A program made the translations under genes and the position numbers. DNA of 64,000 nt, taken from positions 20,276 to 84,275 of the forward strand of contig JAGHUM010000068.1 of the NCBI GenBank assembly GCA_018064855.1, given 5' to 3'. A model generated the notes under the pieces. That model saw only the letters and a program-made list of their open reading frames with translations, did no database searches and had not been told where the DNA came from. Positions within the stretch are counted from its first letter, which is position 1. The number at the start of each line of letters is the position of its first letter. Below, one piece after another: positions 1 to 64,000 of this stretch. The stretch is from Candidatus Physcocola equi (GTDB taxonomy: Bacteria > Bacteroidota > Bacteroidia > Bacteroidales > Paludibacteraceae).

Positions 1-454
1 CGTTATTGTTTGAGCCTTCTGTTGAAAATTTTATGGATTCTGGGAAATCAAGTTCCAGGTTCTTCCATGCGTAACTGGTTGAACCTCCGGGGTAAATGTA
101 TGAATCGCTTGAAATGGCAGAACCTGGCCTGAAATGTGTGCCATATCCCTCCAGTCTGTCGTAGTCGGCAAAAGGATTGGAACAATTGTTGGCAAAGGCA
201 GGTTTTATGAAGATTGCTAATATGCATATACATATTGCTATCTTCAATAATCTTAATTCAAAAATTGTTGAAAACAGTTTTTTGCCCCTTTTAATACGTA
301 AAAACCTATCTGGTTTGTTATCAGTTTTTGCGTTCGCATTGTTCGTGCATGCTGCACATTCGTTTGCTTTAGCATTGTTACAAAATAGTGGCAATACAGC
401 AAACGGCAAGACCATAGCAATGGCCATGCGATTTAACGCCCAATTTTGTCTCAT
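1..454 (-). CDS. Partial exported/membrane protein of unknown function, cut by the left window edge
   Basis: An uninterrupted minus-strand frame starts at an ATG at 452-454 and reads about 151 codons to the window edge without a stop, so the C-terminus is missing. Seen: two hydrophobic stretches, residues about 10-26 ending in a possible signal-peptidase site (AKA-NE), and residues about 70-88 ending in PAFA-NN, which also looks like a signal peptide. A basic stretch (FLRIKRGKKL) lies between them. The part after residue 90 is polar, Ser/Gly/Tyr-rich and looks extracellular. No family recognised. It may be a two-pass membrane protein, or translation may really begin downstream at a non-ATG codon so that only the second hydrophobic stretch is the signal peptide. 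Confidence concerns the reading frame, not a function. Confidence 0.6.
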   Translation of the reverse strand, partial: MRQNWALNRMAIAMVLPFAVLPLFCNNAKANECAACTNNANAKTDNKPDRFLRIKRGKKLFSTIFELRLLKIAICICILAIFIKPAFANNCSNPFADYDRLEGYGTHFRPGSAISSDSYIYPGGSTSYAWKNLELDFPESIKFSTEGSNNN

Positions 455-482
455 CTATATATGTAGTATTAACTTTAAATAT

Positions 483-504
483 GAAGTTGTAGTGGCGCAA
501 CTTC
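483..504. repeat. Inverted repeat upstream of the left-edge gene
   Basis: GAAGTTG (483-489) and CAACTTC (498-504) form a 7-bp inverted repeat with an 8-base spacer, 30-50 bases before the start codon at 454. It could be an operator or a small leader hairpin. The role is unknown. Confidence 0.35.
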
Positions 505-564
505 CTCTGTAATCAATTTACTTTACAACACACAAATTTAGTGAAATTCTTTTTTTCTACAAAA

Positions 565-593
565 AAAGTGAAGCATTGGTCATGCTTCACTTT
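565..593 (-). terminator. Rho-independent terminator, leftward
   Basis: A 12-bp perfect stem (565-576 with 582-593, core GTGAAGCAT/ATGCTTCAC) with a 5-base loop. Read leftward it is followed by a run of seven T. It lies beyond another leftward terminator at 739-773, so it appears to end a separate short transcript rather than the regulator gene. Confidence 0.7.
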
Positions 594-722
594 CAAACAA
601 ACATTTTAGATAGAGATTATAGCTTACTATATAGATTGTTTTCCATCGATTTCAGAAAAACAATTTAGTAAAATCATTATTCGGATGCCAAAACTCTTGT
701 TGTCGTTTTCGTTTTGACGTTG
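565..722 (-). ncRNA. Candidate small RNA or short-peptide transcript
   Basis: Between the terminator of the LytTR gene (739-773) and a second leftward terminator (565-593), the minus strand has a TAAATTTG box (plus positions 722-729), which fits the Bacteroidetes -7 consensus TAnnTTTG. A TTTG lies about 21 bases upstream of it, inside the terminator loop region. The predicted transcript is about 130-150 bases. It also holds a 16-codon frame (minus 677 to 627, MILLNCFSEIDGKQSI). This is inferred from a promoter and terminator only; no RNA family was recognised. Confidence 0.25.
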
Positions 723-738
723 CAAATTTAACGCAAAA

Positions 739-773
739 AACCGCCTATCTCCAAATGGGTGGGATAGACGGTT
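739..773 (-). terminator. Terminator of the LytTR regulator gene
   Basis: Arms 739-751 and 761-773 pair with one mismatch and one G-T pair. Read leftward the stem is followed by six T. It lies about 115 bases after the stop codon of the regulator gene that ends at 886. Confidence 0.75.
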
Positions 774-885
774 CATTTATGTGATTATTGCTCGTTTTTG
801 TGATGAATCGCATTTTTCTGTGATGAAATGCTATTTGGAAAATTTAGTCAAATTTTGTAAGTGTTATTTTGTAATAGTTTGTCGA

Positions 886-1980
886 TTAGGAGATTGCTTT
901 GCTGAAAGCTGACGTAAAACTCCTAGATACAGGAATTCCGCTTTTGTAGCCGTCTATACTTATTCTATAGCCCTGACTGTTGCCTTCTACACCTTTAACG
1001 TGGTTAATATTGACGATAAATGCTCTGTGGACTCTTATGAGATTTTGTGAATCCGCCAGCATGATCTCCAATTGTTTCATGGTTTGCCTAAGCTGGCTTG
1101 CTTTTATTTCTTTGTTTTTATCGTAGTAGGTGATGGTGATGTAGTTTCCTTCCGCCTCTGCTGCAATAAAGTCTTTTTCATCAATTGAGATTGAGTCTTG
1201 TGTGGTGCCGTAAAGCGTTATCGTCTTTGATGGCGCCACCTCTTTTACTTTATTGTAATTGTCCGATAATCGTTTGTTTATGTCTTCCAATTCTTTCTCT
1301 AAATCTTCACTCTTTTTTGCAAGGTAGAGAGTTCTCGGATCTTCAATATATAGACTTGATGATAAGAGAATGAAAGTCGGCACTATTGACGTAAGCAGTG
1401 CTTCTGGATAATAGCATTGTACTGTTGTGATTGTTGCTAATGACCAGAATAAATTCATGGATGTGCTTCTGACATACTTATTTATGTCATTCCACGAATT
1501 TAGAATAACTCCAAAATATACTATTAGTGTAAGAATGATGTATGTGTAAATAATATAAACGGGCAATCCCATTGAATAGAATGTGATGTCACCTTCCACA
1601 TAATAAACCATCGGCATAGAAGCAGTCATACCTACTAAAGCTGTAAATAGCGCAATCTTGGATACTTTATATAGTATTTGTTTTCTAAAGTCTCCATGTA
1701 TTATGCTTAGCAGATAGCAGAATGTGCCATGCACAACTACCATAAGGGAAATATAGAATACCCAGTGTACTATGTCATTGAAGTGGTTGGGTAATATGTT
1801 TATGTGATTTACTGTCCATGCTGATAAACCATCAAAGATTATTTCAATCATGCAAATAAGTTGTAGTCTGAGGTAAATCTTCGATTGTTTAATGCCAAGA
1901 TGACGAGCCAGTCTTTGGTATCTTATGATTGGAAGCAGTAAAATCAAAAAGCAACCTAATTGAAGCTTTATATCTTCCAT
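886..1980 (-). CDS. Membrane-embedded LytTR-type transcription regulator
   Basis: 364 residues. Residues about 1-220 hold six to seven hydrophobic helices; a short charged coiled coil follows (about 222-250, SEDLEKELEDINKRL). Residues about 255-358 form a LytTR DNA-binding domain, recognised by the pattern AAEAEGNYITI, then LRQTMKQLE, and the typical LIRVHRAFIVNINHVKGV. LytTR domains usually sit behind a receiver domain in two-component regulators; here there is none, and the sensor part is a membrane domain, so the protein is probably a one-component regulator tied to the inner membrane. The signal is unknown. It lies just after the infB terminator and is transcribed in the same direction, ending at its own terminator (739-773). 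Targets cannot be read from the window. Confidence 0.85.
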   Translation of the reverse strand: MEDIKLQLGCFLILLLPIIRYQRLARHLGIKQSKIYLRLQLICMIEIIFDGLSAWTVNHINILPNHFNDIVHWVFYISLMVVVHGTFCYLLSIIHGDFRKQILYKVSKIALFTALVGMTASMPMVYYVEGDITFYSMGLPVYIIYTYIILTLIVYFGVILNSWNDINKYVRSTSMNLFWSLATITTVQCYYPEALLTSIVPTFILLSSSLYIEDPRTLYLAKKSEDLEKELEDINKRLSDNYNKVKEVAPSKTITLYGTTQDSISIDEKDFIAAEAEGNYITITYYDKNKEIKASQLRQTMKQLEIMLADSQNLIRVHRAFIVNINHVKGVEGNSQGYRISIDGYKSGIPVSRSFTSAFSKAIS

Positions 1981-2023
1981 TTTTTTTGTGTTATCAGGCG
2001 AATTGTGTGATAATTAAAACAAA

Positions 2024-2048
2024 AAGCGGGACAATCTCTGCCCCGCTT
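2024..2048 (-). terminator. Terminator of the rimP-nusA-infB operon
   Basis: AAGCGGG (2024-2030) pairs with CCCGCTT (2042-2048). Leftward it is followed by T5G and T4, 28 bases after the infB stop codon. Confidence 0.8.
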
Positions 2049-2075
2049 ATATATGATTTAGAGCAATAAAGGATT

Positions 2076-4805
2076 TTATTGTTCCAATTTTCTTGCTACT
2101 TCGATTTCATCGTAGGCTTCGATGATATCTCCGTTTTGAATGTCATTGTAATTGTTGATGTTCAAGCCGCATTCCATTCCGGAAGTTACTTCTTTCGCAT
2201 CGTCTTTGAATCGTTTCAAACTTTCGAGTGATCCTGTATGGATAACGATACCCTCGCGGATGACACGAACCTTGCTGGTACGTTTCACCTTACCTTCACG
2301 CACTAAGCAACCTGCGATTGTGCCGACTTTTGAAATCTTGAAGACGTTCTGAACTTCGAGCTGACCAGTAACTTGTTCGCGCACTTCTGGTGAAAGCATA
2401 CCTTCCATGGCGTCTTTGATCTGTTCGATTGCGTCATACACGATAGAGTAGAGGCGGATATCGATTTTCTCTTTTTCTGCGAGTTTGCGCGCCGATTGTG
2501 AAGGACGTACTTGGAAGCCGACGATGATGGCGTCTGACGCTGCTGCAAGCATGACGTCCGATTCTGAAATCTGACCCACTGCTTTGTGAATGACCTGAAC
2601 TTCGATTTCCGGAGTTGACAATTTGATGAGAGAGTCGGTAAGTGCTTCCACAGTACCGTCCACGTCTGCCTTGATGATGATCTTGAGCTCGTGGAATTCG
2701 CCCTGTGCTTTTCTTCGTCCGAGTTCCTCCAAAGTGAGGTGGGTGGAAGTGCGAAGGCTTTGCTCGCGTTGAAGTTGGTCTCTCTTGCTTGCGATTTCAC
2801 GTGCTTCCTGGTCGGTATCCATCACGTTGAGCTTGTCACCTGCCTGTGGCGCACCGTTAAGGCCAAGCACGAGGGCTGGCTGTGCGGGTTTAACCTCGGT
2901 CACGCGCTGTCCACGTTCGTTAAACATCGCCTTGACTTTACCATAGTTGGTACCTGCGACACAGACGTCACCAACACGAAGCGTACCGTTGTTGACCAGT
3001 ACGGTTGAGGTGTAGCCACGTCCTTTGTCGAGCTGGCTTTCAATGATGATACCACTTGCCTTTCTGTTTGGGTTTGCCTTGAGGTCGAGCATTTCGGCTT
3101 CGAGCAATACCTTTTCCATAAGGTCTTCCACGCCAGTTCCTTTCTTGGCAGCGATTTCCTGACACTGGTATTTACCACCCCAATCTTCAACGAGGTAGTT
3201 CATAGCCGCGAGCGATTCTCTGATTTTGTCAGGGTTTGCTGATGGCTTATCACATTTGTTAATAGCAAATACGATAGGAATACCTGCGTTTGCTGCGTGG
3301 TTGATCGCTTCCTTGGTTTGTGGCATGACGTCGTCGTCGGCTGCTACAATGATAATGGCAATGTCGGCAACCTGTGCACCACGGGCACGCATCGCTGTGA
3401 AGGCTTCGTGACCTGGAGTGTCGAGGAACGAAATCTGCTGTCCGTTAGGAAGTGTTACGTTGTATGCACCAATGTGTTGTGTGATGCCACCGGCCTCACC
3501 TGCGATCACGTTGGTGTTTCGGATGTAGTCGAGCAATGAAGTCTTACCATGGTCAACGTGGCCCATCACAGTTACAACTGGCGGACGGCTCATCAATTCT
3601 TCTGGTTTGTCGTCTTCTTCCTGGATGGCTTCGGCTACTTCTGCACTGATATATTCGGTCTTGAACCCAAATTCGCTTGCTACGAGGTTGATGGTTTCGG
3701 CATCAAGACGCTGGTTGATAGATACCATCTGACCAAGCATCATACATTTGCTGATGACTTCTACCACCGATACACCCATCATGACAGCCATGTCGTTGGC
3801 TGTAACGAATTCGGTTACGCGCAAAGTTTCTTTTTCTTTGCTTTCTTCAAGTTCCTGTTTTCTGCGTTGCTCTGCTTGCTGCTCACGTTTGTCGTGACGG
3901 TGCTTAGCCGAGTTTTTATTTGGCAACTGCTTGTTTGTGAGCTCTTTCTTTGTTTTCTTGATGTTTTCGTATGCTTCGCGCTGCAAATCATCTTCCGACA
4001 AGCCTTTGCTCTTTTTCTTATTCCCGTGCTTGCCTGGTCTGCCGCCTCCACCGTTGTTGCCATTGTTGTTGCCACCGTTGTCGTTCGAACGGTAATTGTC
4101 AACATCGATTCTTTCCTTTTGTGCTGAGATGCGGTTGCGTTTTCTGCGTTCTCCGTTTTCTCCGCTCTCGTTATTGTCGTTTCCGTTCCCGCCGTTGTTG
4201 AATCTGGCGTCACGTTCGCGTTTTCTCTCTTCCTTCGATTTTTTCTTAGGACGAGTCTGTTGGTTAATCGAGTCGAGGTCGAGTTTGCCAAGAACTTTGA
4301 TGTTTGGTTGAGGCTCTGCTTTGCCTAAAATCTTCGCTGCAGAAGTCACTTCCACTTCATCTGTTGTAGAGGCATTTGTTGTTTCCTCCTTCTTTGGCTC
4401 TGCAGGCTTGCTGGCAGGAGCCTCGTTTTGTGGCTTGCTCTGTGTGTTTTTGGGTTTCACAGGATTTCCCTTTTTATCGAGTTCGATTTTTCCAACAGCG
4501 TGGACTTGTATCGTTTTCGGCACTTCTGTCTTGATTTCTTCCGGCTTCTTCTTCTCGTTGAAGCCTTCAATGGCTACAGAAGAGTTTTTCCCTTTCTCAT
4601 GTCTTTGCCTTGTGATGTCTTCAGCAACGGCTTTGGCTTCCATGTCTGGTTTGAATTCCTTGTAAACGAGGGAAACCTGTTCGTCAGACAATGTTTGGTT
4701 TGGGTTGTTACTAGTCAGTGCTTTCCCTTTTCTTTCGAAGAATTCAATGACTGTATTGGCGCCTACTCCAACTTCTTTGGCAATTTGGACTAATCTTTTT
4801 GACAT
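2076..4805 (-). CDS. infB: Translation initiation factor IF-2
   Basis: 909 residues from the chosen start. IF-2 is the GTPase that places initiator tRNA on the 30S subunit. The start [13 protein letters not shown] is the usual IF-2 N-terminus; the frame stays open upstream to an ATG at 4922, but those 39 residues do not resemble IF-2. Residues about 60-300 are a long charged linker rich in Asn/Gly/Lys/Glu with a G/N run. A second IF2-N domain follows near residue 340 ([16 protein letters not shown]). The GTPase has GHVDHGKT near residue 414, DTPGHEAF and NKCDKP. The C-terminal half matches domains II-IV. It is the last gene of rimP-nusA-infB, separated from nusA by an unusually long 303-base gap. 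Confidence 0.97.
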
Positions 4806-5108
4806 ATTTTTATTGACGATATTCTCTTTAAGAAATGACCGGAAAAACGTTCCCACGCGTTTCCCCACAATAAATAGTTTTAATAACACTTTCGGCTTTG
4901 CTACTTCTGTGCGGATGTTCAATGGAACATTCGGAAGAGGCAGGCTGGCCTATTGTGACAATAATCGTTGCTTTGGCGCACTGAGCCTCGGCAAGGTGAG
5001 AGTGAAATGTTGCTTTTATTGTGAGGTGAGCATTGCTGGTTTATGGCAAGAGGCTAACGAAAGCAACCAGACACAATTTGATCAGACGTTAACATAAGAC
5101 GAGAGCGA
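4806..5108 (-). other. infB leader: Long untranslated region between nusA and infB
   Basis: 303 bases without a convincing gene in an otherwise tightly packed operon. It contains a hairpin at 4911-4934 (ATGTTC/GAACAT core, 9-bp arms with one wobble) and a 13-base palindrome TATTGTGACAATA at 4951-4963. The infB frame is open through the proximal 117 bases, but those codons do not look like IF-2. I saw no TAnnTTTG promoter in it. It may be a structured leader controlling infB, or it may hold a secondary promoter of another class. Confidence 0.4.
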
Positions 5109-6437
5109 TTAGGCCTCTTCGGCAGGAGCGTCTGTTCCTTCTTCAGACTGATCAGCAGCCTCAACATCCGCTTCGTCGATGCGGAACTGTTCGTTGATGA
5201 TGTCAAGCACTTCATCGATTGTCTCCTCTTCAAGGTCGGTGCGGTCGATGAGTTCTTGTCTTGGAATTTTGATGACTTCCTTCGCGGTGCTGCAACCGAT
5301 GTTTTTGAGCGCTTCAATAACCCAAGCATCGATTTCGTCGAGGAATTCGTCAAGATAATAGTCGTTGGCGTCGTGGCCGTCTGCGTCGTCTCTGAACACT
5401 TCTATCTTGTATTCAGTGAGCATATTTGCCAACTTGATGTTGTTGCCGTTCTTACCGATGGCAAGGGAGATTTCCTCACTGTGCAGGAACACGTCTGCAC
5501 GTTTGTGCTCGTCAAATACGCTGATGTCTGAAACATGAGCAGGACTGAGCGCACGCGAGATGAAGAGTTTCAAGTTGTCGGTATATTGGATAACATCAAT
5601 GTTTTCGTTTCTCAATTCGCGAACGATTCCGTGGATACGCGCACCCTTCATGCCGACGCATGCACCAACTGGGTCGATACGTTCGTCGTAAGATTCAACT
5701 GCAACTTTAGCGCGCTCGCCTGGGATGCGTGCGATTTTGCGGATTGTGATGAGTCCGTCGAGAATTTCAGGAACGTCGCGTTCAAACAAACGCTGGAGGA
5801 ACAAAGGTGATGTGCGCGAAAGAATGATTTTTGGGTCATTGTTTCTGTTGTCCACCTTGGCAACCACTGCTGTTACCTTGTCGCCTTTGCGGTAGAAGTC
5901 GCCAGGAATCTGTTCCGATTTTGGCAAAGACATTTCGTTGCCTTCGTCATCCACGAGGAGCATTTCCTTTTTCCAAACCTGATATACTTCGGCAGAAATT
6001 ACGGTGCCGACTTTCTCTTTATATTTGTTGTAGAGGTTATCTTTTTGGAGGTCAAGGATTTTAGATCCGAGAGTCTGACGGAGATTGAGCACTGCACGAC
6101 GTCCGAAGTCGGAGAAGTTGACCTGTTCGGCGTATGTGTCGCCGATGTTCATGTCTTCATTGCCTTCGATTTTGTGAACTTCAGAAAGTGTGATTTCTTT
6201 GTTCTCATCCTCAAGGTCTTCGTCTGCTACCACTTCTCTGTTGCGGTATATTTCGAGGTCGCCTTTTTTGGCGTTGATGATGACGTCGTAGTTCTCATCC
6301 GAGCCGACCATTTTTGAAATGACGCTGCGGAAAGAGTCTTCCAGTACGCTCACTAATGTGTTTCTATCGATTTTTTTCTCTTCTGTGTATTTGGAGAATA
6401 TTTCAGCCAAATCCACTACGTCTTGCTTTGCAGCCAT
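5109..6437 (-). CDS. nusA: Transcription termination/antitermination protein NusA
   Basis: 442 residues. NusA binds RNA polymerase and nascent RNA and modulates pausing, termination and antitermination. Seen in order: the polymerase-binding N-terminal domain (about 1-125), the S1 domain (about 135-200, VGTVISAEVYQVWKKEMLL), KH1 (about 230-290, GACVGMKGARIHGIVREL), KH2 (about 300-375, IAIGKNGNNIKLA), and a short C-terminal helix-hairpin region ending in an acidic tail (EEGTDAPAEEA). It lacks the two long acidic repeats found at the C-terminus of the enterobacterial protein, as expected for this phylum. It begins 1 base after the rimP stop codon, so the two are surely co-transcribed. Confidence 0.96.
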   Translation of the reverse strand: MAAKQDVVDLAEIFSKYTEEKKIDRNTLVSVLEDSFRSVISKMVGSDENYDVIINAKKGDLEIYRNREVVADEDLEDENKEITLSEVHKIEGNEDMNIGDTYAEQVNFSDFGRRAVLNLRQTLGSKILDLQKDNLYNKYKEKVGTVISAEVYQVWKKEMLLVDDEGNEMSLPKSEQIPGDFYRKGDKVTAVVAKVDNRNNDPKIILSRTSPLFLQRLFERDVPEILDGLITIRKIARIPGERAKVAVESYDERIDPVGACVGMKGARIHGIVRELRNENIDVIQYTDNLKLFISRALSPAHVSDISVFDEHKRADVFLHSEEISLAIGKNGNNIKLANMLTEYKIEVFRDDADGHDANDYYLDEFLDEIDAWVIEALKNIGCSTAKEVIKIPRQELIDRTDLEEETIDEVLDIINEQFRIDEADVEAADQSEEGTDAPAEEA

Positions 6438-6438
6438 A

Positions 6439-6909
6439 CTATTTGAAATTGATAGTGTATTTAGTATATTTTATATTGTCATAGGTGAATTCGGTTGCCA
6501 CGATGGTTTCCACCTTTCGTTTGGCACCTTCTGGTTTCACCATCATTTTTTCCTCGATCGTGAAACCGTTTTCCGATACATTTGTTACAATCCCTTTGTG
6601 CTTCTTCCCGTCTTTGGCGAGCACTTCCACCTCTTGGCCTTGTGCTTTGACGTATTGCTGAGTCACTTTAAAAGGGGTTGTGAGCCCTGGTGAGCCGACC
6701 TCCAATTCATAGTCTTCCACTTCTCTGTCAAGTCGTTCCTCTATGAATCGGGTAAGTTCCTCGCAATCGCCGATGGAAATCGCATCTTCATTGTCAATCT
6801 CTACGAGGATGGCATTGTCGCGGCCGACCACAACATCCACGATGAAATATCCAGCTTTCCCTGAGGTGTATTCCTCAACAATCTCTTTTACTTGCTTTTG
6901 TTCAATCAT
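6439..6909 (-). CDS. rimP: Ribosome maturation factor RimP
   Basis: 156 residues, the normal length. RimP assists assembly of the 30S subunit. The N-terminal domain contains the characteristic VGSPGLTTPF segment (residues about 91-100), and a small SH3-like C-terminal domain follows. It is the first gene of the conserved rimP-nusA-infB operon, preceded by a consensus promoter and a terminator-like hairpin in the leader. Confidence 0.94.
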   Translation of the reverse strand: MIEQKQVKEIVEEYTSGKAGYFIVDVVVGRDNAILVEIDNEDAISIGDCEELTRFIEERLDREVEDYELEVGSPGLTTPFKVTQQYVKAQGQEVEVLAKDGKKHKGIVTNVSENGFTIEEKMMVKPEGAKRKVETIVATEFTYDNIKYTKYTINFK

Positions 6910-6960
6910 TTCTCTGGATTCGTTTTGAAAAACGAAAAGTGAAAACTATTATTAACAAAA

Positions 6961-6985
6961 AGTGGTGAACTAACAGCCCACCACT
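6961..6985 (-). terminator. Terminator-like hairpin in the rimP leader (possible attenuator)
   Basis: AGTGGTG (6961-6967) pairs with CACCACT (6979-6985). Read leftward the 7-bp stem is followed by T5GTT. It lies between the predicted rimP promoter (6999-7029) and the rimP start at 6909, so polymerase starting the operon must pass it within about 35 bases. It may attenuate the operon; NusA is encoded downstream and could act on it. Confidence 0.5.
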
Positions 6986-6998
6986 ATTGAATTCACCG

Positions 6999-7029
6999 CA
7001 AAGATAGGTTTTTATTTTCGTTTTGCCAA
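6999..7029 (-). promoter_or_regulatory. Promoter of rimP-nusA-infB
   Basis: On the minus strand TATCTTTG (plus 6999-7006) matches the Bacteroidetes -7 box TAnnTTTG. A TTG lies 20 bases upstream (plus 7027-7029). The expected start near 6991 gives a leader of about 80 bases. Confidence 0.7.
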
Positions 7030-7090
7030 ATTTTTCCCGGCTAATCATGCGCTTTTCCTGCTTTTTTGTGCGAAATGTTTATTTTTTTCG

Positions 7091-7098
7091 TAAGTTTG
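7091..7098 (+). promoter_or_regulatory. Possible promoter of the coiled-coil protein gene
   Basis: TAAGTTTG matches TAnnTTTG. The nearest TTG (7066-7068) is 22 bases upstream, slightly too far. The predicted leader to the ATG at 7180 is about 75 bases. Confidence 0.45.
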
Positions 7099-7179
7099 TA
7101 AATTGAATTATCGGGCGAAGTCTGTAATCTTTCTTGCAGATTTTCCCTAATGGTTATATATTCATAAGTTAATTGCTTG

Positions 7180-10100
7180 ATGCTTAAACGCTATTTCTTC
7201 ATATGCTTGTTCTTTCTTGCTACGCTGACGTGTGGCACGATGCCGGCGTTTGCGCAAAACGATGACGACATCGTGACCTCTGTTGAGGAAAACAGTGACG
7301 GAGGAGCGGAGGATGATGGCGAAGAAAAACTGACGGCAAAAGAACGAAAAAAAAGGGCGAAGGAACTGGAACGCCAGAAAAAGGAAAAAGCGAAGGCGGA
7401 AGCAAGGCAAGCAGAACGCCTGCGTCAGCAACGTGCTTTGGAGGCTTCGAGAAAACGTGACGTTCAAGAGACTAAAACGGATGAGGAGTCGGAGTCGAAC
7501 GATGTGATTGAGGCTGCGGAAAATAAAAAATATAATTCCGATGAGGAAAGAAAAGAGGCTATTGAAAAAGCCCACGCAGAACAAGATCGTAAAAACCGTG
7601 CGGAACGTAAGAAACGCGAAGAAGAGGAAGCCCTGAAACGAATGGAAGAGGCGCGCAAGCGTAATGAAAATGCCCGCAAGGAGCGCCAACAGCAGCAAAA
7701 GGAAGAAGAGGAAAGAAGACGCAAGGCCACTCAAGAGAGCCTTGATAATTATAAGGCAGAGCAAGAGGCTGAACGCCAGCGCCGAAAGACAGAAGAAGAG
7801 CGTGCTCAAAGCGAGGCGCGTAAGCGTAACGAAAATGCCCGCAAGGAGCGCCAACAGCAGCAAAAGGAAGAAGAGGAAAGAAGACGCAAGGCCACTCAAG
7901 AGAGCCTTGATAACTATAAGGCGGAACAAGAGGCTGAACGCCAGCGCCGAAAAGCAGAACAAGAACGACGTCAGGAAATAGTGCGTCAGCGCCTGGAGGA
8001 AAACAACGCCAAGCGTGAAGCAAGACGTCAGGCGCGTGAGGAACAGCAGCAGGCTGCCAAGCAGCGTGCGCAGGAGCGACTGGACAAGCAAAGGGAGTCG
8101 CGAAATGAACGTCGTCAGCGTGAGGCTGCCGAACGCGAGGCAGCACGTGAAAAAGCGCGTGTTGAACGGGAGGAACGTATGCAGCGTCGTGCAGAGGAAA
8201 TGCAAAAAAATGCCGAGGCTAAACAACGTCAAAAGGAAAGAGCAGAAGAACAACGTCGTTTGCGTGCCGAACATTTGCAACGCCAGCGCGAAGCCAAAGC
8301 CAGAAGGCAGGAACAAATCATGCAGCGTGCCGAACTTCGTCGCCAACGTGCCGAACAGCGACAGGAGGTTCAGACAACCCGTGCCGAACGTCAGCGCGCG
8401 CAGCAGGCTGAAATCAGAGCCCGCCAGCGTGAACGTATGCAACAACAGAAGGCTAAAGAGGCGGAAAGACGACAGGAACAACGCGAACGAGAACTTCAAA
8501 ACAGACAAAACGCGCAGGAGAAAAAAGCACAAGAACGTGAAAAACGTCGCCAGCGAATGGAGGACGAAATGAACAAACGTGCCGAACGCAGGGAAAGGGA
8601 AGCGGCTGACCGTGAACGCAAAGCAGAGCTGCACCAGGCCGCTTTGGAGGCTGCATCTAAGCGCAGAGAGGCTGAAATAGAACGCCAGATACGAGAAAAT
8701 GAGAAATTGGCCGAAGAGGAAAAACAGAAACTGCTGGCGGAAAAGCAAGCCGAGGCTGAAAAACGTGCAAGAAAGATTGCTGAAAAAAAGGTGAAAGCCG
8801 AATGGAAGCAAAAGAAAGAACGCCAGAAACGTCAGGATAAGGCCGACCGTATGCGTCAAAAGTATGAGGAACAGCTTCGCCGTGACTCTATTGAGGCTGC
8901 AGAGGAACGTGCGGATGAACTGGAATCAATTGAAGAGGATTCGGTAAAAGCTGCTAAAGCTGCAGAAAAGGCGAGAAAGAAAAAAGACAAGATAGATAAG
9001 CGCCGTGAAAAGATGCGCTCTGAAATGGAATCGTCGGAAAAAGAAGCCAACGACTCTACTGCGTATGATGCTAATGGGAAAAAGAAGTCTAAAAAAACAC
9101 GAAGAAACGAGGCTTTGCAATCGGCTTCTGATAGTTTGGAACTGAGCTTGGATGGAGACGATTTTGAATTGGAGAATGACTCTAGTTCTGTTGCTCTGCA
9201 AAAATCGGACAACACTTCATCTGCGGGCGTGGACAGCGCTTTGCTCGCCCAGCAAATCGCCGAATTGGAAGAAGAAATGCAGAACATGCAAGATGTGAAG
9301 GACGCGGAGCGTGCTGCCAAATCGGGTAAGTCCAAGGAAATAGTCTTAAAGATTAAGATTCCTGACTGCGTATATCCTAATTCGGTCAACTATACCCGAA
9401 ACAAGTTCTCATTTAACTATGAGTACAATTTCTTCATGTATTACATGCACCAGCGTTATTTCTATAAACGCACGTTCTACGACAAGAAAGACTCAACGCG
9501 TGTCATGGCTAAGAAACTGATGAAACTCGTGGGCAACAGTCCTTATCGACGTATTGACTTCAATAAAATTGTGGATTCGGTGAGTGTTTTGTTGCCAGAG
9601 TATGATGTCGAAACTTTTGCCGACAGTATGATCAGTTATCTCAACTTGGAATATCTCAATACCGGTGAGATAAAAGTGAAATACAAGAAGCGCAAGCAAA
9701 GTAAAATCTATGCCAAAGTGCTTCCTCGTGAGAAGAATAATCTGGGACACATTAAGTTCTACACCCACAACAAGCGTAATGTAATCGAGAGTCTTAATGG
9801 TGAGGAATACCAGGGTCTTCTTCCTGAAGAGGATTCTATGGATGCTGATGTTCAACATTTGGCTGATTCTATTGCGCGTATCAAGAAACGTGCCGACTCG
9901 ATCAACCAACTCCAGAGGTTTGAAGATTCTCTGTTAGTGCCAATTACCATGGACGGAACGTCGGTTGACTCCTTGTCTTCTATCATGCCTCAGCGCGATA
10001 ATGCTCCTATGCTTAATTCCGGAGGCAAGAAAGCCGGCGATGATGTTCCAAATCTCGATGTGCCAATTTCTTCCGCTCCAGAGAATAAAGAGAAACAAAC

Positions 10101-10335
10101 ATCGCCTCCGCAAGTGTCTGCGCCTGCTATGGCTTCTCCACCTCCAGCAAGCGGTACTGATGATGGGGATGAAATGAGTGAGAAGGAACGCAAGAAGGCG
10201 GAGAAAGAGGCTGAAAAAGCGCGAAAAGAGGCAGAGAAAGAGCGCAGGAAAGCTGAAAAAGAAGCCGAAAAAGCACGAAAGAAGGCTGAAAAAGAAGCGG
10301 CCAAGGCTGCCGCGAATGAAGAAGAAAGTGATTAA
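7180..10335 (+). CDS. Giant exported coiled-coil protein rich in Glu/Arg/Lys/Ala
   Basis: 1051 residues from the ATG at 7180 (a TTG three bases earlier is also possible). A signal peptide of about 25 residues ends PAFAQ. Residues about 45-620 are almost wholly E/R/K/A/Q, predicted as one very long helix or coiled coil. Residues about 155-260 contain a near-identical 55-residue duplication (ARKRNENARKERQQQQKEEE...). Residues about 720-890 differ: this part is Tyr/Phe-rich and looks folded (VYPNSVNYTRNKFSFNYEYN...). A Pro/Ser linker and a second Lys/Glu/Ala-rich tail close the protein. No family recognised. A periplasm-spanning or scaffold role is possible but is inference from shape only. It stands alone and ends at a strong terminator. 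Confidence 0.85.
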   Translation: MLKRYFFICLFFLATLTCGTMPAFAQNDDDIVTSVEENSDGGAEDDGEEKLTAKERKKRAKELERQKKEKAKAEARQAERLRQQRALEASRKRDVQETKTDEESESNDVIEAAENKKYNSDEERKEAIEKAHAEQDRKNRAERKKREEEEALKRMEEARKRNENARKERQQQQKEEEERRRKATQESLDNYKAEQEAERQRRKTEEERAQSEARKRNENARKERQQQQKEEEERRRKATQESLDNYKAEQEAERQRRKAEQERRQEIVRQRLEENNAKREARRQAREEQQQAAKQRAQERLDKQRESRNERRQREAAEREAAREKARVEREERMQRRAEEMQKNAEAKQRQKERAEEQRRLRAEHLQRQREAKARRQEQIMQRAELRRQRAEQRQEVQTTRAERQRAQQAEIRARQRERMQQQKAKEAERRQEQRERELQNRQNAQEKKAQEREKRRQRMEDEMNKRAERREREAADRERKAELHQAALEAASKRREAEIERQIRENEKLAEEEKQKLLAEKQAEAEKRARKIAEKKVKAEWKQKKERQKRQDKADRMRQKYEEQLRRDSIEAAEERADELESIEEDSVKAAKAAEKARKKKDKIDKRREKMRSEMESSEKEANDSTAYDANGKKKSKKTRRNEALQSASDSLELSLDGDDFELENDSSSVALQKSDNTSSAGVDSALLAQQIAELEEEMQNMQDVKDAERAAKSGKSKEIVLKIKIPDCVYPNSVNYTRNKFSFNYEYNFFMYYMHQRYFYKRTFYDKKDSTRVMAKKLMKLVGNSPYRRIDFNKIVDSVSVLLPEYDVETFADSMISYLNLEYLNTGEIKVKYKKRKQSKIYAKVLPREKNNLGHIKFYTHNKRNVIESLNGEEYQGLLPEEDSMDADVQHLADSIARIKKRADSINQLQRFEDSLLVPITMDGTSVDSLSSIMPQRDNAPMLNSGGKKAGDDVPNLDVPISSAPENKEKQTSPPQVSAPAMASPPPASGTDDGDEMSEKERKKAEKEAEKARKEAEKERRKAEKEAEKARKKAEKEAAKAAANEEESD
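7651..7952 (+). repeat. Tandem duplication inside the coiled-coil gene (165-base period)
   Basis: About 137 bases starting at 7651 recur almost unchanged at 7816. The few differences are mostly third-position changes, so the duplication looks recent. The period of 165 bases keeps the frame and adds 55 residues. Confidence 0.85.
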
Positions 10336-10370
10336 TACTTTCGATATTTCATATCACGATATAAATAGTG

Positions 10371-10418
10371 AAAGCAACTTCTCAATACCCGAAAGAGGGA
10401 AGGGAAGTTGCTTTTTTT
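10371..10418 (+). terminator. Terminator of the coiled-coil protein gene
   Basis: AAAGCAACTTC (10371-10381) pairs with GAAGTTGCTTT (10404-10414), followed by a T-run. It lies about 40 bases after the stop codon. Confidence 0.85.
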
Positions 10419-10478
10419 CAAAATACGTATGTTGTAAAAGACTGCAATAACCTTATTTTAAACGTCAATATTTTTAAT

Positions 10479-11861
10479 ATGATAGATTATAACCAGTTTA
10501 ACCACTTCTTTTTTGTGGGTATAGCAGGAACAGGAATGAGTGCAATCGCCCAATATATTAGGGGCGTGGGCAAAAAAGTAAGCGGTAGCGACCGACTTTT
10601 TTCTGCCTCTGAAAAAATGCTCATTCAGTCTCAACTCGAGCAGCAGGGTATTGAGTGCCATCCGCAGGATGCAAGTGGAGTTGACAATACGGTTGATGTG
10701 TTGGTTGTTTCTACTGCCATTGAAGAAAGTAATGTGGAATTGCAGAAAGCCCGTTCGTTGGGTATTACGGTGATGAAGCGTTCGGAACTATTGGCTTCCA
10801 TATCATCTTTGTGCCCGACTATCGCAGTAGGTGGCACATCGGGAAAATCCACGACTACAGCCATGATTTTCCATATCTTACGGGAGTGTGGCGGAGATCC
10901 CTCCATCATCAGTGGCGCTGGTTTGGTGGATCTTCAGGAGAAGGGACTTCCGGGCAACGCTTGGAATGGTAAAGGGAAGTGGCTCGTAATAGAAGCTGAC
11001 GAAAGTGATGGATCTATTGTGAATTATCATCCTGCCATTTCTGTTTTACTCAATGTGGATCGCGACCATAAAGAGGCGGATGAGTTGATGCGCTTGTTCT
11101 CTACCTTTAAAGCAAATACCACTGAAAAATTCATTGTTAACCAGAGTCATTCGGTTGCCAAACAATTGTCGATGAATACCCAGTATGATTTTGGCGTTGA
11201 AAACGAAGATGCCCGTTTTTCTGGTTCCAACTTCAAGCAGGAGGGTTTCTCTATATCTTTTGATAGCAATGGTCTGCATTATACATTGCCTTTGATTGGT
11301 CGTCACAATATGGAAAATGCACTTGCCGCCATTGCTGTATCTAATGCGGCAGGTGTTAGTGCGGAACAATGTTGCGAGGCATTGAAGTCTTATCGAGGCA
11401 TCTACAGAAGAACGCAGGTCGTTGGTTCTGCCAAGGGTTGTTGGGTAATCGATGATTTCGCACACAATCCGTCTGAAGTCGTGGCTGCTATTAAGGCATG
11501 CCAGCAGGTCGGTAAAAGGGTTTGGGCATGGTTCCAGCCTCATGGATTTGGGCCTCTTCGTTTCATGCATGAAGAATTGGAAACTGATGTCCAGAAATGT
11601 CTGCGCAGTGATGATTGCTTTTTGCTGAGTGATGTTTACTATGCTGGCGGAACGGTTAGCCGTGACGTGACGAGCGACATGGTGGCAAAGAAAATGGAGA
11701 GTAATGGCGCTAACGTGAGATTTTTTGCCGACAGAAATGTCATGCTTCCTTTCTTGAAAACTAATGTGCAGAGTGGAGATGTGATATTAATAATGGGTGC
11801 TCGCGACAATAGCCTTACTGATTTTGCGAAGCACATATATAATGAAGTGTTAACTGATTGA
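10479..11861 (+). CDS. Mur ligase family protein, MurC/Mpl-like
   Basis: 460 residues from the ATG at 10479; the longer open frame upstream lies in the preceding terminator region and is not used. Mur ligases join amino acids or peptides to UDP-MurNAc with ATP in the cytoplasm. Seen: the N-terminal nucleotide-sugar domain (GIAGTGMSAIA, residues 14-24), the ATP loop GTSGKSTTT (119-127), IEADESDGS, the central NVDRDHKE, and DDFAHNPSEV in the C-terminal domain. The DDFAH signature is closer to Mpl (murein tripeptide recycling ligase) than to MurC (usually DDYGHHP), but the P-loop has Ser where both usually have His (GTHGKT). I call it MurC/Mpl-like and leave the substrate open. The helicase gene follows two bases after its stop. 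Confidence 0.8.
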   Translation: MIDYNQFNHFFFVGIAGTGMSAIAQYIRGVGKKVSGSDRLFSASEKMLIQSQLEQQGIECHPQDASGVDNTVDVLVVSTAIEESNVELQKARSLGITVMKRSELLASISSLCPTIAVGGTSGKSTTTAMIFHILRECGGDPSIISGAGLVDLQEKGLPGNAWNGKGKWLVIEADESDGSIVNYHPAISVLLNVDRDHKEADELMRLFSTFKANTTEKFIVNQSHSVAKQLSMNTQYDFGVENEDARFSGSNFKQEGFSISFDSNGLHYTLPLIGRHNMENALAAIAVSNAAGVSAEQCCEALKSYRGIYRRTQVVGSAKGCWVIDDFAHNPSEVVAAIKACQQVGKRVWAWFQPHGFGPLRFMHEELETDVQKCLRSDDCFLLSDVYYAGGTVSRDVTSDMVAKKMESNGANVRFFADRNVMLPFLKTNVQSGDVILIMGARDNSLTDFAKHIYNEVLTD

Positions 11862-11863
11862 GT

Positions 11864-13183
11864 ATGGTGGACAAACGAAATATGATGTTGGGGCGCCTTG
11901 GCATTTCCTCGCTCAATCCGATGCAGGAAGAAGCGCTCGAATCAATAAAAGTAAATGCAGATACATTGATCTTGTCGCCCACAGGGTCGGGGAAAACGCT
12001 TGCTTATCTGCTTCCTTTGATAGAACAATTAAAACCTTCCAACGGAACAATTCAGGCTGTTGTGGTGGTTCCTGCTCGTGAGTTGGCTTTGCAGATTTCA
12101 CAGGTCTTTTCAGCCTTGGGCTCCGAATTTCGTGCGGCTTTGAGTTATGGAGGGCGTCCTTTCGACAAGGAACATAGATCATTGGTTACTGCACCTCCTG
12201 ATGTTTTGATTGGAACACCAGGCCGAATTGTTGATCATATAGAAAACAAATCCATTGATTTGTCCAAAAGTTTTTGCTTGGTGCTTGATGAATTCGACAA
12301 GTCGCTTGAATTTGGCTTTTCCGAGGAAATGAAATTTATCATTGAGCAATTGCCCAATGTAAGGAAAAGGATTCTCCTGTCAGCCACAGAGGCTGTTGAA
12401 ATACCAGATTATGTCCGTGTGTCTGAACCTCATCGCGTTAACTACCTATCTGAAGGTGTGAAGGGACTGGAACTGATGGAGGTGGTGTCTGATGAAAAGG
12501 ATAAACTGCCTGTGCTGAAACGATTGTTGTGTCATCTGGGAACCGGGAAATCAATCGTTTTTTGCAATTTCAGAGAAAGCGCGGAGCGGATAGGCGGTTA
12601 TCTGAAAGAACAAGGAATACAATGTGTGACTTTCCATGGCGGAATGGAGCAATCTGATCGAGAAAAGGCAATCTGCCTGTTCAGAAATGACTCTGTAAAT
12701 GTGCTGGTGTCAACCGACTTGGCTGCTCGTGGTCTCGACATACCAGAGGTGAACCACATCATCCATTATCATCTGCCTGCAACAGAAGATGTATTCACCC
12801 ATCGGAATGGTAGAACCGCCAGAATGAATGCGGATGGAACTGCGCTTGTAATCTTGTATTTGGAGGAAAAACGACCCGATTATCTGCCTAAAATGCTGAA
12901 ATATAAACTTCCTTGTGGAGATCTTCCATTGCCGGCTCCTGCATTGTGGTCTTCCATTTATGTCGGGAAAGGTAAGCGCGATAAGATTAGCAAGGGTGAT
13001 GTTGTCGGTTTCATGTTCCAAAAAGGAGGCTTGGAAAAAGATGAACTAGGCATGGTGGAAGTGAAAGAGCGTTATGCCATTGCCGCTGTTAAGACGTCAA
13101 AACTGAATTCCGTGCTGAAAAAAATATACGGGCAGAAAATTAAAGGCCAGAAAACAGTGTTTGAATTGATCGAATTGCCTTGA
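11864..13183 (+). CDS. DEAD-box-type RNA helicase with DbpA-like RNA-binding tail
   Basis: 439 residues from ATG 11864; a TTG at 11858 overlapping the previous stop is an alternative. Helicase motifs in order: SPTGSGKT, PARELALQ, GTPGR, LDEFDK (motif II is DEFD instead of DEAD), LSATE, FHGGMEQSDR, DLAARGLD and HRNGRTAR. The last 75 residues (IYVGKGKRDKISKGDVVGF...) match the DbpA RNA-binding domain, which in DbpA recognises hairpin 92 of 23S rRNA and directs the helicase to 50S assembly. A ribosome-assembly role is therefore likely. It is probably co-transcribed with the Mur ligase and ends at a bidirectional terminator. Confidence 0.9.
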   Translation: MVDKRNMMLGRLGISSLNPMQEEALESIKVNADTLILSPTGSGKTLAYLLPLIEQLKPSNGTIQAVVVVPARELALQISQVFSALGSEFRAALSYGGRPFDKEHRSLVTAPPDVLIGTPGRIVDHIENKSIDLSKSFCLVLDEFDKSLEFGFSEEMKFIIEQLPNVRKRILLSATEAVEIPDYVRVSEPHRVNYLSEGVKGLELMEVVSDEKDKLPVLKRLLCHLGTGKSIVFCNFRESAERIGGYLKEQGIQCVTFHGGMEQSDREKAICLFRNDSVNVLVSTDLAARGLDIPEVNHIIHYHLPATEDVFTHRNGRTARMNADGTALVILYLEEKRPDYLPKMLKYKLPCGDLPLPAPALWSSIYVGKGKRDKISKGDVVGFMFQKGGLEKDELGMVEVKERYAIAAVKTSKLNSVLKKIYGQKIKGQKTVFELIELP

Positions 13184-13205
13184 TTTGATGTTCAGTCAAA
13201 AAGAG

Positions 13206-13242
13206 AACCCCGAAAGTTGGTGTGAATCCGACTTTCGGGGTT
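13206..13242. terminator. Bidirectional terminator between convergent genes
   Basis: AACCCCGAAAGT (13206-13217) pairs perfectly with ACTTTCGGGGTT (13231-13242). It serves the helicase gene from the left and the outer-membrane protein gene from the right. The T-runs are short in both directions. Confidence 0.75.
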
Positions 13243-13265
13243 GTTTGTATTCTGAGTATTCTTTG

Positions 13266-14516
13266 TTAGAATCTCGCTCCAATGCTCAATAAGAGGTTGC
13301 TTGTGTTGTTAGACACTTTGATGCTGGAATGTTGCAGGTTTGTAATCTGTGGATAAAATGTTTCATCCTGCGACTTATAGACATAAGCGACGTTGGTGTA
13401 GAAGAAGTTGAGGAACGAATAGCCTAAACCGCCGCAGTAGTAGATGCTGCTTTGAGGCAGGGAAACGGCGTATTGAATGTCTTTCCCCTCCAGTGCCTTC
13501 TCATTCGGATTGCTTGTTGGTGAAGATACGTATGCGACGCCTAAACGCAGGCTGAAATCTTTAAACAATGTGGTTTCAAAACCTCCTTTGATGGTATGGC
13601 AAGATTTGAAATGGTCGCTCATGAATTTTTCCACATCGTCAAATCTCTCATTAGAGTTTCCCACATACCCTGCACCGAAATTCTGAAAAGAATAGTCGAT
13701 GTCAAATGAGGTGTTGGCACCCAGTAAATAAGCCAGGCCTGCTTGCAGTTTCAGCGGCTCCCACTGGCGATATTGCATATCTTCGTATTTGTTGCAATCG
13801 TTGATGGCTTTCCCGTTGAAATGTGCGTCTTCCTCCATATTGGAGATGGTCGGCGTTTGAAAAACGAGGGCAAGGTTGAGTCTTTCGAGAAGTTTGAATA
13901 TGCCACCAATTTTCATGTTCCAGTTGAGGCTTTCTGTGTCAAATTCAGTTGCTGCGTTGTCGCTTGTTGTGCTGTTTTGCAAATAATGTGTATGGATACA
14001 GTTGATGCCAAAACCAACGAAATGCCTGTTGCCAAAATTCATGCCATAGCCTGCTGTGATCATCCCGCTTTGATGTGCCTCGTCGTATTTGGACCCTCCT
14101 TCATTGGTAGAACGGCTGAAATCTCGGGTCTGGTGATAGCCTACCCCTAAAACAGAGGAAACCAATCCATGTGCTTTGTGATTGTTGTTGAGTACAAAAG
14201 CTGCAGCAGCGCTGCCTATCGTCATTTTGGTGTCGCCGTTGTTATTGAACGATAAAGAAGGCGTTATACTGACGTCGTGTTTGTCTAAATACATGGCAAG
14301 ACCTCCTGGGTTTTCTCGTATGACACTTACGTCTCCTCCCAGTGCGGCTCTCGCGCCTGCCATGCCTGCATATCTGGCGCTTCCCATTACTGGATTTTCA
14401 GAGGATATGGATAAACAACGCGAGGCAAGTGAAATGGCATCATCTGTCTGTGCGTAAACGCTGCTTGCGATGCTTGCAATGCATAGAGAGGTTATGGTCT
14501 TGATAAAGAAACTCAT
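13266..14516 (-). CDS. FadL/OmpP1-type outer-membrane protein
   Basis: 416 residues from MSFFIKT; the frame extends 12 residues upstream but the signal peptide begins here and ends SVYAQ. The mature start resembles the OmpP1/FadL/TodX beta-barrel family as found in Bacteroidetes: SARYAGMAGARAALGGDVSVIRENPGGLAMY, where the NPxG segment is the family mark. The protein ends in an aromatic strand (LLLSIGARF), as expected for insertion by BAM. Members transport hydrophobic compounds or, like PorV, serve the T9SS; which applies here cannot be told. A paralogue lies next to it (14653-15972), separated by a terminator. A TAACTTTG box lies just upstream on the minus strand. Confidence 0.85.
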   Translation of the reverse strand: MSFFIKTITSLCIASIASSVYAQTDDAISLASRCLSISSENPVMGSARYAGMAGARAALGGDVSVIRENPGGLAMYLDKHDVSITPSLSFNNNGDTKMTIGSAAAAFVLNNNHKAHGLVSSVLGVGYHQTRDFSRSTNEGGSKYDEAHQSGMITAGYGMNFGNRHFVGFGINCIHTHYLQNSTTSDNAATEFDTESLNWNMKIGGIFKLLERLNLALVFQTPTISNMEEDAHFNGKAINDCNKYEDMQYRQWEPLKLQAGLAYLLGANTSFDIDYSFQNFGAGYVGNSNERFDDVEKFMSDHFKSCHTIKGGFETTLFKDFSLRLGVAYVSSPTSNPNEKALEGKDIQYAVSLPQSSIYYCGGLGYSFLNFFYTNVAYVYKSQDETFYPQITNLQHSSIKVSNNTSNLLLSIGARF

Positions 14517-14573
14517 TGTTTGCTGATGTGTCTGATGATTTGAATGATGCAAAGTTACAAATTTTCAACAAAA

Positions 14574-14607
14574 AAATAAGCGACACCATTGCTGGCGCCG
14601 CTTATTT
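14574..14607 (-). terminator. Terminator of the 15.9-14.6 kb outer-membrane protein gene
   Basis: AAATAAGCGACACC (14574-14587) pairs with GGCGCCGCTTATTT (14594-14607) with two wobble or mismatch positions. Leftward it is followed by seven T. Confidence 0.8.
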
Positions 14608-14652
14608 TATCAAATATTTGAGAATCCGATATTTTCAGTCGTTTTCTTCTTT

Positions 14653-15972
14653 TTAGAGCTTGAATCCAAGGGTAACGATGAAGTTGTTTACCCCAATTGT
14701 CTGTTTGATAGGGCTTTTTTCATAATTGCCTTTGTCATCAACACTCTGCCATTCATAGAAGTCTTCTTTTTGGTTTTTGCGAACGTAAGCGAAGTCGGCA
14801 TAGAATGGAGTTTTAGGGCTGTGGAAACCGAAACCACCTGTGAAATACATGCTTTCTTTAGGTACTGTGTAAGAGTAGAGAACGTTGTCGTATTGAACAG
14901 GGTTGTACATTCCGTCTTTTGTAGGAGAAGTTTCATAGGCGAAACCACCACGCACTGCCCAGCCTTTAGCAATCTGCACTTCAGCACCGGCTTTGATGGT
15001 GTGGGTAGCCTGGTAGTTTTTGTCTTCAAACTTTTCTGCGTCACGGAACTTGCCTTTGCTGTTTTTCTCAACAATGCAACTGTAGTCCTGGAATTTGTAG
15101 TCGATGCCGATAGCTGCACGTTTGCCTACAACGAAGCCGAGACCACCATTAACTTGGAGAGGTGTCTGAAGCTCATAATCTACGCCTTCATAACCTCCAT
15201 ATTCCATTTCTCCCCAATGATTGTATTCGATTTCGTTATCATCATTTCTCATTGGATAGTAAGCGTCTTCAGTTACAGTAAGCCAAGTTGGGCTCTTGAA
15301 GCCGAGGCTGATGTTGACGAAGTCTGCAGGTTTGATGATGGTACCCAATGTGAAATTAGCACCAGAAGCGTTCATGTAGAAGTTGTTGTCTTCTTCGCTG
15401 TTGAAGTTGGTGTTCTGCTCATAGTCTATGTTCATGATGTTTACGCCAGCACCAAAGAAGAAGTGGTTGCTGATGTTGAGACCATAGGCGATGTTCCATT
15501 CGCCAGATCCACCTTTTTCTACGAAGTTGTTTTCGTATTCGTAGCCATCTCCGTAAGTCCCGTAGGTGTAGTCTTCACGGTGATAGTTGCCAAGACGGTT
15601 GTAAGCGAACGCCAAAGATGATGTCACATATCCGTGTTCGCGGTTTTTGCCACCAAAGTTCCAGATTAATCCGAAGTTGTTGACGTTGCAGTGAACACCA
15701 CCATCGTTGTCGCTGTTCACGTTGAGCGTGAATGTGATGTCACTTTTTCTATACACACCAAGACCTGCTGGGTTGTCGCGCATGGTGCTCGCATCGGCAC
15801 CAAAGGCGTCCATGGCACCACCCATGGCAGAGTAGCGTGCAGTTCCGTAAACAGGGTCTGTTTTAGACATTCTCAGACCGCGAAGAGAGAGCGTAAGCAC
15901 GTCATCGTCTTGCGCGAATCCAGGGAAAAGGTTAGCGGCGAGCAATGCGCCGGCAATAAATATTTTTTTCAT
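14653..15972 (-). CDS. FadL/OmpP1-type outer-membrane protein, paralogue
   Basis: 439 residues with a signal peptide ending FPGFAQ. The mature part begins with the same family block as its neighbour: TARYSAMGGAMDAFGADASTMRDNPAGLGVYR. Many alternating aromatic strands follow, and it ends IVTLGFKL. It is probably an outer-membrane barrel for hydrophobic substrates; databases often name this group hemin receptor without proof. It starts 42 bases after the Tyr/His/Ser-rich protein gene and may be co-transcribed with it; the terminator at 14574-14607 separates it from the paralogue downstream. Confidence 0.87.
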   Translation of the reverse strand: MKKIFIAGALLAANLFPGFAQDDDVLTLSLRGLRMSKTDPVYGTARYSAMGGAMDAFGADASTMRDNPAGLGVYRKSDITFTLNVNSDNDGGVHCNVNNFGLIWNFGGKNREHGYVTSSLAFAYNRLGNYHREDYTYGTYGDGYEYENNFVEKGGSGEWNIAYGLNISNHFFFGAGVNIMNIDYEQNTNFNSEEDNNFYMNASGANFTLGTIIKPADFVNISLGFKSPTWLTVTEDAYYPMRNDDNEIEYNHWGEMEYGGYEGVDYELQTPLQVNGGLGFVVGKRAAIGIDYKFQDYSCIVEKNSKGKFRDAEKFEDKNYQATHTIKAGAEVQIAKGWAVRGGFAYETSPTKDGMYNPVQYDNVLYSYTVPKESMYFTGGFGFHSPKTPFYADFAYVRKNQKEDFYEWQSVDDKGNYEKSPIKQTIGVNNFIVTLGFKL

Positions 15973-16014
15973 AATTTTATTGTATTATCAAATTAATATA
16001 ATGTTTTTTCAGGT

Positions 16015-17133
16015 TTATCGGCGTCCACCTCTGCCGCCTCCGTGGCTGCTTCCGCCTCTGCCAGAACTGCTGCTAGAACTGCTGCCAGAGTAACTGCTAG
16101 AACTGCCTCTTGAAGAACTTGAACTGTATCCGCGTGAGCTGCTTGAAGAAGAGCTTGAACTGCTTGACGAACTAGAACTGTAACTGCGAGTGCTGCTTGA
16201 CGAAGAACTGCGGCTTGGTGCTGAGTAACCTCTTGAACTAGAGCTGCTGCTTGAACTGCCGCCTGAGTAACTGCGGGTTCCGCGGCTTGGAGTAGAATAA
16301 CCTCTTGAACCAGAGCTGCTGCTTGAACTGCCGCCTGAGTAACTGCGAGTTCCGCGGCTTGGAGTAGAGTAGCCTCTTGAACCAGAAGTGTTGGTGCTGC
16401 TGTAACTGCGTGGGCCTCGGCTGCTGGTAGATGTGCTTGAACGAACGCCACGATAGTCACCACGAGGGCCTGTTGATCTTACACTGCCACGAGCACTTCT
16501 TGCCGGACGGTAAGAGTGGCCATTGTAGTATGGTGTGTAGTGTGCATGATGGTTGTGGCTGTAATAGTAAGGTGTTGTGAAGTGGTTGTGGTGGTAACCA
16601 TAATAGCCATAATAACCATAGTCGTAATGATGGCCATAATAACCAAAGTGGTAGTGTCCATAGTGACAGTGGTGGAAATAATATGGATGAGTCCAATAAG
16701 CATGGTTCCACCCCCATCCCCAGAATGGGTCGTAGAGCGCGTAGTTGCTGTAACCGTATCTCCAATCGTATCCCCAATATGGGTAGTATGATGAATATCC
16801 AAAGTAGATGTTCACTTTTGCATCGTCGTTATTTTCCTCTTCCTGTGTGTAGATAGGGAGGTCTGCATCGTGGAAACGGTTCAATCGACGAGAGTAAACG
16901 TAGTCGCTGTCGTCATAAGCAACGTATGCGGCTGTGTCGTAGGCATGGCGGGAAATTCCTTCCTGTGCCATAAGGTATTCTTTCTCTTTAGCGATTCTTA
17001 AAGAGTCTTTCTTTTTTTCTTTCGCAATTTCTTCCTGTGTGTCTTTGTCACTCCAATACAACTCGTCTTGAGCGATTGCAGCGGTAGAGCAGAGTGCTGA
17101 GCAGAAAAACGCAAGTGTCAGTTTCATGTTCAT
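16015..17133 (-). CDS. Exported Tyr/His/Ser/Gly-rich low-complexity protein
   Basis: 372 residues with a signal peptide ending AAIAQ. Residues about 25-105 are a normal charged region (KEKKKDSLRIAKEKEYL). About 108-210 is extremely Tyr/His/Trp/Gly-rich (many GYYGYH-like steps). From about 215 to the end it is Ser/Arg/Gly-rich with long Ser runs and ends GGGRGGRR. No enzyme motif. The composition recalls matrix or adhesive surface proteins, but that is inference. An AGGAGG Shine-Dalgarno (plus 17142-17147) sits 8 bases before the first ATG, rare in this phylum, and selects that start. A sigma-54-like promoter lies at 17202-17217, a feature shared with the two DUF6515 genes at 47-49 kb. Confidence 0.85.
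   Translation of the reverse strand: MNMKLTLAFFCSALCSTAAIAQDELYWSDKDTQEEIAKEKKKDSLRIAKEKEYLMAQEGISRHAYDTAAYVAYDDSDYVYSRRLNRFHDADLPIYTQEEENNDDAKVNIYFGYSSYYPYWGYDWRYGYSNYALYDPFWGWGWNHAYWTHPYYFHHCHYGHYHFGYYGHHYDYGYYGYYGYHHNHFTTPYYYSHNHHAHYTPYYNGHSYRPARSARGSVRSTGPRGDYRGVRSSTSTSSRGPRSYSSTNTSGSRGYSTPSRGTRSYSGGSSSSSSGSRGYSTPSRGTRSYSGGSSSSSSSSRGYSAPSRSSSSSSTRSYSSSSSSSSSSSSSSSRGYSSSSSRGSSSSYSGSSSSSSSGRGGSSHGGGRGGRR
16229..16372 (-). repeat. Two tandem 72-base repeats in the Ser-rich gene
   Basis: Units 16229-16300 and 16301-16372 differ at a few bases; a third, partial unit follows from 16373. Each encodes 24 residues of the type GSRGYSTPSRGTRSYSGG plus Ser. Such in-frame units can change in number by slippage. 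Confidence 0.85.
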
Positions 17134-17201
17134 ATACTGGTCCTCCTATTAGTTTCGTGTTGAATAATGTTTTGTCTTAATATGACTGTCACATGTATTA
17201 A

Positions 17202-17217
17202 TACAAAGACTGTGCCA
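17202..17217 (-). promoter_or_regulatory. Sigma-54-like promoter of the Tyr/His/Ser-rich protein gene
   Basis: The minus strand reads TGGCAC-AGTCT-TTGTA: the -24 element TGGCAC is perfect, and the -12 element TTGTA differs from TTGC(A/T) by one base. The spacing of five bases is exact. The expected start is near 17190, giving a leader of about 58 bases. No TAnnTTTG box was seen in a better place. Confidence 0.6.
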
Positions 17218-17304
17218 AACAATTGCTGGTTTGCTTTTTTTGTATGTAAACAATTCTTCGTGAACTTTCTTTGCCAATGCGCAGCAAAGTGCCGAAAAAG
17301 TGCT

Positions 17305-17312
17305 TATCTTTG
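17305..17312 (+). promoter_or_regulatory. Possible -7 box for prmA
   Basis: TATCTTTG fits TAnnTTTG. No TTG lies at the right distance upstream. The leader to the prmA ATG would be about 115 bases. The rest of the 300-base divergent region 17134-17433 holds only the sigma-54-like promoter and AT-rich sequence. Confidence 0.35.
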
Positions 17313-17433
17313 TGAATAAAGAATTTACAAAGTGATATTCTACGCCATATTATTGGGCAAAGATAATCAACTTGGGCGAAATTTGCCTTTTTTTTGTTAT
17401 AAAAAGTATTAAAATATAAATAAATACTGCAAA

Positions 17434-18291
17434 ATGACTTACACCTCATATCTCTTTCGTTTTTCTGATAATGTGAGAGCCTTTGCCGATGATGTCTTCC
17501 CTGAGTATTTGTCTGAGTTGCCTTTTGAAAGTTTCATGTCGGAAAACGACGGTTTGGTTGGGTATGTGGCTCAAGACGATTCAGGAATTGAGGATGGCGT
17601 GAAAAAAGCTATTGAGGCGTTTATCGCATCTTTCCCGCAATGCGACAGTATTACCTACGAGAAGGCAACAATCGCAGATCAAAACTGGAATGAAACTTGG
17701 GAGAAGGAATCGTTTAAGCCTATCTTGATCGGGGATGAGTGCGTCGTACACAGTCCTTTCCACACAGATGTCCCCCATGTGAAGTATGACATTTTGATTG
17801 ACCCTCACCAGTCTTTTGGCTCCGGTGCTCACGAGACCACGTCTTTAATGATACGTCATTTGCTGAATGAGGACATGACAGGCAAGCGTGTTATGGATGT
17901 GGGGTGTGGCACTGCAATCCTTGGTATATTAGCGTTGAAAAAAGGTGCGGAATCTTTGAGCGCTTTCGACATTGATGAATGGGCGTATGAAAATGCGAAG
18001 TTGAATTTCACACTTAATAATATAGTAGGTGCTGATCTCCGTTTGGGCGGCTTTGAGGTCATGCCGGAAGGTAGATTTGATGTGGTGTTGGCAAATATCA
18101 CTAAAAACATCTTGCTTGAAGGATTCCCAATGTATGCTTCACGTCTCACAAATGGTGGAAAACTTTTTGTGAGTGGTTTTTTCCACAAAGATGTTGATGA
18201 GGTAACTGCTGTAGGTGCTAATCTCGGATTGAAGGTGTATAGCCACACCGAAGACGGAGACTGGAGTTCGCTCGCATTCATTAAAGATTAA
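17434..18291 (+). CDS. prmA: Ribosomal protein L11 methyltransferase
   Basis: 285 residues. PrmA uses S-adenosylmethionine to methylate L11 of the 50S subunit. Seen: the small N-terminal substrate domain (1-90), the linker motif SFGSGAHETT (about 127-136), the SAM loop MDVGCGTAILGI (154-165), the acidic FDID that binds the ribose, and the LANITKNIL segment that replaces the NPPY catalytic motif. The next gene starts 3 bases after its stop, so prmA, the helicase and the methyltransferase-like gene form one operon. Confidence 0.95.
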   Translation: MTYTSYLFRFSDNVRAFADDVFPEYLSELPFESFMSENDGLVGYVAQDDSGIEDGVKKAIEAFIASFPQCDSITYEKATIADQNWNETWEKESFKPILIGDECVVHSPFHTDVPHVKYDILIDPHQSFGSGAHETTSLMIRHLLNEDMTGKRVMDVGCGTAILGILALKKGAESLSAFDIDEWAYENAKLNFTLNNIVGADLRLGGFEVMPEGRFDVVLANITKNILLEGFPMYASRLTNGGKLFVSGFFHKDVDEVTAVGANLGLKVYSHTEDGDWSSLAFIKD

Positions 18292-18294
18292 TAA

Positions 18295-20484
18295 ATGGAA
18301 TTGCAGGATATACAATTAGGGGAGGAAGCGCAACTGGTCTATCGACTGGTGGAGCGTACGCGGGCCAATGTTTTCCTTACTGGAAAGGCGGGCACTGGAA
18401 AAACTACGTTTCTAAAATACCTACGACAGCACACGTCTAAACGTATGGTGGTGCTTGCGCCTACAGGAGTGGCTGCCATCAATGCGGAAGGAATGACTAT
18501 CCATTCATTCTTTCAACTGCCTTTCGATCCATATATTCCTGGTTATACAAAAAAAGATAACGCGTTTCGGGTGCAAAAGAACAAACTCAATATGATCCGA
18601 AGTCTCGACTTGGTGGTGATTGATGAGATTAGTATGGTGCGCGCCGATTTGCTTGACTCGATAGACGACACGCTGCGTCGTGTCAGAAAAAACAACGAAG
18701 CCTTTGGCGGTGTGCAGTTGCTGCTGATTGGCGATTTACAACAACTCCCGCCTGTTGTTCAGCCTCAGGAAGAGGAACTGCTCTCTCAATACTATAGCAC
18801 CCATTTCTTTTTTGGAAGTCTGGCACTTCAGAGAGTTGGACTTTATCCTGTGGAACTGACGAAAGTGTATAGGCAAAGCGACAGCCATTTCGTAAATCTG
18901 CTGAATGCTGTGAGAGACAATAAAATCAACTCTCAAGTGTTATCCGCTCTTAACGAACGGTATGTGAAAGACTTTGAACCTCCCAAAGACCGCCAATATG
19001 TTTGGCTGACCACTCATAACTTCAAAGCCAACAACATAAACGAGAAAAAAATGGATGCGTTGCCTGGCACGCAGTATCTTTACCAATGCCAGGTGAAAGA
19101 CACATTCCCGGAATCTTTGTATCCAACAGATGCCGTACTTCGGTTGAAGGTGGGAGCGCAGGTGATGTTTGTGAAAAACGATCCTGCCAAGCGTTTTTAT
19201 AATGGCCGCATAGGTGTTGTTAAGGAACTCGACAAAGATGAGGTGGTTGTGGAGTTCCCCGACGGAGGAAATGTGAAAGTGGAGCCCATGCAGTGGGATA
19301 ACGTGCAATATGTGTTAAATGAAAGCACAAAAGAAATAGAAGAAAAACAGCTTGGCAGTTTTGTGCAATATCCATTGCGACTGGCGTGGTCGGTCACCAT
19401 TCATAAAAGTCAGGGACTTACATTTGATTATGTGATGCTTGATGCTGCCAATGCTTTTGCTGCGGGACAGGTGTATGTGGCGCTTAGCCGGTGCCGTAGT
19501 TTGGAAGGCCTTGTGCTCACAAAACCGCTTTCTTTGTCTTCTATCTACGCCGACCCCGACATTTTGCGCTATAGTGAAAATAATCGGGCGAATGCCTTGC
19601 AGGAAACACAAATATCCGCAATGGAGCGAGAGTTTCTGCTGTCCAATCTTATGGAACTTTTCTCGTTTGATGGAATGGTGGATTCCCTATCAAGTCTGTC
19701 GAGGTTTTTTGAGGAACATCTTTCCTATGAGTCGCTTATATGCGACAAACTAACCTATTTGAAATCGGAGGCATGGAATGGTTTGCTGAGCATCCAACCC
19801 ACATTTCATAGACAACTGCAAAATCTTTTTCAGTCAGGTCAGATGGAAATGCTGCAAGAACGTGTGAGAAAGGCGGTTGCTTATTATGATGGACGGTTGT
19901 CCGATTTCGTGACACTTGTTCCCCTGCTGAAAATAACCATATCCAACAAAGAAATAGCACAACGCTATTCCTCCATCGTGGAAACTTTCGTCAGACTGGT
20001 CCGTCTGAAGAGTGCCACTTTGAAGGCTGCGGAAAACGGATTTGAACTGACAGCTTATATGCGTGCAAGAAGTAAAGCCCTTGCAACGAGTGAAGAATCA
20101 GGGCCACAACCTCAATATTATCAAAAAAAACAAAAGGCGTCAGCCACTCCAAAGAAACCGACGGCCCAGATCTCTTTTGAGATGTATGGTGAGTTGAAAA
20201 GCGAAGAGAAAAATGGCGCGCAGGTTGTGAAGGAAATAGCAAAAAAACGAGGCTTGGTTGCAAGCACCATCTATTCCCATTTGGGAACGTATGTCTCAAC
20301 AGGTCAACTGAAAACCGAAGAACTGGTGGATGGGGAAAAGATAAAACAGATCGAACGCTGCATCGATAAGGCTGGCGGTACCGTGAAATTGTCTGAAATA
20401 AGAGAAGAACTGGGAGAATCGGTTACTTTTGAAGAAATAAGAATGGTCTTCGCCCAGCCAAAATACAAGAAAAAAGAACAATAA
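18295..20484 (+). CDS. Pif1/RecD2-like DNA helicase with C-terminal helix-turn-helix
   Basis: 729 residues. Superfamily 1B helicase of the Pif1 type: Walker A GKAGTGKT (30-37), APTGVAAIN (motif Ia), VVIDEISMV (Walker B, D110/E111), IGDLQQLPPV (motif III), then IHKSQGLTFD (motif V) and YVALSRCRSLEGL (motif VI). A long C-terminal extension follows: residues about 560-630 are helical, and 640-729 (EIAKKRGLVASTIYSHLGTYVSTGQL...) resemble the HTH_40 domain found behind some RecQ and Pif1-like helicases. Such proteins unwind 5'-tailed DNA, possibly G-quadruplexes or stalled forks; the exact role here is unknown. It is the middle gene of the prmA operon. Confidence 0.88.
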   Translation: MELQDIQLGEEAQLVYRLVERTRANVFLTGKAGTGKTTFLKYLRQHTSKRMVVLAPTGVAAINAEGMTIHSFFQLPFDPYIPGYTKKDNAFRVQKNKLNMIRSLDLVVIDEISMVRADLLDSIDDTLRRVRKNNEAFGGVQLLLIGDLQQLPPVVQPQEEELLSQYYSTHFFFGSLALQRVGLYPVELTKVYRQSDSHFVNLLNAVRDNKINSQVLSALNERYVKDFEPPKDRQYVWLTTHNFKANNINEKKMDALPGTQYLYQCQVKDTFPESLYPTDAVLRLKVGAQVMFVKNDPAKRFYNGRIGVVKELDKDEVVVEFPDGGNVKVEPMQWDNVQYVLNESTKEIEEKQLGSFVQYPLRLAWSVTIHKSQGLTFDYVMLDAANAFAAGQVYVALSRCRSLEGLVLTKPLSLSSIYADPDILRYSENNRANALQETQISAMEREFLLSNLMELFSFDGMVDSLSSLSRFFEEHLSYESLICDKLTYLKSEAWNGLLSIQPTFHRQLQNLFQSGQMEMLQERVRKAVAYYDGRLSDFVTLVPLLKITISNKEIAQRYSSIVETFVRLVRLKSATLKAAENGFELTAYMRARSKALATSEESGPQPQYYQKKQKASATPKKPTAQISFEMYGELKSEEKNGAQVVKEIAKKRGLVASTIYSHLGTYVSTGQLKTEELVDGEKIKQIERCIDKAGGTVKLSEIREELGESVTFEEIRMVFAQPKYKKKEQ

Positions 20485-20486
20485 AC

Positions 20487-21206
20487 ATGAACGAACTTTT
20501 TCAATATCTGTCATACTCGTTCCGGGCAAAACACCAGGGTGGTTTTGGCATACATTCTCCTTATGTGTTCCATTTGGTCAGTTACATTATAGAAGAGCAT
20601 CTGCCCTATTACGCCTATTCATTGGTGGAAAAAATAAGAGAACGTATGGCCGATGGACCGGAAAAGAAAAAAACAAAGAAAGAACTGCCGGCCAAATATG
20701 CTCAATTGTTGTTCCGATTGGCGAATAGTTACCAGCCAAGCCAAATTGTGCACATTGGGGCTGAAACTGGATTGACAGATCTCTATTTCTCACATGTTGA
20801 CGGGAAAAAGAATGTGAGTGTGGTTTCTGCTCAAAAGGAAGAGGCAGAACGAATAATGACACTTTCAAAAAAATACGGAAAGTCAAATGTGACCGGATAT
20901 TATGCGTCTGATTATGCAGTCGCCTATGGAAAGCTGGTTGAACAGGTCAAAGGGAAACACCTCCTTTATTTGGAGGATGTATCTGCAGAACAACTGAGTG
21001 CTATAATAGACACCAACCTGAACGCGATGGAAGGCGGAAATGCTTTTGTCATCATTCGTCAACCACGCTCATCTTCTGAGAAAACTGCCTTGTGGGAAAA
21101 ACTCAAACAAGATGAGCGGGTGAAAGTGACTATAGAACTCTTCAGACTTGGCTTGATAATCAGTAATCCAGATTTACAGAAAGAAAACTTCGTGCTAAAA
21201 TTCTGA
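20487..21206 (+). CDS. SAM-methyltransferase-like protein, probably degenerate
   Basis: 239 residues. Residues 1-50 (SYSFRAKHQGGFGIHSPYVFHLVSYII) are a block I associate with a Bacteroidetes-only family. The middle part (IVHIGAETGLTDLYFSHV, residues about 88-105) resembles the SAM-binding strand-loop-helix of O-methyltransferases, but the loop reads GAETGLTD, lacking the usual GxGxG. The last strands (LGLIISNPDLQKENFVLKF) fit the class I fold. Catalysis and substrate cannot be inferred. It begins 2 bases after the helicase gene, so the two are expressed together. Confidence 0.65.
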   Translation: MNELFQYLSYSFRAKHQGGFGIHSPYVFHLVSYIIEEHLPYYAYSLVEKIRERMADGPEKKKTKKELPAKYAQLLFRLANSYQPSQIVHIGAETGLTDLYFSHVDGKKNVSVVSAQKEEAERIMTLSKKYGKSNVTGYYASDYAVAYGKLVEQVKGKHLLYLEDVSAEQLSAIIDTNLNAMEGGNAFVIIRQPRSSSEKTALWEKLKQDERVKVTIELFRLGLIISNPDLQKENFVLKF

Positions 21207-21213
21207 TTTTTTT

Positions 21214-21254
21214 TGGCAATTAAGTTGTAATTTCTAAAAAAAGATATATTTTTG
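21214..21254 (+). promoter_or_regulatory. Overlapping sigma-70 and sigma-54-like promoters of the DUF2795 gene
   Basis: TTG at 21225-21227 and TATTTTTG at 21247-21254 are separated by exactly 19 bases, the Bacteroidetes consensus. The same TTG is also the -12 part of TGGCAA-TTAAG-TTGTA (21214-21229), a sigma-54-like match. The sigma-70 start would be near 21261, about 47 bases before the ATG. Confidence 0.7.
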
Positions 21255-21307
21255 CACACCTTAAAAAGGGATAATTTTTTTGAAACAACACTAATAAATC
21301 TTTTATT

Positions 21308-21529
21308 ATGTATTGGACTCTCGAACTTGCATCTAAGTTGGAAGATGCACCTTGGCCTGCAACTAAAGAAGAACTCATTGATTATGCAATGCGTTCTGGT
21401 ACGCCTCAGGAAGTAATAGAAAACCTTCAGGAACTGGAAGATGAAGGCGATGTATATGAAACTATCGAGGATGTTTGGCCAGATTATCCAAGCAAGGATG
21501 ATTTCTTGTTCAATGAGGACGAGTATTAA
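21308..21529 (+). CDS. Small acidic DUF2795 family protein
   Basis: 73 residues, strongly acidic, with a single domain: ASKLEDAPWPATKEELIDYAMRSG-type helices and a C-terminal acidic tail. It matches the DUF2795 family (TKeELidYa and VxeNLqeLxDeg signatures), found across Bacteroidetes as a short stand-alone protein of unknown function. No signal peptide, so cytoplasmic. It stands directly before the T9SS operon but has its own consensus promoter. Confidence 0.85.
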   Translation: MYWTLELASKLEDAPWPATKEELIDYAMRSGTPQEVIENLQELEDEGDVYETIEDVWPDYPSKDDFLFNEDEY

Positions 21530-21575
21530 AAAAATAAAAAATGCAGTAAATAAGTGCCATTTTTGACGCTTATTG

Positions 21576-21606
21576 TTGCTATTTTATATAAAAATTGGTA
21601 ATATTG
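21576..21606 (+). promoter_or_regulatory. Possible promoter of the T9SS operon
   Basis: TTG (21576-21578), a 20-base spacer, then TAATATTG (21599-21606), one base off TAnnTTTG. The expected leader before the ATG at 21630 is only about 17 bases. A closer TAAATTTG (21611-21618) is too near the start codon. Confidence 0.35.
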
Positions 21607-21629
21607 CTGATAAATTTGGTTGTAAACTC

Positions 21630-22601
21630 ATGATGGGTATAAGAAAACTGCTCCTAAATCTTTGTGTTGCAGCACTTCCGGCTGCGGCGTGGGCGCAGTT
21701 TGATACTCAGAGAACGCAATACATGTTTAGCACTACCGCATATAATCCGGCGGCGATTGCTCAGGATGACATGTGTGATGTGCTTGGTGTTTACCGAATG
21801 CAATGGGCAGGTTTCTCCCGTGCACCGAAAGAGTGGGTGGTATCGGCTGCTGCTCCATTGTCGATTGCGGACACCAAACATGGCTTAGGCGCGAGTTTCA
21901 TGAGCGAGAGCATTGGCCTTTTTGAAAGTTCAACTTTCATCGTTCAATACGCCTTCCGATTCCCTTTGTGGAATGGAAACTTGGGGCTGGGCCTGAATTT
22001 AGGCGGTATAAGTCAAAATTTCGCCTCCCAGGATGCCGATTTCACCGGAAACAACAACTCGGCAGTAAGCGGGGACACTTATCACAGCGATTCAAGTGAT
22101 CCAATGGTGCAGGGAAGTGAAAACGACGACATGGCGTTCACAGCAGGATTCGGAGCTTATTATTCTGACGAAAGAATGCACATAGGCTTGTCTGTTCTCA
22201 ATTTGAACAATCCAACCTTCGATCTTGGCGAAACCGAGTCAATAGAGACAGTAAGAGTCTTTTACCTGAATGGTGGTTATGACTTCGATTTGGCGGAGAA
22301 AGAAATCAAGATAAAGCCGTCTTTCCTTTGGGGAACGGATTTCTCAACGTCGCAGGTGAATCTCACTTGCCTCGGTGAGTATAAAAAGAAGTATGTTGCC
22401 GGTCTGGGTTACAGATTCGGTGATTCCTTCGACTTCATGGTAGGTGCAAACCTGCTGAATGGAGTGTACGTTGGGTATGCTTACGATCTTCCGGTCAGCG
22501 GCATGATTAAGTCGGGAGGAAGTCATGAGTTGTGCCTCAAGTATTCGTTTAAATTGGAGTTCTCAAAAAAGAACAAATATAAGAGTGAACGTATTTTATA
22601 A
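21630..22601 (+). CDS. porP: T9SS outer-membrane protein, PorP/SprF family
   Basis: 323 residues from MMGIRKLL (another ATG three bases on is equivalent), with a signal peptide ending AAAWAQ. The mature start FDTQRTQYMFSTTAYNPAAIAQ and the repeated amphipathic strands are typical of PorP/SprF, an outer-membrane partner of the type IX secretion system. It ends in a barrel-like strand. It lies directly before gldK-L-M-N, the same order as porP-porK-porL-porM-porN in Porphyromonas gingivalis. Its stop is 34 bases before gldK, and no terminator separates them. Confidence 0.92.
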   Translation: MMGIRKLLLNLCVAALPAAAWAQFDTQRTQYMFSTTAYNPAAIAQDDMCDVLGVYRMQWAGFSRAPKEWVVSAAAPLSIADTKHGLGASFMSESIGLFESSTFIVQYAFRFPLWNGNLGLGLNLGGISQNFASQDADFTGNNNSAVSGDTYHSDSSDPMVQGSENDDMAFTAGFGAYYSDERMHIGLSVLNLNNPTFDLGETESIETVRVFYLNGGYDFDLAEKEIKIKPSFLWGTDFSTSQVNLTCLGEYKKKYVAGLGYRFGDSFDFMVGANLLNGVYVGYAYDLPVSGMIKSGGSHELCLKYSFKLEFSKKNKYKSERIL

Positions 22602-22635
22602 ACAATTAAAAAAGCAATTAAGTAATATAAATATC

Positions 22636-24045
22636 ATGAAAAAACTTTTCATTTTTTCAGTAATCACAGCACTGCTCACAGGTTGCGGAAGCTCCAATAA
22701 TGGTGAGTTGGTGGGTGTTTATTCAAAGTCGTGGAAAGAACCTACCCCTTATGGTATGCTTTTCGTAAAGCGTGGTTCATTCACGATGGGTCAGAATGAC
22801 CAGGATGCAAACTGGGCTATGACCTCTCAGTCGAAGACCGTTTCTTTGGACGCGTTCTGGATGGACGAGACCGAAATCACCAACGGTGAGTACAAACAGT
22901 TCGTTCATTGGGTAAGAGACTCAATCGCTCGTGAAAAACTCTCTTCAGTAGATGAATCATTCAAGATCACTCAAGACAAGAGAGGTAATGAACTTGAAAA
23001 ACCAAGACTTGACTGGGGAAAGAAAATTCCTTGGGAAAAGCCAACTGAAGACCAGAAGATCGCTATCGACTCTATGTTCTACATGGGTGAAGATGCGATG
23101 GATATCTTCCCGCAGCTCAATGGTATGATCATGACTTATCAGTATTCTTGGGTTGACTATATTCAGGCTGCTAAGAAGGAAAATAAATTTGATCCGCTTC
23201 TCGGTTCTTACAACCGTAGCCTTAAAGGCCTCGGCATCAATAAGGACAGTGCTGATGTGATGATCAAGAAGGATACTTCTTACTATGATGCAGAAGGTCA
23301 CGTTATCAACAAAACCGTTTATCGTGAACTTAAGCACCGTTCAGACTTCATCTCTCGTAAGCGTGTAAACATCTATCCAGATACTCTTTGCTGGATTCGT
23401 GACTTCACATACGCTTACAATGAGCCATACATGAAGATGTATTTCGCTCACCCAGGTTATGGCGAATATCCAGTTGTTGGTGTTTCTTGGGAACAGGCTC
23501 AGGCATTCTGCCACTGGCGTTCATACCTCTTCAACTCTTATCAGGTTGCTCACAAGGCTGTTCGAGTTCAGGACTATCGTCTCCCAACCGAAGCAGAATG
23601 GGAATATGCAGCACGTGGTGGCAAGGATCTTTCAATGTATCCTTGGGGTGGTTACTACATCCGTACCGCAAAAGGTTGCTTCCTTGCTAACTTCAAGCCT
23701 CAGCGTGGTAACTATACCGACGACGGTTATTTGATTTCTGCTCGTGTGGCTTCGTTCCCACCAAATGACTACGGTTTGTATGACATGGCTGGTAACGTTG
23801 CAGAATGGACTTCATCTGCATATCACGAATCTAACTATAGTTTCGTGCACGATATGAACCCTTCTTACGAATACAATGCTAAGTCAATGGATAAAGACGT
23901 GCTTCGTCGTAAGGTTATCCGTGGCGGATCTTGGAAGGATGTTGGTATCTTCTTGCAGTGCGGTGTTCGTTCTTACGAATATCAGAATGAAAACCGTTCA
24001 TTCATCGGTTTCCGTTGTGTACGTAGCTACATCGGCGCTGAATAA
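22636..24045 (+). CDS. gldK: T9SS lipoprotein GldK/PorK
   Basis: 469 residues from MKKLFIF; the frame is open 37 residues further upstream inside porP, but the lipoprotein signal fixes this start. The lipobox LLTGC gives a lipid-anchored Cys near residue 18. The rest has the formylglycine-generating-enzyme (sulfatase-modifying) fold: VKRGSFTMG, FWMDETEITNGEY, RLPTEAEWEYAARGG, YDMAGNVAEWTSS, and the end FIGFRCVRS. GldK/PorK uses this fold structurally: with GldN it forms the periplasmic ring under the outer membrane. It lies within the porP-gldKLMN operon. Confidence 0.95.
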   Translation: MKKLFIFSVITALLTGCGSSNNGELVGVYSKSWKEPTPYGMLFVKRGSFTMGQNDQDANWAMTSQSKTVSLDAFWMDETEITNGEYKQFVHWVRDSIAREKLSSVDESFKITQDKRGNELEKPRLDWGKKIPWEKPTEDQKIAIDSMFYMGEDAMDIFPQLNGMIMTYQYSWVDYIQAAKKENKFDPLLGSYNRSLKGLGINKDSADVMIKKDTSYYDAEGHVINKTVYRELKHRSDFISRKRVNIYPDTLCWIRDFTYAYNEPYMKMYFAHPGYGEYPVVGVSWEQAQAFCHWRSYLFNSYQVAHKAVRVQDYRLPTEAEWEYAARGGKDLSMYPWGGYYIRTAKGCFLANFKPQRGNYTDDGYLISARVASFPPNDYGLYDMAGNVAEWTSSAYHESNYSFVHDMNPSYEYNAKSMDKDVLRRKVIRGGSWKDVGIFLQCGVRSYEYQNENRSFIGFRCVRSYIGAE

Positions 24046-24090
24046 TCTAATTTGAAATAAATGTCAAACTTTTAATAATTTAATCAGAAA

Positions 24091-24915
24091 ATGGGATTAG
24101 TTGAATTTCTCCAATCGGAAAAAGGAAAAAAGATTACAGGTGCAATGTACTCTGCAGGTGCGTCTGTCGTTATCGTAGGTGCTTTGTTTAAAATCCAGCA
24201 CTGGCCAGGTGCAGGTCCTATGCTTTGCGTAGGTATGTTTACTGAAGCAGTCTTGTTCTTCCTCGGTGTATTTGATAAACCACACAAAGAATATGACTGG
24301 GCTCTTGCTTACCCTGTTCTCGAAGGTGGTGAAGCTAACACTACAGATGTAGCAAACCCTAAGAACAATGCTCTCGACATTCCTGAAGTTAACCCAGCAG
24401 AACTCGTTCGCGAACAGGTTGCTAAATTGGCTCAGGGCGTTCAGCAGTTGAACAACACTGCCGCTGGTGTAGGTGAAATCAGCCAGGCTGTTGCAGGTTA
24501 TCAGAACTACGCAGCTAACTTGAACGCTGCTTCTCAGGCTGCTGGTCAGTTCGCTGCTTCACAGGCTGCTTTGACAAACTCTTCAGATTCTTTGGTTGCT
24601 TCTTACCAGAACATCGCTCAAAGCATCGGTGGCGCGTCTAACGGCGCATCTAACTTCGCTGCTCAGATGGATGGCATTACTAAGAATATCTCTACTATCA
24701 ACTCAGTATTCGAATTGCAGGTTAAGTCTGTAAACGAACAGAACGAAGCTATGAAGTCACTTGCAGGTGCTGTTAACAAGATCCAGGCTTCTTTGGATAG
24801 CTCAGCACAGAGCGCAGATGACTACAAGCAGCAGGTTGCTATGTTGGCTAACCAGTTGAAACAGCTCAACAACGTTTACGGTGGCATGCTCAACGCAATG
24901 ACTATCCGCGGCTAA
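24091..24915 (+). CDS. gldL: T9SS inner-membrane motor protein GldL/PorL
   Basis: 274 residues. Two transmembrane helices near the N-terminus (about 15-35 and 44-62) are joined by KIQHWPGAG. The second carries Glu52 (MFTEAVLFFLG), corresponding to the conserved membrane Glu implicated in proton use by GldL. The rest is cytoplasmic, helical and Ala/Gln/Asn-rich. GldL pentamers around GldM dimers form the rotary motor that powers T9SS. Highly regular codon use across gldL and gldM suggests strong expression. Confidence 0.95.
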   Translation: MGLVEFLQSEKGKKITGAMYSAGASVVIVGALFKIQHWPGAGPMLCVGMFTEAVLFFLGVFDKPHKEYDWALAYPVLEGGEANTTDVANPKNNALDIPEVNPAELVREQVAKLAQGVQQLNNTAAGVGEISQAVAGYQNYAANLNAASQAAGQFAASQAALTNSSDSLVASYQNIAQSIGGASNGASNFAAQMDGITKNISTINSVFELQVKSVNEQNEAMKSLAGAVNKIQASLDSSAQSADDYKQQVAMLANQLKQLNNVYGGMLNAMTIRG

Positions 24916-24959
24916 TTTGAATAATGAATTTTAGTAATAGATAAATTAAGTAGTACAAC

Positions 24960-26561
24960 ATGGGTGCAACGAACTGTCCGGAAACCCCGAGACAAAAGAT
25001 GATCTCCATGATGTATCTGGTGTACACCGCGCTCTTGGCGTTGAACGTGTCAGTCCAGATCCTCGATGGATATAAATTGGTGCAGGGCTCACTCGAGTCT
25101 TCTATGGACATCGCTAATGGTAACTATGCATCAATGGAGAACCGCTTCCAAGCCGCTCTTGCACAGAATCCTGGCAAGGTTAAGGAATGGAACGACAAGC
25201 TCCAGAGCATGAAGGCCTCTTCTGACTCACTTTGCGATTATATCAACGATATCAAGCGTATGATTATCGCAGGTGTGGATAATGGTAACAAGGAACTTTA
25301 CAAGGATGCTTCTGTTGCTGATACACTTTCAACAGGTGGTCTTGGTGACTTGAACATCGCATCTGAAGTTTGGACTTTCAAACTTCACGGTGGTCCTGGT
25401 AAGGGTTCTGATCTTGAAGATAAAATCAACAATTTCTCTAACTTTGTAGCAGGTGTTTATGGTGAAGGTTCAGCAAAAGCTGATACTGCTAAGATCAAAG
25501 CTCTCCGCAACACTTTCGATATGAAGTCTGTTACAAAAGATGGTATCAAGCACACTTGGTCAAGCCGTGTATTTGAAGATATGCCTGCTATTGCATCTTT
25601 GACTATGTTGACCAAGACTCAGAATGATATCCGTAACACTCAGGCTGAAGTTGCTTCTTGGTTGTATAACCAGATTGACGCAGGTGACTTCCGTGTGAAC
25701 AAGATCCAGGCTATCGCTTATTCTGAAAATGCTTACGTTCTTCGTGGTGGTAAGTATGAAGCAAACATCATCCTTGCTGCTATGGACTCAACTAAGAAAC
25801 CTGAAATCCTCGTAGGTGGAACTCCTCTTGGTCCTGATGGTAAGTATGTTGTTGCTTGCTCTTCTGTAGGTAACAAAACTTATAGCGGTGTTATCAAGAT
25901 GAAGAAACCAGATGGTACAACTCAGGACTTCGACTTCAAGGGCGCTTATACCGTTGGTGAACCAACAGCTACTATCTCTCCTGATATGTTGAACGTTGTT
26001 TACGCTGGTTATCCTAACCCAATGAGCGTATCTGTTCCTGGTGTATCTATGAGCGATGTTTCTGTTACATTTACCAACTGCCAGCAGAACAAGAAGTCTG
26101 ATGGTACTTATGTGATCGTTCCTCACTCACCTGGTAAAAACTGTGATGTTGTTGTTACAGCGAAGATTGGTGGTAAACCACAGCAGATGGGTAAGAAATC
26201 GTTCCGTATCCTCCCATTGCCACCTCCATTGGCATTCTTGAAAGGTCCTAATGGTGCTACTTTCGGTGGTGGTTCTATTTCTAAGAGCGCAGTTATGGCT
26301 TCTACTGAAGTCATTGCTCAGTTGAACTCAGACCTCTTGAAGAACGTTAAATATACAGTGCTTCGTTTCGACATGAAGTCATTCGACTCTATGGGTAACG
26401 TTGTCGTAACTTCTTCACAGAGCGGTCAGCTTACTGACGCTATGCGTTCTAAGATCAGGTCTTTGGCTCCAGGTAAGACATTCTATATCTCTGGTACTCA
26501 AGCTAAGGGTCCAGACGGTAAGACACACCGCTTGCCAGCTGTCGAAGTTTCTATTAAGTAA
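24960..26561 (+). CDS. gldM: T9SS motor/periplasmic shaft protein GldM/PorM
   Basis: 533 residues. Starts GATNCPETPRQKMISMMYLVYTALLALNVS: a short cytoplasmic part, then one transmembrane helix (about 15-35) that pairs with GldL. The large periplasmic part consists of the helical D1 domain (to about 225) and three beta-rich domains (D2-D4), matching the GldM fold of about 515-535 residues. It transmits motor energy to the GldKN ring. It lies between gldL (44-base gap) and gldN (18-base gap). Confidence 0.96.
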   Translation: MGATNCPETPRQKMISMMYLVYTALLALNVSVQILDGYKLVQGSLESSMDIANGNYASMENRFQAALAQNPGKVKEWNDKLQSMKASSDSLCDYINDIKRMIIAGVDNGNKELYKDASVADTLSTGGLGDLNIASEVWTFKLHGGPGKGSDLEDKINNFSNFVAGVYGEGSAKADTAKIKALRNTFDMKSVTKDGIKHTWSSRVFEDMPAIASLTMLTKTQNDIRNTQAEVASWLYNQIDAGDFRVNKIQAIAYSENAYVLRGGKYEANIILAAMDSTKKPEILVGGTPLGPDGKYVVACSSVGNKTYSGVIKMKKPDGTTQDFDFKGAYTVGEPTATISPDMLNVVYAGYPNPMSVSVPGVSMSDVSVTFTNCQQNKKSDGTYVIVPHSPGKNCDVVVTAKIGGKPQQMGKKSFRILPLPPPLAFLKGPNGATFGGGSISKSAVMASTEVIAQLNSDLLKNVKYTVLRFDMKSFDSMGNVVVTSSQSGQLTDAMRSKIRSLAPGKTFYISGTQAKGPDGKTHRLPAVEVSIK

Positions 26562-26579
26562 TAGAAAAAATATTGACAA

Positions 26580-27470
26580 ATGAAAAAAATCAAGTATTTA
26601 TTGGCTGCGTTGGCATTGTCTTTTGCTGGAAGCGCAATGGCTCAGGAAGATTCAGGTAACTTCTTTACCGCTGAAGGTGATCTTAATGAGTCTCTTCCAA
26701 TTGACTTGCCTACAAGTGCACCACTCGAAGGTTTGGAACCAATCGAGTTGCTCAACCCACGCGCTGATGACATTTACTGGTCAAAGATCGTTTGGCGTAT
26801 TGTTGACCTCCGCGAAAAGTTCAATTATCCTTTCTACTTCCCAGTAGAAGCTGGAGATAATCGTCAGAACTTGTTCAGTTTGATTTTTAACTTGGGTCGT
26901 ACCGGTAAGATCAAACTTTACAGATATGATGATAAGAAAGAATATTTTGACAATCAGCACTTGGTTGAATTTAAGGAGATTTTGCGTCAGCATGAAATTG
27001 CTTACGAAGCAAAATTAGACTCAATCACTAATGACACTATCTTTGAAGTAGGTGAAGCTGATATCCCTGCACCTAAAGTGTTGAAATATTACTTGAAAGA
27101 AGTTTGGTACTTCGACAAGATTTCTTCAACTTTCAACTGCAGAATTATCTCACTTTGCCCTATCTTGGACAAGACTGGTGAAGATGGTGTTTCAGTTGAA
27201 TCTTATCCTTTGTTCTGGATTCCATTCGAAAAGGTTCGTCCTTTCTTTGCTCAGCAGGAAGTTGTCATCACAGACAAAAACAATGGTGCACGTCCTTCTT
27301 TCGATGACATATTCATGAAACGTCGTTTCTCTGGCTATATCTTCCGTGAATCAAACGTTATGGACAGAAACTTGCTTGAGTACAATAATGACGCTCAGGA
27401 ATGTCACAAAGAACAGGCTCGTATCAAGAATACAATCTTGAATTTCGAGAATGACCTTTGGGAATATTAA
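26580..27470 (+). CDS. gldN: T9SS ring protein GldN/PorN
   Basis: 296 residues with a signal peptide ending SAMAQ. The segment DIYWSKIVWRIVDLREKFNYPFYFP is the hallmark of GldN/PorN, the periplasmic partner of GldK in the outer-membrane-associated ring. The C-terminal part (SFDDIFMKRRFSGYIFRESNVMDR) is also conserved. Last gene of the T9SS operon; a strong terminator follows. Confidence 0.95.
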   Translation: MKKIKYLLAALALSFAGSAMAQEDSGNFFTAEGDLNESLPIDLPTSAPLEGLEPIELLNPRADDIYWSKIVWRIVDLREKFNYPFYFPVEAGDNRQNLFSLIFNLGRTGKIKLYRYDDKKEYFDNQHLVEFKEILRQHEIAYEAKLDSITNDTIFEVGEADIPAPKVLKYYLKEVWYFDKISSTFNCRIISLCPILDKTGEDGVSVESYPLFWIPFEKVRPFFAQQEVVITDKNNGARPSFDDIFMKRRFSGYIFRESNVMDRNLLEYNNDAQECHKEQARIKNTILNFENDLWEY

Positions 27471-27492
27471 TTTGATATTCAAATCTCTTAAT

Positions 27493-27527
27493 AAAAGAGG
27501 CATCTTTTGTAGATGCCTCTTTTTTTT
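27493..27527 (+). terminator. Terminator of the T9SS operon
   Basis: AAAAGAGGCATCT (27493-27505) pairs perfectly with AGATGCCTCTTTT (27511-27523), loop of five, followed by more T. Confidence 0.92.
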
Positions 27528-27562
27528 GTTTGCTTTCAGTTTTTTTTCTCTTTATTTGATAC

Positions 27563-27570
27563 TATTTTTG
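27563..27570 (+). promoter_or_regulatory. -7 box of leuS
   Basis: TATTTTTG matches TAnnTTTG and lies 22 bases before the leuS ATG. No TTG at the right distance upstream (T-rich instead). Confidence 0.5.
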
Positions 27571-27592
27571 CACTTAAATAATAATTTGACAC

Positions 27593-30424
27593 ATGGATTA
27601 TAATTTTAAGTCAATTGAACAGAAGTGGCAACAGTTCTGGAAAGATGAAAAGATTTACAAAGTCGAGGTGGATGCCAAGCGTCCTAAATTTTATGTTCTC
27701 GATATGTTTCCATATCCTTCGGGTGCCGGTCTTCATGTAGGTCATCCGCTTGGTTATATTGCTTCTGATATATACAGCCGTTATAAACGTCAGCAGGGCT
27801 TCAATGTCCTTCATCCAATGGGTTATGACGCCTATGGCTTGCCTGCTGAACAGTATGCAATACAAACAGGTCAGCATCCTGCAGTTACTACGAATAAGAA
27901 TATCTCTCGTTACAGAGAACAACTTGATAAGATAGGTTTTTGTTACGACTGGAGCAGAGAGGTCCGTACCTGCGAACCTAACTATTATCATTGGACTCAA
28001 TGGGCTTTCCAGAAAATGTTTGGAAGCTATTATGATAACAAACTTTGTAAGGCTCAACCTATTGATAAGTTGATTGCTTCTTTTGAAGCGAATGGTACTT
28101 CAGATCTTGATGTGGCTTGCTCTGAGGAACTTTCATTTACTGCTGCCGAATGGAAAGCGAAATCTGAACTTGAAAAAATGCAGATTTTGATGAACTATCG
28201 TATCGCCTATTTGGGTGAGACGATGGTGAACTGGTGCCCTAAACTCGGTACGGTTTTGGCCAATGATGAAGTTATTGATGGTGTGTCTGCTCGTGGCGGT
28301 TATCCTGTTGTTCAGAAAAAGATGCGTCAGTGGTGCTTGCGTGTTTCCGCTTATGCTCAGCGTTTGCTTGATGGGTTGGATACTGTTTCGTGGACTGATT
28401 CATTGAAAGAAACTCAGCGTAACTGGATTGGCCGTTCTGAAGGTACAGAAGTTGAATTTAAAGTTAAAGATTCTGATAAGACCTTTACCATTTTCACTAC
28501 CCGTGCCGATACCATGTTTGGCGTAACTTTCATGGTACTTGCACCGGAAAGTGAATTGGTATCTGAACTCACCACACCAGATCAAAAGGAAGCAGTTGAG
28601 GAATATCTTGCTGCGACTAAAAAACGTACTGAACGTGAACGTATTTCAGACCGTCGTGTTACTGGCGTGTTCTCAGGTTCGTATGGTATAAATCCGTTTA
28701 CTGGCGAAGCGAATCCTATTTGGATCAGCGATTATGTCCTTGCTGGTTATGGAACTGGCGCGATTATGGGTGTTCCTGCGCATGATAGCCGTGACTATGC
28801 TTTTGCTAAGCATTTCAACTTGCCTATTATTCCTCTTATTGAAGGAGCCGACGTTAGCGAATCAAGTTATGATGCCAAGGAGGGTATAGTATGTAGCTCT
28901 CCAAAACCAGGTGCAACACCTTATGTTGACTTCAACTTGAATGGAAAGACCGTTAAGGAGGCTATCGCAGCCACTAAGGTTTATGTGAAGGAACATAATC
29001 TTGGACGTGTGAAAGTCAATTTCCGTATTCGCGACGCAATTTTCAGCCGTCAACGTTATTGGGGTGAACCATTCCCTGTTTATTACAAGGAAGGAATGCC
29101 TTATATGATTCCAGAAAAGTGTCTTCCATTGCAACTCCCAGAAGTAAGCAATTTCTTGCCTACAGAATCAGGAGAACCTCCTCTTGGTAATGCTGTTATG
29201 TGGGCTTGGGATGAAGCTAACGCTTGTGTTGTGGATAAAGCCAAGATTGACAATCAGAATGTATTCCCTCTCGAACTGAATACCATGCCGGGTTTTGCAG
29301 GTTCGTCTGCCTATTATCTCCGTTATATGGATCCTGCCAACTCTTCGGCACTTGTTGGCAAAGAGGCTGATGAATATTGGAAATCGGTGGATTTGTATAT
29401 CGGTGGTACAGAACATGCGACTGGTCACCTTATTTATTCCCGCTTCTGGAACAAATTCTTGTTTGACTACGGATTCAGTGTCTCAGAGGAGCCTTTCCAG
29501 AAGTTAGTTAACCAGGGTATGATTCAGGGACGTTCTAATTTCGTCTATAGAATCAAAGATACCAACAAATTCGTTTCTCTTGGTCTCAAAGATCAATACG
29601 ATGTCACACCTCTCCATGTTGATGTCAATATGGTGAAGAACGATGTGCTTGATTTGGAGCGTTTCAGAAATTGGAATCCAGAATATAAGGATGCAGAATT
29701 TATTCTGGAAGATGGTAAATATGTTTGCGGCTGGGCTATCGAGAAGATGAGTAAGTCCATGTTTAACGTCGTAAATCCAGATGATATTGTGGAAAGTTAT
29801 GGCGCGGATACACTTCGTCTTTATGAAATGTTTCTTGGCCCTATCGAGGCATCCAAACCATGGGATACCAATGGTATCGACGGCGTGCACAGATTCCTTC
29901 GTAAATTCTGGGGCGTTTTCTTCCAAGGCGAAGAGTTTAAAGTGTCGGATGTAGCTCCATCAGATAAAGAGCTTCGTAGCATTCATAAGCTGATAAAAAA
30001 AGTCACTGAAGATATAGAAGCAATGTCTTACAACACCTCTGTTTCTGCCTTCATGATTTGCTTAAACGAACTTTCAGCTTTGAAATCAAACAACAAGCAG
30101 GTTTTGAACATTTTTGTCTCATTGCTTGCTCCATTCGCACCTCATATTGCCGAAGAATTGTATCATTTGCTCGGTAATTCAGGAAGCGTTTGCGATGCTG
30201 CTTGGCCTAAGTTCGAAGAAAAGTATTTGAAAGAGTCGGAAGTGAAATATCCGATTTCATTTAATGGCAAGGTCCGTTTCACAATGGAACTGCCTGCAGA
30301 CATGGTGAAAGACGCAGTTGTTGATGCCGTTATGAAGAACGAACAGACACAGAAATATCTGGAAGGAAAAGAGGTTAAAAAGTTGATCGTCGTACCTGGA
30401 AAGATTGTCAATATCGTCTGCTGA
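27593..30424 (+). CDS. leuS: Leucyl-tRNA synthetase
   Basis: 943 residues. Class I synthetase that charges tRNA-Leu. Seen: the HIGH-type motif HVGH in [19 protein letters not shown] (residues about 40-57), a CP1 editing domain with [18 protein letters not shown] and [15 protein letters not shown], the KMSKS loop EKMSKS followed by [11 protein letters not shown], and the anticodon-binding C-terminal part. The extra insert with [21 protein letters not shown] before the KMSKS loop is typical of Bacteroidetes LeuS. Monocistronic between two terminators. Confidence 0.97.
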
Positions 30425-30441
30425 TCATTTCTTATCCGTAA

Positions 30442-30464
30442 AAATCAATCAAATAAATTGATTT
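30442..30464 (+). terminator. Weak terminator after leuS
   Basis: AAATCAAT (30442-30449) pairs with ATTGATTT (30457-30464), then GGGTTTTG. AT-only stem and poor T-run. Confidence 0.35.
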
Positions 30465-30469
30465 GGGTT

Positions 30470-30499
30470 TTGATTTGAAAAAATAATTGTCTAACTTTG
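30470..30499 (+). promoter_or_regulatory. Promoter of rplS
   Basis: TTG (30470-30472), exactly 19 bases, then TAACTTTG (30492-30499): a full consensus promoter. The start near 30506 gives a leader of about 80 bases. Confidence 0.8.
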
Positions 30500-30587
30500 C
30501 GAAGTTTTTGCGCAATCTCTGGCCTGAAACTCAGAATAAAGGTTTATATTGCGTGCGTAATACGTAGAATTTTTAATAAAAACTAAA

Positions 30588-30938
30588 ATGGATTTAATTA
30601 AAATCGTTGATGAAGCTTTTGCAGTAGGTAAAGAGTTGCCATCATTCAAGAGCGGTGACACTGTAACTGTAGCTTACAAGATCAAAGAAGGAAACAAGGA
30701 ACGTATTCAGTTGTTCCGTGGTGATGTTATCAGCATTACTGGTCACGAAGGTAAAAAACGTTTCACTGTTCGTCGTATCGCGAGCGGTGTTGGTGTTGAA
30801 AGAATTTTCCCAATGGATTCTCCATTCATTGAGAGCGTTACAGTGAACAAGATTGGCGCGGTTCGTCGTGCTAAACTTTACTACCTCCGTAAACTCACTG
30901 GTAAGAAGGCTAAGATCAAAGAAAAAGTTAAGGCTTAA
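30588..30938 (+). CDS. rplS: 50S ribosomal protein L19
   Basis: 116 residues, normal length. Seen: FKSGDTVTVAYKIKEGNKERIQLFRGDVI, FTVRRIASGVGVERIFPMDSPFIESV and the C-terminal RRAKLYYLRKLTGKKAKIKE, all conserved in L19 at the 30S-50S interface. It has its own promoter and terminator. Confidence 0.97.
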   Translation: MDLIKIVDEAFAVGKELPSFKSGDTVTVAYKIKEGNKERIQLFRGDVISITGHEGKKRFTVRRIASGVGVERIFPMDSPFIESVTVNKIGAVRRAKLYYLRKLTGKKAKIKEKVKA

Positions 30939-30973
30939 TCTTTATCTTGCAAAACATCCAAACAAGATAGACA

Positions 30974-31002
30974 GGGAAGACGAAAAAGTCTTCCCTTTTT
31001 TT
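30974..31002 (+). terminator. Terminator of rplS
   Basis: GGGAAGAC (30974-30981) pairs with GTCTTCCC (30988-30995), followed by seven T. Confidence 0.92.
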
Positions 31003-31070
31003 GTGCTTGTGTATGCGCTTCGATGTGCGACTTTTTTGAATAAAAAAGCATGCTTAATGCTGTTTACTCT

Positions 31071-31101
31071 TTGTGTATGAAAAAATAAATTCGTATTTTT
31101 G
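31071..31101 (+). promoter_or_regulatory. Promoter of guaB
   Basis: TTG (31071-31073), a 20-base spacer, TATTTTTG (31094-31101). The start codon follows 28 bases later. Confidence 0.7.
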
Positions 31102-31111
31102 CATGCAATAA

Positions 31112-32608
<1,497 letters not shown>

Positions 32609-32638
32609 ACAATTTTGCTCAAACAGTAGAAATACAAT

Positions 32639-34651
32639 ATGAATTTCAAGAAAATCTTCCAATTGCCGTTGTTGGCGGCTATGCTTTTTGCTGGCTATTC
32701 AGCTCAGGTATCTGCAGGTGCTCCTTCTGATGAGGTCTTGCTCACAATTGATGGTGAACCCATCATGCGCTCTGAGTTTGAATATGTCTATAATAAAAAC
32801 AATAGCGTTAGCTCTTCAGAGAAAAAGACAATAGAAGAGTATCTTGAATTATTCATCAACTATAAGCTTAAAGTCCAAGATGCAAAGGACAGCAAGCTGG
32901 ATGAACTGGGAAGCTATACCCGCGATTATGAGCAGTATCGAGAGCAAACAGCATTGCCTTTTCTCATTGATGCTGATTCAAAGAATAATCTGGTGCGTGA
33001 GGTTTACGAGCGCAGTAAAAAGCGAGTGGCAGCCAGTCATATCTTGATAAAGTTTGATCGCAAGGATAGCGTTCCTCCGTTGACACGCATTTATCAAATT
33101 CAACGTGAACTGAAAAATGGTGCTGATTTTGCAGAATTGGCAAAGCAGTATTCTGATTGCCCTTCAGGTAAGCGCTCTGGTGGTTATCTTGGGTATTTCA
33201 ACGTTTTTGATATGGTCTATGATTTTGAAAATGTGGCGTTCAATATGAAACCAGGAGAAATCAGCGATCCGTTCCGCACAAAATTTGGATATCATATCGT
33301 AAAGGTGGTTGATGTGATTCCGAATGTGACAGAAAAACGTGTGTCGCAGATTTTCATTTCCAATTCAAATCCAAGAGCAAAGGAAATCATTGATTCGTTG
33401 AAGCGTGTTGTGGAAATCAATGAAGGCTTAAACTTCCATGATTTGGCCAAGAAATACAACTCTTCAAAAATGAATGGAGATGAGTATGGTCGTTTGCCGT
33501 GGATCCAGAATGGTTCACAGTTACTTCCTCCGGATGTGGTGCGAATGATAATGGATACTGAGAAGGGGGAAATCACGCAGATGTCCAGCCCAATGGGTTA
33601 TCACTTGTTCAAACTCGACAGCACAAACCTTGACATCCCTTATGAAAAGAAGAAAGCAGAGATTCAGGAAAGAGTGCTGAAGTCGGATCGTGCTGGACTG
33701 ATTACTCGAAATTTCTTGTCAGGCTTGAAACGCAAATATGATGTCAGAATTGATACTGCAAACTTGTATCAGTTCCTCCCTTATTGTGTGTCTGGAGGAG
33801 ATATTATTCCGGATTTGAAGGCAAACTCTCACAAATTCACGCTTCCATTGTATTATGTGGAGGAAGAGGTATATTCACAACAGGATTTTCTCCCGATCGT
33901 GGATAAGGAACGTAACAACTGGATTATTTATAAGTCTGGACATGGTTCCCCAGATCAAAAGAAAAAATTTGGACGCATCAAGTCGGATTCAATCTTTTTG
34001 CTTTATTGCTTAGACGAGTATCTTAAAAAAGAATTGGTTTCAAAATCATACGAAGGTTTGCAGGTGGCATATCCTGAGTACAAAAACCAACTTCAAGAAT
34101 ACAGCGACGGACTTCTTTTGTTCTCTGCAAGTGAAAGAAAAGTTTGGCAGGCCGCTACTGCAAATATAAAAGGTTTGCAGGAGCATTTTAAGGCAAATCA
34201 AGAGAAGTACAAATGGACAGAACCACGTTTCAGAGGCCTTGTTGTGCACAGCAAGTCTGTGAAGATCAAGAATCAGGTGGAGAAATTCTTTGATAGTGTC
34301 TCTCCGGAAATGCCTCTCGATTCTTTGAAAAAGGCGTTGGACAGGGAATTCAACAAAGACAAGAACAACAAACAGATAAAAGTGAGAAAAGGCACTTTCG
34401 CAAAGGGAACAAACAATGCAATCGATCATTTTGTGTTCAAGTCTGCTCCCGTTCTTGAAGTCTCTGACGCGCTTTATCCTGAAGTTTCAATATTTGGGTC
34501 GGAAACTACTGAACCTGTCGAAATGAGTGAGGTTCGTGGCGCGGTCGTCTCTGATGTCCAGGATAAGCTTGAAAAGGAATGGGTTGAACGTCTCCGTAAA
34601 GAGCATAAGGTTGTTGTCAACAAATCTGCTCTGAAGCATGTGAAGAAGTAA
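32639..34651 (+). CDS. Periplasmic peptidyl-prolyl isomerase with two parvulin domains
   Basis: 670 residues with a signal peptide ending QVSAG. N-terminal SurA-like helical part (VLLTIDGEPIMRSEFEYVYNKNN, 25-110). First parvulin domain about 120-225 with AASHILIKFD, ELAKQYSDCPSGKRSGGYLGYF and FRTKFGYHIVKV. Second, more diverged domain about 230-340 with VSQIFISN and SSPMGYHLFKL. A long C-terminal region of no recognised family follows. Likely a chaperone/PPIase for outer-membrane proteins. It starts 30 bases after guaB and is followed by a second SurA-like gene. Confidence 0.88.
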   Translation: MNFKKIFQLPLLAAMLFAGYSAQVSAGAPSDEVLLTIDGEPIMRSEFEYVYNKNNSVSSSEKKTIEEYLELFINYKLKVQDAKDSKLDELGSYTRDYEQYREQTALPFLIDADSKNNLVREVYERSKKRVAASHILIKFDRKDSVPPLTRIYQIQRELKNGADFAELAKQYSDCPSGKRSGGYLGYFNVFDMVYDFENVAFNMKPGEISDPFRTKFGYHIVKVVDVIPNVTEKRVSQIFISNSNPRAKEIIDSLKRVVEINEGLNFHDLAKKYNSSKMNGDEYGRLPWIQNGSQLLPPDVVRMIMDTEKGEITQMSSPMGYHLFKLDSTNLDIPYEKKKAEIQERVLKSDRAGLITRNFLSGLKRKYDVRIDTANLYQFLPYCVSGGDIIPDLKANSHKFTLPLYYVEEEVYSQQDFLPIVDKERNNWIIYKSGHGSPDQKKKFGRIKSDSIFLLYCLDEYLKKELVSKSYEGLQVAYPEYKNQLQEYSDGLLLFSASERKVWQAATANIKGLQEHFKANQEKYKWTEPRFRGLVVHSKSVKIKNQVEKFFDSVSPEMPLDSLKKALDREFNKDKNNKQIKVRKGTFAKGTNNAIDHFVFKSAPVLEVSDALYPEVSIFGSETTEPVEMSEVRGAVVSDVQDKLEKEWVERLRKEHKVVVNKSALKHVKK

Positions 34652-34705
34652 TCTTTTATTGATACTTGCTTGAAACCAAAAACAGACACTGAAATATAAG
34701 CATTT

Positions 34706-34730
34706 ACCCGCTCGGTTTGTCCGTGCGGGT
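34706..34730 (+). terminator. Hairpin between the two PPIase genes
   Basis: ACCCGC-T-CGG (34706-34715) pairs with CCG-T-GCGGGT (34721-34730), a strong GC stem, but followed by TTGTGCGTTT rather than a clean T-run. It could be a partial terminator or an mRNA stabiliser. Confidence 0.45.
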
Positions 34731-34781
34731 TTGTGCGTTTATTAAATAATTATCTCGCCAAGCAAAGGCGCTAACAACTGT

Positions 34782-36143
34782 ATGTTAAAAAAACTATTTG
34801 CTGAAATATCACTTATCTCATTATTTGCCACATCTTCGTTTGCTCAAAGCAATGTAGTGGATGAGATTGTCTGGGTAGTAGGTGATGAGGCCATATTGCT
34901 CTCAGATGTCGAGGAACAACGCTTGCGCTCTCAATATGATGGAATGGAGTCTATAAGCGACCCTTATTGTTATATCCCAGAACAACTTGCGTTGCAGAAA
35001 CTCTATCTCGACGAAGCAAAAATAGACAGTCTTAAAGTCAGCAGCGATCAGGTGCAGCAGCAGATGGACCAGCGACTCAATTATTTGGTCCAAAATATCG
35101 GTTCGATGGAGCGTGTGGAAAGCTATTTTGGCAAGAAAGAAGCTCAAATACGCAAAGAACTGGAGGAAATGATTCGTACGCAGATAACCGTTCAGCAAGT
35201 CCAGAAAAAGATTGTCGGCGAAGTGAAGGCTACACCGTCTGAAGTTCGTCGTTTTGTGAACTCTTTGCCTGCCGACAGTTTGCCTGATGTGCCTGAATTG
35301 GTGGAAATACAGATTATTTCAGTTCAACCTCGTGTCAGACCAGAGGCTGTGGCAGAAGTGAAGGATAAACTTCACTCATTCCAGGAGAGAGTTGAAAAGG
35401 GGGAGTCTTCGTTCTCTATGCTTGCTTCTCTTTACTCTGAAGATGAGGGCTCTGCACGAAATGGCGGCGAACTTGGTTTCATGGGCAAGGGACAACTTGT
35501 GCCGGAATTTGCAGAGGTGGCTTTCGCATTGAAGGATCCTAAAAAAGTTTCCAGAATCGTAAAATCGGATTTCGGTTATCATATCATCCAGTTGATTGAA
35601 CGTCAGGATGAACGTGTGAACGCACGTCACATCCTGTTGAAACCGCATATTTATCTGGCAGACAGAGACAGTGCCAAGAGGGCTCTAGACAGTTTGGCGA
35701 ATGCCATTCGATTGGAAAAAATTAAGTTTGAGGAGGCGGTAGCGCTCTATTCAACTGACAAAAACACCAAAAACAGTCTTGGTATTTTGGCTAATCCGCG
35801 ATCTGGTGATACTCGTTTCCAACTCAAGGAAGTGGCTCCAGACATCGCCAAAATCATTGAATCAATGAATATTGGGGAAATCTCTAAAACGTTCCCAATG
35901 AAAAACAGCAATGGAGATGAGGTTTACACAATTGTGAAACTAAAAAATCGTATCCCTGCCCATAAGGCAAACATGACGGAAGATTTCCAATTGCTGAAGA
36001 ATATGTGTATCGCTCATAAGAGTCAGCGAAAGATCGATGAATGGATTGCTAAAAAGCAGGAAACGGTCTATGTGCTGATATATGATAAATGGAAAAACTG
36101 CTCTTTCCAGTATCCTGGATGGATTAAAAAGGATCACGAATGA
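34782..36143 (+). CDS. SurA-like periplasmic chaperone and peptidyl-prolyl isomerase
   Basis: 453 residues, close to SurA length, with a signal peptide ending SSFAQ. N-terminal chaperone region NVVDEIVWVVGDEAILLSDVEEQRL (SurA-like start). Parvulin domain 1 about 170-275: VEIQIISVQPRV, LASLYSEDEGSARNGGELGFMGKGQLVPEFAEVAF, SDFGYHIIQLIERQ. Parvulin domain 2 about 280-390: NARHILLKPHI. It assists folding of outer-membrane barrels. Its last 4 bases overlap the next gene (ATGA), so the two are translationally coupled. Confidence 0.9.
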   Translation: MLKKLFAEISLISLFATSSFAQSNVVDEIVWVVGDEAILLSDVEEQRLRSQYDGMESISDPYCYIPEQLALQKLYLDEAKIDSLKVSSDQVQQQMDQRLNYLVQNIGSMERVESYFGKKEAQIRKELEEMIRTQITVQQVQKKIVGEVKATPSEVRRFVNSLPADSLPDVPELVEIQIISVQPRVRPEAVAEVKDKLHSFQERVEKGESSFSMLASLYSEDEGSARNGGELGFMGKGQLVPEFAEVAFALKDPKKVSRIVKSDFGYHIIQLIERQDERVNARHILLKPHIYLADRDSAKRALDSLANAIRLEKIKFEEAVALYSTDKNTKNSLGILANPRSGDTRFQLKEVAPDIAKIIESMNIGEISKTFPMKNSNGDEVYTIVKLKNRIPAHKANMTEDFQLLKNMCIAHKSQRKIDEWIAKKQETVYVLIYDKWKNCSFQYPGWIKKDHE

Positions 36144-37645
36144 AAAGACATCTTCTTTTTATAGTTTCGTTGACAATAGCTTCTTTGCAGGCTTTGGCGA
36201 CCGACGTTATGCTTGAAAATTGTGAGACTTTGTCTTTCGATAAAGCCAGAGGTGAGGATTGTCAGGTGCTGAAGGGAAATGTCCGTTTCCGTCAGGATGC
36301 TACGCTGATGTATTGCGACAGTGCGTATTTCTATTCCAACAAGAATAGTTTCGACGCATTCGGTCATGTGCGCGTGGTAAGTGATAGTACGACAATGAGC
36401 TCCAATAAGATGTATTACGATGGTAATGAAAAAATCATGCGTGTGCGTGAAAACATCGTGATGCAGAGCGGCAGATTGCGTCTTGAGACCAATAAATTGG
36501 ATTATTTCCGAGTGAAGGGTTATGCTTTTTATGAGGAAGGTGCAAAAATATCGGATCCAAGATTTGAATTGACTTCTCAAAAAGGTTATTACTATCCCAA
36601 TCAGAGCATGGCTGTTTTCAATGAGAAAGTGGTTGTGTTCGGACAGGACTACAGAGTGGAGACTGATACGTTGAAATATAACTCTAAAACAAGTTTTGCT
36701 GATGTCTTGGGCCCGTCTGTGATCTATCGCGGCAAATATATCGTACACACGACTAAAGCCTGGATGGACAACGAAAATAACGACTTCAAGTTTTACGAGC
36801 GCACCACCATTGAAGATAAGGATAAAACGCAGAAACTCATTGCAGACACTATTTTCATGAATCAGGCAAGTGGGGTGGCGCAGTTATTTGGCAATGTTGA
36901 TGCGATAGACAATGTGCGACATGTTGCAGCTAAAGGCGGCTATGGCTATTTGGAGCAGCGCCCGATGGCGAAAGGATATTTCACCCGGAATGCGGTCGTC
37001 AAAGAGTTTTCGGATAAAGATACGCTCTACCTTCATGCTGACACGCTTCGCTTGGTGACGGACGAGGCCACAAAAGAACGACAGATACAAGGACATCATA
37101 ACGTGCGTTTCTTCCGAAACGATTTCCAGGGAAAGGGCGAACATATGTTCTTCCTTGAAAAAGATTCGATGATGTATATGGTGGGAAATCCTGTGCTTTG
37201 GGCCGATGCCAATCAACTTACGGGAGATACTGTTCGCTTGTATATGAAGAATAGAAAACCGGATTGGTTGCACATTGTGGGAAAGGCATTGGTGGCCCAG
37301 CGTGACGATTCTCTCAACTATAACCAACTTGGAGGAAAGGAACTGTTTGGTTATTTTGAAAACAATCTGTTCAGAAAAGCAGTGATGAAAGGGAATGCGG
37401 TTTCGGTCTATTTCCCAAAAGATAAAAAAGGTGATTTGGTGGGCGTGGTGCACAACACCGGAAATCAGATGACCGTCTTCATTGATGAGAAGCGAAAGTT
37501 GGAAAGAATCTTGCTTGAACCTGGGACCGATGGCACAATGTATCCTCCATTTGAAGCTCCGGAGGAGGCGTTGTTCCTCAAAGGTTTCACTTGGCAGCAA
37601 AGCGTGAGACCGAAGAAACCTTCTGACGTTTTACTTGAGTTTTGA
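36140..37645 (+). CDS. OstA/LptA-like periplasmic protein
   Basis: 501 residues with a signal peptide ending LQALA. From residue about 30 a chain of short repeated strands with alternating motifs (LKGNVRFRQDATLMYCDSAYFYSN, AFGHVRVVSDSTTMSSNKMYYDGNEKIMRVRENIVMQSG) is the OstA/LptA beta-jellyroll repeat. It is longer than LptA and belongs to the Bacteroidetes OstA-like group. A role in lipopolysaccharide transport to the outer membrane is likely but inferred from fold and neighbours (two PPIases). The 4-base overlap couples it to the SurA-like gene. Confidence 0.85.
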   Translation: MKRHLLFIVSLTIASLQALATDVMLENCETLSFDKARGEDCQVLKGNVRFRQDATLMYCDSAYFYSNKNSFDAFGHVRVVSDSTTMSSNKMYYDGNEKIMRVRENIVMQSGRLRLETNKLDYFRVKGYAFYEEGAKISDPRFELTSQKGYYYPNQSMAVFNEKVVVFGQDYRVETDTLKYNSKTSFADVLGPSVIYRGKYIVHTTKAWMDNENNDFKFYERTTIEDKDKTQKLIADTIFMNQASGVAQLFGNVDAIDNVRHVAAKGGYGYLEQRPMAKGYFTRNAVVKEFSDKDTLYLHADTLRLVTDEATKERQIQGHHNVRFFRNDFQGKGEHMFFLEKDSMMYMVGNPVLWADANQLTGDTVRLYMKNRKPDWLHIVGKALVAQRDDSLNYNQLGGKELFGYFENNLFRKAVMKGNAVSVYFPKDKKGDLVGVVHNTGNQMTVFIDEKRKLERILLEPGTDGTMYPPFEAPEEALFLKGFTWQQSVRPKKPSDVLLEF

Positions 37646-37679
37646 AGATAAATGCACAAGTCTGTAAATCATAAAATAA

Positions 37680-38198
37680 ATGTCGGCAGTTAAAAGAATA
37701 TTCCTGGTAGGCTTCATGGCCAGTGGTAAAACCACTTCAGGTAAACGAATTGCGGAAAAGTTTAATCTCGATTTTATCGACCTTGATGTTTACATTGAAA
37801 ACCGTTTCCGCAGGACCGTTTCTCAAATCTTTGCAGAAAGAGGCGAAGAGGGCTTCCGCAAGATTGAGCACAACATGCTGGAAGAGGTGGCCCAGTTTGA
37901 GGATGTCGTTATCGCGGCAGGGGGTGGCACTCCTTGCTTTTTCGATAACATGCAAATCATGAATGATAACGGAGAAACGGTATATCTGAAAGGCACTCCA
38001 GAAATGCTTTGCTCAAATCTGACCATAAACGGCACTGCAAAACGTCCGCTTGTGGCAGGCAAGTCAAAAGAAGAACTGATTGCTTTCATCAGTGAAACAT
38101 TGGCTAAAAGAGAGCCATTTTACGCACAGGCAAAACATACTATCCAGTGCGACGATTTTTCTGACACGCTTTTTGAACAACTGTTGTCGGACAAATAA
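37680..38198 (+). CDS. aroK: Shikimate kinase
   Basis: 172 residues, normal length. Phosphorylates shikimate in chorismate synthesis, which feeds the trp operon at 51-57 kb. Seen: Walker A GFMASGKTTSGKRI (residues about 11-24), DLDVYIENRF (the shikimate-binding Asp of the DxD motif), GEEGFRKIEHNML, the AAGGGTPCF loop, and TAKRPLV with the lid Arg. It lies 34 bases after the OstA-like gene and 24 bases before guaA. Confidence 0.93.
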   Translation: MSAVKRIFLVGFMASGKTTSGKRIAEKFNLDFIDLDVYIENRFRRTVSQIFAERGEEGFRKIEHNMLEEVAQFEDVVIAAGGGTPCFFDNMQIMNDNGETVYLKGTPEMLCSNLTINGTAKRPLVAGKSKEELIAFISETLAKREPFYAQAKHTIQCDDFSDTLFEQLLSDK

Positions 38199-38222
38199 TC
38201 ATAGAATATTATAAAACACAAT

Positions 38223-39770
38223 ATGCAGAAAATCATCATTCTCGACTTCGGTTCGCAGACGACTCAACTCATTGGTCGCCGCCTCCGCGAACTGGACACT
38301 TTTTGTGAGATCGTTCCTTACAACAAATTTCCAGAGAACGATCCTGATGTGATCGGCGTTATCCTCAGCGGTTCGCCATACAGTGTTTACGACCCTGAAG
38401 CCTTCAAGGTGGATTTGAATCAGTTCCGTGGCAAATATCCTATTTTGGGTATCTGTTATGGCGCTCAGTTCATGTCTTACACCCTTGGTGGTAACGTAGA
38501 ACCTGCTGGTACACGTGAGTATGGTCGTGCCAATCTTCAATATATCGAGGCTGGCAACAAACTTTTCAAGGATTTCACTCCAAATTCACAAGTCTGGATG
38601 AGTCATGGTGATTCAATTACAGCCATTCCAGAAGGTTTCCGTTGCATCGCTTCTACAGATAAAGTGAAGTATGCGGCTTATCAGAGTGAGACAGAACCTA
38701 TTTATGGCGTGCAGTTCCATCCAGAAGTGTTCCACTCTTTGCAAGGTACACAGTTGCTCAAAAACTTCGTGGTTGATATTTGTGGAGGTGTTCAAGACTG
38801 GAGCCCGGCTTCGTTCGTTGAAACAACCGTCGCGGAATTGAAAGCGCAAGTGGGCAACGACCGTGTGATTCTTGGTCTTTCTGGTGGCGTGGATTCAAGT
38901 GTGGCCGCTGTTTTGTTGAACAAGGCTATTGGCAAGAATCTGACTTGTATCTTCGTGGACAATGGTTTGCTCCGTAAGGACGAATTTAAGAATGTATTGA
39001 GAGATTACGAATGCCTCGGCTTGAATGTAATCGGTGTTGACGCAAGTGCAAAGTTCTACGAGGATTTGAAAGGCGTGGAAGAACCAGAAAACAAGCGTAA
39101 GATTATTGGCAGAGATTTCGTTGAGGTATTTAATGCTGAGGCAAAAAAAATCACCGACGCCAAGTGGTTGGGACAGGGTACGATTTATCCTGACCGTATT
39201 GAGAGCTTGAATATCACAGGCCGCACCATTAAGAGCCACCATAACGTAGGTGGTCTTCCTAAAGACATGAAACTGCAACTTTGTGAGCCTTTGAAATGGC
39301 TTTTCAAAGATGAGGTACGTCGTGTAGGTCGTCAGTTGGGTATTCCAGAGCACCTCATCGGCCGCCATCCTTTCCCTGGACCAGGTCTTGGTGTGCGTAT
39401 CCTTGGTGATATCACTCCTGAAAAAGTACGTGTTTTGCAGGAAGCCGACGATATCTTCATTCGTGGTTTGCGTGAATGGAAGACAATGGTCGATGGCAAG
39501 GAAGTTTCCCTTTACGACCAGGTTTGGCAAGCGGGTGTAATTCTTCTCCCTGTTAAGAGTGTAGGTGTGATGGGTGATGAACGTACTTATGAACGTGCTG
39601 TTGCTCTTCGTGCGGTTACCAGTGCCGATGCTATGACTGCAGACTGGGCCCATCTCCCTTATGAGTTCCTTGCAAAGGTCAGCAATGAGATTATCAATAA
39701 GGTGAAGGGTGTTAACCGCGTTGCCTATGATATCTCTTCAAAACCACCTGCAACAATTGAGTGGGAATAA
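38223..39770 (+). CDS. guaA: GMP synthase (glutamine-hydrolysing)
   Basis: 515 residues. Makes GMP from XMP, ATP and glutamine. Amidotransferase part: [10 protein letters not shown] with catalytic Cys (about 80), and the His/Glu pair in GVQFHPEV (about 165-170). ATP pyrophosphatase part: [13 protein letters not shown] (about 220). Dimerisation part with [16 protein letters not shown] and the end [14 protein letters not shown]. It follows aroK in the same direction and ends at a strong terminator. Confidence 0.97.
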
Positions 39771-39788
39771 TTAAGAGTTTAAAAGATA

Positions 39789-39827
39789 AAATCTCCGTTG
39801 TCGCACCTGTGACAATGGAGATTTTTT
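39789..39827 (+). terminator. Terminator of guaA
   Basis: AAATCTCCGTTGTC (39789-39802) pairs with GACAATGGAGATTT (39811-39824) with one G-T pair, then more T. Confidence 0.9.
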
Positions 39828-39951
39828 TATGTTTACCAGAATCGACTTGCGGCTGTCCGTATAAGCAGTGATAATTGACGGATATTATGAAAATTCTTGG
39901 CTTGGATGTTCATAACGCCTCCTCGTTGGATGTGCTGACACATATATAAAC

Positions 39952-39993
39952 AATCCCCATTGTTGAAACCAATGAGTTTCAGCAATGGGGAAT
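39952..39993 (-). terminator. Terminator of the acyltransferase-lipoprotein operon
   Basis: AATCCCCATTG (39952 onward) through TGAAAC pairs with GTTTCA and CAATGGGGAATT (39975-39993), one bulge. Read leftward it is followed by TTGTTT. The 120 bases between it and the guaA terminator hold only a 20-codon frame (39887-39949) I do not believe. Confidence 0.7.
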
Positions 39994-40035
39994 TATTTGT
40001 GATCTCTAAAAAGGAGACTGCCGTTTTAGGAATGC

Positions 40036-40572
40036 TTATTCAGCTGCAGGCGCTGTTTGGTCTGGAGCAGATTCTGTCTGTTTGCCCAATTTGATGTGCT
40101 CTGGCTTCAGCATTTTGCCGTCTTTGGTGATGCCGATGAGGTCCAATTCCTTTACAGGCTCATTGTTTTTGTCCAACAGTAAAGAACGAGAGAATGAGAA
40201 CATATAGCCATAGCCTTTTTCGCTTGATTGCATGGCGTTTTGTACGTCTGCTCTGTAGAAACCATAGTTGGCTGAAATGTAGTTACCGCCTGCGCGGACA
40301 ATGAGTTTCGACAAACTCTTGGTTTCAGGGCCCATAGCCCAACCGTTTATGCGGATGGTGTCACTTGCGTCGAAGTCCAAATTGGTGTATGAAATGACTG
40401 TGCCGTTACATACGTCAATGGAATATCCCAACGGCATATCTATGATTTCTTCTTTAGGCTCAGAAACAATTTTGTTTCCGAAATACACATTTGAATCGTG
40501 ACAGCTGGTCAATGAAAGACCGAGACCAAGTGCGGTAATTATGTAGAAACGAAATTTTCGTGACATATTCAT
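40036..40572 (-). CDS. Small lipoprotein of unknown function
   Basis: 178 residues. Lipoprotein signal: FYIITALGLGLSLTSC, so the mature protein starts at the lipid-modified Cys. The body (SIDVCNGTVISYTNLDFDASDTIRINGWAMGPE...) is beta-rich and ends in an Ala/Pro/Glu tail. I do not recognise the family. The start overlaps the acyltransferase stop (ATGA), so the two are coupled; a role in surface polysaccharide or lipid decoration is possible by association only. Confidence 0.75.
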   Translation of the reverse strand: MNMSRKFRFYIITALGLGLSLTSCHDSNVYFGNKIVSEPKEEIIDMPLGYSIDVCNGTVISYTNLDFDASDTIRINGWAMGPETKSLSKLIVRAGGNYISANYGFYRADVQNAMQSSEKGYGYMFSFSRSLLLDKNNEPVKELDLIGITKDGKMLKPEHIKLGKQTESAPDQTAPAAE

Positions 40573-41657
40573 TTAGTTGTTTGTTTGTGAATAAAGAGAC
40601 CAACTGCTGTTGTGACAAGTAAGCACATCCAGAAATTGATGGTTAATGCGTAATCGCTGATGTCTAATGAACCGTTGTATGCAAGGAATCCTTTGATGAC
40701 AAGAATGTGAACCAAGTACAATTCAAGTGTCGCATTACCCAACAAGAGGAGTGGTTTTGTTGAGAATAATTTTGAAATATAGCCTTTGCCGTTCATGAAA
40801 ACAGCAATCAGCAAAAGATTTGGTATGATCCAACTGAAAATTCTTGTGCCGCATGAAAACTCTGTTATGCTGTTTGCATAAACAAAATAGCCAATGAGTA
40901 CAGCGACTTCTGCCACGGTGAAGATGACAGGATTGTTTGCACTCGATTTTGACAAGTATTCTGATGCTGGGTGGAATAAAAGACCCAAGCAAATGCCCAA
41001 TGTGAACTCACCAAGTCTTGAAACAGGAAGCACATATTGCCAATATTCCGTGTTGAGGTCTTTTGTGAAATAGCAGTAGCATAAGGTGAACGAGAAAACG
41101 CAAACCGTTGTCACCGCTAAGAGCTTTGTCCCATTTTCTTTGCCCAAGATTTTTTTGCCGATATATAGGATTGGTAAACTAACCGCATAGAGGAATATGA
41201 TGGTAGAAATAAACCATGCAATAGGGTAGATGTCGAAGTAATTGATTGGGTACCATGATTGGAGCATCAATGCACATTTGATGAATTTGCGGGTGAGAGA
41301 CTCAATCATCCCGTAGTCTGTGTAAATCAACGCTTGAGATAAGCCTCCATAGAAATACAAGGAAACGGCAAGCGTGAGAATATAGAGTGGATAAATTTTC
41401 TTTAGCCTTTTCAGCATAGATTTTTTCCAACTCTCCCATGTGAGTTCAATAGTCCTGTTGGATGCGTTGTAGCCAGATACAAAACCGCTTAATATGAAGA
41501 AGAATGATATGGAACTCAAGCAAAGATTCGTAACATTGAACCAGTTCTGTGTCCATTGACTGACGTGAAGACTGAAAACGAAAAAGAATGCGATAAAACG
41601 GAGAAATTGTAGTTGATCTAATCTCTTTCCTTCCGTTGGGTTAATAGGATTTGACAT
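40569..41657 (-). CDS. Membrane acyltransferase (acyltransferase 3 family)
   Basis: 362 residues with about ten hydrophobic helices. The start LDQLQFLRFIAFFFVFSLHVSQW carries the family mark: R in LRFIA and the catalytic-type His in SLHV. SFFFILSGFVSGYNA is the second conserved block. Acyltransferase 3 (OafA-like) proteins move acetyl or other acyl groups onto O-antigens, peptidoglycan or other surface glycans. The acceptor cannot be inferred. First gene of a two-gene unit with the overlapping lipoprotein. Confidence 0.88.
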   Translation of the reverse strand: MSNPINPTEGKRLDQLQFLRFIAFFFVFSLHVSQWTQNWFNVTNLCLSSISFFFILSGFVSGYNASNRTIELTWESWKKSMLKRLKKIYPLYILTLAVSLYFYGGLSQALIYTDYGMIESLTRKFIKCALMLQSWYPINYFDIYPIAWFISTIIFLYAVSLPILYIGKKILGKENGTKLLAVTTVCVFSFTLCYCYFTKDLNTEYWQYVLPVSRLGEFTLGICLGLLFHPASEYLSKSSANNPVIFTVAEVAVLIGYFVYANSITEFSCGTRIFSWIIPNLLLIAVFMNGKGYISKLFSTKPLLLLGNATLELYLVHILVIKGFLAYNGSLDISDYALTINFWMCLLVTTAVGLFIHKQTTK

Positions 41658-41718
41658 GATTTGTTCTGCGTATTAAATTTAATATTTTCGTGTTGTCATC
41701 CAACAAAGTTTTAACGAG

Positions 41719-41726
41719 CAAAATTA
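41719..41726 (-). promoter_or_regulatory. -7 box of the acyltransferase operon
   Basis: The minus strand reads TAATTTTG, matching TAnnTTTG, about 60 bases before the ATG at 41657. The closest TTG upstream is 23 bases away. Confidence 0.45.
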
Positions 41727-41803
41727 CAATATATTTTGTTTTTTTGCGACAAAATAAATCTTCTTTAACAAGACTACCGATGAAAACAGATGATAAATGA
41801 AAA

Positions 41804-41840
41804 AAGTGGGGTGTATAGCCGTTGCAATACACGCCCACTT
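41804..41840 (-). terminator. Terminator of the glycoside hydrolase gene
   Basis: AAGTGGGGTGTAT (41804-41816) pairs with ATACACGCCCACTT (41827-41840) with one bulge. Leftward it is followed by T4, 25 bases after the stop codon. Confidence 0.85.
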
Positions 41841-41864
41841 ACATGTGTATGGTGAATGAACTTC

Positions 41865-43790
41865 TTATCTCAAAACGAATTTACTGCCCACTTTGCCATT
41901 GGCGGACACTTTGGTGTAAACCTTGTCTTTTAAGATGTTTTCTTTGCTGACCAAATGACCGTTGATGTCGTAATAAAGGCATCCTTTCTCGTTGAGCAGA
42001 GATTCCGCGCTGATGATTTCAATGCCGGTCTCATTTGCCGATTTGAATTTCAGCCAGTCGATGTTGACGTAACTGCCCACCAATTCCAGTTTGATGATGT
42101 GCTCACCACTGGTGAGTGTTATGTTTTTGCTGCCTACTGGGATTTCCTTATAGGTACTCCAGTCTTCTCCTGTCTGTGGAATCTTATATTCTTCTGTTAC
42201 GAGGTTGCCATCGACATAGAGGTTGAATCCATCTACATCGCCGGCGCAGGATACATTGGCAGAGACTGCATAATCGTCTGTTTTATCCACATTCACGGTA
42301 TATTCCAGCCATTCTCCTTTTTCGGTGTATCCAATGGCAAAGCCGCTTCCGCCGGTGACAATATCCACCCCGTCTTCACGGAATTCACCGCCCTTGTTCT
42401 CGTCATCGTTGTCAAGATAAGAGAACCCGGGACCTGCAATGTCGTATTTCTCTGCCTCTATAGTGCCAGGAATTGGTGCTGCTGTGCTTTCGTAAGGGTA
42501 TTGTGGCACATTGACTGGTGTGAGGTAAACACGGTAGCCATAGAGTTTGCTTTCTATTTTCACGGGTACGGTAAGACTTCCATTGCTCAATGCCATTTCT
42601 TCTTCGGAAAGAAGGTCGGTACCATTCACAGGTTTGTCTTTGTCTTCCCAAACAACGCGTTCGATTTTTACTTTGACTTTTCCTCCTAGAAAATCTGGGA
42701 GTTTTGAGAAAACCACGTTTACGTCTCCTTCCGTATTGCCTCCGAGCACAAGGCTTGCGCAGTTGCGAACCTTATCTACTGCCGCGAATCCGTCCACACC
42801 GTCACTCTTATCGTTTGGCGGCGTTACTCTGGCCATGTATCCTTCCATGTCGCCATACCATTTGTAGAGCCACCAGCCGCCTCCTTTTTGGTTCTGTGAG
42901 GTCAGCAGACTGCCCAATCTGCCAGGAAGGCCAGTGAACCACCAGGAAATAGTGGCGCTTTCCACATTGTTTCGTTCAAACTTGGCGATGAATGGAACTG
43001 AATATCCGGGACAACCTTCAAATTTCTGATTGGCTGCGTCGGAACCTGCGCAATACTCGTTGATGCAGAACGGACGGTCGGATATATCCAATTCTTTCAT
43101 GAGTTTGCGCACATCTTCCACAGCGCCTACAAAACCGCCGCTTCCCCATTGGTGCCAGCAGATGAGGTCTGGCAAACAGTTGTTTTGCTTGCAGAAAGAA
43201 AGGAAATCTTTCATGCGGTCGTGGTGATAGTATGCGATACAAGGCCCAACGATTTTCGTTCCTGGGTCTAATTTGCGGATAAGGTCGTAAGTGGGTTTCC
43301 AAACAGTTGTGTTCAGACTTCCGTTTTCATTTTTCCATGTTCCGTCTGGCTCGTTCCAAATAACATAACTGTCTATGTTGTCGTAACCGCCATTGACTTT
43401 CTTCTTGAGGTATCCTTCCACCGAATTGAGCCACGATTGCTGTCCGGGCCATTTGTAAGGCCAGTAGGGTAGAAGGTCTGGAAATGTGATTTGGATTTTT
43501 GCATTTGTTCCTTTCAGTCGGTCGGCAACGATGAATCCGTCACCAAATGGGTGCTGGTTGTTTTTGCCGCCTTCTGGTGGTAAACAAAACATTGAACACT
43601 TTAGTGGATTTACCAAGCCGGGAATGTCGCTTGGCAGGGTTTCTGTCATGCCATAGAGTGAACCGGAAGCGCAATGGGTGACCGGACGAATGCTGTCCGT
43701 CAAGTCCACTTTCAGAGTGGCTGCGGCATATCCGTTGGCAGCAAATGCGGAAAACAGCAACGGAAGTGCTGCTTTGACATAGTTTTTCAT
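41865..43790 (-). CDS. Secreted clan GH-A glycoside hydrolase with CBM6/35-like module and T9SS-like C-terminus
   Basis: 641 residues with a signal peptide ending GYAAA. Residues about 25-425 form a clan GH-A (beta/alpha)8 enzyme, closest in feel to GH39 or related families: acid/base Glu147 in IWNEPDG and likely nucleophile Glu245 in FCINEYCAG, plus WHQWG. About 440-585 is a CBM6/35-like carbohydrate-binding module (IEAEKYDIAGPGFSY, ending VNIDWLKF). The last 50 residues (LYYDINGHLVSKENILKDKVY...KFVLR) resemble a T9SS type A sorting domain, so the enzyme is probably exported by the machine encoded at 21-27 kb. The substrate is unknown. No susC/susD genes nearby; monocistronic. Confidence 0.85.
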   Translation of the reverse strand: MKNYVKAALPLLFSAFAANGYAAATLKVDLTDSIRPVTHCASGSLYGMTETLPSDIPGLVNPLKCSMFCLPPEGGKNNQHPFGDGFIVADRLKGTNAKIQITFPDLLPYWPYKWPGQQSWLNSVEGYLKKKVNGGYDNIDSYVIWNEPDGTWKNENGSLNTTVWKPTYDLIRKLDPGTKIVGPCIAYYHHDRMKDFLSFCKQNNCLPDLICWHQWGSGGFVGAVEDVRKLMKELDISDRPFCINEYCAGSDAANQKFEGCPGYSVPFIAKFERNNVESATISWWFTGLPGRLGSLLTSQNQKGGGWWLYKWYGDMEGYMARVTPPNDKSDGVDGFAAVDKVRNCASLVLGGNTEGDVNVVFSKLPDFLGGKVKVKIERVVWEDKDKPVNGTDLLSEEEMALSNGSLTVPVKIESKLYGYRVYLTPVNVPQYPYESTAAPIPGTIEAEKYDIAGPGFSYLDNDDENKGGEFREDGVDIVTGGSGFAIGYTEKGEWLEYTVNVDKTDDYAVSANVSCAGDVDGFNLYVDGNLVTEEYKIPQTGEDWSTYKEIPVGSKNITLTSGEHIIKLELVGSYVNIDWLKFKSANETGIEIISAESLLNEKGCLYYDINGHLVSKENILKDKVYTKVSANGKVGSKFVLR

Positions 43791-43868
43791 GTAAAAAGCA
43801 ATTATAGTTAATATATCATGTAAATAGACAATTGCTGATGTCGCGCCAAATGTCTAATTCGTGTGATG

Positions 43869-43876
43869 CAAATATA
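43869..43876 (-). promoter_or_regulatory. -7 box of the glycoside hydrolase gene
   Basis: The minus strand reads TATATTTG, matching TAnnTTTG, about 80 bases before the ATG at 43790. No TTG at the standard distance. The remainder of 43791-44006 shows nothing else I can name. Confidence 0.5.
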
Positions 43877-44006
43877 ATAGACTGTTTTGAATTCTGTATG
43901 TGTGCGAATCTTTGTAAGGATACAAATGCAAGATTGTCCAAGAAAATGCGTGAAAAATAGGGGGAGGCAGACCTTTTGATATGTGTGTTTGTGACATAAA
44001 ATAAAA

Positions 44007-44044
44007 AAGGCACTCGAATGATAATATAATCAAACGAGTGCCTT
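44007..44044 (-). terminator. Terminator of the proA-argF'-aqpZ unit
   Basis: AAGGCACTCG (44007-44016) pairs with CGAGTGCCTT (44035-44044). Leftward it is followed by six T. Confidence 0.88.
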
Positions 44045-44080
44045 GTAAGATTTCTTGTCGCTAAAACAGCGGTAGAAATA

Positions 44081-44755
44081 TTAGTCTTTCTTGCTTAAGA
44101 TGTTCCAGATGATTGCAGCGATTGCACCACCAGCGAAAGGACCAACGATGAAAATCCAGAGTTGTGCGAGGGCGTCGCCTTGAACAAGAACTGCTGGAGC
44201 GATAGAACGTGCTGGGTTAACTGATGTGCCAGTGAAATAGATGCATGCAAGGTGAACCAAGATCAAAGAAAGACCGATTACCATACCTGCAGACTTGCCA
44301 GCGCCGACTTTTTCATCGGTAGTTCCAAGAACAACGAGAACAAACACGCAAGTGAACACGATTTCTGCCAACAAACCTTGGCAAGTGGTGATGTTATTGC
44401 CTGCCTGTAATGCGTTTGCACCAAGACCGCTATCGACTCCAACCAATGCTGCAAGGATGCCTGCACCAACGAATGCGCCTACAACCTGTGCTGCCATGTA
44501 GCAAGCGCCTTCTTTAGCGTCCATGCGCTTTGTAAGAATGCAGCCGAGAGTGATGGCTGGGTTGATGTGGCAACCTGAGATGCCGCCGATGGTGTAAGCC
44601 ATTGCTACAACAGCAAGACCGAATGCCATTGAAGTGCCGATAACTGAAGCTGTGTTGGCTCCGACTGTTGAGTTGCAACCAAGTGCAACGGCTACACCGC
44701 AGCCCATGAGAACGAGCACCATTGTGCCCACCAATTCTGCTAAATACTTTTTCAT
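44081..44755 (-). CDS. aqpZ: Aquaporin Z-like channel
   Basis: 224 residues from MKKYLAELVGTM; the frame is open 54 residues upstream, but this is the normal aquaporin start. Six transmembrane helices and two half-helices with the NPA boxes HINPAIT (65-67) and SVNPARS (180-182). The selectivity filter is consistent with Phe45, His168, Thr177 and Arg183, the water-selective AqpZ set rather than a glycerol channel. It lies 67 bases after argF' without a terminator between, so read-through is likely; the physiological link to arginine synthesis is not obvious. Confidence 0.93.
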   Translation of the reverse strand: MKKYLAELVGTMVLVLMGCGVAVALGCNSTVGANTASVIGTSMAFGLAVVAMAYTIGGISGCHINPAITLGCILTKRMDAKEGACYMAAQVVGAFVGAGILAALVGVDSGLGANALQAGNNITTCQGLLAEIVFTCVFVLVVLGTTDEKVGAGKSAGMVIGLSLILVHLACIYFTGTSVNPARSIAPAVLVQGDALAQLWIFIVGPFAGGAIAAIIWNILSKKD

Positions 44756-44822
44756 TTGTTTGTTATTTAATGGTTTAATATATTCTAAAGAGTTTCTTGT
44801 AGTTGCATCTTTTGGGGAATGA

Positions 44823-45779
44823 TTATTGAAGACCTTCAAGAATACGCTTGATGACAGTCTGAGCAGAGATCTCGCGGTTGGCTGCCTCTGGAATAACCAG
44901 GCTGTTAGGCCCTTCAATAACGTCGTCGGTAACGATTAAGCCTCGACGTACTGGCAGACAGTGCATGAAATAACCATTGTTGGTGAGCGCCATTTTTTCA
45001 GCGCTGATGGTCCAGCTCATGTCTTTGCTGATGATCTTGCCATAGTTTGGATCGTCGTAAGCGCTCCAGTTTTTTGCATAAACGAAGTCGGCACCAGCAA
45101 GCGCTTCATCTTGGTTGTGTGTCACCTTTGCACCACGAACGAATTTTTCGCAGAGATCGTAGCCTTCTGGGTTGGCGATGACGAAATCAACGTCGGCCTC
45201 GTTCATGAAGTCGGCAAATGAGTTTGGTACAGCCTGAGGCAAAGCGCGGCAGTGAGGCGCCCAAGTGAGAACGACTTTCGGACGTGCCACTTTCTTGTGT
45301 TCTTCGATGGTGATGAGGTCGGCAAATGCCTGGAGAGGGTGGCAAGTGGCAGTCTCCATGCTGAAGACAGGCTTGCCTGAATACTTGATGAACTGGTTCA
45401 CGATGGTCTCCTCGTAGTCCTTCTGTTTGTCCTCAAAAGTGGCAAACGAACGAACGCCGATAACATCGCAGAACTGGCTCATGACAGGGATGGCTTCGAG
45501 CAAATGCTCGCTCTTATCTCCGTCCATAATGACGCCGCGTTCAGTTTCCAATTTCCACGCACCTTGGTTGACGTCGAGCACGATAGTGTTCATGCCGAGG
45601 TTCATGCCTGCTTTCTGAGTGCTGAGACGGGTGCGAAGACTGTTGTTGAAAAACACCATCAACAATGTCTTGTTTTCGCCCAGGTGTTTGTAGGCGAATC
45701 TGTTTTTCTTGATTTCAAGTGCCTCTTTTACTGCTTCTTGCAAGTTCCCGAGGTCTTTCACTCCTGTGTAGTATCTCAT
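44823..45779 (-). CDS. argF': N-succinylornithine carbamoyltransferase
   Basis: 318 residues. Transfers carbamoyl phosphate to an acylated ornithine in the Bacteroidetes arginine pathway. It aligns along its whole length with my recollection of the Bacteroides fragilis enzyme: FFNNSLRTRLSTQKA (carbamoyl-phosphate loop), NQGAWKLETERGVIMDGDK, METATCHPLQAFADL, YFMHCLPVRRG and IPEAANREISA. The residue that sets acyl choice is Ser90 (DGDKSEHLL), where the B. fragilis enzyme has Pro90 and the Xanthomonas N-acetylornithine enzyme has Glu92. Reported mutants of the Xanthomonas enzyme with Ser at this place use succinylornithine, so succinyl specificity is the better guess. proA lies upstream. Confidence 0.92.
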   Translation of the reverse strand: MRYYTGVKDLGNLQEAVKEALEIKKNRFAYKHLGENKTLLMVFFNNSLRTRLSTQKAGMNLGMNTIVLDVNQGAWKLETERGVIMDGDKSEHLLEAIPVMSQFCDVIGVRSFATFEDKQKDYEETIVNQFIKYSGKPVFSMETATCHPLQAFADLITIEEHKKVARPKVVLTWAPHCRALPQAVPNSFADFMNEADVDFVIANPEGYDLCEKFVRGAKVTHNQDEALAGADFVYAKNWSAYDDPNYGKIISKDMSWTISAEKMALTNNGYFMHCLPVRRGLIVTDDVIEGPNSLVIPEAANREISAQTVIKRILEGLQ

Positions 45780-45830
45780 TTTGTGATTCTTTTGACTTCG
45801 TTTTGAATAATTTTTGCGGGAATGGCTCGG

Positions 45831-47078
45831 TTATGAACGAACCTGACCATTTCCTGTGATGATCCACTTGTAGCTGTTCAATTCCTCCAATCCCATCGGA
45901 CCGCGTGCGTGCATCTTTTGTGTGGAAATGCCGATTTCGGCGCCGAGACCGAATTGACCGCCGTCGGAGAATGATGTTGGCGCGTTGGCATAAACACAAG
46001 CCGCATCGACTAACGTGAGGAATTTGTTGCAGGTTGCCTCACATTCGGCAACGATGGCTTCGCTGTGACCGTTTCCGTAAATCTGGATGAACTCGATGGC
46101 TTCGTCCACATTTTTCACTGTCTTAATCGACATCTTGTAATCAAGCCATTCTTTTCCGAAATCCTCCTCACTCGCTTTGTTGAGCAGATTGGCAGGGTAG
46201 CAGCCTTCCAAAGCCTTGTAGGCTGCTTCATCAGCATAAATCGCCACATTTTTGCTTGGGAGGTCTTGGCAGAGTTGGCCAAGGTCTTTTAATCTATCTT
46301 CCGCTATGATGACTGTATCGAGCGTGTTACAAACACTCGGACGGCGTGTTTTTGCGTTGAAAATGATGTTTTTGCCCTTGATGATGTCTCCTGTTGTGTC
46401 GAAATAGGTGTGGCAGGTTCCTGCTCCGGTCTCAATTACAGGCACTTTTGCGTTGTCATTCACAAAACGGATAAGGCCCGCACCACCTCTTGGAATGATG
46501 AGATCGACGTAGCCGCGTGCAGTGAGCAAGGCGCCGGTTGCCTCGCGTCCGGCTGGCATAAGAGCCACTACATTGGTGTCGAGACCTTGTGCTTCCAGCA
46601 CTTTATGGATGATCTCCACAATGGCAGAGTTGGATTCGTGTGCGTCTGTGCCACCTTTCAAGATACAGGCGTTGCCCGATTTCAAGCAGAGCGCAAATAC
46701 GTCGAGACTGACATTCGGACGGGCTTCATAGATTACTCCGATCACTCCAAATGGAACGCTGATACGTTTGATGTTGAGACCGTTAGGACGTACTCGTTCG
46801 TCAATGATTCTGCCTATAGGAGATGGAAGTTTTACAACATCGCGGATGCCATCTGCAATTCCTTTGAGTCGTTCCTCAGAAAGTTTCAGGCGGTCGTACA
46901 TCGGGTCTGAAGGGTCTTTTTTCGCAAGGTCTTTAGCGTTTCCTTCCAGAATTCTGGAAGATTGTTTTTCCACTTCATCTGCGAGTGCGAGTAACACTTC
47001 GTTTATTTTTTTGTCGGAAACCAGATTGAGCGAGCGGGACGCTGCTTTAACCGATTTGAAAACTGCTGTTAAGTCCAT
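45831..47078 (-). CDS. proA: Gamma-glutamyl phosphate reductase
   Basis: 415 residues, normal length. Reduces gamma-glutamyl phosphate with NADPH in proline synthesis. Seen: [27 protein letters not shown], the catalytic Cys in [18 protein letters not shown] and the end [20 protein letters not shown]. proB, usually adjacent, is not in this window; instead argF' follows 51 bases later. Both enzymes draw on glutamate-derived pools. A TAACTTTG box lies about 27 bases upstream. Confidence 0.95.
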
Positions 47079-47104
47079 AATGTCCTGTCTATTTTTCTAT
47101 TCAG

Positions 47105-47112
47105 CAAAGTTA
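47105..47112 (-). promoter_or_regulatory. -7 box of proA
   Basis: The minus strand reads TAACTTTG (TAnnTTTG), 26 bases before the proA start. The closest TTG is only 13 bases upstream, so the -33 box is unclear. Confidence 0.5.
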
Positions 47113-47153
47113 AGTAATTCTTTGCCAAATTGCTGAATTTTGTGGCAAAAATT

Positions 47154-47183
47154 AAAGCCACTTTGCAAGATGCAAAATGGCTT
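47154..47183 (-). terminator. Terminator of the first DUF6515 gene
   Basis: AAAGCCA-C-TTTGCA (47154-47167) pairs with TGCAAA-A-TGGCTTT (47171-47183 region). Leftward it is followed by AATTTTTG. Confidence 0.75.
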
Positions 47184-47213
47184 TATGATGATTTGAAATG
47201 ATTTGATTTTGGT

Positions 47214-47939
47214 TTAGAAACCGAAGGAAGCGCTGTAGTAGTATGTAGGTTTTGCTACATAGACAGCAGAAGTGCGAATTGGAGGTGCTACAATGAGGAA
47301 GCCGCCAACAACTGGCTGGAACCACATTCCATCTGCTTCATAGTAACGATAACCGTTGACATACACTCTGTTGGCTCCGTAAGGGAGGTCTGAAACGATG
47401 ATGTTTTCAGGCATGAAAATCTCTTCGTAACCATATCCGGGTACATAACGGTAATAAATGCCGTTGTAAGTGTAATATGGCGAATTGTCGATGTAGAACA
47501 CGCGTGCACGGCTATCGATTTTGTGATGATATACGTGCTTTGTGCCGGTGTGGCGAACAGTAGGTGCAAAATGAGTAGTCGCTGTGTGGTGGCCATCCAA
47601 GTGGCTTTGAGGAGCGCGCTGCATGGTGTTGACTACGGGCTTCGCAGGAGTTACGTGTGGCTTCGCAGGTTCAACATGTGGTTTCGCAGGGGTTATGTGC
47701 GAATTCTTGTTGGTCGAAGAATTGTTCTTGCTGGTTGAAGAACTGTTCTTGCTGCTGCTTGAGGAACTGCTTTTGCTGCTAGATGAAGATGAACTGCTGT
47801 TCGAAGACTTGTTGGTTACGCCACGAGTGTCTGCTTTCTTTGTGGTTTTAACACTGCCTCTTTGAGCGCAGGCGTCAAAACTATTGAAACCGCAGATGAC
47901 TGCTACTGCCATGGCTGCTAATATTTTATTGAGTTTCAT
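47214..47939 (-). CDS. Exported DUF6515-like protein with Ser/Lys/Asn linker
   Basis: 241 residues with a signal peptide ending DACAQ. Residues about 40-80 are a Ser-rich run with Lys/Asn/Thr; 80-100 hold three AKPHV(E/T)P-type repeats. From about 135 to the end is a compact Tyr-rich domain: ARVFYIDNSPYY, GIYYRYVPGYGYEEIFMPEN, VNGYRYYEADGMWFQPVVGGFLIV, which fits the DUF6515 type, ending SASFGF. The function is unknown; location is envelope or outside. Its paralogue lies at 48291-49064 with the same C-terminal domain but a different linker. The promoter is sigma-54-like (47998-48013). Confidence 0.85.
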   Translation of the reverse strand: MKLNKILAAMAVAVICGFNSFDACAQRGSVKTTKKADTRGVTNKSSNSSSSSSSSKSSSSSSSKNSSSTSKNNSSTNKNSHITPAKPHVEPAKPHVTPAKPVVNTMQRAPQSHLDGHHTATTHFAPTVRHTGTKHVYHHKIDSRARVFYIDNSPYYTYNGIYYRYVPGYGYEEIFMPENIIVSDLPYGANRVYVNGYRYYEADGMWFQPVVGGFLIVAPPIRTSAVYVAKPTYYYSASFGF

Positions 47940-47997
47940 AAGGCATTCAATTTTTCGAGGTTGATACTAATTTGTTGTATTTCTTTGTTAGATAGAT

Positions 47998-48013
47998 TGC
48001 AATATCCATGCCA
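47998..48013 (-). promoter_or_regulatory. Sigma-54-type promoter of the first DUF6515 gene
   Basis: The minus strand reads TGGCAT-GGATA-TTGCA: it fits TGGCA-N6-TTGC(A/T) with both invariant GG and GC at the right spacing. The start near 47987 gives a leader of about 48 bases. The rest of the gap 47940-48222 shows nothing further. Confidence 0.65.
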
Positions 48014-48222
48014 AAAATAAACAATTCTTTTGATATAGTTTATTTGTTTGCCTAAATTTATTCAAATAATAAGAACTTTTGTGGATTTGTGTGTCGGTGA
48101 TTCGACTTTAAGGTTTTACAACTTGTTTCTTATGCCCAAGTACAATCGGATGTGCAGTTTTGGGGAATAATTCCTGTTTCCGCATCGCACATGCTATCCT
48201 CGTCTTTTGCTCTAAAGAAAAA

Positions 48223-48250
48223 CCCCACATAGGATCACTCTTATGTGGGG
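48223..48250 (-). terminator. Terminator of the second DUF6515 gene
   Basis: CCCCACATA (48223-48231) pairs with TATGTGGGG (48242-48250). Leftward it is followed by five T after the stem (GGGGTTTTT). Confidence 0.88.
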
Positions 48251-48290
48251 CAAAAAACTGTATGGATAATTGTTATGACAAACGGGTGTG

Positions 48291-49064
48291 TTAAAATCCG
48301 AAAGATGCAGTGAAACTGATGGTTGGACGTGGAAGCGCCACGGTTACATTGGCAACAGGGCGTTCAACGATAAGATAGCCACCATCGATAGGCTGGAACC
48401 ACATACCGTTAGCTTCATAGTAGTTGATGCGATTAACGTTGACAACGCGCGCTCCGTATGGAAGAGCTGCTACAATAACGTTTTCTGGCATGTAGATTTC
48501 CTGATAGCCGTATGAAGGAACATAGCTGTAGTAAACTCCGTTCCAATGGTAGTAGGCTACATTGTCGATGTAAAACACATGGGCACGTGGGTCGATGTGG
48601 TGATGGTAAACCGGACGTGGTCCGTAGTGGCGTGGCACGAAGTGATGATGAACTGCCGGAGCGTGGTGGTGCACAGGTGCCGGAGCGTGGTGGTGCACAG
48701 GTGCTGGAGCGTGATGATGCACAGGTGCTGGAGCGTGATGGTGCACAGGAGCCGGAGCGTGGTGGTGCACAGGTGCTGGAGCGTGATGGTGCACAGGTGC
48801 TGCATGGTGATGAACAGGCTCGTGGCGAACAGGTGCCGCTGCGCGAGGAGCATGAACTGGTGCAGGTGCGCTGTGCTTTGGAGCCGCGCTTGAGTGAGAA
48901 GAGCGAGTTGACGCAGGAGCGCCACCTCTGCTATGAGTGCCGCGAGCATCACCTCTTGGCTGATGCTGCTGAACTGATCCACGACCTTGTGCGTTTATGG
49001 TTGGTGCAGAAACGAAAAGCATGAATGAAGATGCTAATGCTGCTATGATGAGTTTTGCGTTCAT
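48291..49064 (-). CDS. Exported DUF6515-like protein with His-rich repeats
   Basis: 257 residues with a signal peptide ending TINAQ. Residues about 30-85 are Gln/Gly/Ser/His-rich. About 85-145 carry six or more APVHHHAP repeats, giving over 30 His. From about 150 the Tyr-rich domain is shared with the paralogue: ARVFYIDN-type start (HVFYIDNVAYY), GVYYSYVPSYGYQEIYMPEN, YYEANGMWFQPIDGGYLIV, ending TASFGF. The His repeats could bind metal ions (Zn, Ni, Cu) or simply form an extended linker; nothing in the sequence decides. Own sigma-54-like promoter and terminator. Confidence 0.85.
   Translation of the reverse strand: MNAKLIIAALASSFMLFVSAPTINAQGRGSVQQHQPRGDARGTHSRGGAPASTRSSHSSAAPKHSAPAPVHAPRAAAPVRHEPVHHHAAPVHHHAPAPVHHHAPAPVHHHAPAPVHHHAPAPVHHHAPAPVHHHAPAVHHHFVPRHYGPRPVYHHHIDPRAHVFYIDNVAYYHWNGVYYSYVPSYGYQEIYMPENVIVAALPYGARVVNVNRINYYEANGMWFQPIDGGYLIVERPVANVTVALPRPTISFTASFGF
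48655..48798 (-). repeat. Six tandem 24-base repeats encoding APVHHHAP
   Basis: Six consecutive 24-base units (48655, 48679, 48703, 48727, 48751, 48775) differ from each other at one to three bases. The multiple of three keeps the frame. This is coding repeat, not CRISPR: no spacers. Confidence 0.9.
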
Positions 49065-49116
49065 AATTGTAAGTTTTATAAGAGTTGTTTAATCTTGTTG
49101 ATTGCATTAACTATAA

Positions 49117-49132
49117 TACAATAGGTGTGCCA
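49117..49132 (-). promoter_or_regulatory. Sigma-54-like promoter of the His-rich DUF6515 gene
   Basis: The minus strand reads TGGCAC-ACCTA-TTGTA: perfect -24 element, five-base spacer, -12 element one base off TTGC(A/T). The start near 49106 gives a leader of about 42 bases. The same TTGTATTA continues as in the promoter at 17202-17217. Confidence 0.6.
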
Positions 49133-49214
49133 AAAAGATTGATTTTTGACGAAAATGCGAAAAATAAATGTGTATTTGTTATAATTATTTGATTTTAAGT
49201 GCTGTGGAAATAAA

Positions 49215-49240
49215 AAAAGATGGAGATTGCTCCATCTTTT
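49215..49240 (-). terminator. Terminator of the CoA-transferase gene
   Basis: AAAAGATGGAG (49215-49225) pairs with CTCCATCTTTT (49230-49240), loop of four. Leftward it is followed by more T. Confidence 0.9.
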
Positions 49241-49269
49241 TATGTGATTTATCGATCCGTTTAATCGGA

Positions 49270-50766
49270 TTATTCGTATTTGCTCCAGTCGATATTTCTC
49301 ATGTCGCCGGTTTCGTTGAATGCATTGTGGAATGCAAAGGCTGCACGGAGGTTGTGAGGTGTCTGTAATTTGCTGTCTGTCAATTTCAGGTAATCCCACA
49401 TGAGTTGTTTGTAATCTGGGTGAACGCAGTTCTCAATGATGCACTTCGCACGTTCTCTTGGAGCCAAACCACGAAGGTCTGCAATACCCTGGTCGGTGAT
49501 GAGTACCTTAACCGAGTGCTCGCTGTGGTCAACGTGGCTGACCATAGGAACGATAGGGCTGATGCATCCACCTTTCTGGATGGAAGGGCAAGAATAAACA
49601 GAGATATATGCGTTTCTTGTGAAGTCACCCGAACCACCGATGCCATTCATCATCTTTGTTCCCATAACGTGGGTTGAGTTGATGTTTCCATAGATGTCGG
49701 CCTCAAGCGCTGTGTTGAGGGTGATAAGTCCGAGACGACGTACAACTTCTGGGTTGTTCGAGATTTCGATTGGACGAAGGATGAGTTTGTCGCGGAAAGC
49801 GTCAAGGTTTCCGTAAACGTCTCTCAAAGTCTCTTCTGTAACTGTAAGAGAAGAACCGCTGGCGAAAGACACACGTCCTTTCTTCATAAGGTCGATCACA
49901 GCATCCTGGATAACTTCGGTGTACATGGTGAAGTTAGGAATGTCTGGGTCGTCGCCAAGCAAGCCGAGCACCGCATTCGCTACGTTTCCCACACCGCTCT
50001 GGATAGGTAGGAAACTCTTAGGAATGAAACCGCATTTCAACTGAGAGGAAAGGAATTTCGCAACGTTTTCGCCGATTTTCTGAGTGGTTTCGTCAACTGG
50101 AGTGAATTTGCCCACTTCGTTAGGACGGCTGGTGTTGACAACTGCGATAATCTTTTCTGGATCTACTTTCAATGTCTCTTTACCGATGCGGTCTTTGACC
50201 GAGTAAATAGGAATTTCCTTACGGTAAGGTGGGTCTGCAGGCTCGTAGATGTCGTGAATGCCCAAGATTGATTTTGGGTGCATATCGTTGATTTCTACGA
50301 TGATTTTTTCTGCTAGATTAGCGTATGTGGCTGAATTACCTACACCTGCTGTGAGGAGAATGTCTCCGTTTGCGCTGAGATCTGCTGCTTCAAGAATGGC
50401 AACGTTGATTTTTCCGTATGTTCCGTAGCGCAGTTCCTGAGCAAGTTGAGAAAGGTGGGCGTCTATGTAATTCACTTCCCCGCTGTTGATGGCTTTTCTC
50501 AAGTCCTTGCTGCTTTGGTAAGGAGTGCGGAACTTCATTGCGTGCGCGCGTGAAAGCTCGCCGTCGCAAGAATCACCTGTTGATGCTCCTGAGAAAAGTG
50601 AAATTTGGAATTCACGTCCTGCTTTATGTTCTTCGTCAGCGTAACGTGCAATAGCAGTTGGAAGTTCTTTCGGTGCGCCAGATGCGGTAAAACCGCTGGT
50701 GGCTACGACATCTCCGTTTTTTATCAGACGTGCAGCTTCGTCTGCACTCATGAAATTGTATGCCAT
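49270..50766 (-). CDS. Acetyl-CoA hydrolase/transferase family protein, probably succinyl-CoA:acetate CoA-transferase
   Basis: 498 residues, the length of the Cat1/AarC group. Seen: ATSGFTASGAPKELP near the start, GVGNSATYANLAEKIIVEIND, the active-site region NFTMYTEVIQDAVIDL with the likely catalytic Glu, the oxyanion-type GIGGSGDFTRNAYISVYS, and VLITDQGIADLRGLAPRERA. Such enzymes move CoA between succinyl-CoA and acetate (or release acetate), joining succinate and acetate fermentation, a main route in anaerobic Bacteroidales. Monocistronic. Confidence 0.9.
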   Translation of the reverse strand: MAYNFMSADEAARLIKNGDVVATSGFTASGAPKELPTAIARYADEEHKAGREFQISLFSGASTGDSCDGELSRAHAMKFRTPYQSSKDLRKAINSGEVNYIDAHLSQLAQELRYGTYGKINVAILEAADLSANGDILLTAGVGNSATYANLAEKIIVEINDMHPKSILGIHDIYEPADPPYRKEIPIYSVKDRIGKETLKVDPEKIIAVVNTSRPNEVGKFTPVDETTQKIGENVAKFLSSQLKCGFIPKSFLPIQSGVGNVANAVLGLLGDDPDIPNFTMYTEVIQDAVIDLMKKGRVSFASGSSLTVTEETLRDVYGNLDAFRDKLILRPIEISNNPEVVRRLGLITLNTALEADIYGNINSTHVMGTKMMNGIGGSGDFTRNAYISVYSCPSIQKGGCISPIVPMVSHVDHSEHSVKVLITDQGIADLRGLAPRERAKCIIENCVHPDYKQLMWDYLKLTDSKLQTPHNLRAAFAFHNAFNETGDMRNIDWSKYE

Positions 50767-50792
50767 ATTTGTGTCTGTAATTTATCCTTTTG

Positions 50793-50800
50793 CAAAATTA
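50793..50800 (-). promoter_or_regulatory. -7 box of the CoA-transferase gene
   Basis: The minus strand reads TAATTTTG (TAnnTTTG), about 27 bases before the start codon. The expected -33 place reads TTA instead of TTG. Confidence 0.5.
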
Positions 50801-50981
50801 CATATTTTTGCTCATATTAACATTTTTTTAGAAAGAAAAGTGGGTGTAGTCTTCTTATTCCACTATCAAATATTAATATATTTCTATTGATTTTAATTAA
50901 ATCATTGTTTTGTTTTGACTGTTTGTTTCAGTTGGAAATATGTGTTGCGTATTTCTTGAACCGTTATGCACCGGGTAAATA

Positions 50982-51020
50982 AAAAAAGCATTCGGTAGAA
51001 TCTCTGCCGAATGCTTTTTT
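50982..51020 (-). terminator. Terminator of the trp operon
   Basis: AAAAAAGCATTCGG (50982-50995) pairs with CCGAATGCTTTTTT (51007-51020); the inner AGA/TCT also pair. T-run on the leftward side. It lies 20 bases after the trpA stop. Confidence 0.92.
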
Positions 51021-51039
51021 GTATGGTCGAGGAAATCTC

Positions 51040-51813
51040 TTATCCTCTTACTTTTTCAATAAGCGCCTTTGCTGCTTCCTGGATGGTGGCGTGCTCTTCT
51101 AATGAACGGATGAACGCGCTGCCGATGATGCAACCTCTTGAGTGTGCTGCTGCGGCATCGAATGTCTCTTTGTTTGATACACCGAAACCAACCAATGTTG
51201 GATTTTTGAGGTTGAGACTCTCGATGCGCTTGAAGTAAGCTTGCTTGGTTTCGTTGAAACTCTTTTGCGCTCCGGTTGTTGATGCTGAAGACACCATATA
51301 AACGAAGCCACTGCTGGCTTCATCGATTTCGTGAACGCGAGCATCTGGCGTTTCTGGAGTGACAAGAAGCACGAAACGCAAATCGTATTTCTTAATGATA
51401 GGGTCGAATTCTTCTTTGTAGATGTCGAGCGGAATATCAGGAATGATGAATCCGTCAATGCCAAGTTCTACCGCCTTTTTGCAGAGGTTTTCAAAACCAT
51501 ACTGAAGTGTGGGATTGATATAACCCATGAAAAGGAGTGGCATGTCGGTGTGCTTTCGAACGTCTTTCAACTGCTCGAAGAGGACTTTCTGACTCATACC
51601 GTTTTCAAGTGCCACTTGGTTGCTGTGCTGGATGACCGGGCCGTCGGCCATCGGGTCGGAGAAAGGAACACCGATTTCTAACAAATCGACACCTTCTGCG
51701 TCAAGCGTGGTGATGATTCCCATGGTACTGTCGAGTTTTGGGAAACCGGCAGTGAAAAAGATGGAAAGAATGTCTTTCTTCCCACTCTGGAAAAGTCTGT
51801 CTATTCTGTTCAT
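51040..51813 (-). CDS. trpA: Tryptophan synthase alpha subunit
   Basis: 257 residues from MNRIDRLFQ; the longer frame upstream overlaps trpF and is not used. Cleaves indole-glycerol phosphate to indole. Seen: FFTAGFPKLDST, LEIGVPFSDPMADGPVIQ with the catalytic Glu and Asp, GYINP, DGFIIPDIPLD, LLVTPETPDARV, SGFVYMVSS and VGFGVSNKET. Last gene of trpBEGDCFA; its partner trpB is the first gene, 4.5 kb away. Confidence 0.96.
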   Translation of the reverse strand: MNRIDRLFQSGKKDILSIFFTAGFPKLDSTMGIITTLDAEGVDLLEIGVPFSDPMADGPVIQHSNQVALENGMSQKVLFEQLKDVRKHTDMPLLFMGYINPTLQYGFENLCKKAVELGIDGFIIPDIPLDIYKEEFDPIIKKYDLRFVLLVTPETPDARVHEIDEASSGFVYMVSSASTTGAQKSFNETKQAYFKRIESLNLKNPTLVGFGVSNKETFDAAAAHSRGCIIGSAFIRSLEEHATIQEAAKALIEKVRG

Positions 51814-51826
51814 ATTTTGTCTTTTT

Positions 51827-52456
51827 TTATTTTTCGGATTTATGGATTTGTTGGAAAAAAGTTTGGAGTTGACCAATGTTTTTGACCGCTGGGGAAATCT
51901 CAAATTTGCTGTTGAGATCAACGCCAACCATTGCCGGAAAATTCAGATTCTTGACCAATTCCGCATCATCGGGACCGATGCCTCCGCTTAGCAGGAAAGG
52001 AGTGTTGATGGGGTAGTTGTTGAGCATGTTCCAGTCAAACTTCATTCCGCTACCTCCCACTTTTGGGGTTTTTGTGTCGATCAGGCAAAAGTCCACGCAC
52101 CCTGCGTAATCGGCAATTCTCTCAATGTCTTCCTCTCCGGCTATACTGAATGCTTTGATGACTGAAATTCCTCTGCTTTTTAGTTTTTTGCACAAATCTG
52201 CACTTTCGGATCCATGCAATTGGACAGCGTCCAGTTTGAAATCCGCTATTTTTTTCAAAATGCTTTCTTCGCTTTCGTTGACCATGACTCCTACTTTTTT
52301 TGCTGGTGCAAATGATTCGGACAGATGGGACAGTGGAGTTTCGCCGACAAAACGTGATGATTTGGGGTAGAAAATCAACCCGATGAAGTCGGGGTTCAAT
52401 TTCTTCAATTGTGCGATGTTTTGTTCATCGCGCATTCCACAAACTTTGATAATCAT
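51827..52456 (-). CDS. trpF: Phosphoribosylanthranilate isomerase
   Basis: 209 residues. Amadori rearrangement of phosphoribosylanthranilate. Seen: IIKVCGMRDEQNI (catalytic Cys), DFIGLIFYPKSSRFVG, VGVMVNES, DAVQLHGSES, DFCLIDTKTPKVGGSGMKFDWN (catalytic Asp) and PFLLSGGIGPDDA. 13 bases separate it from trpC and from trpA. Confidence 0.95.
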   Translation of the reverse strand: MIIKVCGMRDEQNIAQLKKLNPDFIGLIFYPKSSRFVGETPLSHLSESFAPAKKVGVMVNESEESILKKIADFKLDAVQLHGSESADLCKKLKSRGISVIKAFSIAGEEDIERIADYAGCVDFCLIDTKTPKVGGSGMKFDWNMLNNYPINTPFLLSGGIGPDDAELVKNLNFPAMVGVDLNSKFEISPAVKNIGQLQTFFQQIHKSEK

Positions 52457-52469
52457 AATTTGTCTTCCT

Positions 52470-53255
52470 TTAGTTGGTCACAGCATCGATAAACTCGCCT
52501 AAAGCCTTGGCTGGATCTTGCTGTTTCATGAAGTTCTCGCCCATCAGAAAGCCTTGGAAGCCTTCTTTACGGAGCATTTTTACAGTCTCAGGGTTGGATA
52601 TTCCACTTTCGCTCACTTTGAGGTATTCATCCGGAATACTGTGGCAGAGGTTGATGGATGCTTGCAAATCCACTTCGAAAGTCTTGAGATTGCGGTTGTT
52701 GATGCCTACCATATCCACACCAGGAAAGATGTGCCCCACTTCTTCTGGTTCGTAGAGCTCGAGTAAGGTTTCCAAACCCATATCTTTAGCTTGAAGTGCC
52801 AGACGGTGGCAGCTCTCAATGTCGAGAATGCTGGCTATGAGAAGCACAACATCGGCACCTGATGCTTTTGCGAGGTATAGTTGATATTCGTCGATGAGAA
52901 ACTCCTTGAAAAGAATGGGAGTGTGCTCGACAACTCCTCTTGCGGCTTTCACGTCTGCCGCCCCTCCAGCAAAGAAATCTTTGTCGGCAAGAACGGAGAT
53001 GCCGCTGGCACCGTTTGCTTCGTAACCGGGTGTGATTTCAGTGACAATCGCCCCCTCCTTTATGAACCCTTTTGAGGGAGATTTGCGTTTGAATTCAGAA
53101 ATGATACCAGATTTGGATGCGGCCAGACTTGCTTTCATGGAGAAACCGTCGCGATGAAAATACTCACTTTCCTTCAAAACTTCAATAGGAAGTTCTTTTT
53201 TCATTGTGGCGAGTTCGGCGCGCTTGTTCTCAACTATCTTGTCTAATATGGTCAT
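52470..53255 (-). CDS. trpC: Indole-3-glycerol phosphate synthase
   Basis: 261 residues. Closes the indole ring. Seen: the N-terminal helix ILDKIVENKRAELA, IISEFKRKSPSKGFI (catalytic Lys in EFKRKSPS), ILFKEFLIDEYQLYLAKASGADVVLLI, VGINNRNLKTFEVD and VSESGISNPE. It is separate from trpF, not fused as in enterobacteria. Middle of the trp operon. Confidence 0.95.
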   Translation of the reverse strand: MTILDKIVENKRAELATMKKELPIEVLKESEYFHRDGFSMKASLAASKSGIISEFKRKSPSKGFIKEGAIVTEITPGYEANGASGISVLADKDFFAGGAADVKAARGVVEHTPILFKEFLIDEYQLYLAKASGADVVLLIASILDIESCHRLALQAKDMGLETLLELYEPEEVGHIFPGVDMVGINNRNLKTFEVDLQASINLCHSIPDEYLKVSESGISNPETVKMLRKEGFQGFLMGENFMKQQDPAKALGEFIDAVTN

Positions 53256-53267
53256 AACTGGTTTCTA

Positions 53268-54269
53268 TTAGGAATTGAGTTCCACGTATTTCTTGAAGTT
53301 GCTCCATGCTTTGCCGCTATCGATACTTTCGCGGGCAATGTCGATACATTCCTGAATGCTTTTATCTTGTTCGATTGTTTTGATGGCAAAAGCAGCGTTT
53401 GCCAGCACGACGTTTTTCTGACTTGCCGATGCTGTGTTCTGAAGAACGGAGTCGAAAATGGCGATAGCGTCTTCTTTGGTCTGCTTGGCGCCTCCACAAA
53501 TTTCGCCAGGTCCTGCTTTGTCGAAACCTATTTGTTCTGGGGTGAACACTTTTTCAAAATCGTTGGAAGTCACCTTGAAGTCGCCAGTGAGCGAGATTTC
53601 ATCGTATCCGTCGAGACTGTTGACGATGGAGTAGCGGATGCCAAGTTTCTGATATACGTTGCTGTAGAGACGCATTTGATTGAGGTTGGCAACGCCCAGC
53701 ATCTGGTAGTCTGGCTGAGACGGATTGACCAAAGGGCCCAACAAATTGAAGCAGGTTGGGATTTGAAGCGCTTTTCTGATTGGACCAACAAACTTCATGG
53801 CACGAGCAAAAAGTTGTGCGTGCAGGTAGATGAAATTGCATTCGTCGAGCGAACGGAGAATTTGGTCGTGGTCGGCTGTGAATTTCACGCCATGACCTTC
53901 AATGACGTTACTTGCTCCGCTGACGGATGTCGCTGCATAGTTGCCGTGTTTTGCCACCTTATATCCGGCGCCGGCAACAACCGCACAGGCACAAGTGGAG
54001 ATATTGAATGTGTTTTTCCCGTCGCCTCCCGTGCCTACAATATCCAAAACCTTGAAAGGCTTGGTGTCAACTGGCACGCCAGTCTCAAGGATACCGTCGC
54101 GCAAACCTAACAGCTCATCTACTGTTATGCCTCGCATCTGAAGCGCCATGATAAAGGCGGTCATCTGTTCTTGTGAATATTGTTCTTTTGTGATGTTCAA
54201 AAGAATTTGCTTGGTCTCTTCACGGGTGAACTCGTCGTGGTTGACGAGACGTGTAAGTATTTGTTTCAT
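53268..54269 (-). CDS. trpD: Anthranilate phosphoribosyltransferase
   Basis: 333 residues. Attaches phosphoribose to anthranilate. Seen: the PRPP loop DIVGTGGDGKNTFNIST, KHGNYAATSVSGASNVIEGHGV, FARAMKFVGPIRKALQIPTCFNLLGPLVNPS and the metal-binding DEISLTG. Not fused to TrpG. 51 bases after trpG, 12 bases before trpC. Confidence 0.95.
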   Translation of the reverse strand: MKQILTRLVNHDEFTREETKQILLNITKEQYSQEQMTAFIMALQMRGITVDELLGLRDGILETGVPVDTKPFKVLDIVGTGGDGKNTFNISTCACAVVAGAGYKVAKHGNYAATSVSGASNVIEGHGVKFTADHDQILRSLDECNFIYLHAQLFARAMKFVGPIRKALQIPTCFNLLGPLVNPSQPDYQMLGVANLNQMRLYSNVYQKLGIRYSIVNSLDGYDEISLTGDFKVTSNDFEKVFTPEQIGFDKAGPGEICGGAKQTKEDAIAIFDSVLQNTASASQKNVVLANAAFAIKTIEQDKSIQECIDIARESIDSGKAWSNFKKYVELNS

Positions 54270-54320
54270 AAAAAAACTGCTGAGTTGAAATTCTTGTTTG
54301 GTGATTGTTTCGTGGCTTTA

Positions 54321-54890
54321 TTATCCTTTGTGAGAAAGCCAATTTTTGATCATCTCATTCCCATCAGGAGTCAATACACTTTCCGGATGAAACTGGATGC
54401 CGTGGATGTCGTATTCTTTGTGCTTCAGTCCCATAATATATCCTTCCTCACTTTCGGCTGTGATTTCAAGGCATTTTGGAAAGCCCTCTTTGTCAACTAC
54501 CCACGAGTGGTAACGGCCGATTTGCACGTTGCCCTCTGAATTGCCGAAAATATAATCGTTGCCGAGTGTGTGGCAGGGAGTTTGCACCCCATGATAAACT
54601 TGGCTGAGATTGGTGAGTTTGCCGCCAAAGGCTTCTCCGATTGCCTGATGTCCGAGGCATACGCCCAATATAGGTTTCTTGCCAGCATAGTTTCGGATGA
54701 CATCGAGGAGCAGACCGGCTTCTGATGGAATGCCCGGGCCAGGGGAAAGAATGATTTTATCGAACGTCTCGAGTTGTTTCATTTCAAACTGGTCGTTTCG
54801 GTAAACCGTCACTTCGGCGCCGAGTTCCTTCACCAAGTGGGAAAGATTGTAAGTGAAAGAGTCGTAGTTGTCTATGATTACTATTTTCAT
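54321..54890 (-). CDS. trpG: Anthranilate synthase glutamine amidotransferase subunit
   Basis: 189 residues. Supplies ammonia to TrpE. Seen: IDNYDSFTYNLSHLVKELG, LSPGPGIPSEAG, the nucleophile loop GVCLGHQAIGEAFGG and the His-Glu pair in HGIQFHPESVLTPDG. It may also serve 4-amino-4-deoxychorismate synthase (PabA role), as is common when only one such gene exists, but that cannot be judged here. Confidence 0.95.
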   Translation of the reverse strand: MKIVIIDNYDSFTYNLSHLVKELGAEVTVYRNDQFEMKQLETFDKIILSPGPGIPSEAGLLLDVIRNYAGKKPILGVCLGHQAIGEAFGGKLTNLSQVYHGVQTPCHTLGNDYIFGNSEGNVQIGRYHSWVVDKEGFPKCLEITAESEEGYIMGLKHKEYDIHGIQFHPESVLTPDGNEMIKNWLSHKG

Positions 54891-54906
54891 TGTGTCTCCT
54901 TTCTGT

Positions 54907-56301
54907 TTACATGTTTTCCGCCATGATGATGGCTTTTTTCAGCGCTCCCAATTTGCTGTTGACCTCTTGCAACTCATATTCGTCGTTGCTCTTGGCAACC
55001 ACACCGCAACCCGCTTGGAACCAAAGTTCTCCGTTTCTGCTGACGAAAGAGCGAATGGTGATGGCTTGGTTGAGGTTCCTGTTGAGCCCGATGAATCCGA
55101 TGCAACCACCATAGGCGCCACGGTTGTGTGGCTCCATTTCACTGATGAGCTGCATTGCACGGACTTTAGGCGCTCCGCTCAAAGTACCGGCAGGAAATGT
55201 GTCAATGAATGCCTTGATAGGATCTGCACCATTCTCCAGTTGTCCGCTGACGCGACTCACAAGGTGAATGACATGGCTGTAGTATTGCATATCTTTGTAG
55301 AAGTCCACTTTGACGTCGTGACAGTTGCGGCTGAGGTCGTTTCTTGCCAAATCGACGAGCATGACGTGTTCGGCATTCTCTTTGGGGTCGTTGCGAAGGA
55401 AGATGGCGTTTTTCTCGTCTTGCTCCTTGTTGCCTGTGCGTTTTGTTGTGCCGGCAATAGGATCGATATATGCCCTCCCGTTTTCGATGCGGCAGTGTGT
55501 TTCAGGGGATGACCCGAAGATGCGGAAACCGCCAAAGTCGAAATAGAAGAGGTATGGACTTGGGTTGATGCTTCGGAGCGCGCGGTAAAGTTTGAAATCG
55601 TCGCCTTCATATTTCTGAATGAAACGGCGGGATGGCACGATTTGAAACACATCGCCACGAAGACAGTGCTTTACACACTTGCGGATAGTGGCTTTGAACT
55701 CTTCATCGGTAACTGTGCTGGAGGTGTCTCCCACAGGTCTGAAACTGAAGGTGCGAATGTTGTTGCGGTTGAGATTTTTCTCCGTTTCGTCGATATGGTC
55801 GTTTTCTCCTTCATTCAGCAATTCAATGATGGTCATCTTGTTGTTGAAGTGGTCGAACATGATGACCGTTTTGAACAAGATGTAAAGCATATCCGGGGCG
55901 TCGTTTTTCGCTTCCGTGGTGTCTTTCACATCAATGTTTTCAAAGTAACGAACTGCATTGAATGTGGTATAACCATACAAGCCGCAGAAATTTGAATCTG
56001 GGCCTTCAACGTGGATCTCGTTCAGAAAATCGTTGATGGCTTTATCGCTGAGGTAATCTTTGTTGACGTCGCGTTCGGTTTTGCTGCCATCCGGGAATTG
56101 GCAAATGGCTTTGCCATGGTTGATGGCGACAGAAGCGATAGGCTGAATGCCAATGAACGAACGACTGTTTTCTCCGCTATGGTAGTCCGAACTTTCCATA
56201 AGTGCGCTTTGCGGATAGAAATCTCGCAAATTCATATATGCACTAACGGGAGTGCACATATCCGCCAGGAAAGATTTGCTTTTGGTCGTATAACTGAACA
56301 T
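54907..56301 (-). CDS. trpE: Anthranilate synthase component I
   Basis: 464 residues. Converts chorismate to anthranilate with ammonia from TrpG. Seen: SADYHSGENSRSFIGIQP-type N-terminus (Trp feedback site region; here LMESSDYHSGENSRSFIG), VVPSRRF-type block (FQIVPSRRFIQKYEG), PSPYLFYFDFGGFRIFGSSPE, IDPIAGTTKRTGNKEQDE, LVDLARNDLSRNC, LSGAPKVRAMQLISE and the end RAYGGCIGF-type block (NRGAYGGCIGF). Between trpB (18 bases) and trpG (16 bases). Confidence 0.95.
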   Translation of the reverse strand: MFSYTTKSKSFLADMCTPVSAYMNLRDFYPQSALMESSDYHSGENSRSFIGIQPIASVAINHGKAICQFPDGSKTERDVNKDYLSDKAINDFLNEIHVEGPDSNFCGLYGYTTFNAVRYFENIDVKDTTEAKNDAPDMLYILFKTVIMFDHFNNKMTIIELLNEGENDHIDETEKNLNRNNIRTFSFRPVGDTSSTVTDEEFKATIRKCVKHCLRGDVFQIVPSRRFIQKYEGDDFKLYRALRSINPSPYLFYFDFGGFRIFGSSPETHCRIENGRAYIDPIAGTTKRTGNKEQDEKNAIFLRNDPKENAEHVMLVDLARNDLSRNCHDVKVDFYKDMQYYSHVIHLVSRVSGQLENGADPIKAFIDTFPAGTLSGAPKVRAMQLISEMEPHNRGAYGGCIGFIGLNRNLNQAITIRSFVSRNGELWFQAGCGVVAKSNDEYELQEVNSKLGALKKAIIMAENM

Positions 56302-56319
56302 TTCAGAATCGTTTAAAGT

Positions 56320-57513
56320 TTATTCGCCAAGATGGAAGTAATTGGCATAAGTGTTCATGTCTTTGTCTCCACGTCCGGAAACTGTGAGAACAACTACATC
56401 GTCTTTTTTGAATTTGCATTTAGGAAGGACAGCCAAGGCGTGTGCGCTTTCAATAGCAGGGATAATACCTTCAGTTTTGGTGAGGTCGAGAGCTGCGTTG
56501 AGCGCTTCATCATCGGTGATGGCATATACTTTTGATCGTCCTTTTTCAGCAAGGAATGCGTGAATAGGTCCAACGCCAGGATAGTCGAGACCTGCAGATA
56601 CAGAGAATGCTTCTGCAATCTGTCCGTCTTCGTCCATCATGATGAGCGTGCGGCTGCCATGAAGCACGCCTTCTCGCCCAAGGTGGATAGTGGCGGCGCT
56701 CTTTGTCATGTCGTCAAGACCTTCGCCTGCAGCTTCCGCAGCGATGAGTTTGACCTCCTCGTTTTCAATATAATGATAGAAAGTTCCGGCGGCATTGCTG
56801 CCTCCGCCCACGCAGGCAATCAGGTAGTCTGGATTCTCTCTGCCTTCCTGTGCTTTGAGTTGTTTTTTGATTTCTTCGCTGATGACCGATTGGAAACGTG
56901 CCACCATGTCTGGAAATGGATGTGGACCAACAACAGAACCAATGATGTAGTGTGTGTCGGCTGGGTTGCAGCACCAGTCGCGAATAGCCTCGTTGGTGGC
57001 GTCTTTGAGAGTTCCGTTTCCTGAAGTGACAGGGATTACCTCCGCACCCAACATACGCATACGTTGCACATTCAGGTATTGGCGTTTTACGTCGGTCGCT
57101 CCCATGTAAACCACACATTTCATATTCATAAGGGCGCATACTGTAGCGGTGCCTACACCATGCTGTCCAGCTCCGGTTTCGGCAACGATACGTGTCTTCC
57201 CCATCTTCTTGGCCAGCAACAACTGACCAAGCGCATTGTTGAGTTTGTGCGCGCCGGTGTGGCAGAGGTCTTCACGTTTCAAATAGATCTTTGCTCCGTA
57301 TTTCTCGCTAAGTCTTTTTGCAAAGTAAAGTGGGGTAGGACGACCAACATAGTCGTGAAGGAGCTGCTCCAATTCTGCCTTGAATGAAGGCTCGTTCATG
57401 ATTTTGAGGTAGTTCTCTTTTAATTCTGTAATGTTCTTTTGGAGAATTTCGGGAACATAGGCTCCACCGAAACGGCCATAATAGCCTTTCTCGTTGATTG
57501 CGTATTTTTCCAT
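56320..57513 (-). CDS. trpB: Tryptophan synthase beta subunit
   Basis: 397 residues, the TrpB1 class that pairs with TrpA. Joins indole and serine using PLP. Seen: [29 protein letters not shown], the PLP lysine in [25 protein letters not shown], the phosphate-binding [15 protein letters not shown] and [10 protein letters not shown]. In this phylum trpB leads the operon. It is preceded by a leader peptide gene and an attenuator. Confidence 0.97.
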
Positions 57514-57561
57514 TTTATATTTTTTTTATTATTTCAAATTGGTTGGAGAGAAAACTGAAAT

Positions 57562-57595
57562 AAAAAAGGTCTGTCGTGAGTTCCGACAGACCTTT
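57562..57595 (-). terminator. trp operon attenuator (terminator hairpin in the leader)
   Basis: AAAGGTCTGTCG (57565-57576) pairs perfectly with CGACAGACCTTT (57584-57595), loop of seven. Read leftward the 12-bp stem is followed by six T. It sits between the trp promoter and trpB, 40 bases after the leader-peptide stop. The leader also carries, around that stop (57633-57640), an 8-base stretch complementary to the loop and inner right arm of this hairpin (57574-57581), a possible antiterminator contact. Confidence 0.85.
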
Positions 57596-57634
57596 ATGTT
57601 GTTAATGCTTAGCTAACACACAAGGAGGAGCGAC

Positions 57635-57694
57635 TCACGAATTTTTATTCCGCAAGCGCCACCACCAAAAGTTATTTGAACTAAACTGATTCAT
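57635..57694 (-). CDS. trpL: trp leader peptide with three consecutive Trp codons
   Basis: 19 codons, ATG at 57692-57694 and TGA at 57635-57637: MNQFSSNNFWWWRLRNKNS. Three adjacent TGG codons (residues 10-12) in a 19-residue peptide directly before the trp terminator hairpin are the classic mark of ribosome-mediated attenuation: lack of charged tRNA-Trp stalls the ribosome there and lets transcription reach trpB. The Trp codons (GGUGGUGGCG) can pair with CGCUCCUCC just after the stop, giving a 1:2 stem as in the enterobacterial model. The start lies about 16 bases after the expected transcription start; there is no Shine-Dalgarno. Confidence 0.85.
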   Translation of the reverse strand: MNQFSSNNFWWWRLRNKNS

Positions 57695-57715
57695 GTTTTC
57701 TATTCTTTGTTTTTG

Positions 57716-57723
57716 CAAAGTTA
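57716..57723 (-). promoter_or_regulatory. -7 box of the trp operon
   Basis: The minus strand reads TAACTTTG (TAnnTTTG). A TTG lies 23 bases upstream instead of 19-20. The predicted start is near 57710, just before trpL. The rest of the 358-base gap to 58082 holds only AT-rich sequence and the next gene's promoter. Confidence 0.6.
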
Positions 57724-58032
57724 AATAAAAAATGAAATGATTGTAACAAATAATTGAAAAAAATACGATTCTTTAACACGGCTCATTCATTTGCTAGCGA
57801 TTTTTATTCTCTTTTTCTCTTGTTTGCCACTTTTAGATGTGACGATATGCCCATCTTGCCGAAAAAAACGACCACTTGGAAATGAATATGAGGTGGAAAA
57901 AATGATGAGGGGAGTGGAGAATGACAAAGGAAACGTCCGGTGCTAGAATCAAAATGAAATTGATAAACGACATCCCTTAATTATTGTTCCAAAAATTAAT
58001 CGTAATATTGACAATATGTTAGTAAGTATTAT

Positions 58033-58040
58033 TATATTTG
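58033..58040 (+). promoter_or_regulatory. -7 box of the C10 protease operon
   Basis: TATATTTG matches TAnnTTTG. A TTG lies 22 bases upstream (58008-58010). The leader to the ATG at 58082 is about 35 bases. Confidence 0.5.
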
Positions 58041-58081
58041 CAAATAAGTTTTTTTAACATTTGTAATATACATATATAAAC

Positions 58082-58897
58082 ATGAAAAAAATCATTAACA
58101 TTACCACTCTCGGTTTGTTTTTCCTATTTCAAAATGTTAGCGCTCAATGGAATGTTCATAATAATGGTATAACAACTGCAACTCCTGTAACAATAGGAAG
58201 TAATAATGTATATACCAATGAACTATTGCACATTGAGCCAAATTCAACGTCAAATTATTCTTTATATGTTAAAAATTCATCAACAACAGCTTATGGGCCT
58301 GCCTTAGGAATTACAGGCAATTCTGATATCGACATATTCGCAAATTCAATAAAAATTTCTCCCAATGGGAGTACCTATTCTCCATATTTATTAGTTTCTA
58401 GGAATTCAGGTATCATGCTTGAATGTACTGGATATCCTTCGGGAGACAGAAAAATCATATTTTCAGCACCTAACGGATTTTATTTTTCACAGGGAAACAT
58501 TGGTATTTCGCACGCTCCACATAGTGATTATAAATTGTTTGTGAATGGCTCGATTTACTGTGCTACAGAGTTGAAAGTCGGTGATGTTGCAGCGTCAACA
58601 ATCAACGCAGACACACTTAAAACACGTGATGTTTTTGTTGATAGAAACGAAATGGCAGATTATGTCTTTGACTTAAACTATAATCTACCAAAACTTGAAG
58701 AACTTGAAGAATATGTAAAAGAAAATCACCACCTTCCAGGAATACCTTCTGCAATCGAAATGAAAGAGAATGGTCTCAGTGTTGCTGAAATGGATAATCT
58801 GCTACTCCAAAAAATCGAAGAACTGACTTTGTATCTCATAGAGATGAAAAAAGAAAACGATAATCTTAAACAACGTTTAGAAGAATTGGAACAATGA
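58082..58897 (+). CDS. Exported protein with endosialidase-chaperone-like (tail-fibre type) C-terminus
   Basis: 271 residues with a signal peptide ending NVSAQ. The middle is Ser/Asn/Thr-rich and beta-like, with phage-fibre flavour (SLYVKNSSTTAYGPALGITG, KLFVNGSIYCATELKV). The end, about 195-271, has MADYVFDLNYNLPKLEELEEYVKENHHLPGIPSA, which recurs in many Bacteroidetes surface proteins and resembles the intramolecular-chaperone region of tail spikes; the last 35 residues are a coiled coil. Probably a surface structure or adhesin. AT-rich compared with the core genes. It overlaps the next gene by 4 bases. Confidence 0.75.
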   Translation: MKKIINITTLGLFFLFQNVSAQWNVHNNGITTATPVTIGSNNVYTNELLHIEPNSTSNYSLYVKNSSTTAYGPALGITGNSDIDIFANSIKISPNGSTYSPYLLVSRNSGIMLECTGYPSGDRKIIFSAPNGFYFSQGNIGISHAPHSDYKLFVNGSIYCATELKVGDVAASTINADTLKTRDVFVDRNEMADYVFDLNYNLPKLEELEEYVKENHHLPGIPSAIEMKENGLSVAEMDNLLLQKIEELTLYLIEMKKENDNLKQRLEELEQ

Positions 58898-59223
58898 AAT
58901 ATTTATCACTATATACGCTAGCTCTTTTTTTTCTTCAAGGATCATGTGTAAGACGACATGATTTGGATATAGAAGATAAAAAATTTGACTATATTTTTAA
59001 ACCCAATGAGTCAGATTCGTTATTGTTTTCAGAAGCAAAAAGACTAAACAATGGGTATTATTATGATCAAAGATTCTTTAGCTACGAAGAGGTTTTGTTA
59101 CTTCAAGAATGCTGGAAAAGAAGGTTACAAGATTATCGTTCTGATACTATTAATATTTATAATTACTATAACGAACTTATAATTAATAATCAAATAGAAA
59201 CAATGTTTGAACGTATAAGATGA
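58894..59223 (+). CDS. Small putative lipoprotein, possible partner of the C10 protease
   Basis: 109 residues. The short hydrophobic start ends in LQGSC, a lipobox-like site, so it is probably lipid-anchored after Cys18. The body is charged and Tyr-rich with no family I recognise. It is coupled by ATGA overlaps to genes on both sides. C10 proteases of streptococci and Bacteroides are often encoded beside a small inhibitor; the coupling and size make an inhibitor or chaperone role plausible here, but there is no sequence evidence beyond position. Confidence 0.6.
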   Translation: MKYLSLYTLALFFLQGSCVRRHDLDIEDKKFDYIFKPNESDSLLFSEAKRLNNGYYYDQRFFSYEEVLLLQECWKRRLQDYRSDTINIYNYYNELIINNQIETMFERIR

Positions 59224-60908
59224 ATAGAATTTACTTAATACTAATTATTTATCTTTGTTGTAATTCGATAAAAGCATCAGATTATATTGAAGGTGATCAC
59301 CTTCTTACAATTAAAGGAAGTGATATTCTATGGGGACAAAGTTATAATAATGAAGGAAACTGTTATCCGGCATATAATTCGGCATGTCCATCAGGATATT
59401 CGGGGGATCCGTGTGGTCATAATTACGTGGGGTGTGGAGCCGTAGCAATGGGTATGTGTTTGAGGAAATGGGAATGGCCTTATGTTTCACAATATGGCTA
59501 CTATCGATGGGATCTCATGTATTCTCAATTGCGTACTGGACATACAGATTTCACGCCCAATTTTCTCAGAGACTGTGGGACAGCTTCAAATATTAGATAT
59601 GAAACTTTTTTAGGCGTTCATGAAATATTAGGTCGTCCAATAACAGGTTCATGGACATTGATTCGTGAATTAGAAAATGGCATAAACGCATTCGGATATA
59701 ATTCATTGAGATATAAAAAAGAAGATTGGAATTATGGAGACGCTTGGATTAATTTAATTAAATCAGAAATATCATGTGGAAGGCCTGTGTTGTTTTTCGG
59801 AGAAGATTTTGACGATATTCTATCAATTATTAGTTCACATTATTATGTAGTTGATGGTTATTATTCCAATCTATTTCATTGTAATTTTGGATGGAGAGGG
59901 AGTGACAACGCAAATTTTCAAAATATTTTGAATAGATTTAATCGTAATGTAGAAGTCATAGGTTTTTCTCCAAATTTTGTGGATTTACCAAATCTTGTTC
60001 AAGATGTTAATTTTGAAATCATAGATCAAAATGTACAGATTGCAGCAAAACATGTGATTTCTTTGCCTGCATCGGGTAAAGTTCTCGTGAACAACACTGA
60101 CAATAGACACATTGCATTAGTTGCTGGAGATTCAATCGTTTTGAAGAACGGCGTTCAACTCACTAATTGTCAATTAATTGTAAGGCCAGAATTGGCTAAA
60201 GCACAACACATCACATACCAACAAATAAATAATATTGTTCAAGGTCAATGTAGAAGAAGTCCAAATTACAATAATGTTCGATTTCATACACAAAATGCAG
60301 ACTCTTGGGAATGTAGTGTTTTTAATAGATATGGCGAAAGAATTTGGAGGAATGCAGGTGTTATTAGAAATGACACAGCATGTGTATGGGATGGATCGTC
60401 CGTAGATCCCCTTTTATATGCAGAAACATATTGGCTAGATGTGATTTTCAAGAATAGTTATGGATCGATAGTTAATGTTTCAACTCATGTAGCATATGAT
60501 TTATCTCCTTGCGTAATAAATTACGCACAACTTAACAGATTGATATCTCCTAATTGTGTGGATGGGGTTAATGATTTTTTAGAATTTGAAACTGATGCAG
60601 AAACATGGTCATGTAAGATTTTCAAAAGAAACGGAACACAAATTTGGTCCTCTAGCGGTAATGTTGTAGATGGGAGAGCAAAAGTCTGGGACGGTTCTGC
60701 ATTTAATTCCTCATATTTGACAAACGCAGAAAGATATAATTTTGAAGTCAAATTTCGTACATCTGATGGAGGATATGTGGAAACAACTGGAGATGTTTAC
60801 TATTTTAGTGGAGATTGCGTAAATGGGATTAACGATTCAGAGATAATGAGAAATATTGAAGAAATAGAAAGAATTATGCCAGGTAATTCCACTAGCTATA
60901 ATTATTGA
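59220..60908 (+). CDS. C10 (streptopain)-type cysteine protease without propeptide
   Basis: 562 residues with a signal peptide ending IKAS. The catalytic domain starts at once: LLTIKGSDILWGQSYNNEGNCYP matches the mature start of C10 enzymes. Catalytic Cys72 in GHNYVGCGAVAMGM, His207 in SSHYYVVDGYY, and FHCNFGWRG (Asn222, Trp225) match the C10 pattern GCVATA, H-(x)n-VDGY and NWGWGG. The usual propeptide of about 100 residues between signal and catalytic domain is absent. Residues about 340-440 and 440-540 are two related FlgD-Ig-like repeats (WECSVFNRYGERIW...VWDGSS and WSCKIFKRNGTQIW...VWDGSA). No obvious T9SS signal at the end. AT-rich, last of the coupled trio. Confidence 0.8.
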   Translation: MNRIYLILIIYLCCNSIKASDYIEGDHLLTIKGSDILWGQSYNNEGNCYPAYNSACPSGYSGDPCGHNYVGCGAVAMGMCLRKWEWPYVSQYGYYRWDLMYSQLRTGHTDFTPNFLRDCGTASNIRYETFLGVHEILGRPITGSWTLIRELENGINAFGYNSLRYKKEDWNYGDAWINLIKSEISCGRPVLFFGEDFDDILSIISSHYYVVDGYYSNLFHCNFGWRGSDNANFQNILNRFNRNVEVIGFSPNFVDLPNLVQDVNFEIIDQNVQIAAKHVISLPASGKVLVNNTDNRHIALVAGDSIVLKNGVQLTNCQLIVRPELAKAQHITYQQINNIVQGQCRRSPNYNNVRFHTQNADSWECSVFNRYGERIWRNAGVIRNDTACVWDGSSVDPLLYAETYWLDVIFKNSYGSIVNVSTHVAYDLSPCVINYAQLNRLISPNCVDGVNDFLEFETDAETWSCKIFKRNGTQIWSSSGNVVDGRAKVWDGSAFNSSYLTNAERYNFEVKFRTSDGGYVETTGDVYYFSGDCVNGINDSEIMRNIEEIERIMPGNSTSYNY

Positions 60909-61138
60909 GATCCCTATTAAATTTACCGACTACCGCTCCCGCACCTCAAAAATATAAATATTCAAGTCTGATTTCTGCTATTTGAAGCGTTTCCTCTCAC
61001 TGAAATAAAGAAAAAACGATTTGGAAATTTGGTAAATTGATGACATTCAACAATAGAAATACTCCCCCATACCGCACAGATGTGGGTTAGGAGACTGTTC
61101 TATATCCTTTATGAGTAAATGAAAGAGCCGTGATTCTC

Positions 61139-61303
61139 TTATTTCATTTTTGATGGGCAGTCTTTTTCTCCATATTTGGAACATCCAGGGCATTGGCCGC
61201 AACAACTGCATCCGGAGCCCTTCCCTGATATGAAACGAGAGATCTTCCGTATGGCAAAAGCAAGTGCAAAAAGACCGATGATGGCTACAATTATTTCCTG
61301 CAT
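61139..61303 (-). CDS. FeoB-associated Cys-rich membrane peptide
   Basis: 54 residues: one N-terminal transmembrane helix (IIVAIIGLFALAFAI), a basic turn (RKISRF), then a short tail with six Cys: GCSCCGQCPGCSK and KDC. This is the pattern of the small FeoB-associated Cys-rich proteins found after feoB in many Bacteroidetes and Firmicutes. It starts 16 bases after the feoAB stop, so it is co-transcribed. The Cys cluster may bind iron or help FeoB assemble; the function is not established. About 230 bases between this gene and the protease gene show no gene and no clear terminator. Confidence 0.85.
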   Translation of the reverse strand: MQEIIVAIIGLFALAFAIRKISRFISGKGSGCSCCGQCPGCSKYGEKDCPSKMK

Positions 61304-61319
61304 GGCAATGAAAAGGGAA

Positions 61320-63872
61320 TTACAATCCTACTAAAGATCCTACCTGATAGATGAGAAAAGCCATAAGCCAAGCCAGGCAAGTGGTGTAAACGACACTGAG
61401 CCCAGCCCATCTCCAACTGTTGGTCTCATTTTTTATGGCGGCAATAGTTGCTGCACATGGGAAATAGAGCAATACAAACACAAGGAAAGCGAAGGCTGTC
61501 AATGATGTGTAAGCGTGTGTGCCATCGGCTCGCAGTTCATTGTGCATTTTGTTGCTGAGCTGCTGAACGGAAGCTTCGTCGTCATCCAAGTCGTTGCCAC
61601 CAGTGTAAAGTACATTCATGGTGCTGACGACAATCTCTTTTGCAACAGAACCCGCCAAGAGAGATACCCCCATTTGCCATGTGAATCCCAAAGGTCTGAT
61701 GGCTGGTTCAATGGTTTTCCCGATTTTCCCGATGTATGAGTTTTCTTTTTGTCGGAGTGCTGCGGTGGCCAATGGTGTTTCTCCGTTCCCGTCTGGCATT
61801 GTGTACTGCTCGGTAGAGTCCATTTTCATGGCCTCAAATTCAGTGTCGCGTGGAAAATACTCCAAAAACCAGACTATGATGGATGCTACAAGAATGATAC
61901 CACCCATTTTTTTCAAGTATTCTTTGGTCTTGTCCCACACGTGTGTGAGTACAGATTTCGCGGTTGGCATTCGATAAGGAGGAAGTTCCAATACAAATGG
62001 GGCTTCGTCTTCTTTAAGAAAATACCTGAATATTTTTGCGAAGACAAATGCCATGAACACGCCGATGAAGTAGAGCGAAAACATCGCCAATGCCGGATGT
62101 TGAGGGAAAAAGGCAACAGCAAAAAGGGTGTAGATGGGGATGCGAGCGCTGCACGACATGAACGGAAGCACCATTATGGTGATGAGACGGCTCTTTTTGC
62201 TTTCAATGATACGAGTGCCCATGATGGCTGGAACATTACAACCGAACCCCATGATGAGCGGTATGAATGATTTCCCGTGTAATCCCATTTTGTGCATGAC
62301 TTTATCCATTATGAAGGCTGCGCGTGCCATGTACCCGGAGTCTTCCATGAAAGAAATGAACAAGTAGAGGATAAGAATGTTCGGCAAAAAGACGATGACA
62401 CCTCCCACACCTCCTATGATGCCGTCTATGATGAGATCTTTCAGCATTCCGTTTGGCATTGTTGCTGCAATGGAGTCTTTTAAGAAACCCACCCCTGCGT
62501 CAATCCATTCCATAGGATAGTTTCCCAAAGAGAATGTGCACCAAAACATGAAAGCGATGAACATCAGGAAGATGGGAAATCCGAGGTATTTGTTTGTGGC
62601 AAAGCGGTCAATCTCTTTGGTGATTTTCCTGCCATCCACAGCGGCAGGGGTGAATGTCTCGCGAAGAGCCCCTGCGATGAAACCATATCGTGCGTTGGCA
62701 ACAGCCGACTCTGCATCTTCTCCAAGTTCTGTCTCGATTCGTTTCTGTTCCTCTTTTTGGATGGAAAGAATCTCCTCTCCATTAGGCAGTGCTGAGGCGA
62801 TTTTCATTGCTTCTTGGTCACCTTCAATCAGTTTTATGGCGAGGAAACGAGTAGAGTAGCGGGCGCGTATGCTTTGGTCTTTTTTGATGGCCTCTTGCAG
62901 TCTCTTTTCACTTTCCTCTATGACATTGCCATGGTGAATGTGAATGTGGTGGACAGTGTCGAACACAGGCTTGTGCGCCTCTCCGGCTTTGTGCTTGTCT
63001 GGGTTGTTTTCAAACTCGGAGATGAATTTTTCTTTGTCGATTCCCCCCTCGTTGCTCAAATAATAACTGCCTTCAAAAATGTTGATGATGATGTGGAACA
63101 GCGTGTCGATTCCTCTTCCGGAACGTCCCACTGTGGGTATGGCTGGCACACCCAATAAAAGGCCTAATTGTTCATGGTCGAGTTTGTCTCCCTTCTGCTG
63201 CAACTCGTCAAACATATTGAGCGCGATGACCATTGGCATGTTCATGTCGATGAGCTGAGTGGTGAGATACAGGTTGCGTTCAAGGTTGCTCGAATCCACA
63301 ACGTTTAGAATGACGTCTGGGGTGTCTTCCACCAGATTCTTCCTGACATAAACCTCTTCGGGAGAATAAGAAGTGAGCGAATAGGTGCCTGGCAAATCGA
63401 CCAGCGTGAAATCGTACCCCTCAAAATAGAAATGCCCTTCTTTGGCTTCTACGGTGACACCGCTATAGTTGCCGACGTGCTCGGAAGCATGAGAAATGTG
63501 ATTGTATAGACTCGTTTTCCCACAGTTGGGGTTACCCACCAAAGCCACTCTGATTTTCTTGCTTTGCTTGTCGGCTTCTTTCCTGAAGATTTCGGAAACG
63601 TCGATAGTCCCTTTATAGTCGGTTTTGATATTGCTGAGTTTGAACTCGTCTTCCGACATGATTTCGATCATGTCTCCTTCAGAACGTCGGAGGGAAACAT
63701 TGTAATCCATGATATGATATTCGACGGGGTCTTGCAAAGGTGCGTTTTGTATCGCTTTTACCTCAGCACCGCGTACGAATCCCATTTCAATAATGCGTTT
63801 GCGGAATCCTCCATTGCCACGCACTTTTACTATGATTGCTTTTTGTCCTGTTTTGAGTTCGGATAGTTTCAT
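61320..63872 (-). CDS. feoB: Fused FeoA-FeoB ferrous iron transporter
   Basis: 850 residues. Residues 1-75 are an FeoA (SH3-like) domain (LKTGQKAIIVKVRGNGGFRKRIIEMGFVRGAEV); a linker follows, then the FeoB GTPase: G1 GNPNCGKTS (113-121), G2 GVTVEAKEG (138-146), G3 DLPGTYSL (159-166), G4 NMFDE near 218. A helical domain follows, then the membrane part from about 430 with two gate regions (MGFGCNVPAIMGTR and AGSVAKEIVVSTM). It imports Fe2+ across the inner membrane. FeoA-FeoB fusion is common in Bacteroidetes. It is preceded by two palindromic operator-like sites and followed by the Cys-rich peptide. Confidence 0.96.
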   Translation of the reverse strand: MKLSELKTGQKAIIVKVRGNGGFRKRIIEMGFVRGAEVKAIQNAPLQDPVEYHIMDYNVSLRRSEGDMIEIMSEDEFKLSNIKTDYKGTIDVSEIFRKEADKQSKKIRVALVGNPNCGKTSLYNHISHASEHVGNYSGVTVEAKEGHFYFEGYDFTLVDLPGTYSLTSYSPEEVYVRKNLVEDTPDVILNVVDSSNLERNLYLTTQLIDMNMPMVIALNMFDELQQKGDKLDHEQLGLLLGVPAIPTVGRSGRGIDTLFHIIINIFEGSYYLSNEGGIDKEKFISEFENNPDKHKAGEAHKPVFDTVHHIHIHHGNVIEESEKRLQEAIKKDQSIRARYSTRFLAIKLIEGDQEAMKIASALPNGEEILSIQKEEQKRIETELGEDAESAVANARYGFIAGALRETFTPAAVDGRKITKEIDRFATNKYLGFPIFLMFIAFMFWCTFSLGNYPMEWIDAGVGFLKDSIAATMPNGMLKDLIIDGIIGGVGGVIVFLPNILILYLFISFMEDSGYMARAAFIMDKVMHKMGLHGKSFIPLIMGFGCNVPAIMGTRIIESKKSRLITIMVLPFMSCSARIPIYTLFAVAFFPQHPALAMFSLYFIGVFMAFVFAKIFRYFLKEDEAPFVLELPPYRMPTAKSVLTHVWDKTKEYLKKMGGIILVASIIVWFLEYFPRDTEFEAMKMDSTEQYTMPDGNGETPLATAALRQKENSYIGKIGKTIEPAIRPLGFTWQMGVSLLAGSVAKEIVVSTMNVLYTGGNDLDDDEASVQQLSNKMHNELRADGTHAYTSLTAFAFLVFVLLYFPCAATIAAIKNETNSWRWAGLSVVYTTCLAWLMAFLIYQVGSLVGL

Positions 63873-63922
63873 TGTGTCTTGAGAAGAACAGATATGATTG
63901 GCTGTGTCGTTCTTATATGATG

Positions 63923-63930
63923 CAAAATTA
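63923..63930 (-). promoter_or_regulatory. -7 box of the feoAB operon
   Basis: The minus strand reads TAATTTTG (TAnnTTTG), about 50 bases before the ATG at 63872. The -33 region overlaps the proximal operator-like palindrome, consistent with repression by steric block. Confidence 0.6.
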
Positions 63931-63947
63931 GTGAAATTACCGATTTG

Positions 63948-63986
63948 TTTAGAATGGGTTTAAATAAATTTTAGAACGATTCTAAA
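63948..63986 (-). promoter_or_regulatory. Twin palindromic operator-like sites before feoAB
   Basis: TTTAGAA-CGA-TTCTAAA (63970-63986) is a perfect 17-base palindrome. TTTAGAA-TGG-GTTTAAA (63948-63964) is an imperfect second copy exactly 22 bases away, two helical turns. They lie just upstream of the predicted -7 box. The pattern resembles the iron-control element described for Irr, a Fur-superfamily regulator in alphaproteobacteria; here a Fur-family or other iron regulator is the likely binder. Confidence 0.65.
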
Positions 63987-64000
63987 TAGTATAAATATAA

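Follow-up and report, generated by a model that had tools for sequence, protein, structure and literature searches.

The trp operon and the leader upstream of trpB

The window (the whole stretch of DNA analysed here, 64,000 nucleotides from Candidatus Physcocola equi of the Bacteroidota) carries a trp operon on its minus strand, in the order trpB-trpE-trpG-trpD-trpC-trpF-trpA. Its genes are given below with their family matches.

56320..57513, minus strand: trpB, the first structural gene, ATG at 57513 (TIGR00263, 598.5 bits)
54907..56301, minus strand: trpE-like gene (best NCBIfam match TIGR00564, 410.9 bits, under its cut-off)
54321..54890, minus strand: trpG (TIGR00566, trpG/pabA, 196.6 bits)
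53268..54269, minus strand: trpD (TIGR01245, 287.8 bits)
52470..53255, minus strand: trpC (NF001377, 260.4 bits)
51827..52456, minus strand: trpF-like gene (NF002298, 152.8 bits, under cut-off)
51040..51813, minus strand: trpA, ATG at 51813 (TIGR00262, 215 bits); the listed ORF begins at a TTG upstream of this ATG

Upstream of trpB, the following elements of a leader were found on the same strand.

57747..57750, minus strand: TTTG resembling a -33 element, 23 nt 5′ of the -7 box (from the sequence)
57723-57716, minus strand: -7 promoter box TAACTTTG, 21 nt 5′ of the leader ATG (from the sequence)
57635..57694, minus strand: leader ORF MNQFSSNNFWWWRLRNKNS, ATG at 57694, 19 codons and the stop codon TGA at 57637-57635
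57667-57659, minus strand: three adjoining TGG codons, TGGTGGTGG (from the sequence)
57649..57666, minus strand: region 1, the Trp codons and the next codons, pairing with 57641-57624 if the ribosome is absent (predicted fold)
57621..57641, minus strand: region 2, the putative antiterminator 5′ strand, containing the TGA stop codon (duplex prediction)
57640-57633, minus strand: 5′ strand of the putative antiterminator core, TCGTGAGT
57581-57574, minus strand: 3′ strand of the putative antiterminator, ACTCACGA, made of terminator loop and the first 3 nt of the 3′ arm
57565..57595, minus strand: intrinsic terminator hairpin, a perfect 12-bp stem with the arms 57595-57584 and 57576-57565
57562..57567, minus strand: T-run of the terminator (from the sequence)
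57585..57714, minus strand: match to the Rfam model RF01692, model positions 1-131 of 131, 40.6 bits against a gathering cut-off of 49

The minus strand upstream of trpB does contain the -7 box, the 19-codon WWW frame, the perfect 12-bp terminator and the T-run on which the first-pass annotation had built a trp attenuator. The TAACTTTG box is probably the promoter of the leader. The terminator loop has 7 nucleotide residues (GAACTCA). In the predicted fold the Trp codons pair, as proposed, with CGCUCCUCC 3′ of the stop codon, and region 1 falls within the RF01692 hairpin in the model alignment. The window leader folds at -52.3 kcal/mol, compared to a mean of -31.9 kcal/mol for shuffled sequences (z -6.0), and 0/200 shuffles were as good.

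Relation to known trp leaders

The enterobacterial trp leader, E. coli trpL, combines a Trp-codon leader peptide with competing hairpins and an intrinsic terminator. The window leader would work alike. Compared to E. coli trpL, however, it lacks a Shine-Dalgarno (SD) sequence, has a Bacteroidota promoter box and precedes an operon with trpB first. Its stop codon lies inside the antiterminator strand, and the pairing reaches the terminator loop and the 3′ arm. The E. coli family (RF00513) was absent among the 14 Rfam matches obtained for the window leader at E values up to 10.

Attenuation of this type had been presented as a surprise for the Bacteroidota. The mechanism appears sound, but the surprise is not, since this kind of switch is already predicted for the phylum as Bacteroid-trp (RF01692). 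This Rfam family, described as "Bacteroidete tryptophan peptide leader RNA", stems from Weinberg et al. 2010 (PMC2864571), and the Bacteroid-trp row in a table of that paper reads "y" for RNA, "y" for cis-regulatory and "n" for switch, with Bacteroidetes as the taxon. In Flavobacterium psychrophilum, another member of the same phylum, a Bacteroid-trp element upstream of the trp operon has been likened to the attenuation of E. coli (PMC6414381); the cited passage contains no test of the element. A search of open-licence PMC papers found no experimental test in Bacteroidota.

The window leader shares with Bacteroid-trp the phylum, the site before trp biosynthesis genes, the leader start, the Trp codons and the hairpin of regions 1 and 2. 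It differs in what is modelled: the Rfam model stops in the 5′ arm of the terminator and pairs neither the terminator nor the antiterminator. The match extends over the full length of the consensus structure, with some pairs marked as non-standard, at E values of 0.0009-0.0014 and below the cut-off score. The leader of a closely related locus of the same genus (L003, trpB 92% identical) scores 54.5 bits, above the cut-off, which was passed by three of the 20 loci scanned (L022, L003 and L019); L004 and L007, which also belong to the genus, scored below it. Thus, the window leader is called here an ortholog of a Bacteroid-trp member, and is not filed under RF01692 by score because its 40.6 bits lie below 49.

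Conservation of the leader before trpB

Is the leader common before trpB in other genomes? A total of 87 trpB loci were compared, taken from named contigs and genomes of the same genus. Of these, 83 were usable; L001, L008 and L009 repeat other loci, and L056 has only 3 nt upstream. A leader with a terminator was found in 68 loci, which leaves 62 distinct leaders after the removal of six near-identical ones.

An ORF with an ATG and at least two adjoining Trp codons (hereafter WW leader) is present upstream of trpB in 66/83 loci but in only 7/830 shuffled sequences, and off-target codon runs gave 0-2 cases per set in the same test. In the genus itself, all six genomes examined, including that of the window, have a WWW leader. 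Loss of the Trp codons in relatives had been named in the first-pass annotation as evidence against an attenuator; this was not borne out, given the six genomes and the 66/83 loci that carry them. The Trp run is three codons long in 50 of the 62 distinct leaders, two in 10, four in one and one in one.

The distribution of the leader follows gene order. The trpB gene heads a trp cluster in 66/83 loci, and 62 of these have the leader. Where another trp gene lies no more than 700 nt 5′ of trpB (11/83 loci), the leader is missing throughout; four of the six loci without a trp neighbour carry one. The cluster heads that lack a counted leader are four: L034, which has WRW, L047, which has WWW without an ATG, L028, whose WWW ORF lies further upstream, and L025, whose upstream sequence is 197 nt only. 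Since the absences follow gene order, the leader tracks the head of the operon, as would be expected of a regulator.

A TANNTTTG box lies 5′ of the leader ATG in 53/62 leaders compared to 82/1240 shuffled sequences, and 51 of the 53 boxed leaders have a TTG 17-24 nt upstream of the box, a spacing counted without a shuffle control. An SD-like motif was found in 0/67 leader ORFs, near-identical ones included, and the start context of these 67 ORFs is A-rich. Certain residues flank the Trp run repeatedly: N often precedes it and, in many trpB leaders, R follows. In an alignment of 45 leaders, few columns are conserved beyond the Trp run, the stop motif and the terminator.

Covariation of the terminator and the antiterminator

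This alignment (A1) contains 45 of the 62 distinct leaders. It omits L005 and L007, which are stored in the opposite orientation, six leaders with a different region 2 (L026, L032, L038, L039, L040 and L047) and, to keep the size small, nine Prevotella-like leaders (L059, L064, L069, L077, L080, L081, L083, L086 and L087).

In A1, 97.0% of the terminator cells are paired and 11/12 pairs show double-sided changes. For the antiterminator core, TCGTGAGT with ACTCACGA, 86.7% of the cells are paired and 4/8 pairs show double-sided changes, figures which exclude a group known to pair differently. When the antiterminator partner is slid along the alignment, pairing falls to 26-53%. The core has 32 double-change cells, and 0/500 shuffles were as high on pairing, double-change cells or covariation score. 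Two of the five covariation measures are not clearly above the shuffles: 57/500 shuffles were as high in the number of pairs changed on both sides, and 500/500 in further pair types. Kinship among the aligned sequences can inflate such covariation counts.

The covariation includes the leader stop codon. The column of its middle base pairs with the terminator loop as G-C in 18 rows, G-U in 15 and A-U in nine, and is otherwise (broken) in three of the 45 rows. Wherever this column is A (nine rows), the opposite loop base is U, and eight of these As are part of an in-frame TAA stop codon. Among the 62 distinct leaders, the stop codon lies in frame inside the region-2 motif in 31 and within 11 nt of this motif in 60. 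Thus, the covariance check on trpB leaders that had been suggested for this locus came out positive for the terminator and for the antiterminator, down to the middle base of the stop codon.

The pairing is not uniform among the leaders. In rows resembling P. ruminicola, part of the core helix is broken, and the pairing is with the 5′ arm and the loop instead. In L026, L032 and L038-L040, which lie outside A1, a CGATG-type region-2 motif pairs with the terminator. Duplex prediction also extends the antiterminator into the 5′ arm of the terminator in many leaders. The 8-base antiterminator of the first-pass annotation, limited to the loop and the inner arm, therefore survives as the core pairing, while its restriction to these parts was dropped because the duplexes showed the additional pairing with the 5′ arm.

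Folding and modelling of the proposed switch

For the window sequence taken singly, the antiterminator is not distinguished from chance: 33/200 shuffled linkers equal the real one in binding to the terminator (z -1.0, not significant), and the switch of the window leader in the folding model is matched by 5/12 of its shuffled linkers. The case for the antiterminator therefore rests on comparison. Across the 62 distinct leaders, the duplex energy of linker and terminator has a mean z of -1.7 against shuffles. Since whole-duplex energy with single-sequence shuffles was not decisive, position-specific covariation was used, as given above. A median of 14/61 non-cognate terminators bind the linker better than the cognate one. 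The cognate terminator beats the mean of the other groups (the groups being labels of this analysis) in 53/62 leaders, and the cognate mean was reached in 0/2000 permutations of these related sequences.

The switch was modelled in partial transcripts of the 62 leaders by masking the ribosome footprint in ViennaRNA. The mean number of antiterminator pairs is 11.6 with the second Trp codon in the A site, 2.0 with the stop codon in the A site and 2.9 without a ribosome. In 59/62 leaders the number with the ribosome on the Trp codon is more than 2 above that of the stop state. A strict two-way criterion (both differences above 5) holds for 46/62 leaders, the window leader among them, compared to 66/744 shuffled linkers; the 16 leaders that fail it include L003 and L004 of the same genus. 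The permissive ribosome positions begin at the first Trp codon and end about 15 nt past it. In the completed transcript, terminator pairs outnumber antiterminator pairs in all three states in 62/62 leaders, so any switch must be kinetic. The choice is likewise kinetic in the classical attenuation model.

Proposed mechanism and alternative explanations

The leader has the parts of a ribosome-mediated attenuator for trpBEGDCFA and most likely works as one (probability about 0.9), sensing charged tRNA-Trp via a peptide with three Trp codons. Of the features that mark this class, a short leader frame with adjoining Trp codons is present as a predicted ORF; the terminator with a mutually exclusive antiterminator is found by comparison and is weak in the window sequence alone. 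This interpretation, already that of the first-pass annotation, is supported by the conserved WW leaders, the covariation and the antiterminator that forms in the model with the ribosome on the Trp codons.

When Trp-tRNA is sufficient, the ribosome would reach the stop codon and cover region 2, so that the terminator hairpin forms and stops transcription near 57562. When Trp-tRNA is scarce, the ribosome would stall on the Trp codons and cover region 1, leaving region 2 free. The free region 2 would then pair with the emerging loop, the inner 3′ arm and part of the 5′ arm, and RNA polymerase would enter trpB. Without a ribosome, regions 1 and 2 would pair with each other, and termination would be the default. 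Read-through into the operon would thus occur mainly when tryptophan is short, by a kinetic choice. The steps that involve the ribosome or the polymerase, and attenuation by the window leader itself, are inferred from sequence and models.

Besides attenuation, the terminated leader might act as a small RNA, or the peptide might act elsewhere in the cell. A trans role of this sort has been reported for peTrpL of Sinorhizobium meliloti (PMC7298713) and provides a precedent. It is unlikely here: no target is indicated by these data, and the scarcity of conserved columns outside the Trp run, the stop motif and the terminator argues against it. A plain intrinsic terminator, acting as a fixed brake before trpB and accompanied by a chance ORF without any Trp regulation, would agree with the strong terminator that wins in the completed transcript in every modelled state, and with the single-sequence antiterminator tests, which were not significant. 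However, chance ORFs would hardly yield WW frames in 66/83 loci against 7/830 shuffled sequences, with 0-2 off-target runs per set, and both the covarying antiterminator and the TANNTTTG box that precedes 53/62 leader ATGs speak against a simple brake, which I regard as very improbable. An arrest peptide of the TnaC kind responds to free tryptophan while it is being made and halts the ribosome that makes it. Such a peptide, for which codon identity would be secondary, could explain a short Trp-containing ORF before Trp genes and the recurring residues beside the Trp run, but it deserves hardly any credence since the Trp run is constant while the flanking residues vary, and since the leader also has an intrinsic terminator and an antiterminator that covaries.

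Ribosome-mediated attenuation is therefore the preferred reading of the leader. What is added to the known family is an explicit, testable model of the antiterminator, and an unannotated leader is now tied to a known, under-detected switch.

Distribution of WW leaders in the class

RF01692 matches only 14/295 genomes of the class at an E value of 0.001, and 10 of these are over the cut-off. A model (R1) was built from 45 leaders with the terminator included. R1 matches 192/295 class genomes, a number that is no leader count because many of the matches cover only the terminator part. Among the matches listed, 70 full-length ones were examined and 53 of them have a WW leader; nine more full-length matches among those listed stand outside the 70. 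The 53 WW leaders lie before trpE (40), trpD (8) or trpB (5, including that of the window), L112 being counted via its WWW leader ORF. Two genomes (G045 and G261) have two WW leaders each, before trpE and before trpD. Overall, at least 51/295 class genomes have a WW leader before trpE, trpD or trpB. Predicted leaders of the Bacteroid-trp kind are thus present in more genomes of the phylum than RF01692 detects. One full-length R1 match (L156), before a gene which I take to be trpS-like, has no ORF with a Trp run and was rejected.

Candidate leaders before other amino acid genes

Codon runs that match the pathway were also found before other amino acid genes. Upstream of ilvD, runs of at least five Val, Ile or Leu codons occur in 12/16 loci (3/160 shuffled). 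Upstream of hisG, runs of at least three His codons occur in 8/20 loci (0/200 shuffled). A Cys-rich ORF precedes a sulfite-reductase-like gene, presumably a sulfite reductase from its sequence, in 9/17 loci (1/170 shuffled); these are 17 of 18 loci, as the locus of the window's own genome (L225, 34% identical) was left out. These his, ilv and Cys leaders are leads, that is, candidates for attenuation.

In the window's own genome, the ORF MFSHISNIGSNIVVVVVKNY followed by a terminator precedes ilvD (L197, on contig G000:C98), and this leader is likely an Ile/Val attenuator. The His-run leaders belong to relatives (L172-L175, L178, L180, L181 and L184); a His-run leader was found in 0/5 hisG loci of the same genus, own genome included. 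Tandem Cys-rich leader ORFs, some of them mixed Cys/Met, were found in L160 (G217:C22), L208, L209, L218, L220 and L223, and in L160 and L208 each of the two tandem Cys leaders has its own terminator. No leader reached a family cut-off in Rfam scans that covered eight his loci, seven ilv loci and L160. Below the cut-off, which is 55 bits for both families, Thr_leader shows some likeness to the his leaders of L178 (40.2 bits) and L180 (25.4 bits), and Phe_leader to L160 (31.1 bits).

An Asn-run ORF, MKTQTHNNNRFFALASR, with a terminator lies before asnB in one locus (L168, G133:C205). Nine further asnB loci were inspected, eight of them readable upstream, and 0/8 have a run of three Asn codons. 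The Asn leader was therefore taken as chance.

The Bacteroidota largely do without SD-dependent initiation. It seems fairly probable that they run a general system of leader-peptide attenuation, in which SD-less ORFs carry pathway-matched codon runs (Trp, Ile/Val, His and an often tandem Cys or Cys/Met), end in a stop codon within the antiterminator strand or at its edge, and are followed by an intrinsic terminator. If this is true, tight coupling of the ribosome and RNA polymerase would be a working principle of a largely SD-free phylum. The trp leader alone is of modest interest, and of more if the sibling set holds. In that case, the position of the ribosome on SD-less mini-ORFs would underlie much of the control of amino acid genes in a major gut phylum, and such control would need close coupling of transcription and translation.

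Other genes in the window

Three further genes of the window were characterised. On the plus strand, 59220-60908 encodes a protein of 562 aa that carries a Peptidase_C10 domain as well as the type IX secretion domain CHU_C. On the minus strand, 61320-63872 encodes a fusion protein with a FeoA domain N-terminal to FeoB (Pfam matches: FeoA at residues 1-71, FeoB_N at 108-260). A DUF6515 protein is encoded at 48291-49064 on the minus strand; its gene contains a 24-bp tandem repeat (48654-48802, 6.2 copies) which is translated into repeats of the APVHHH type.
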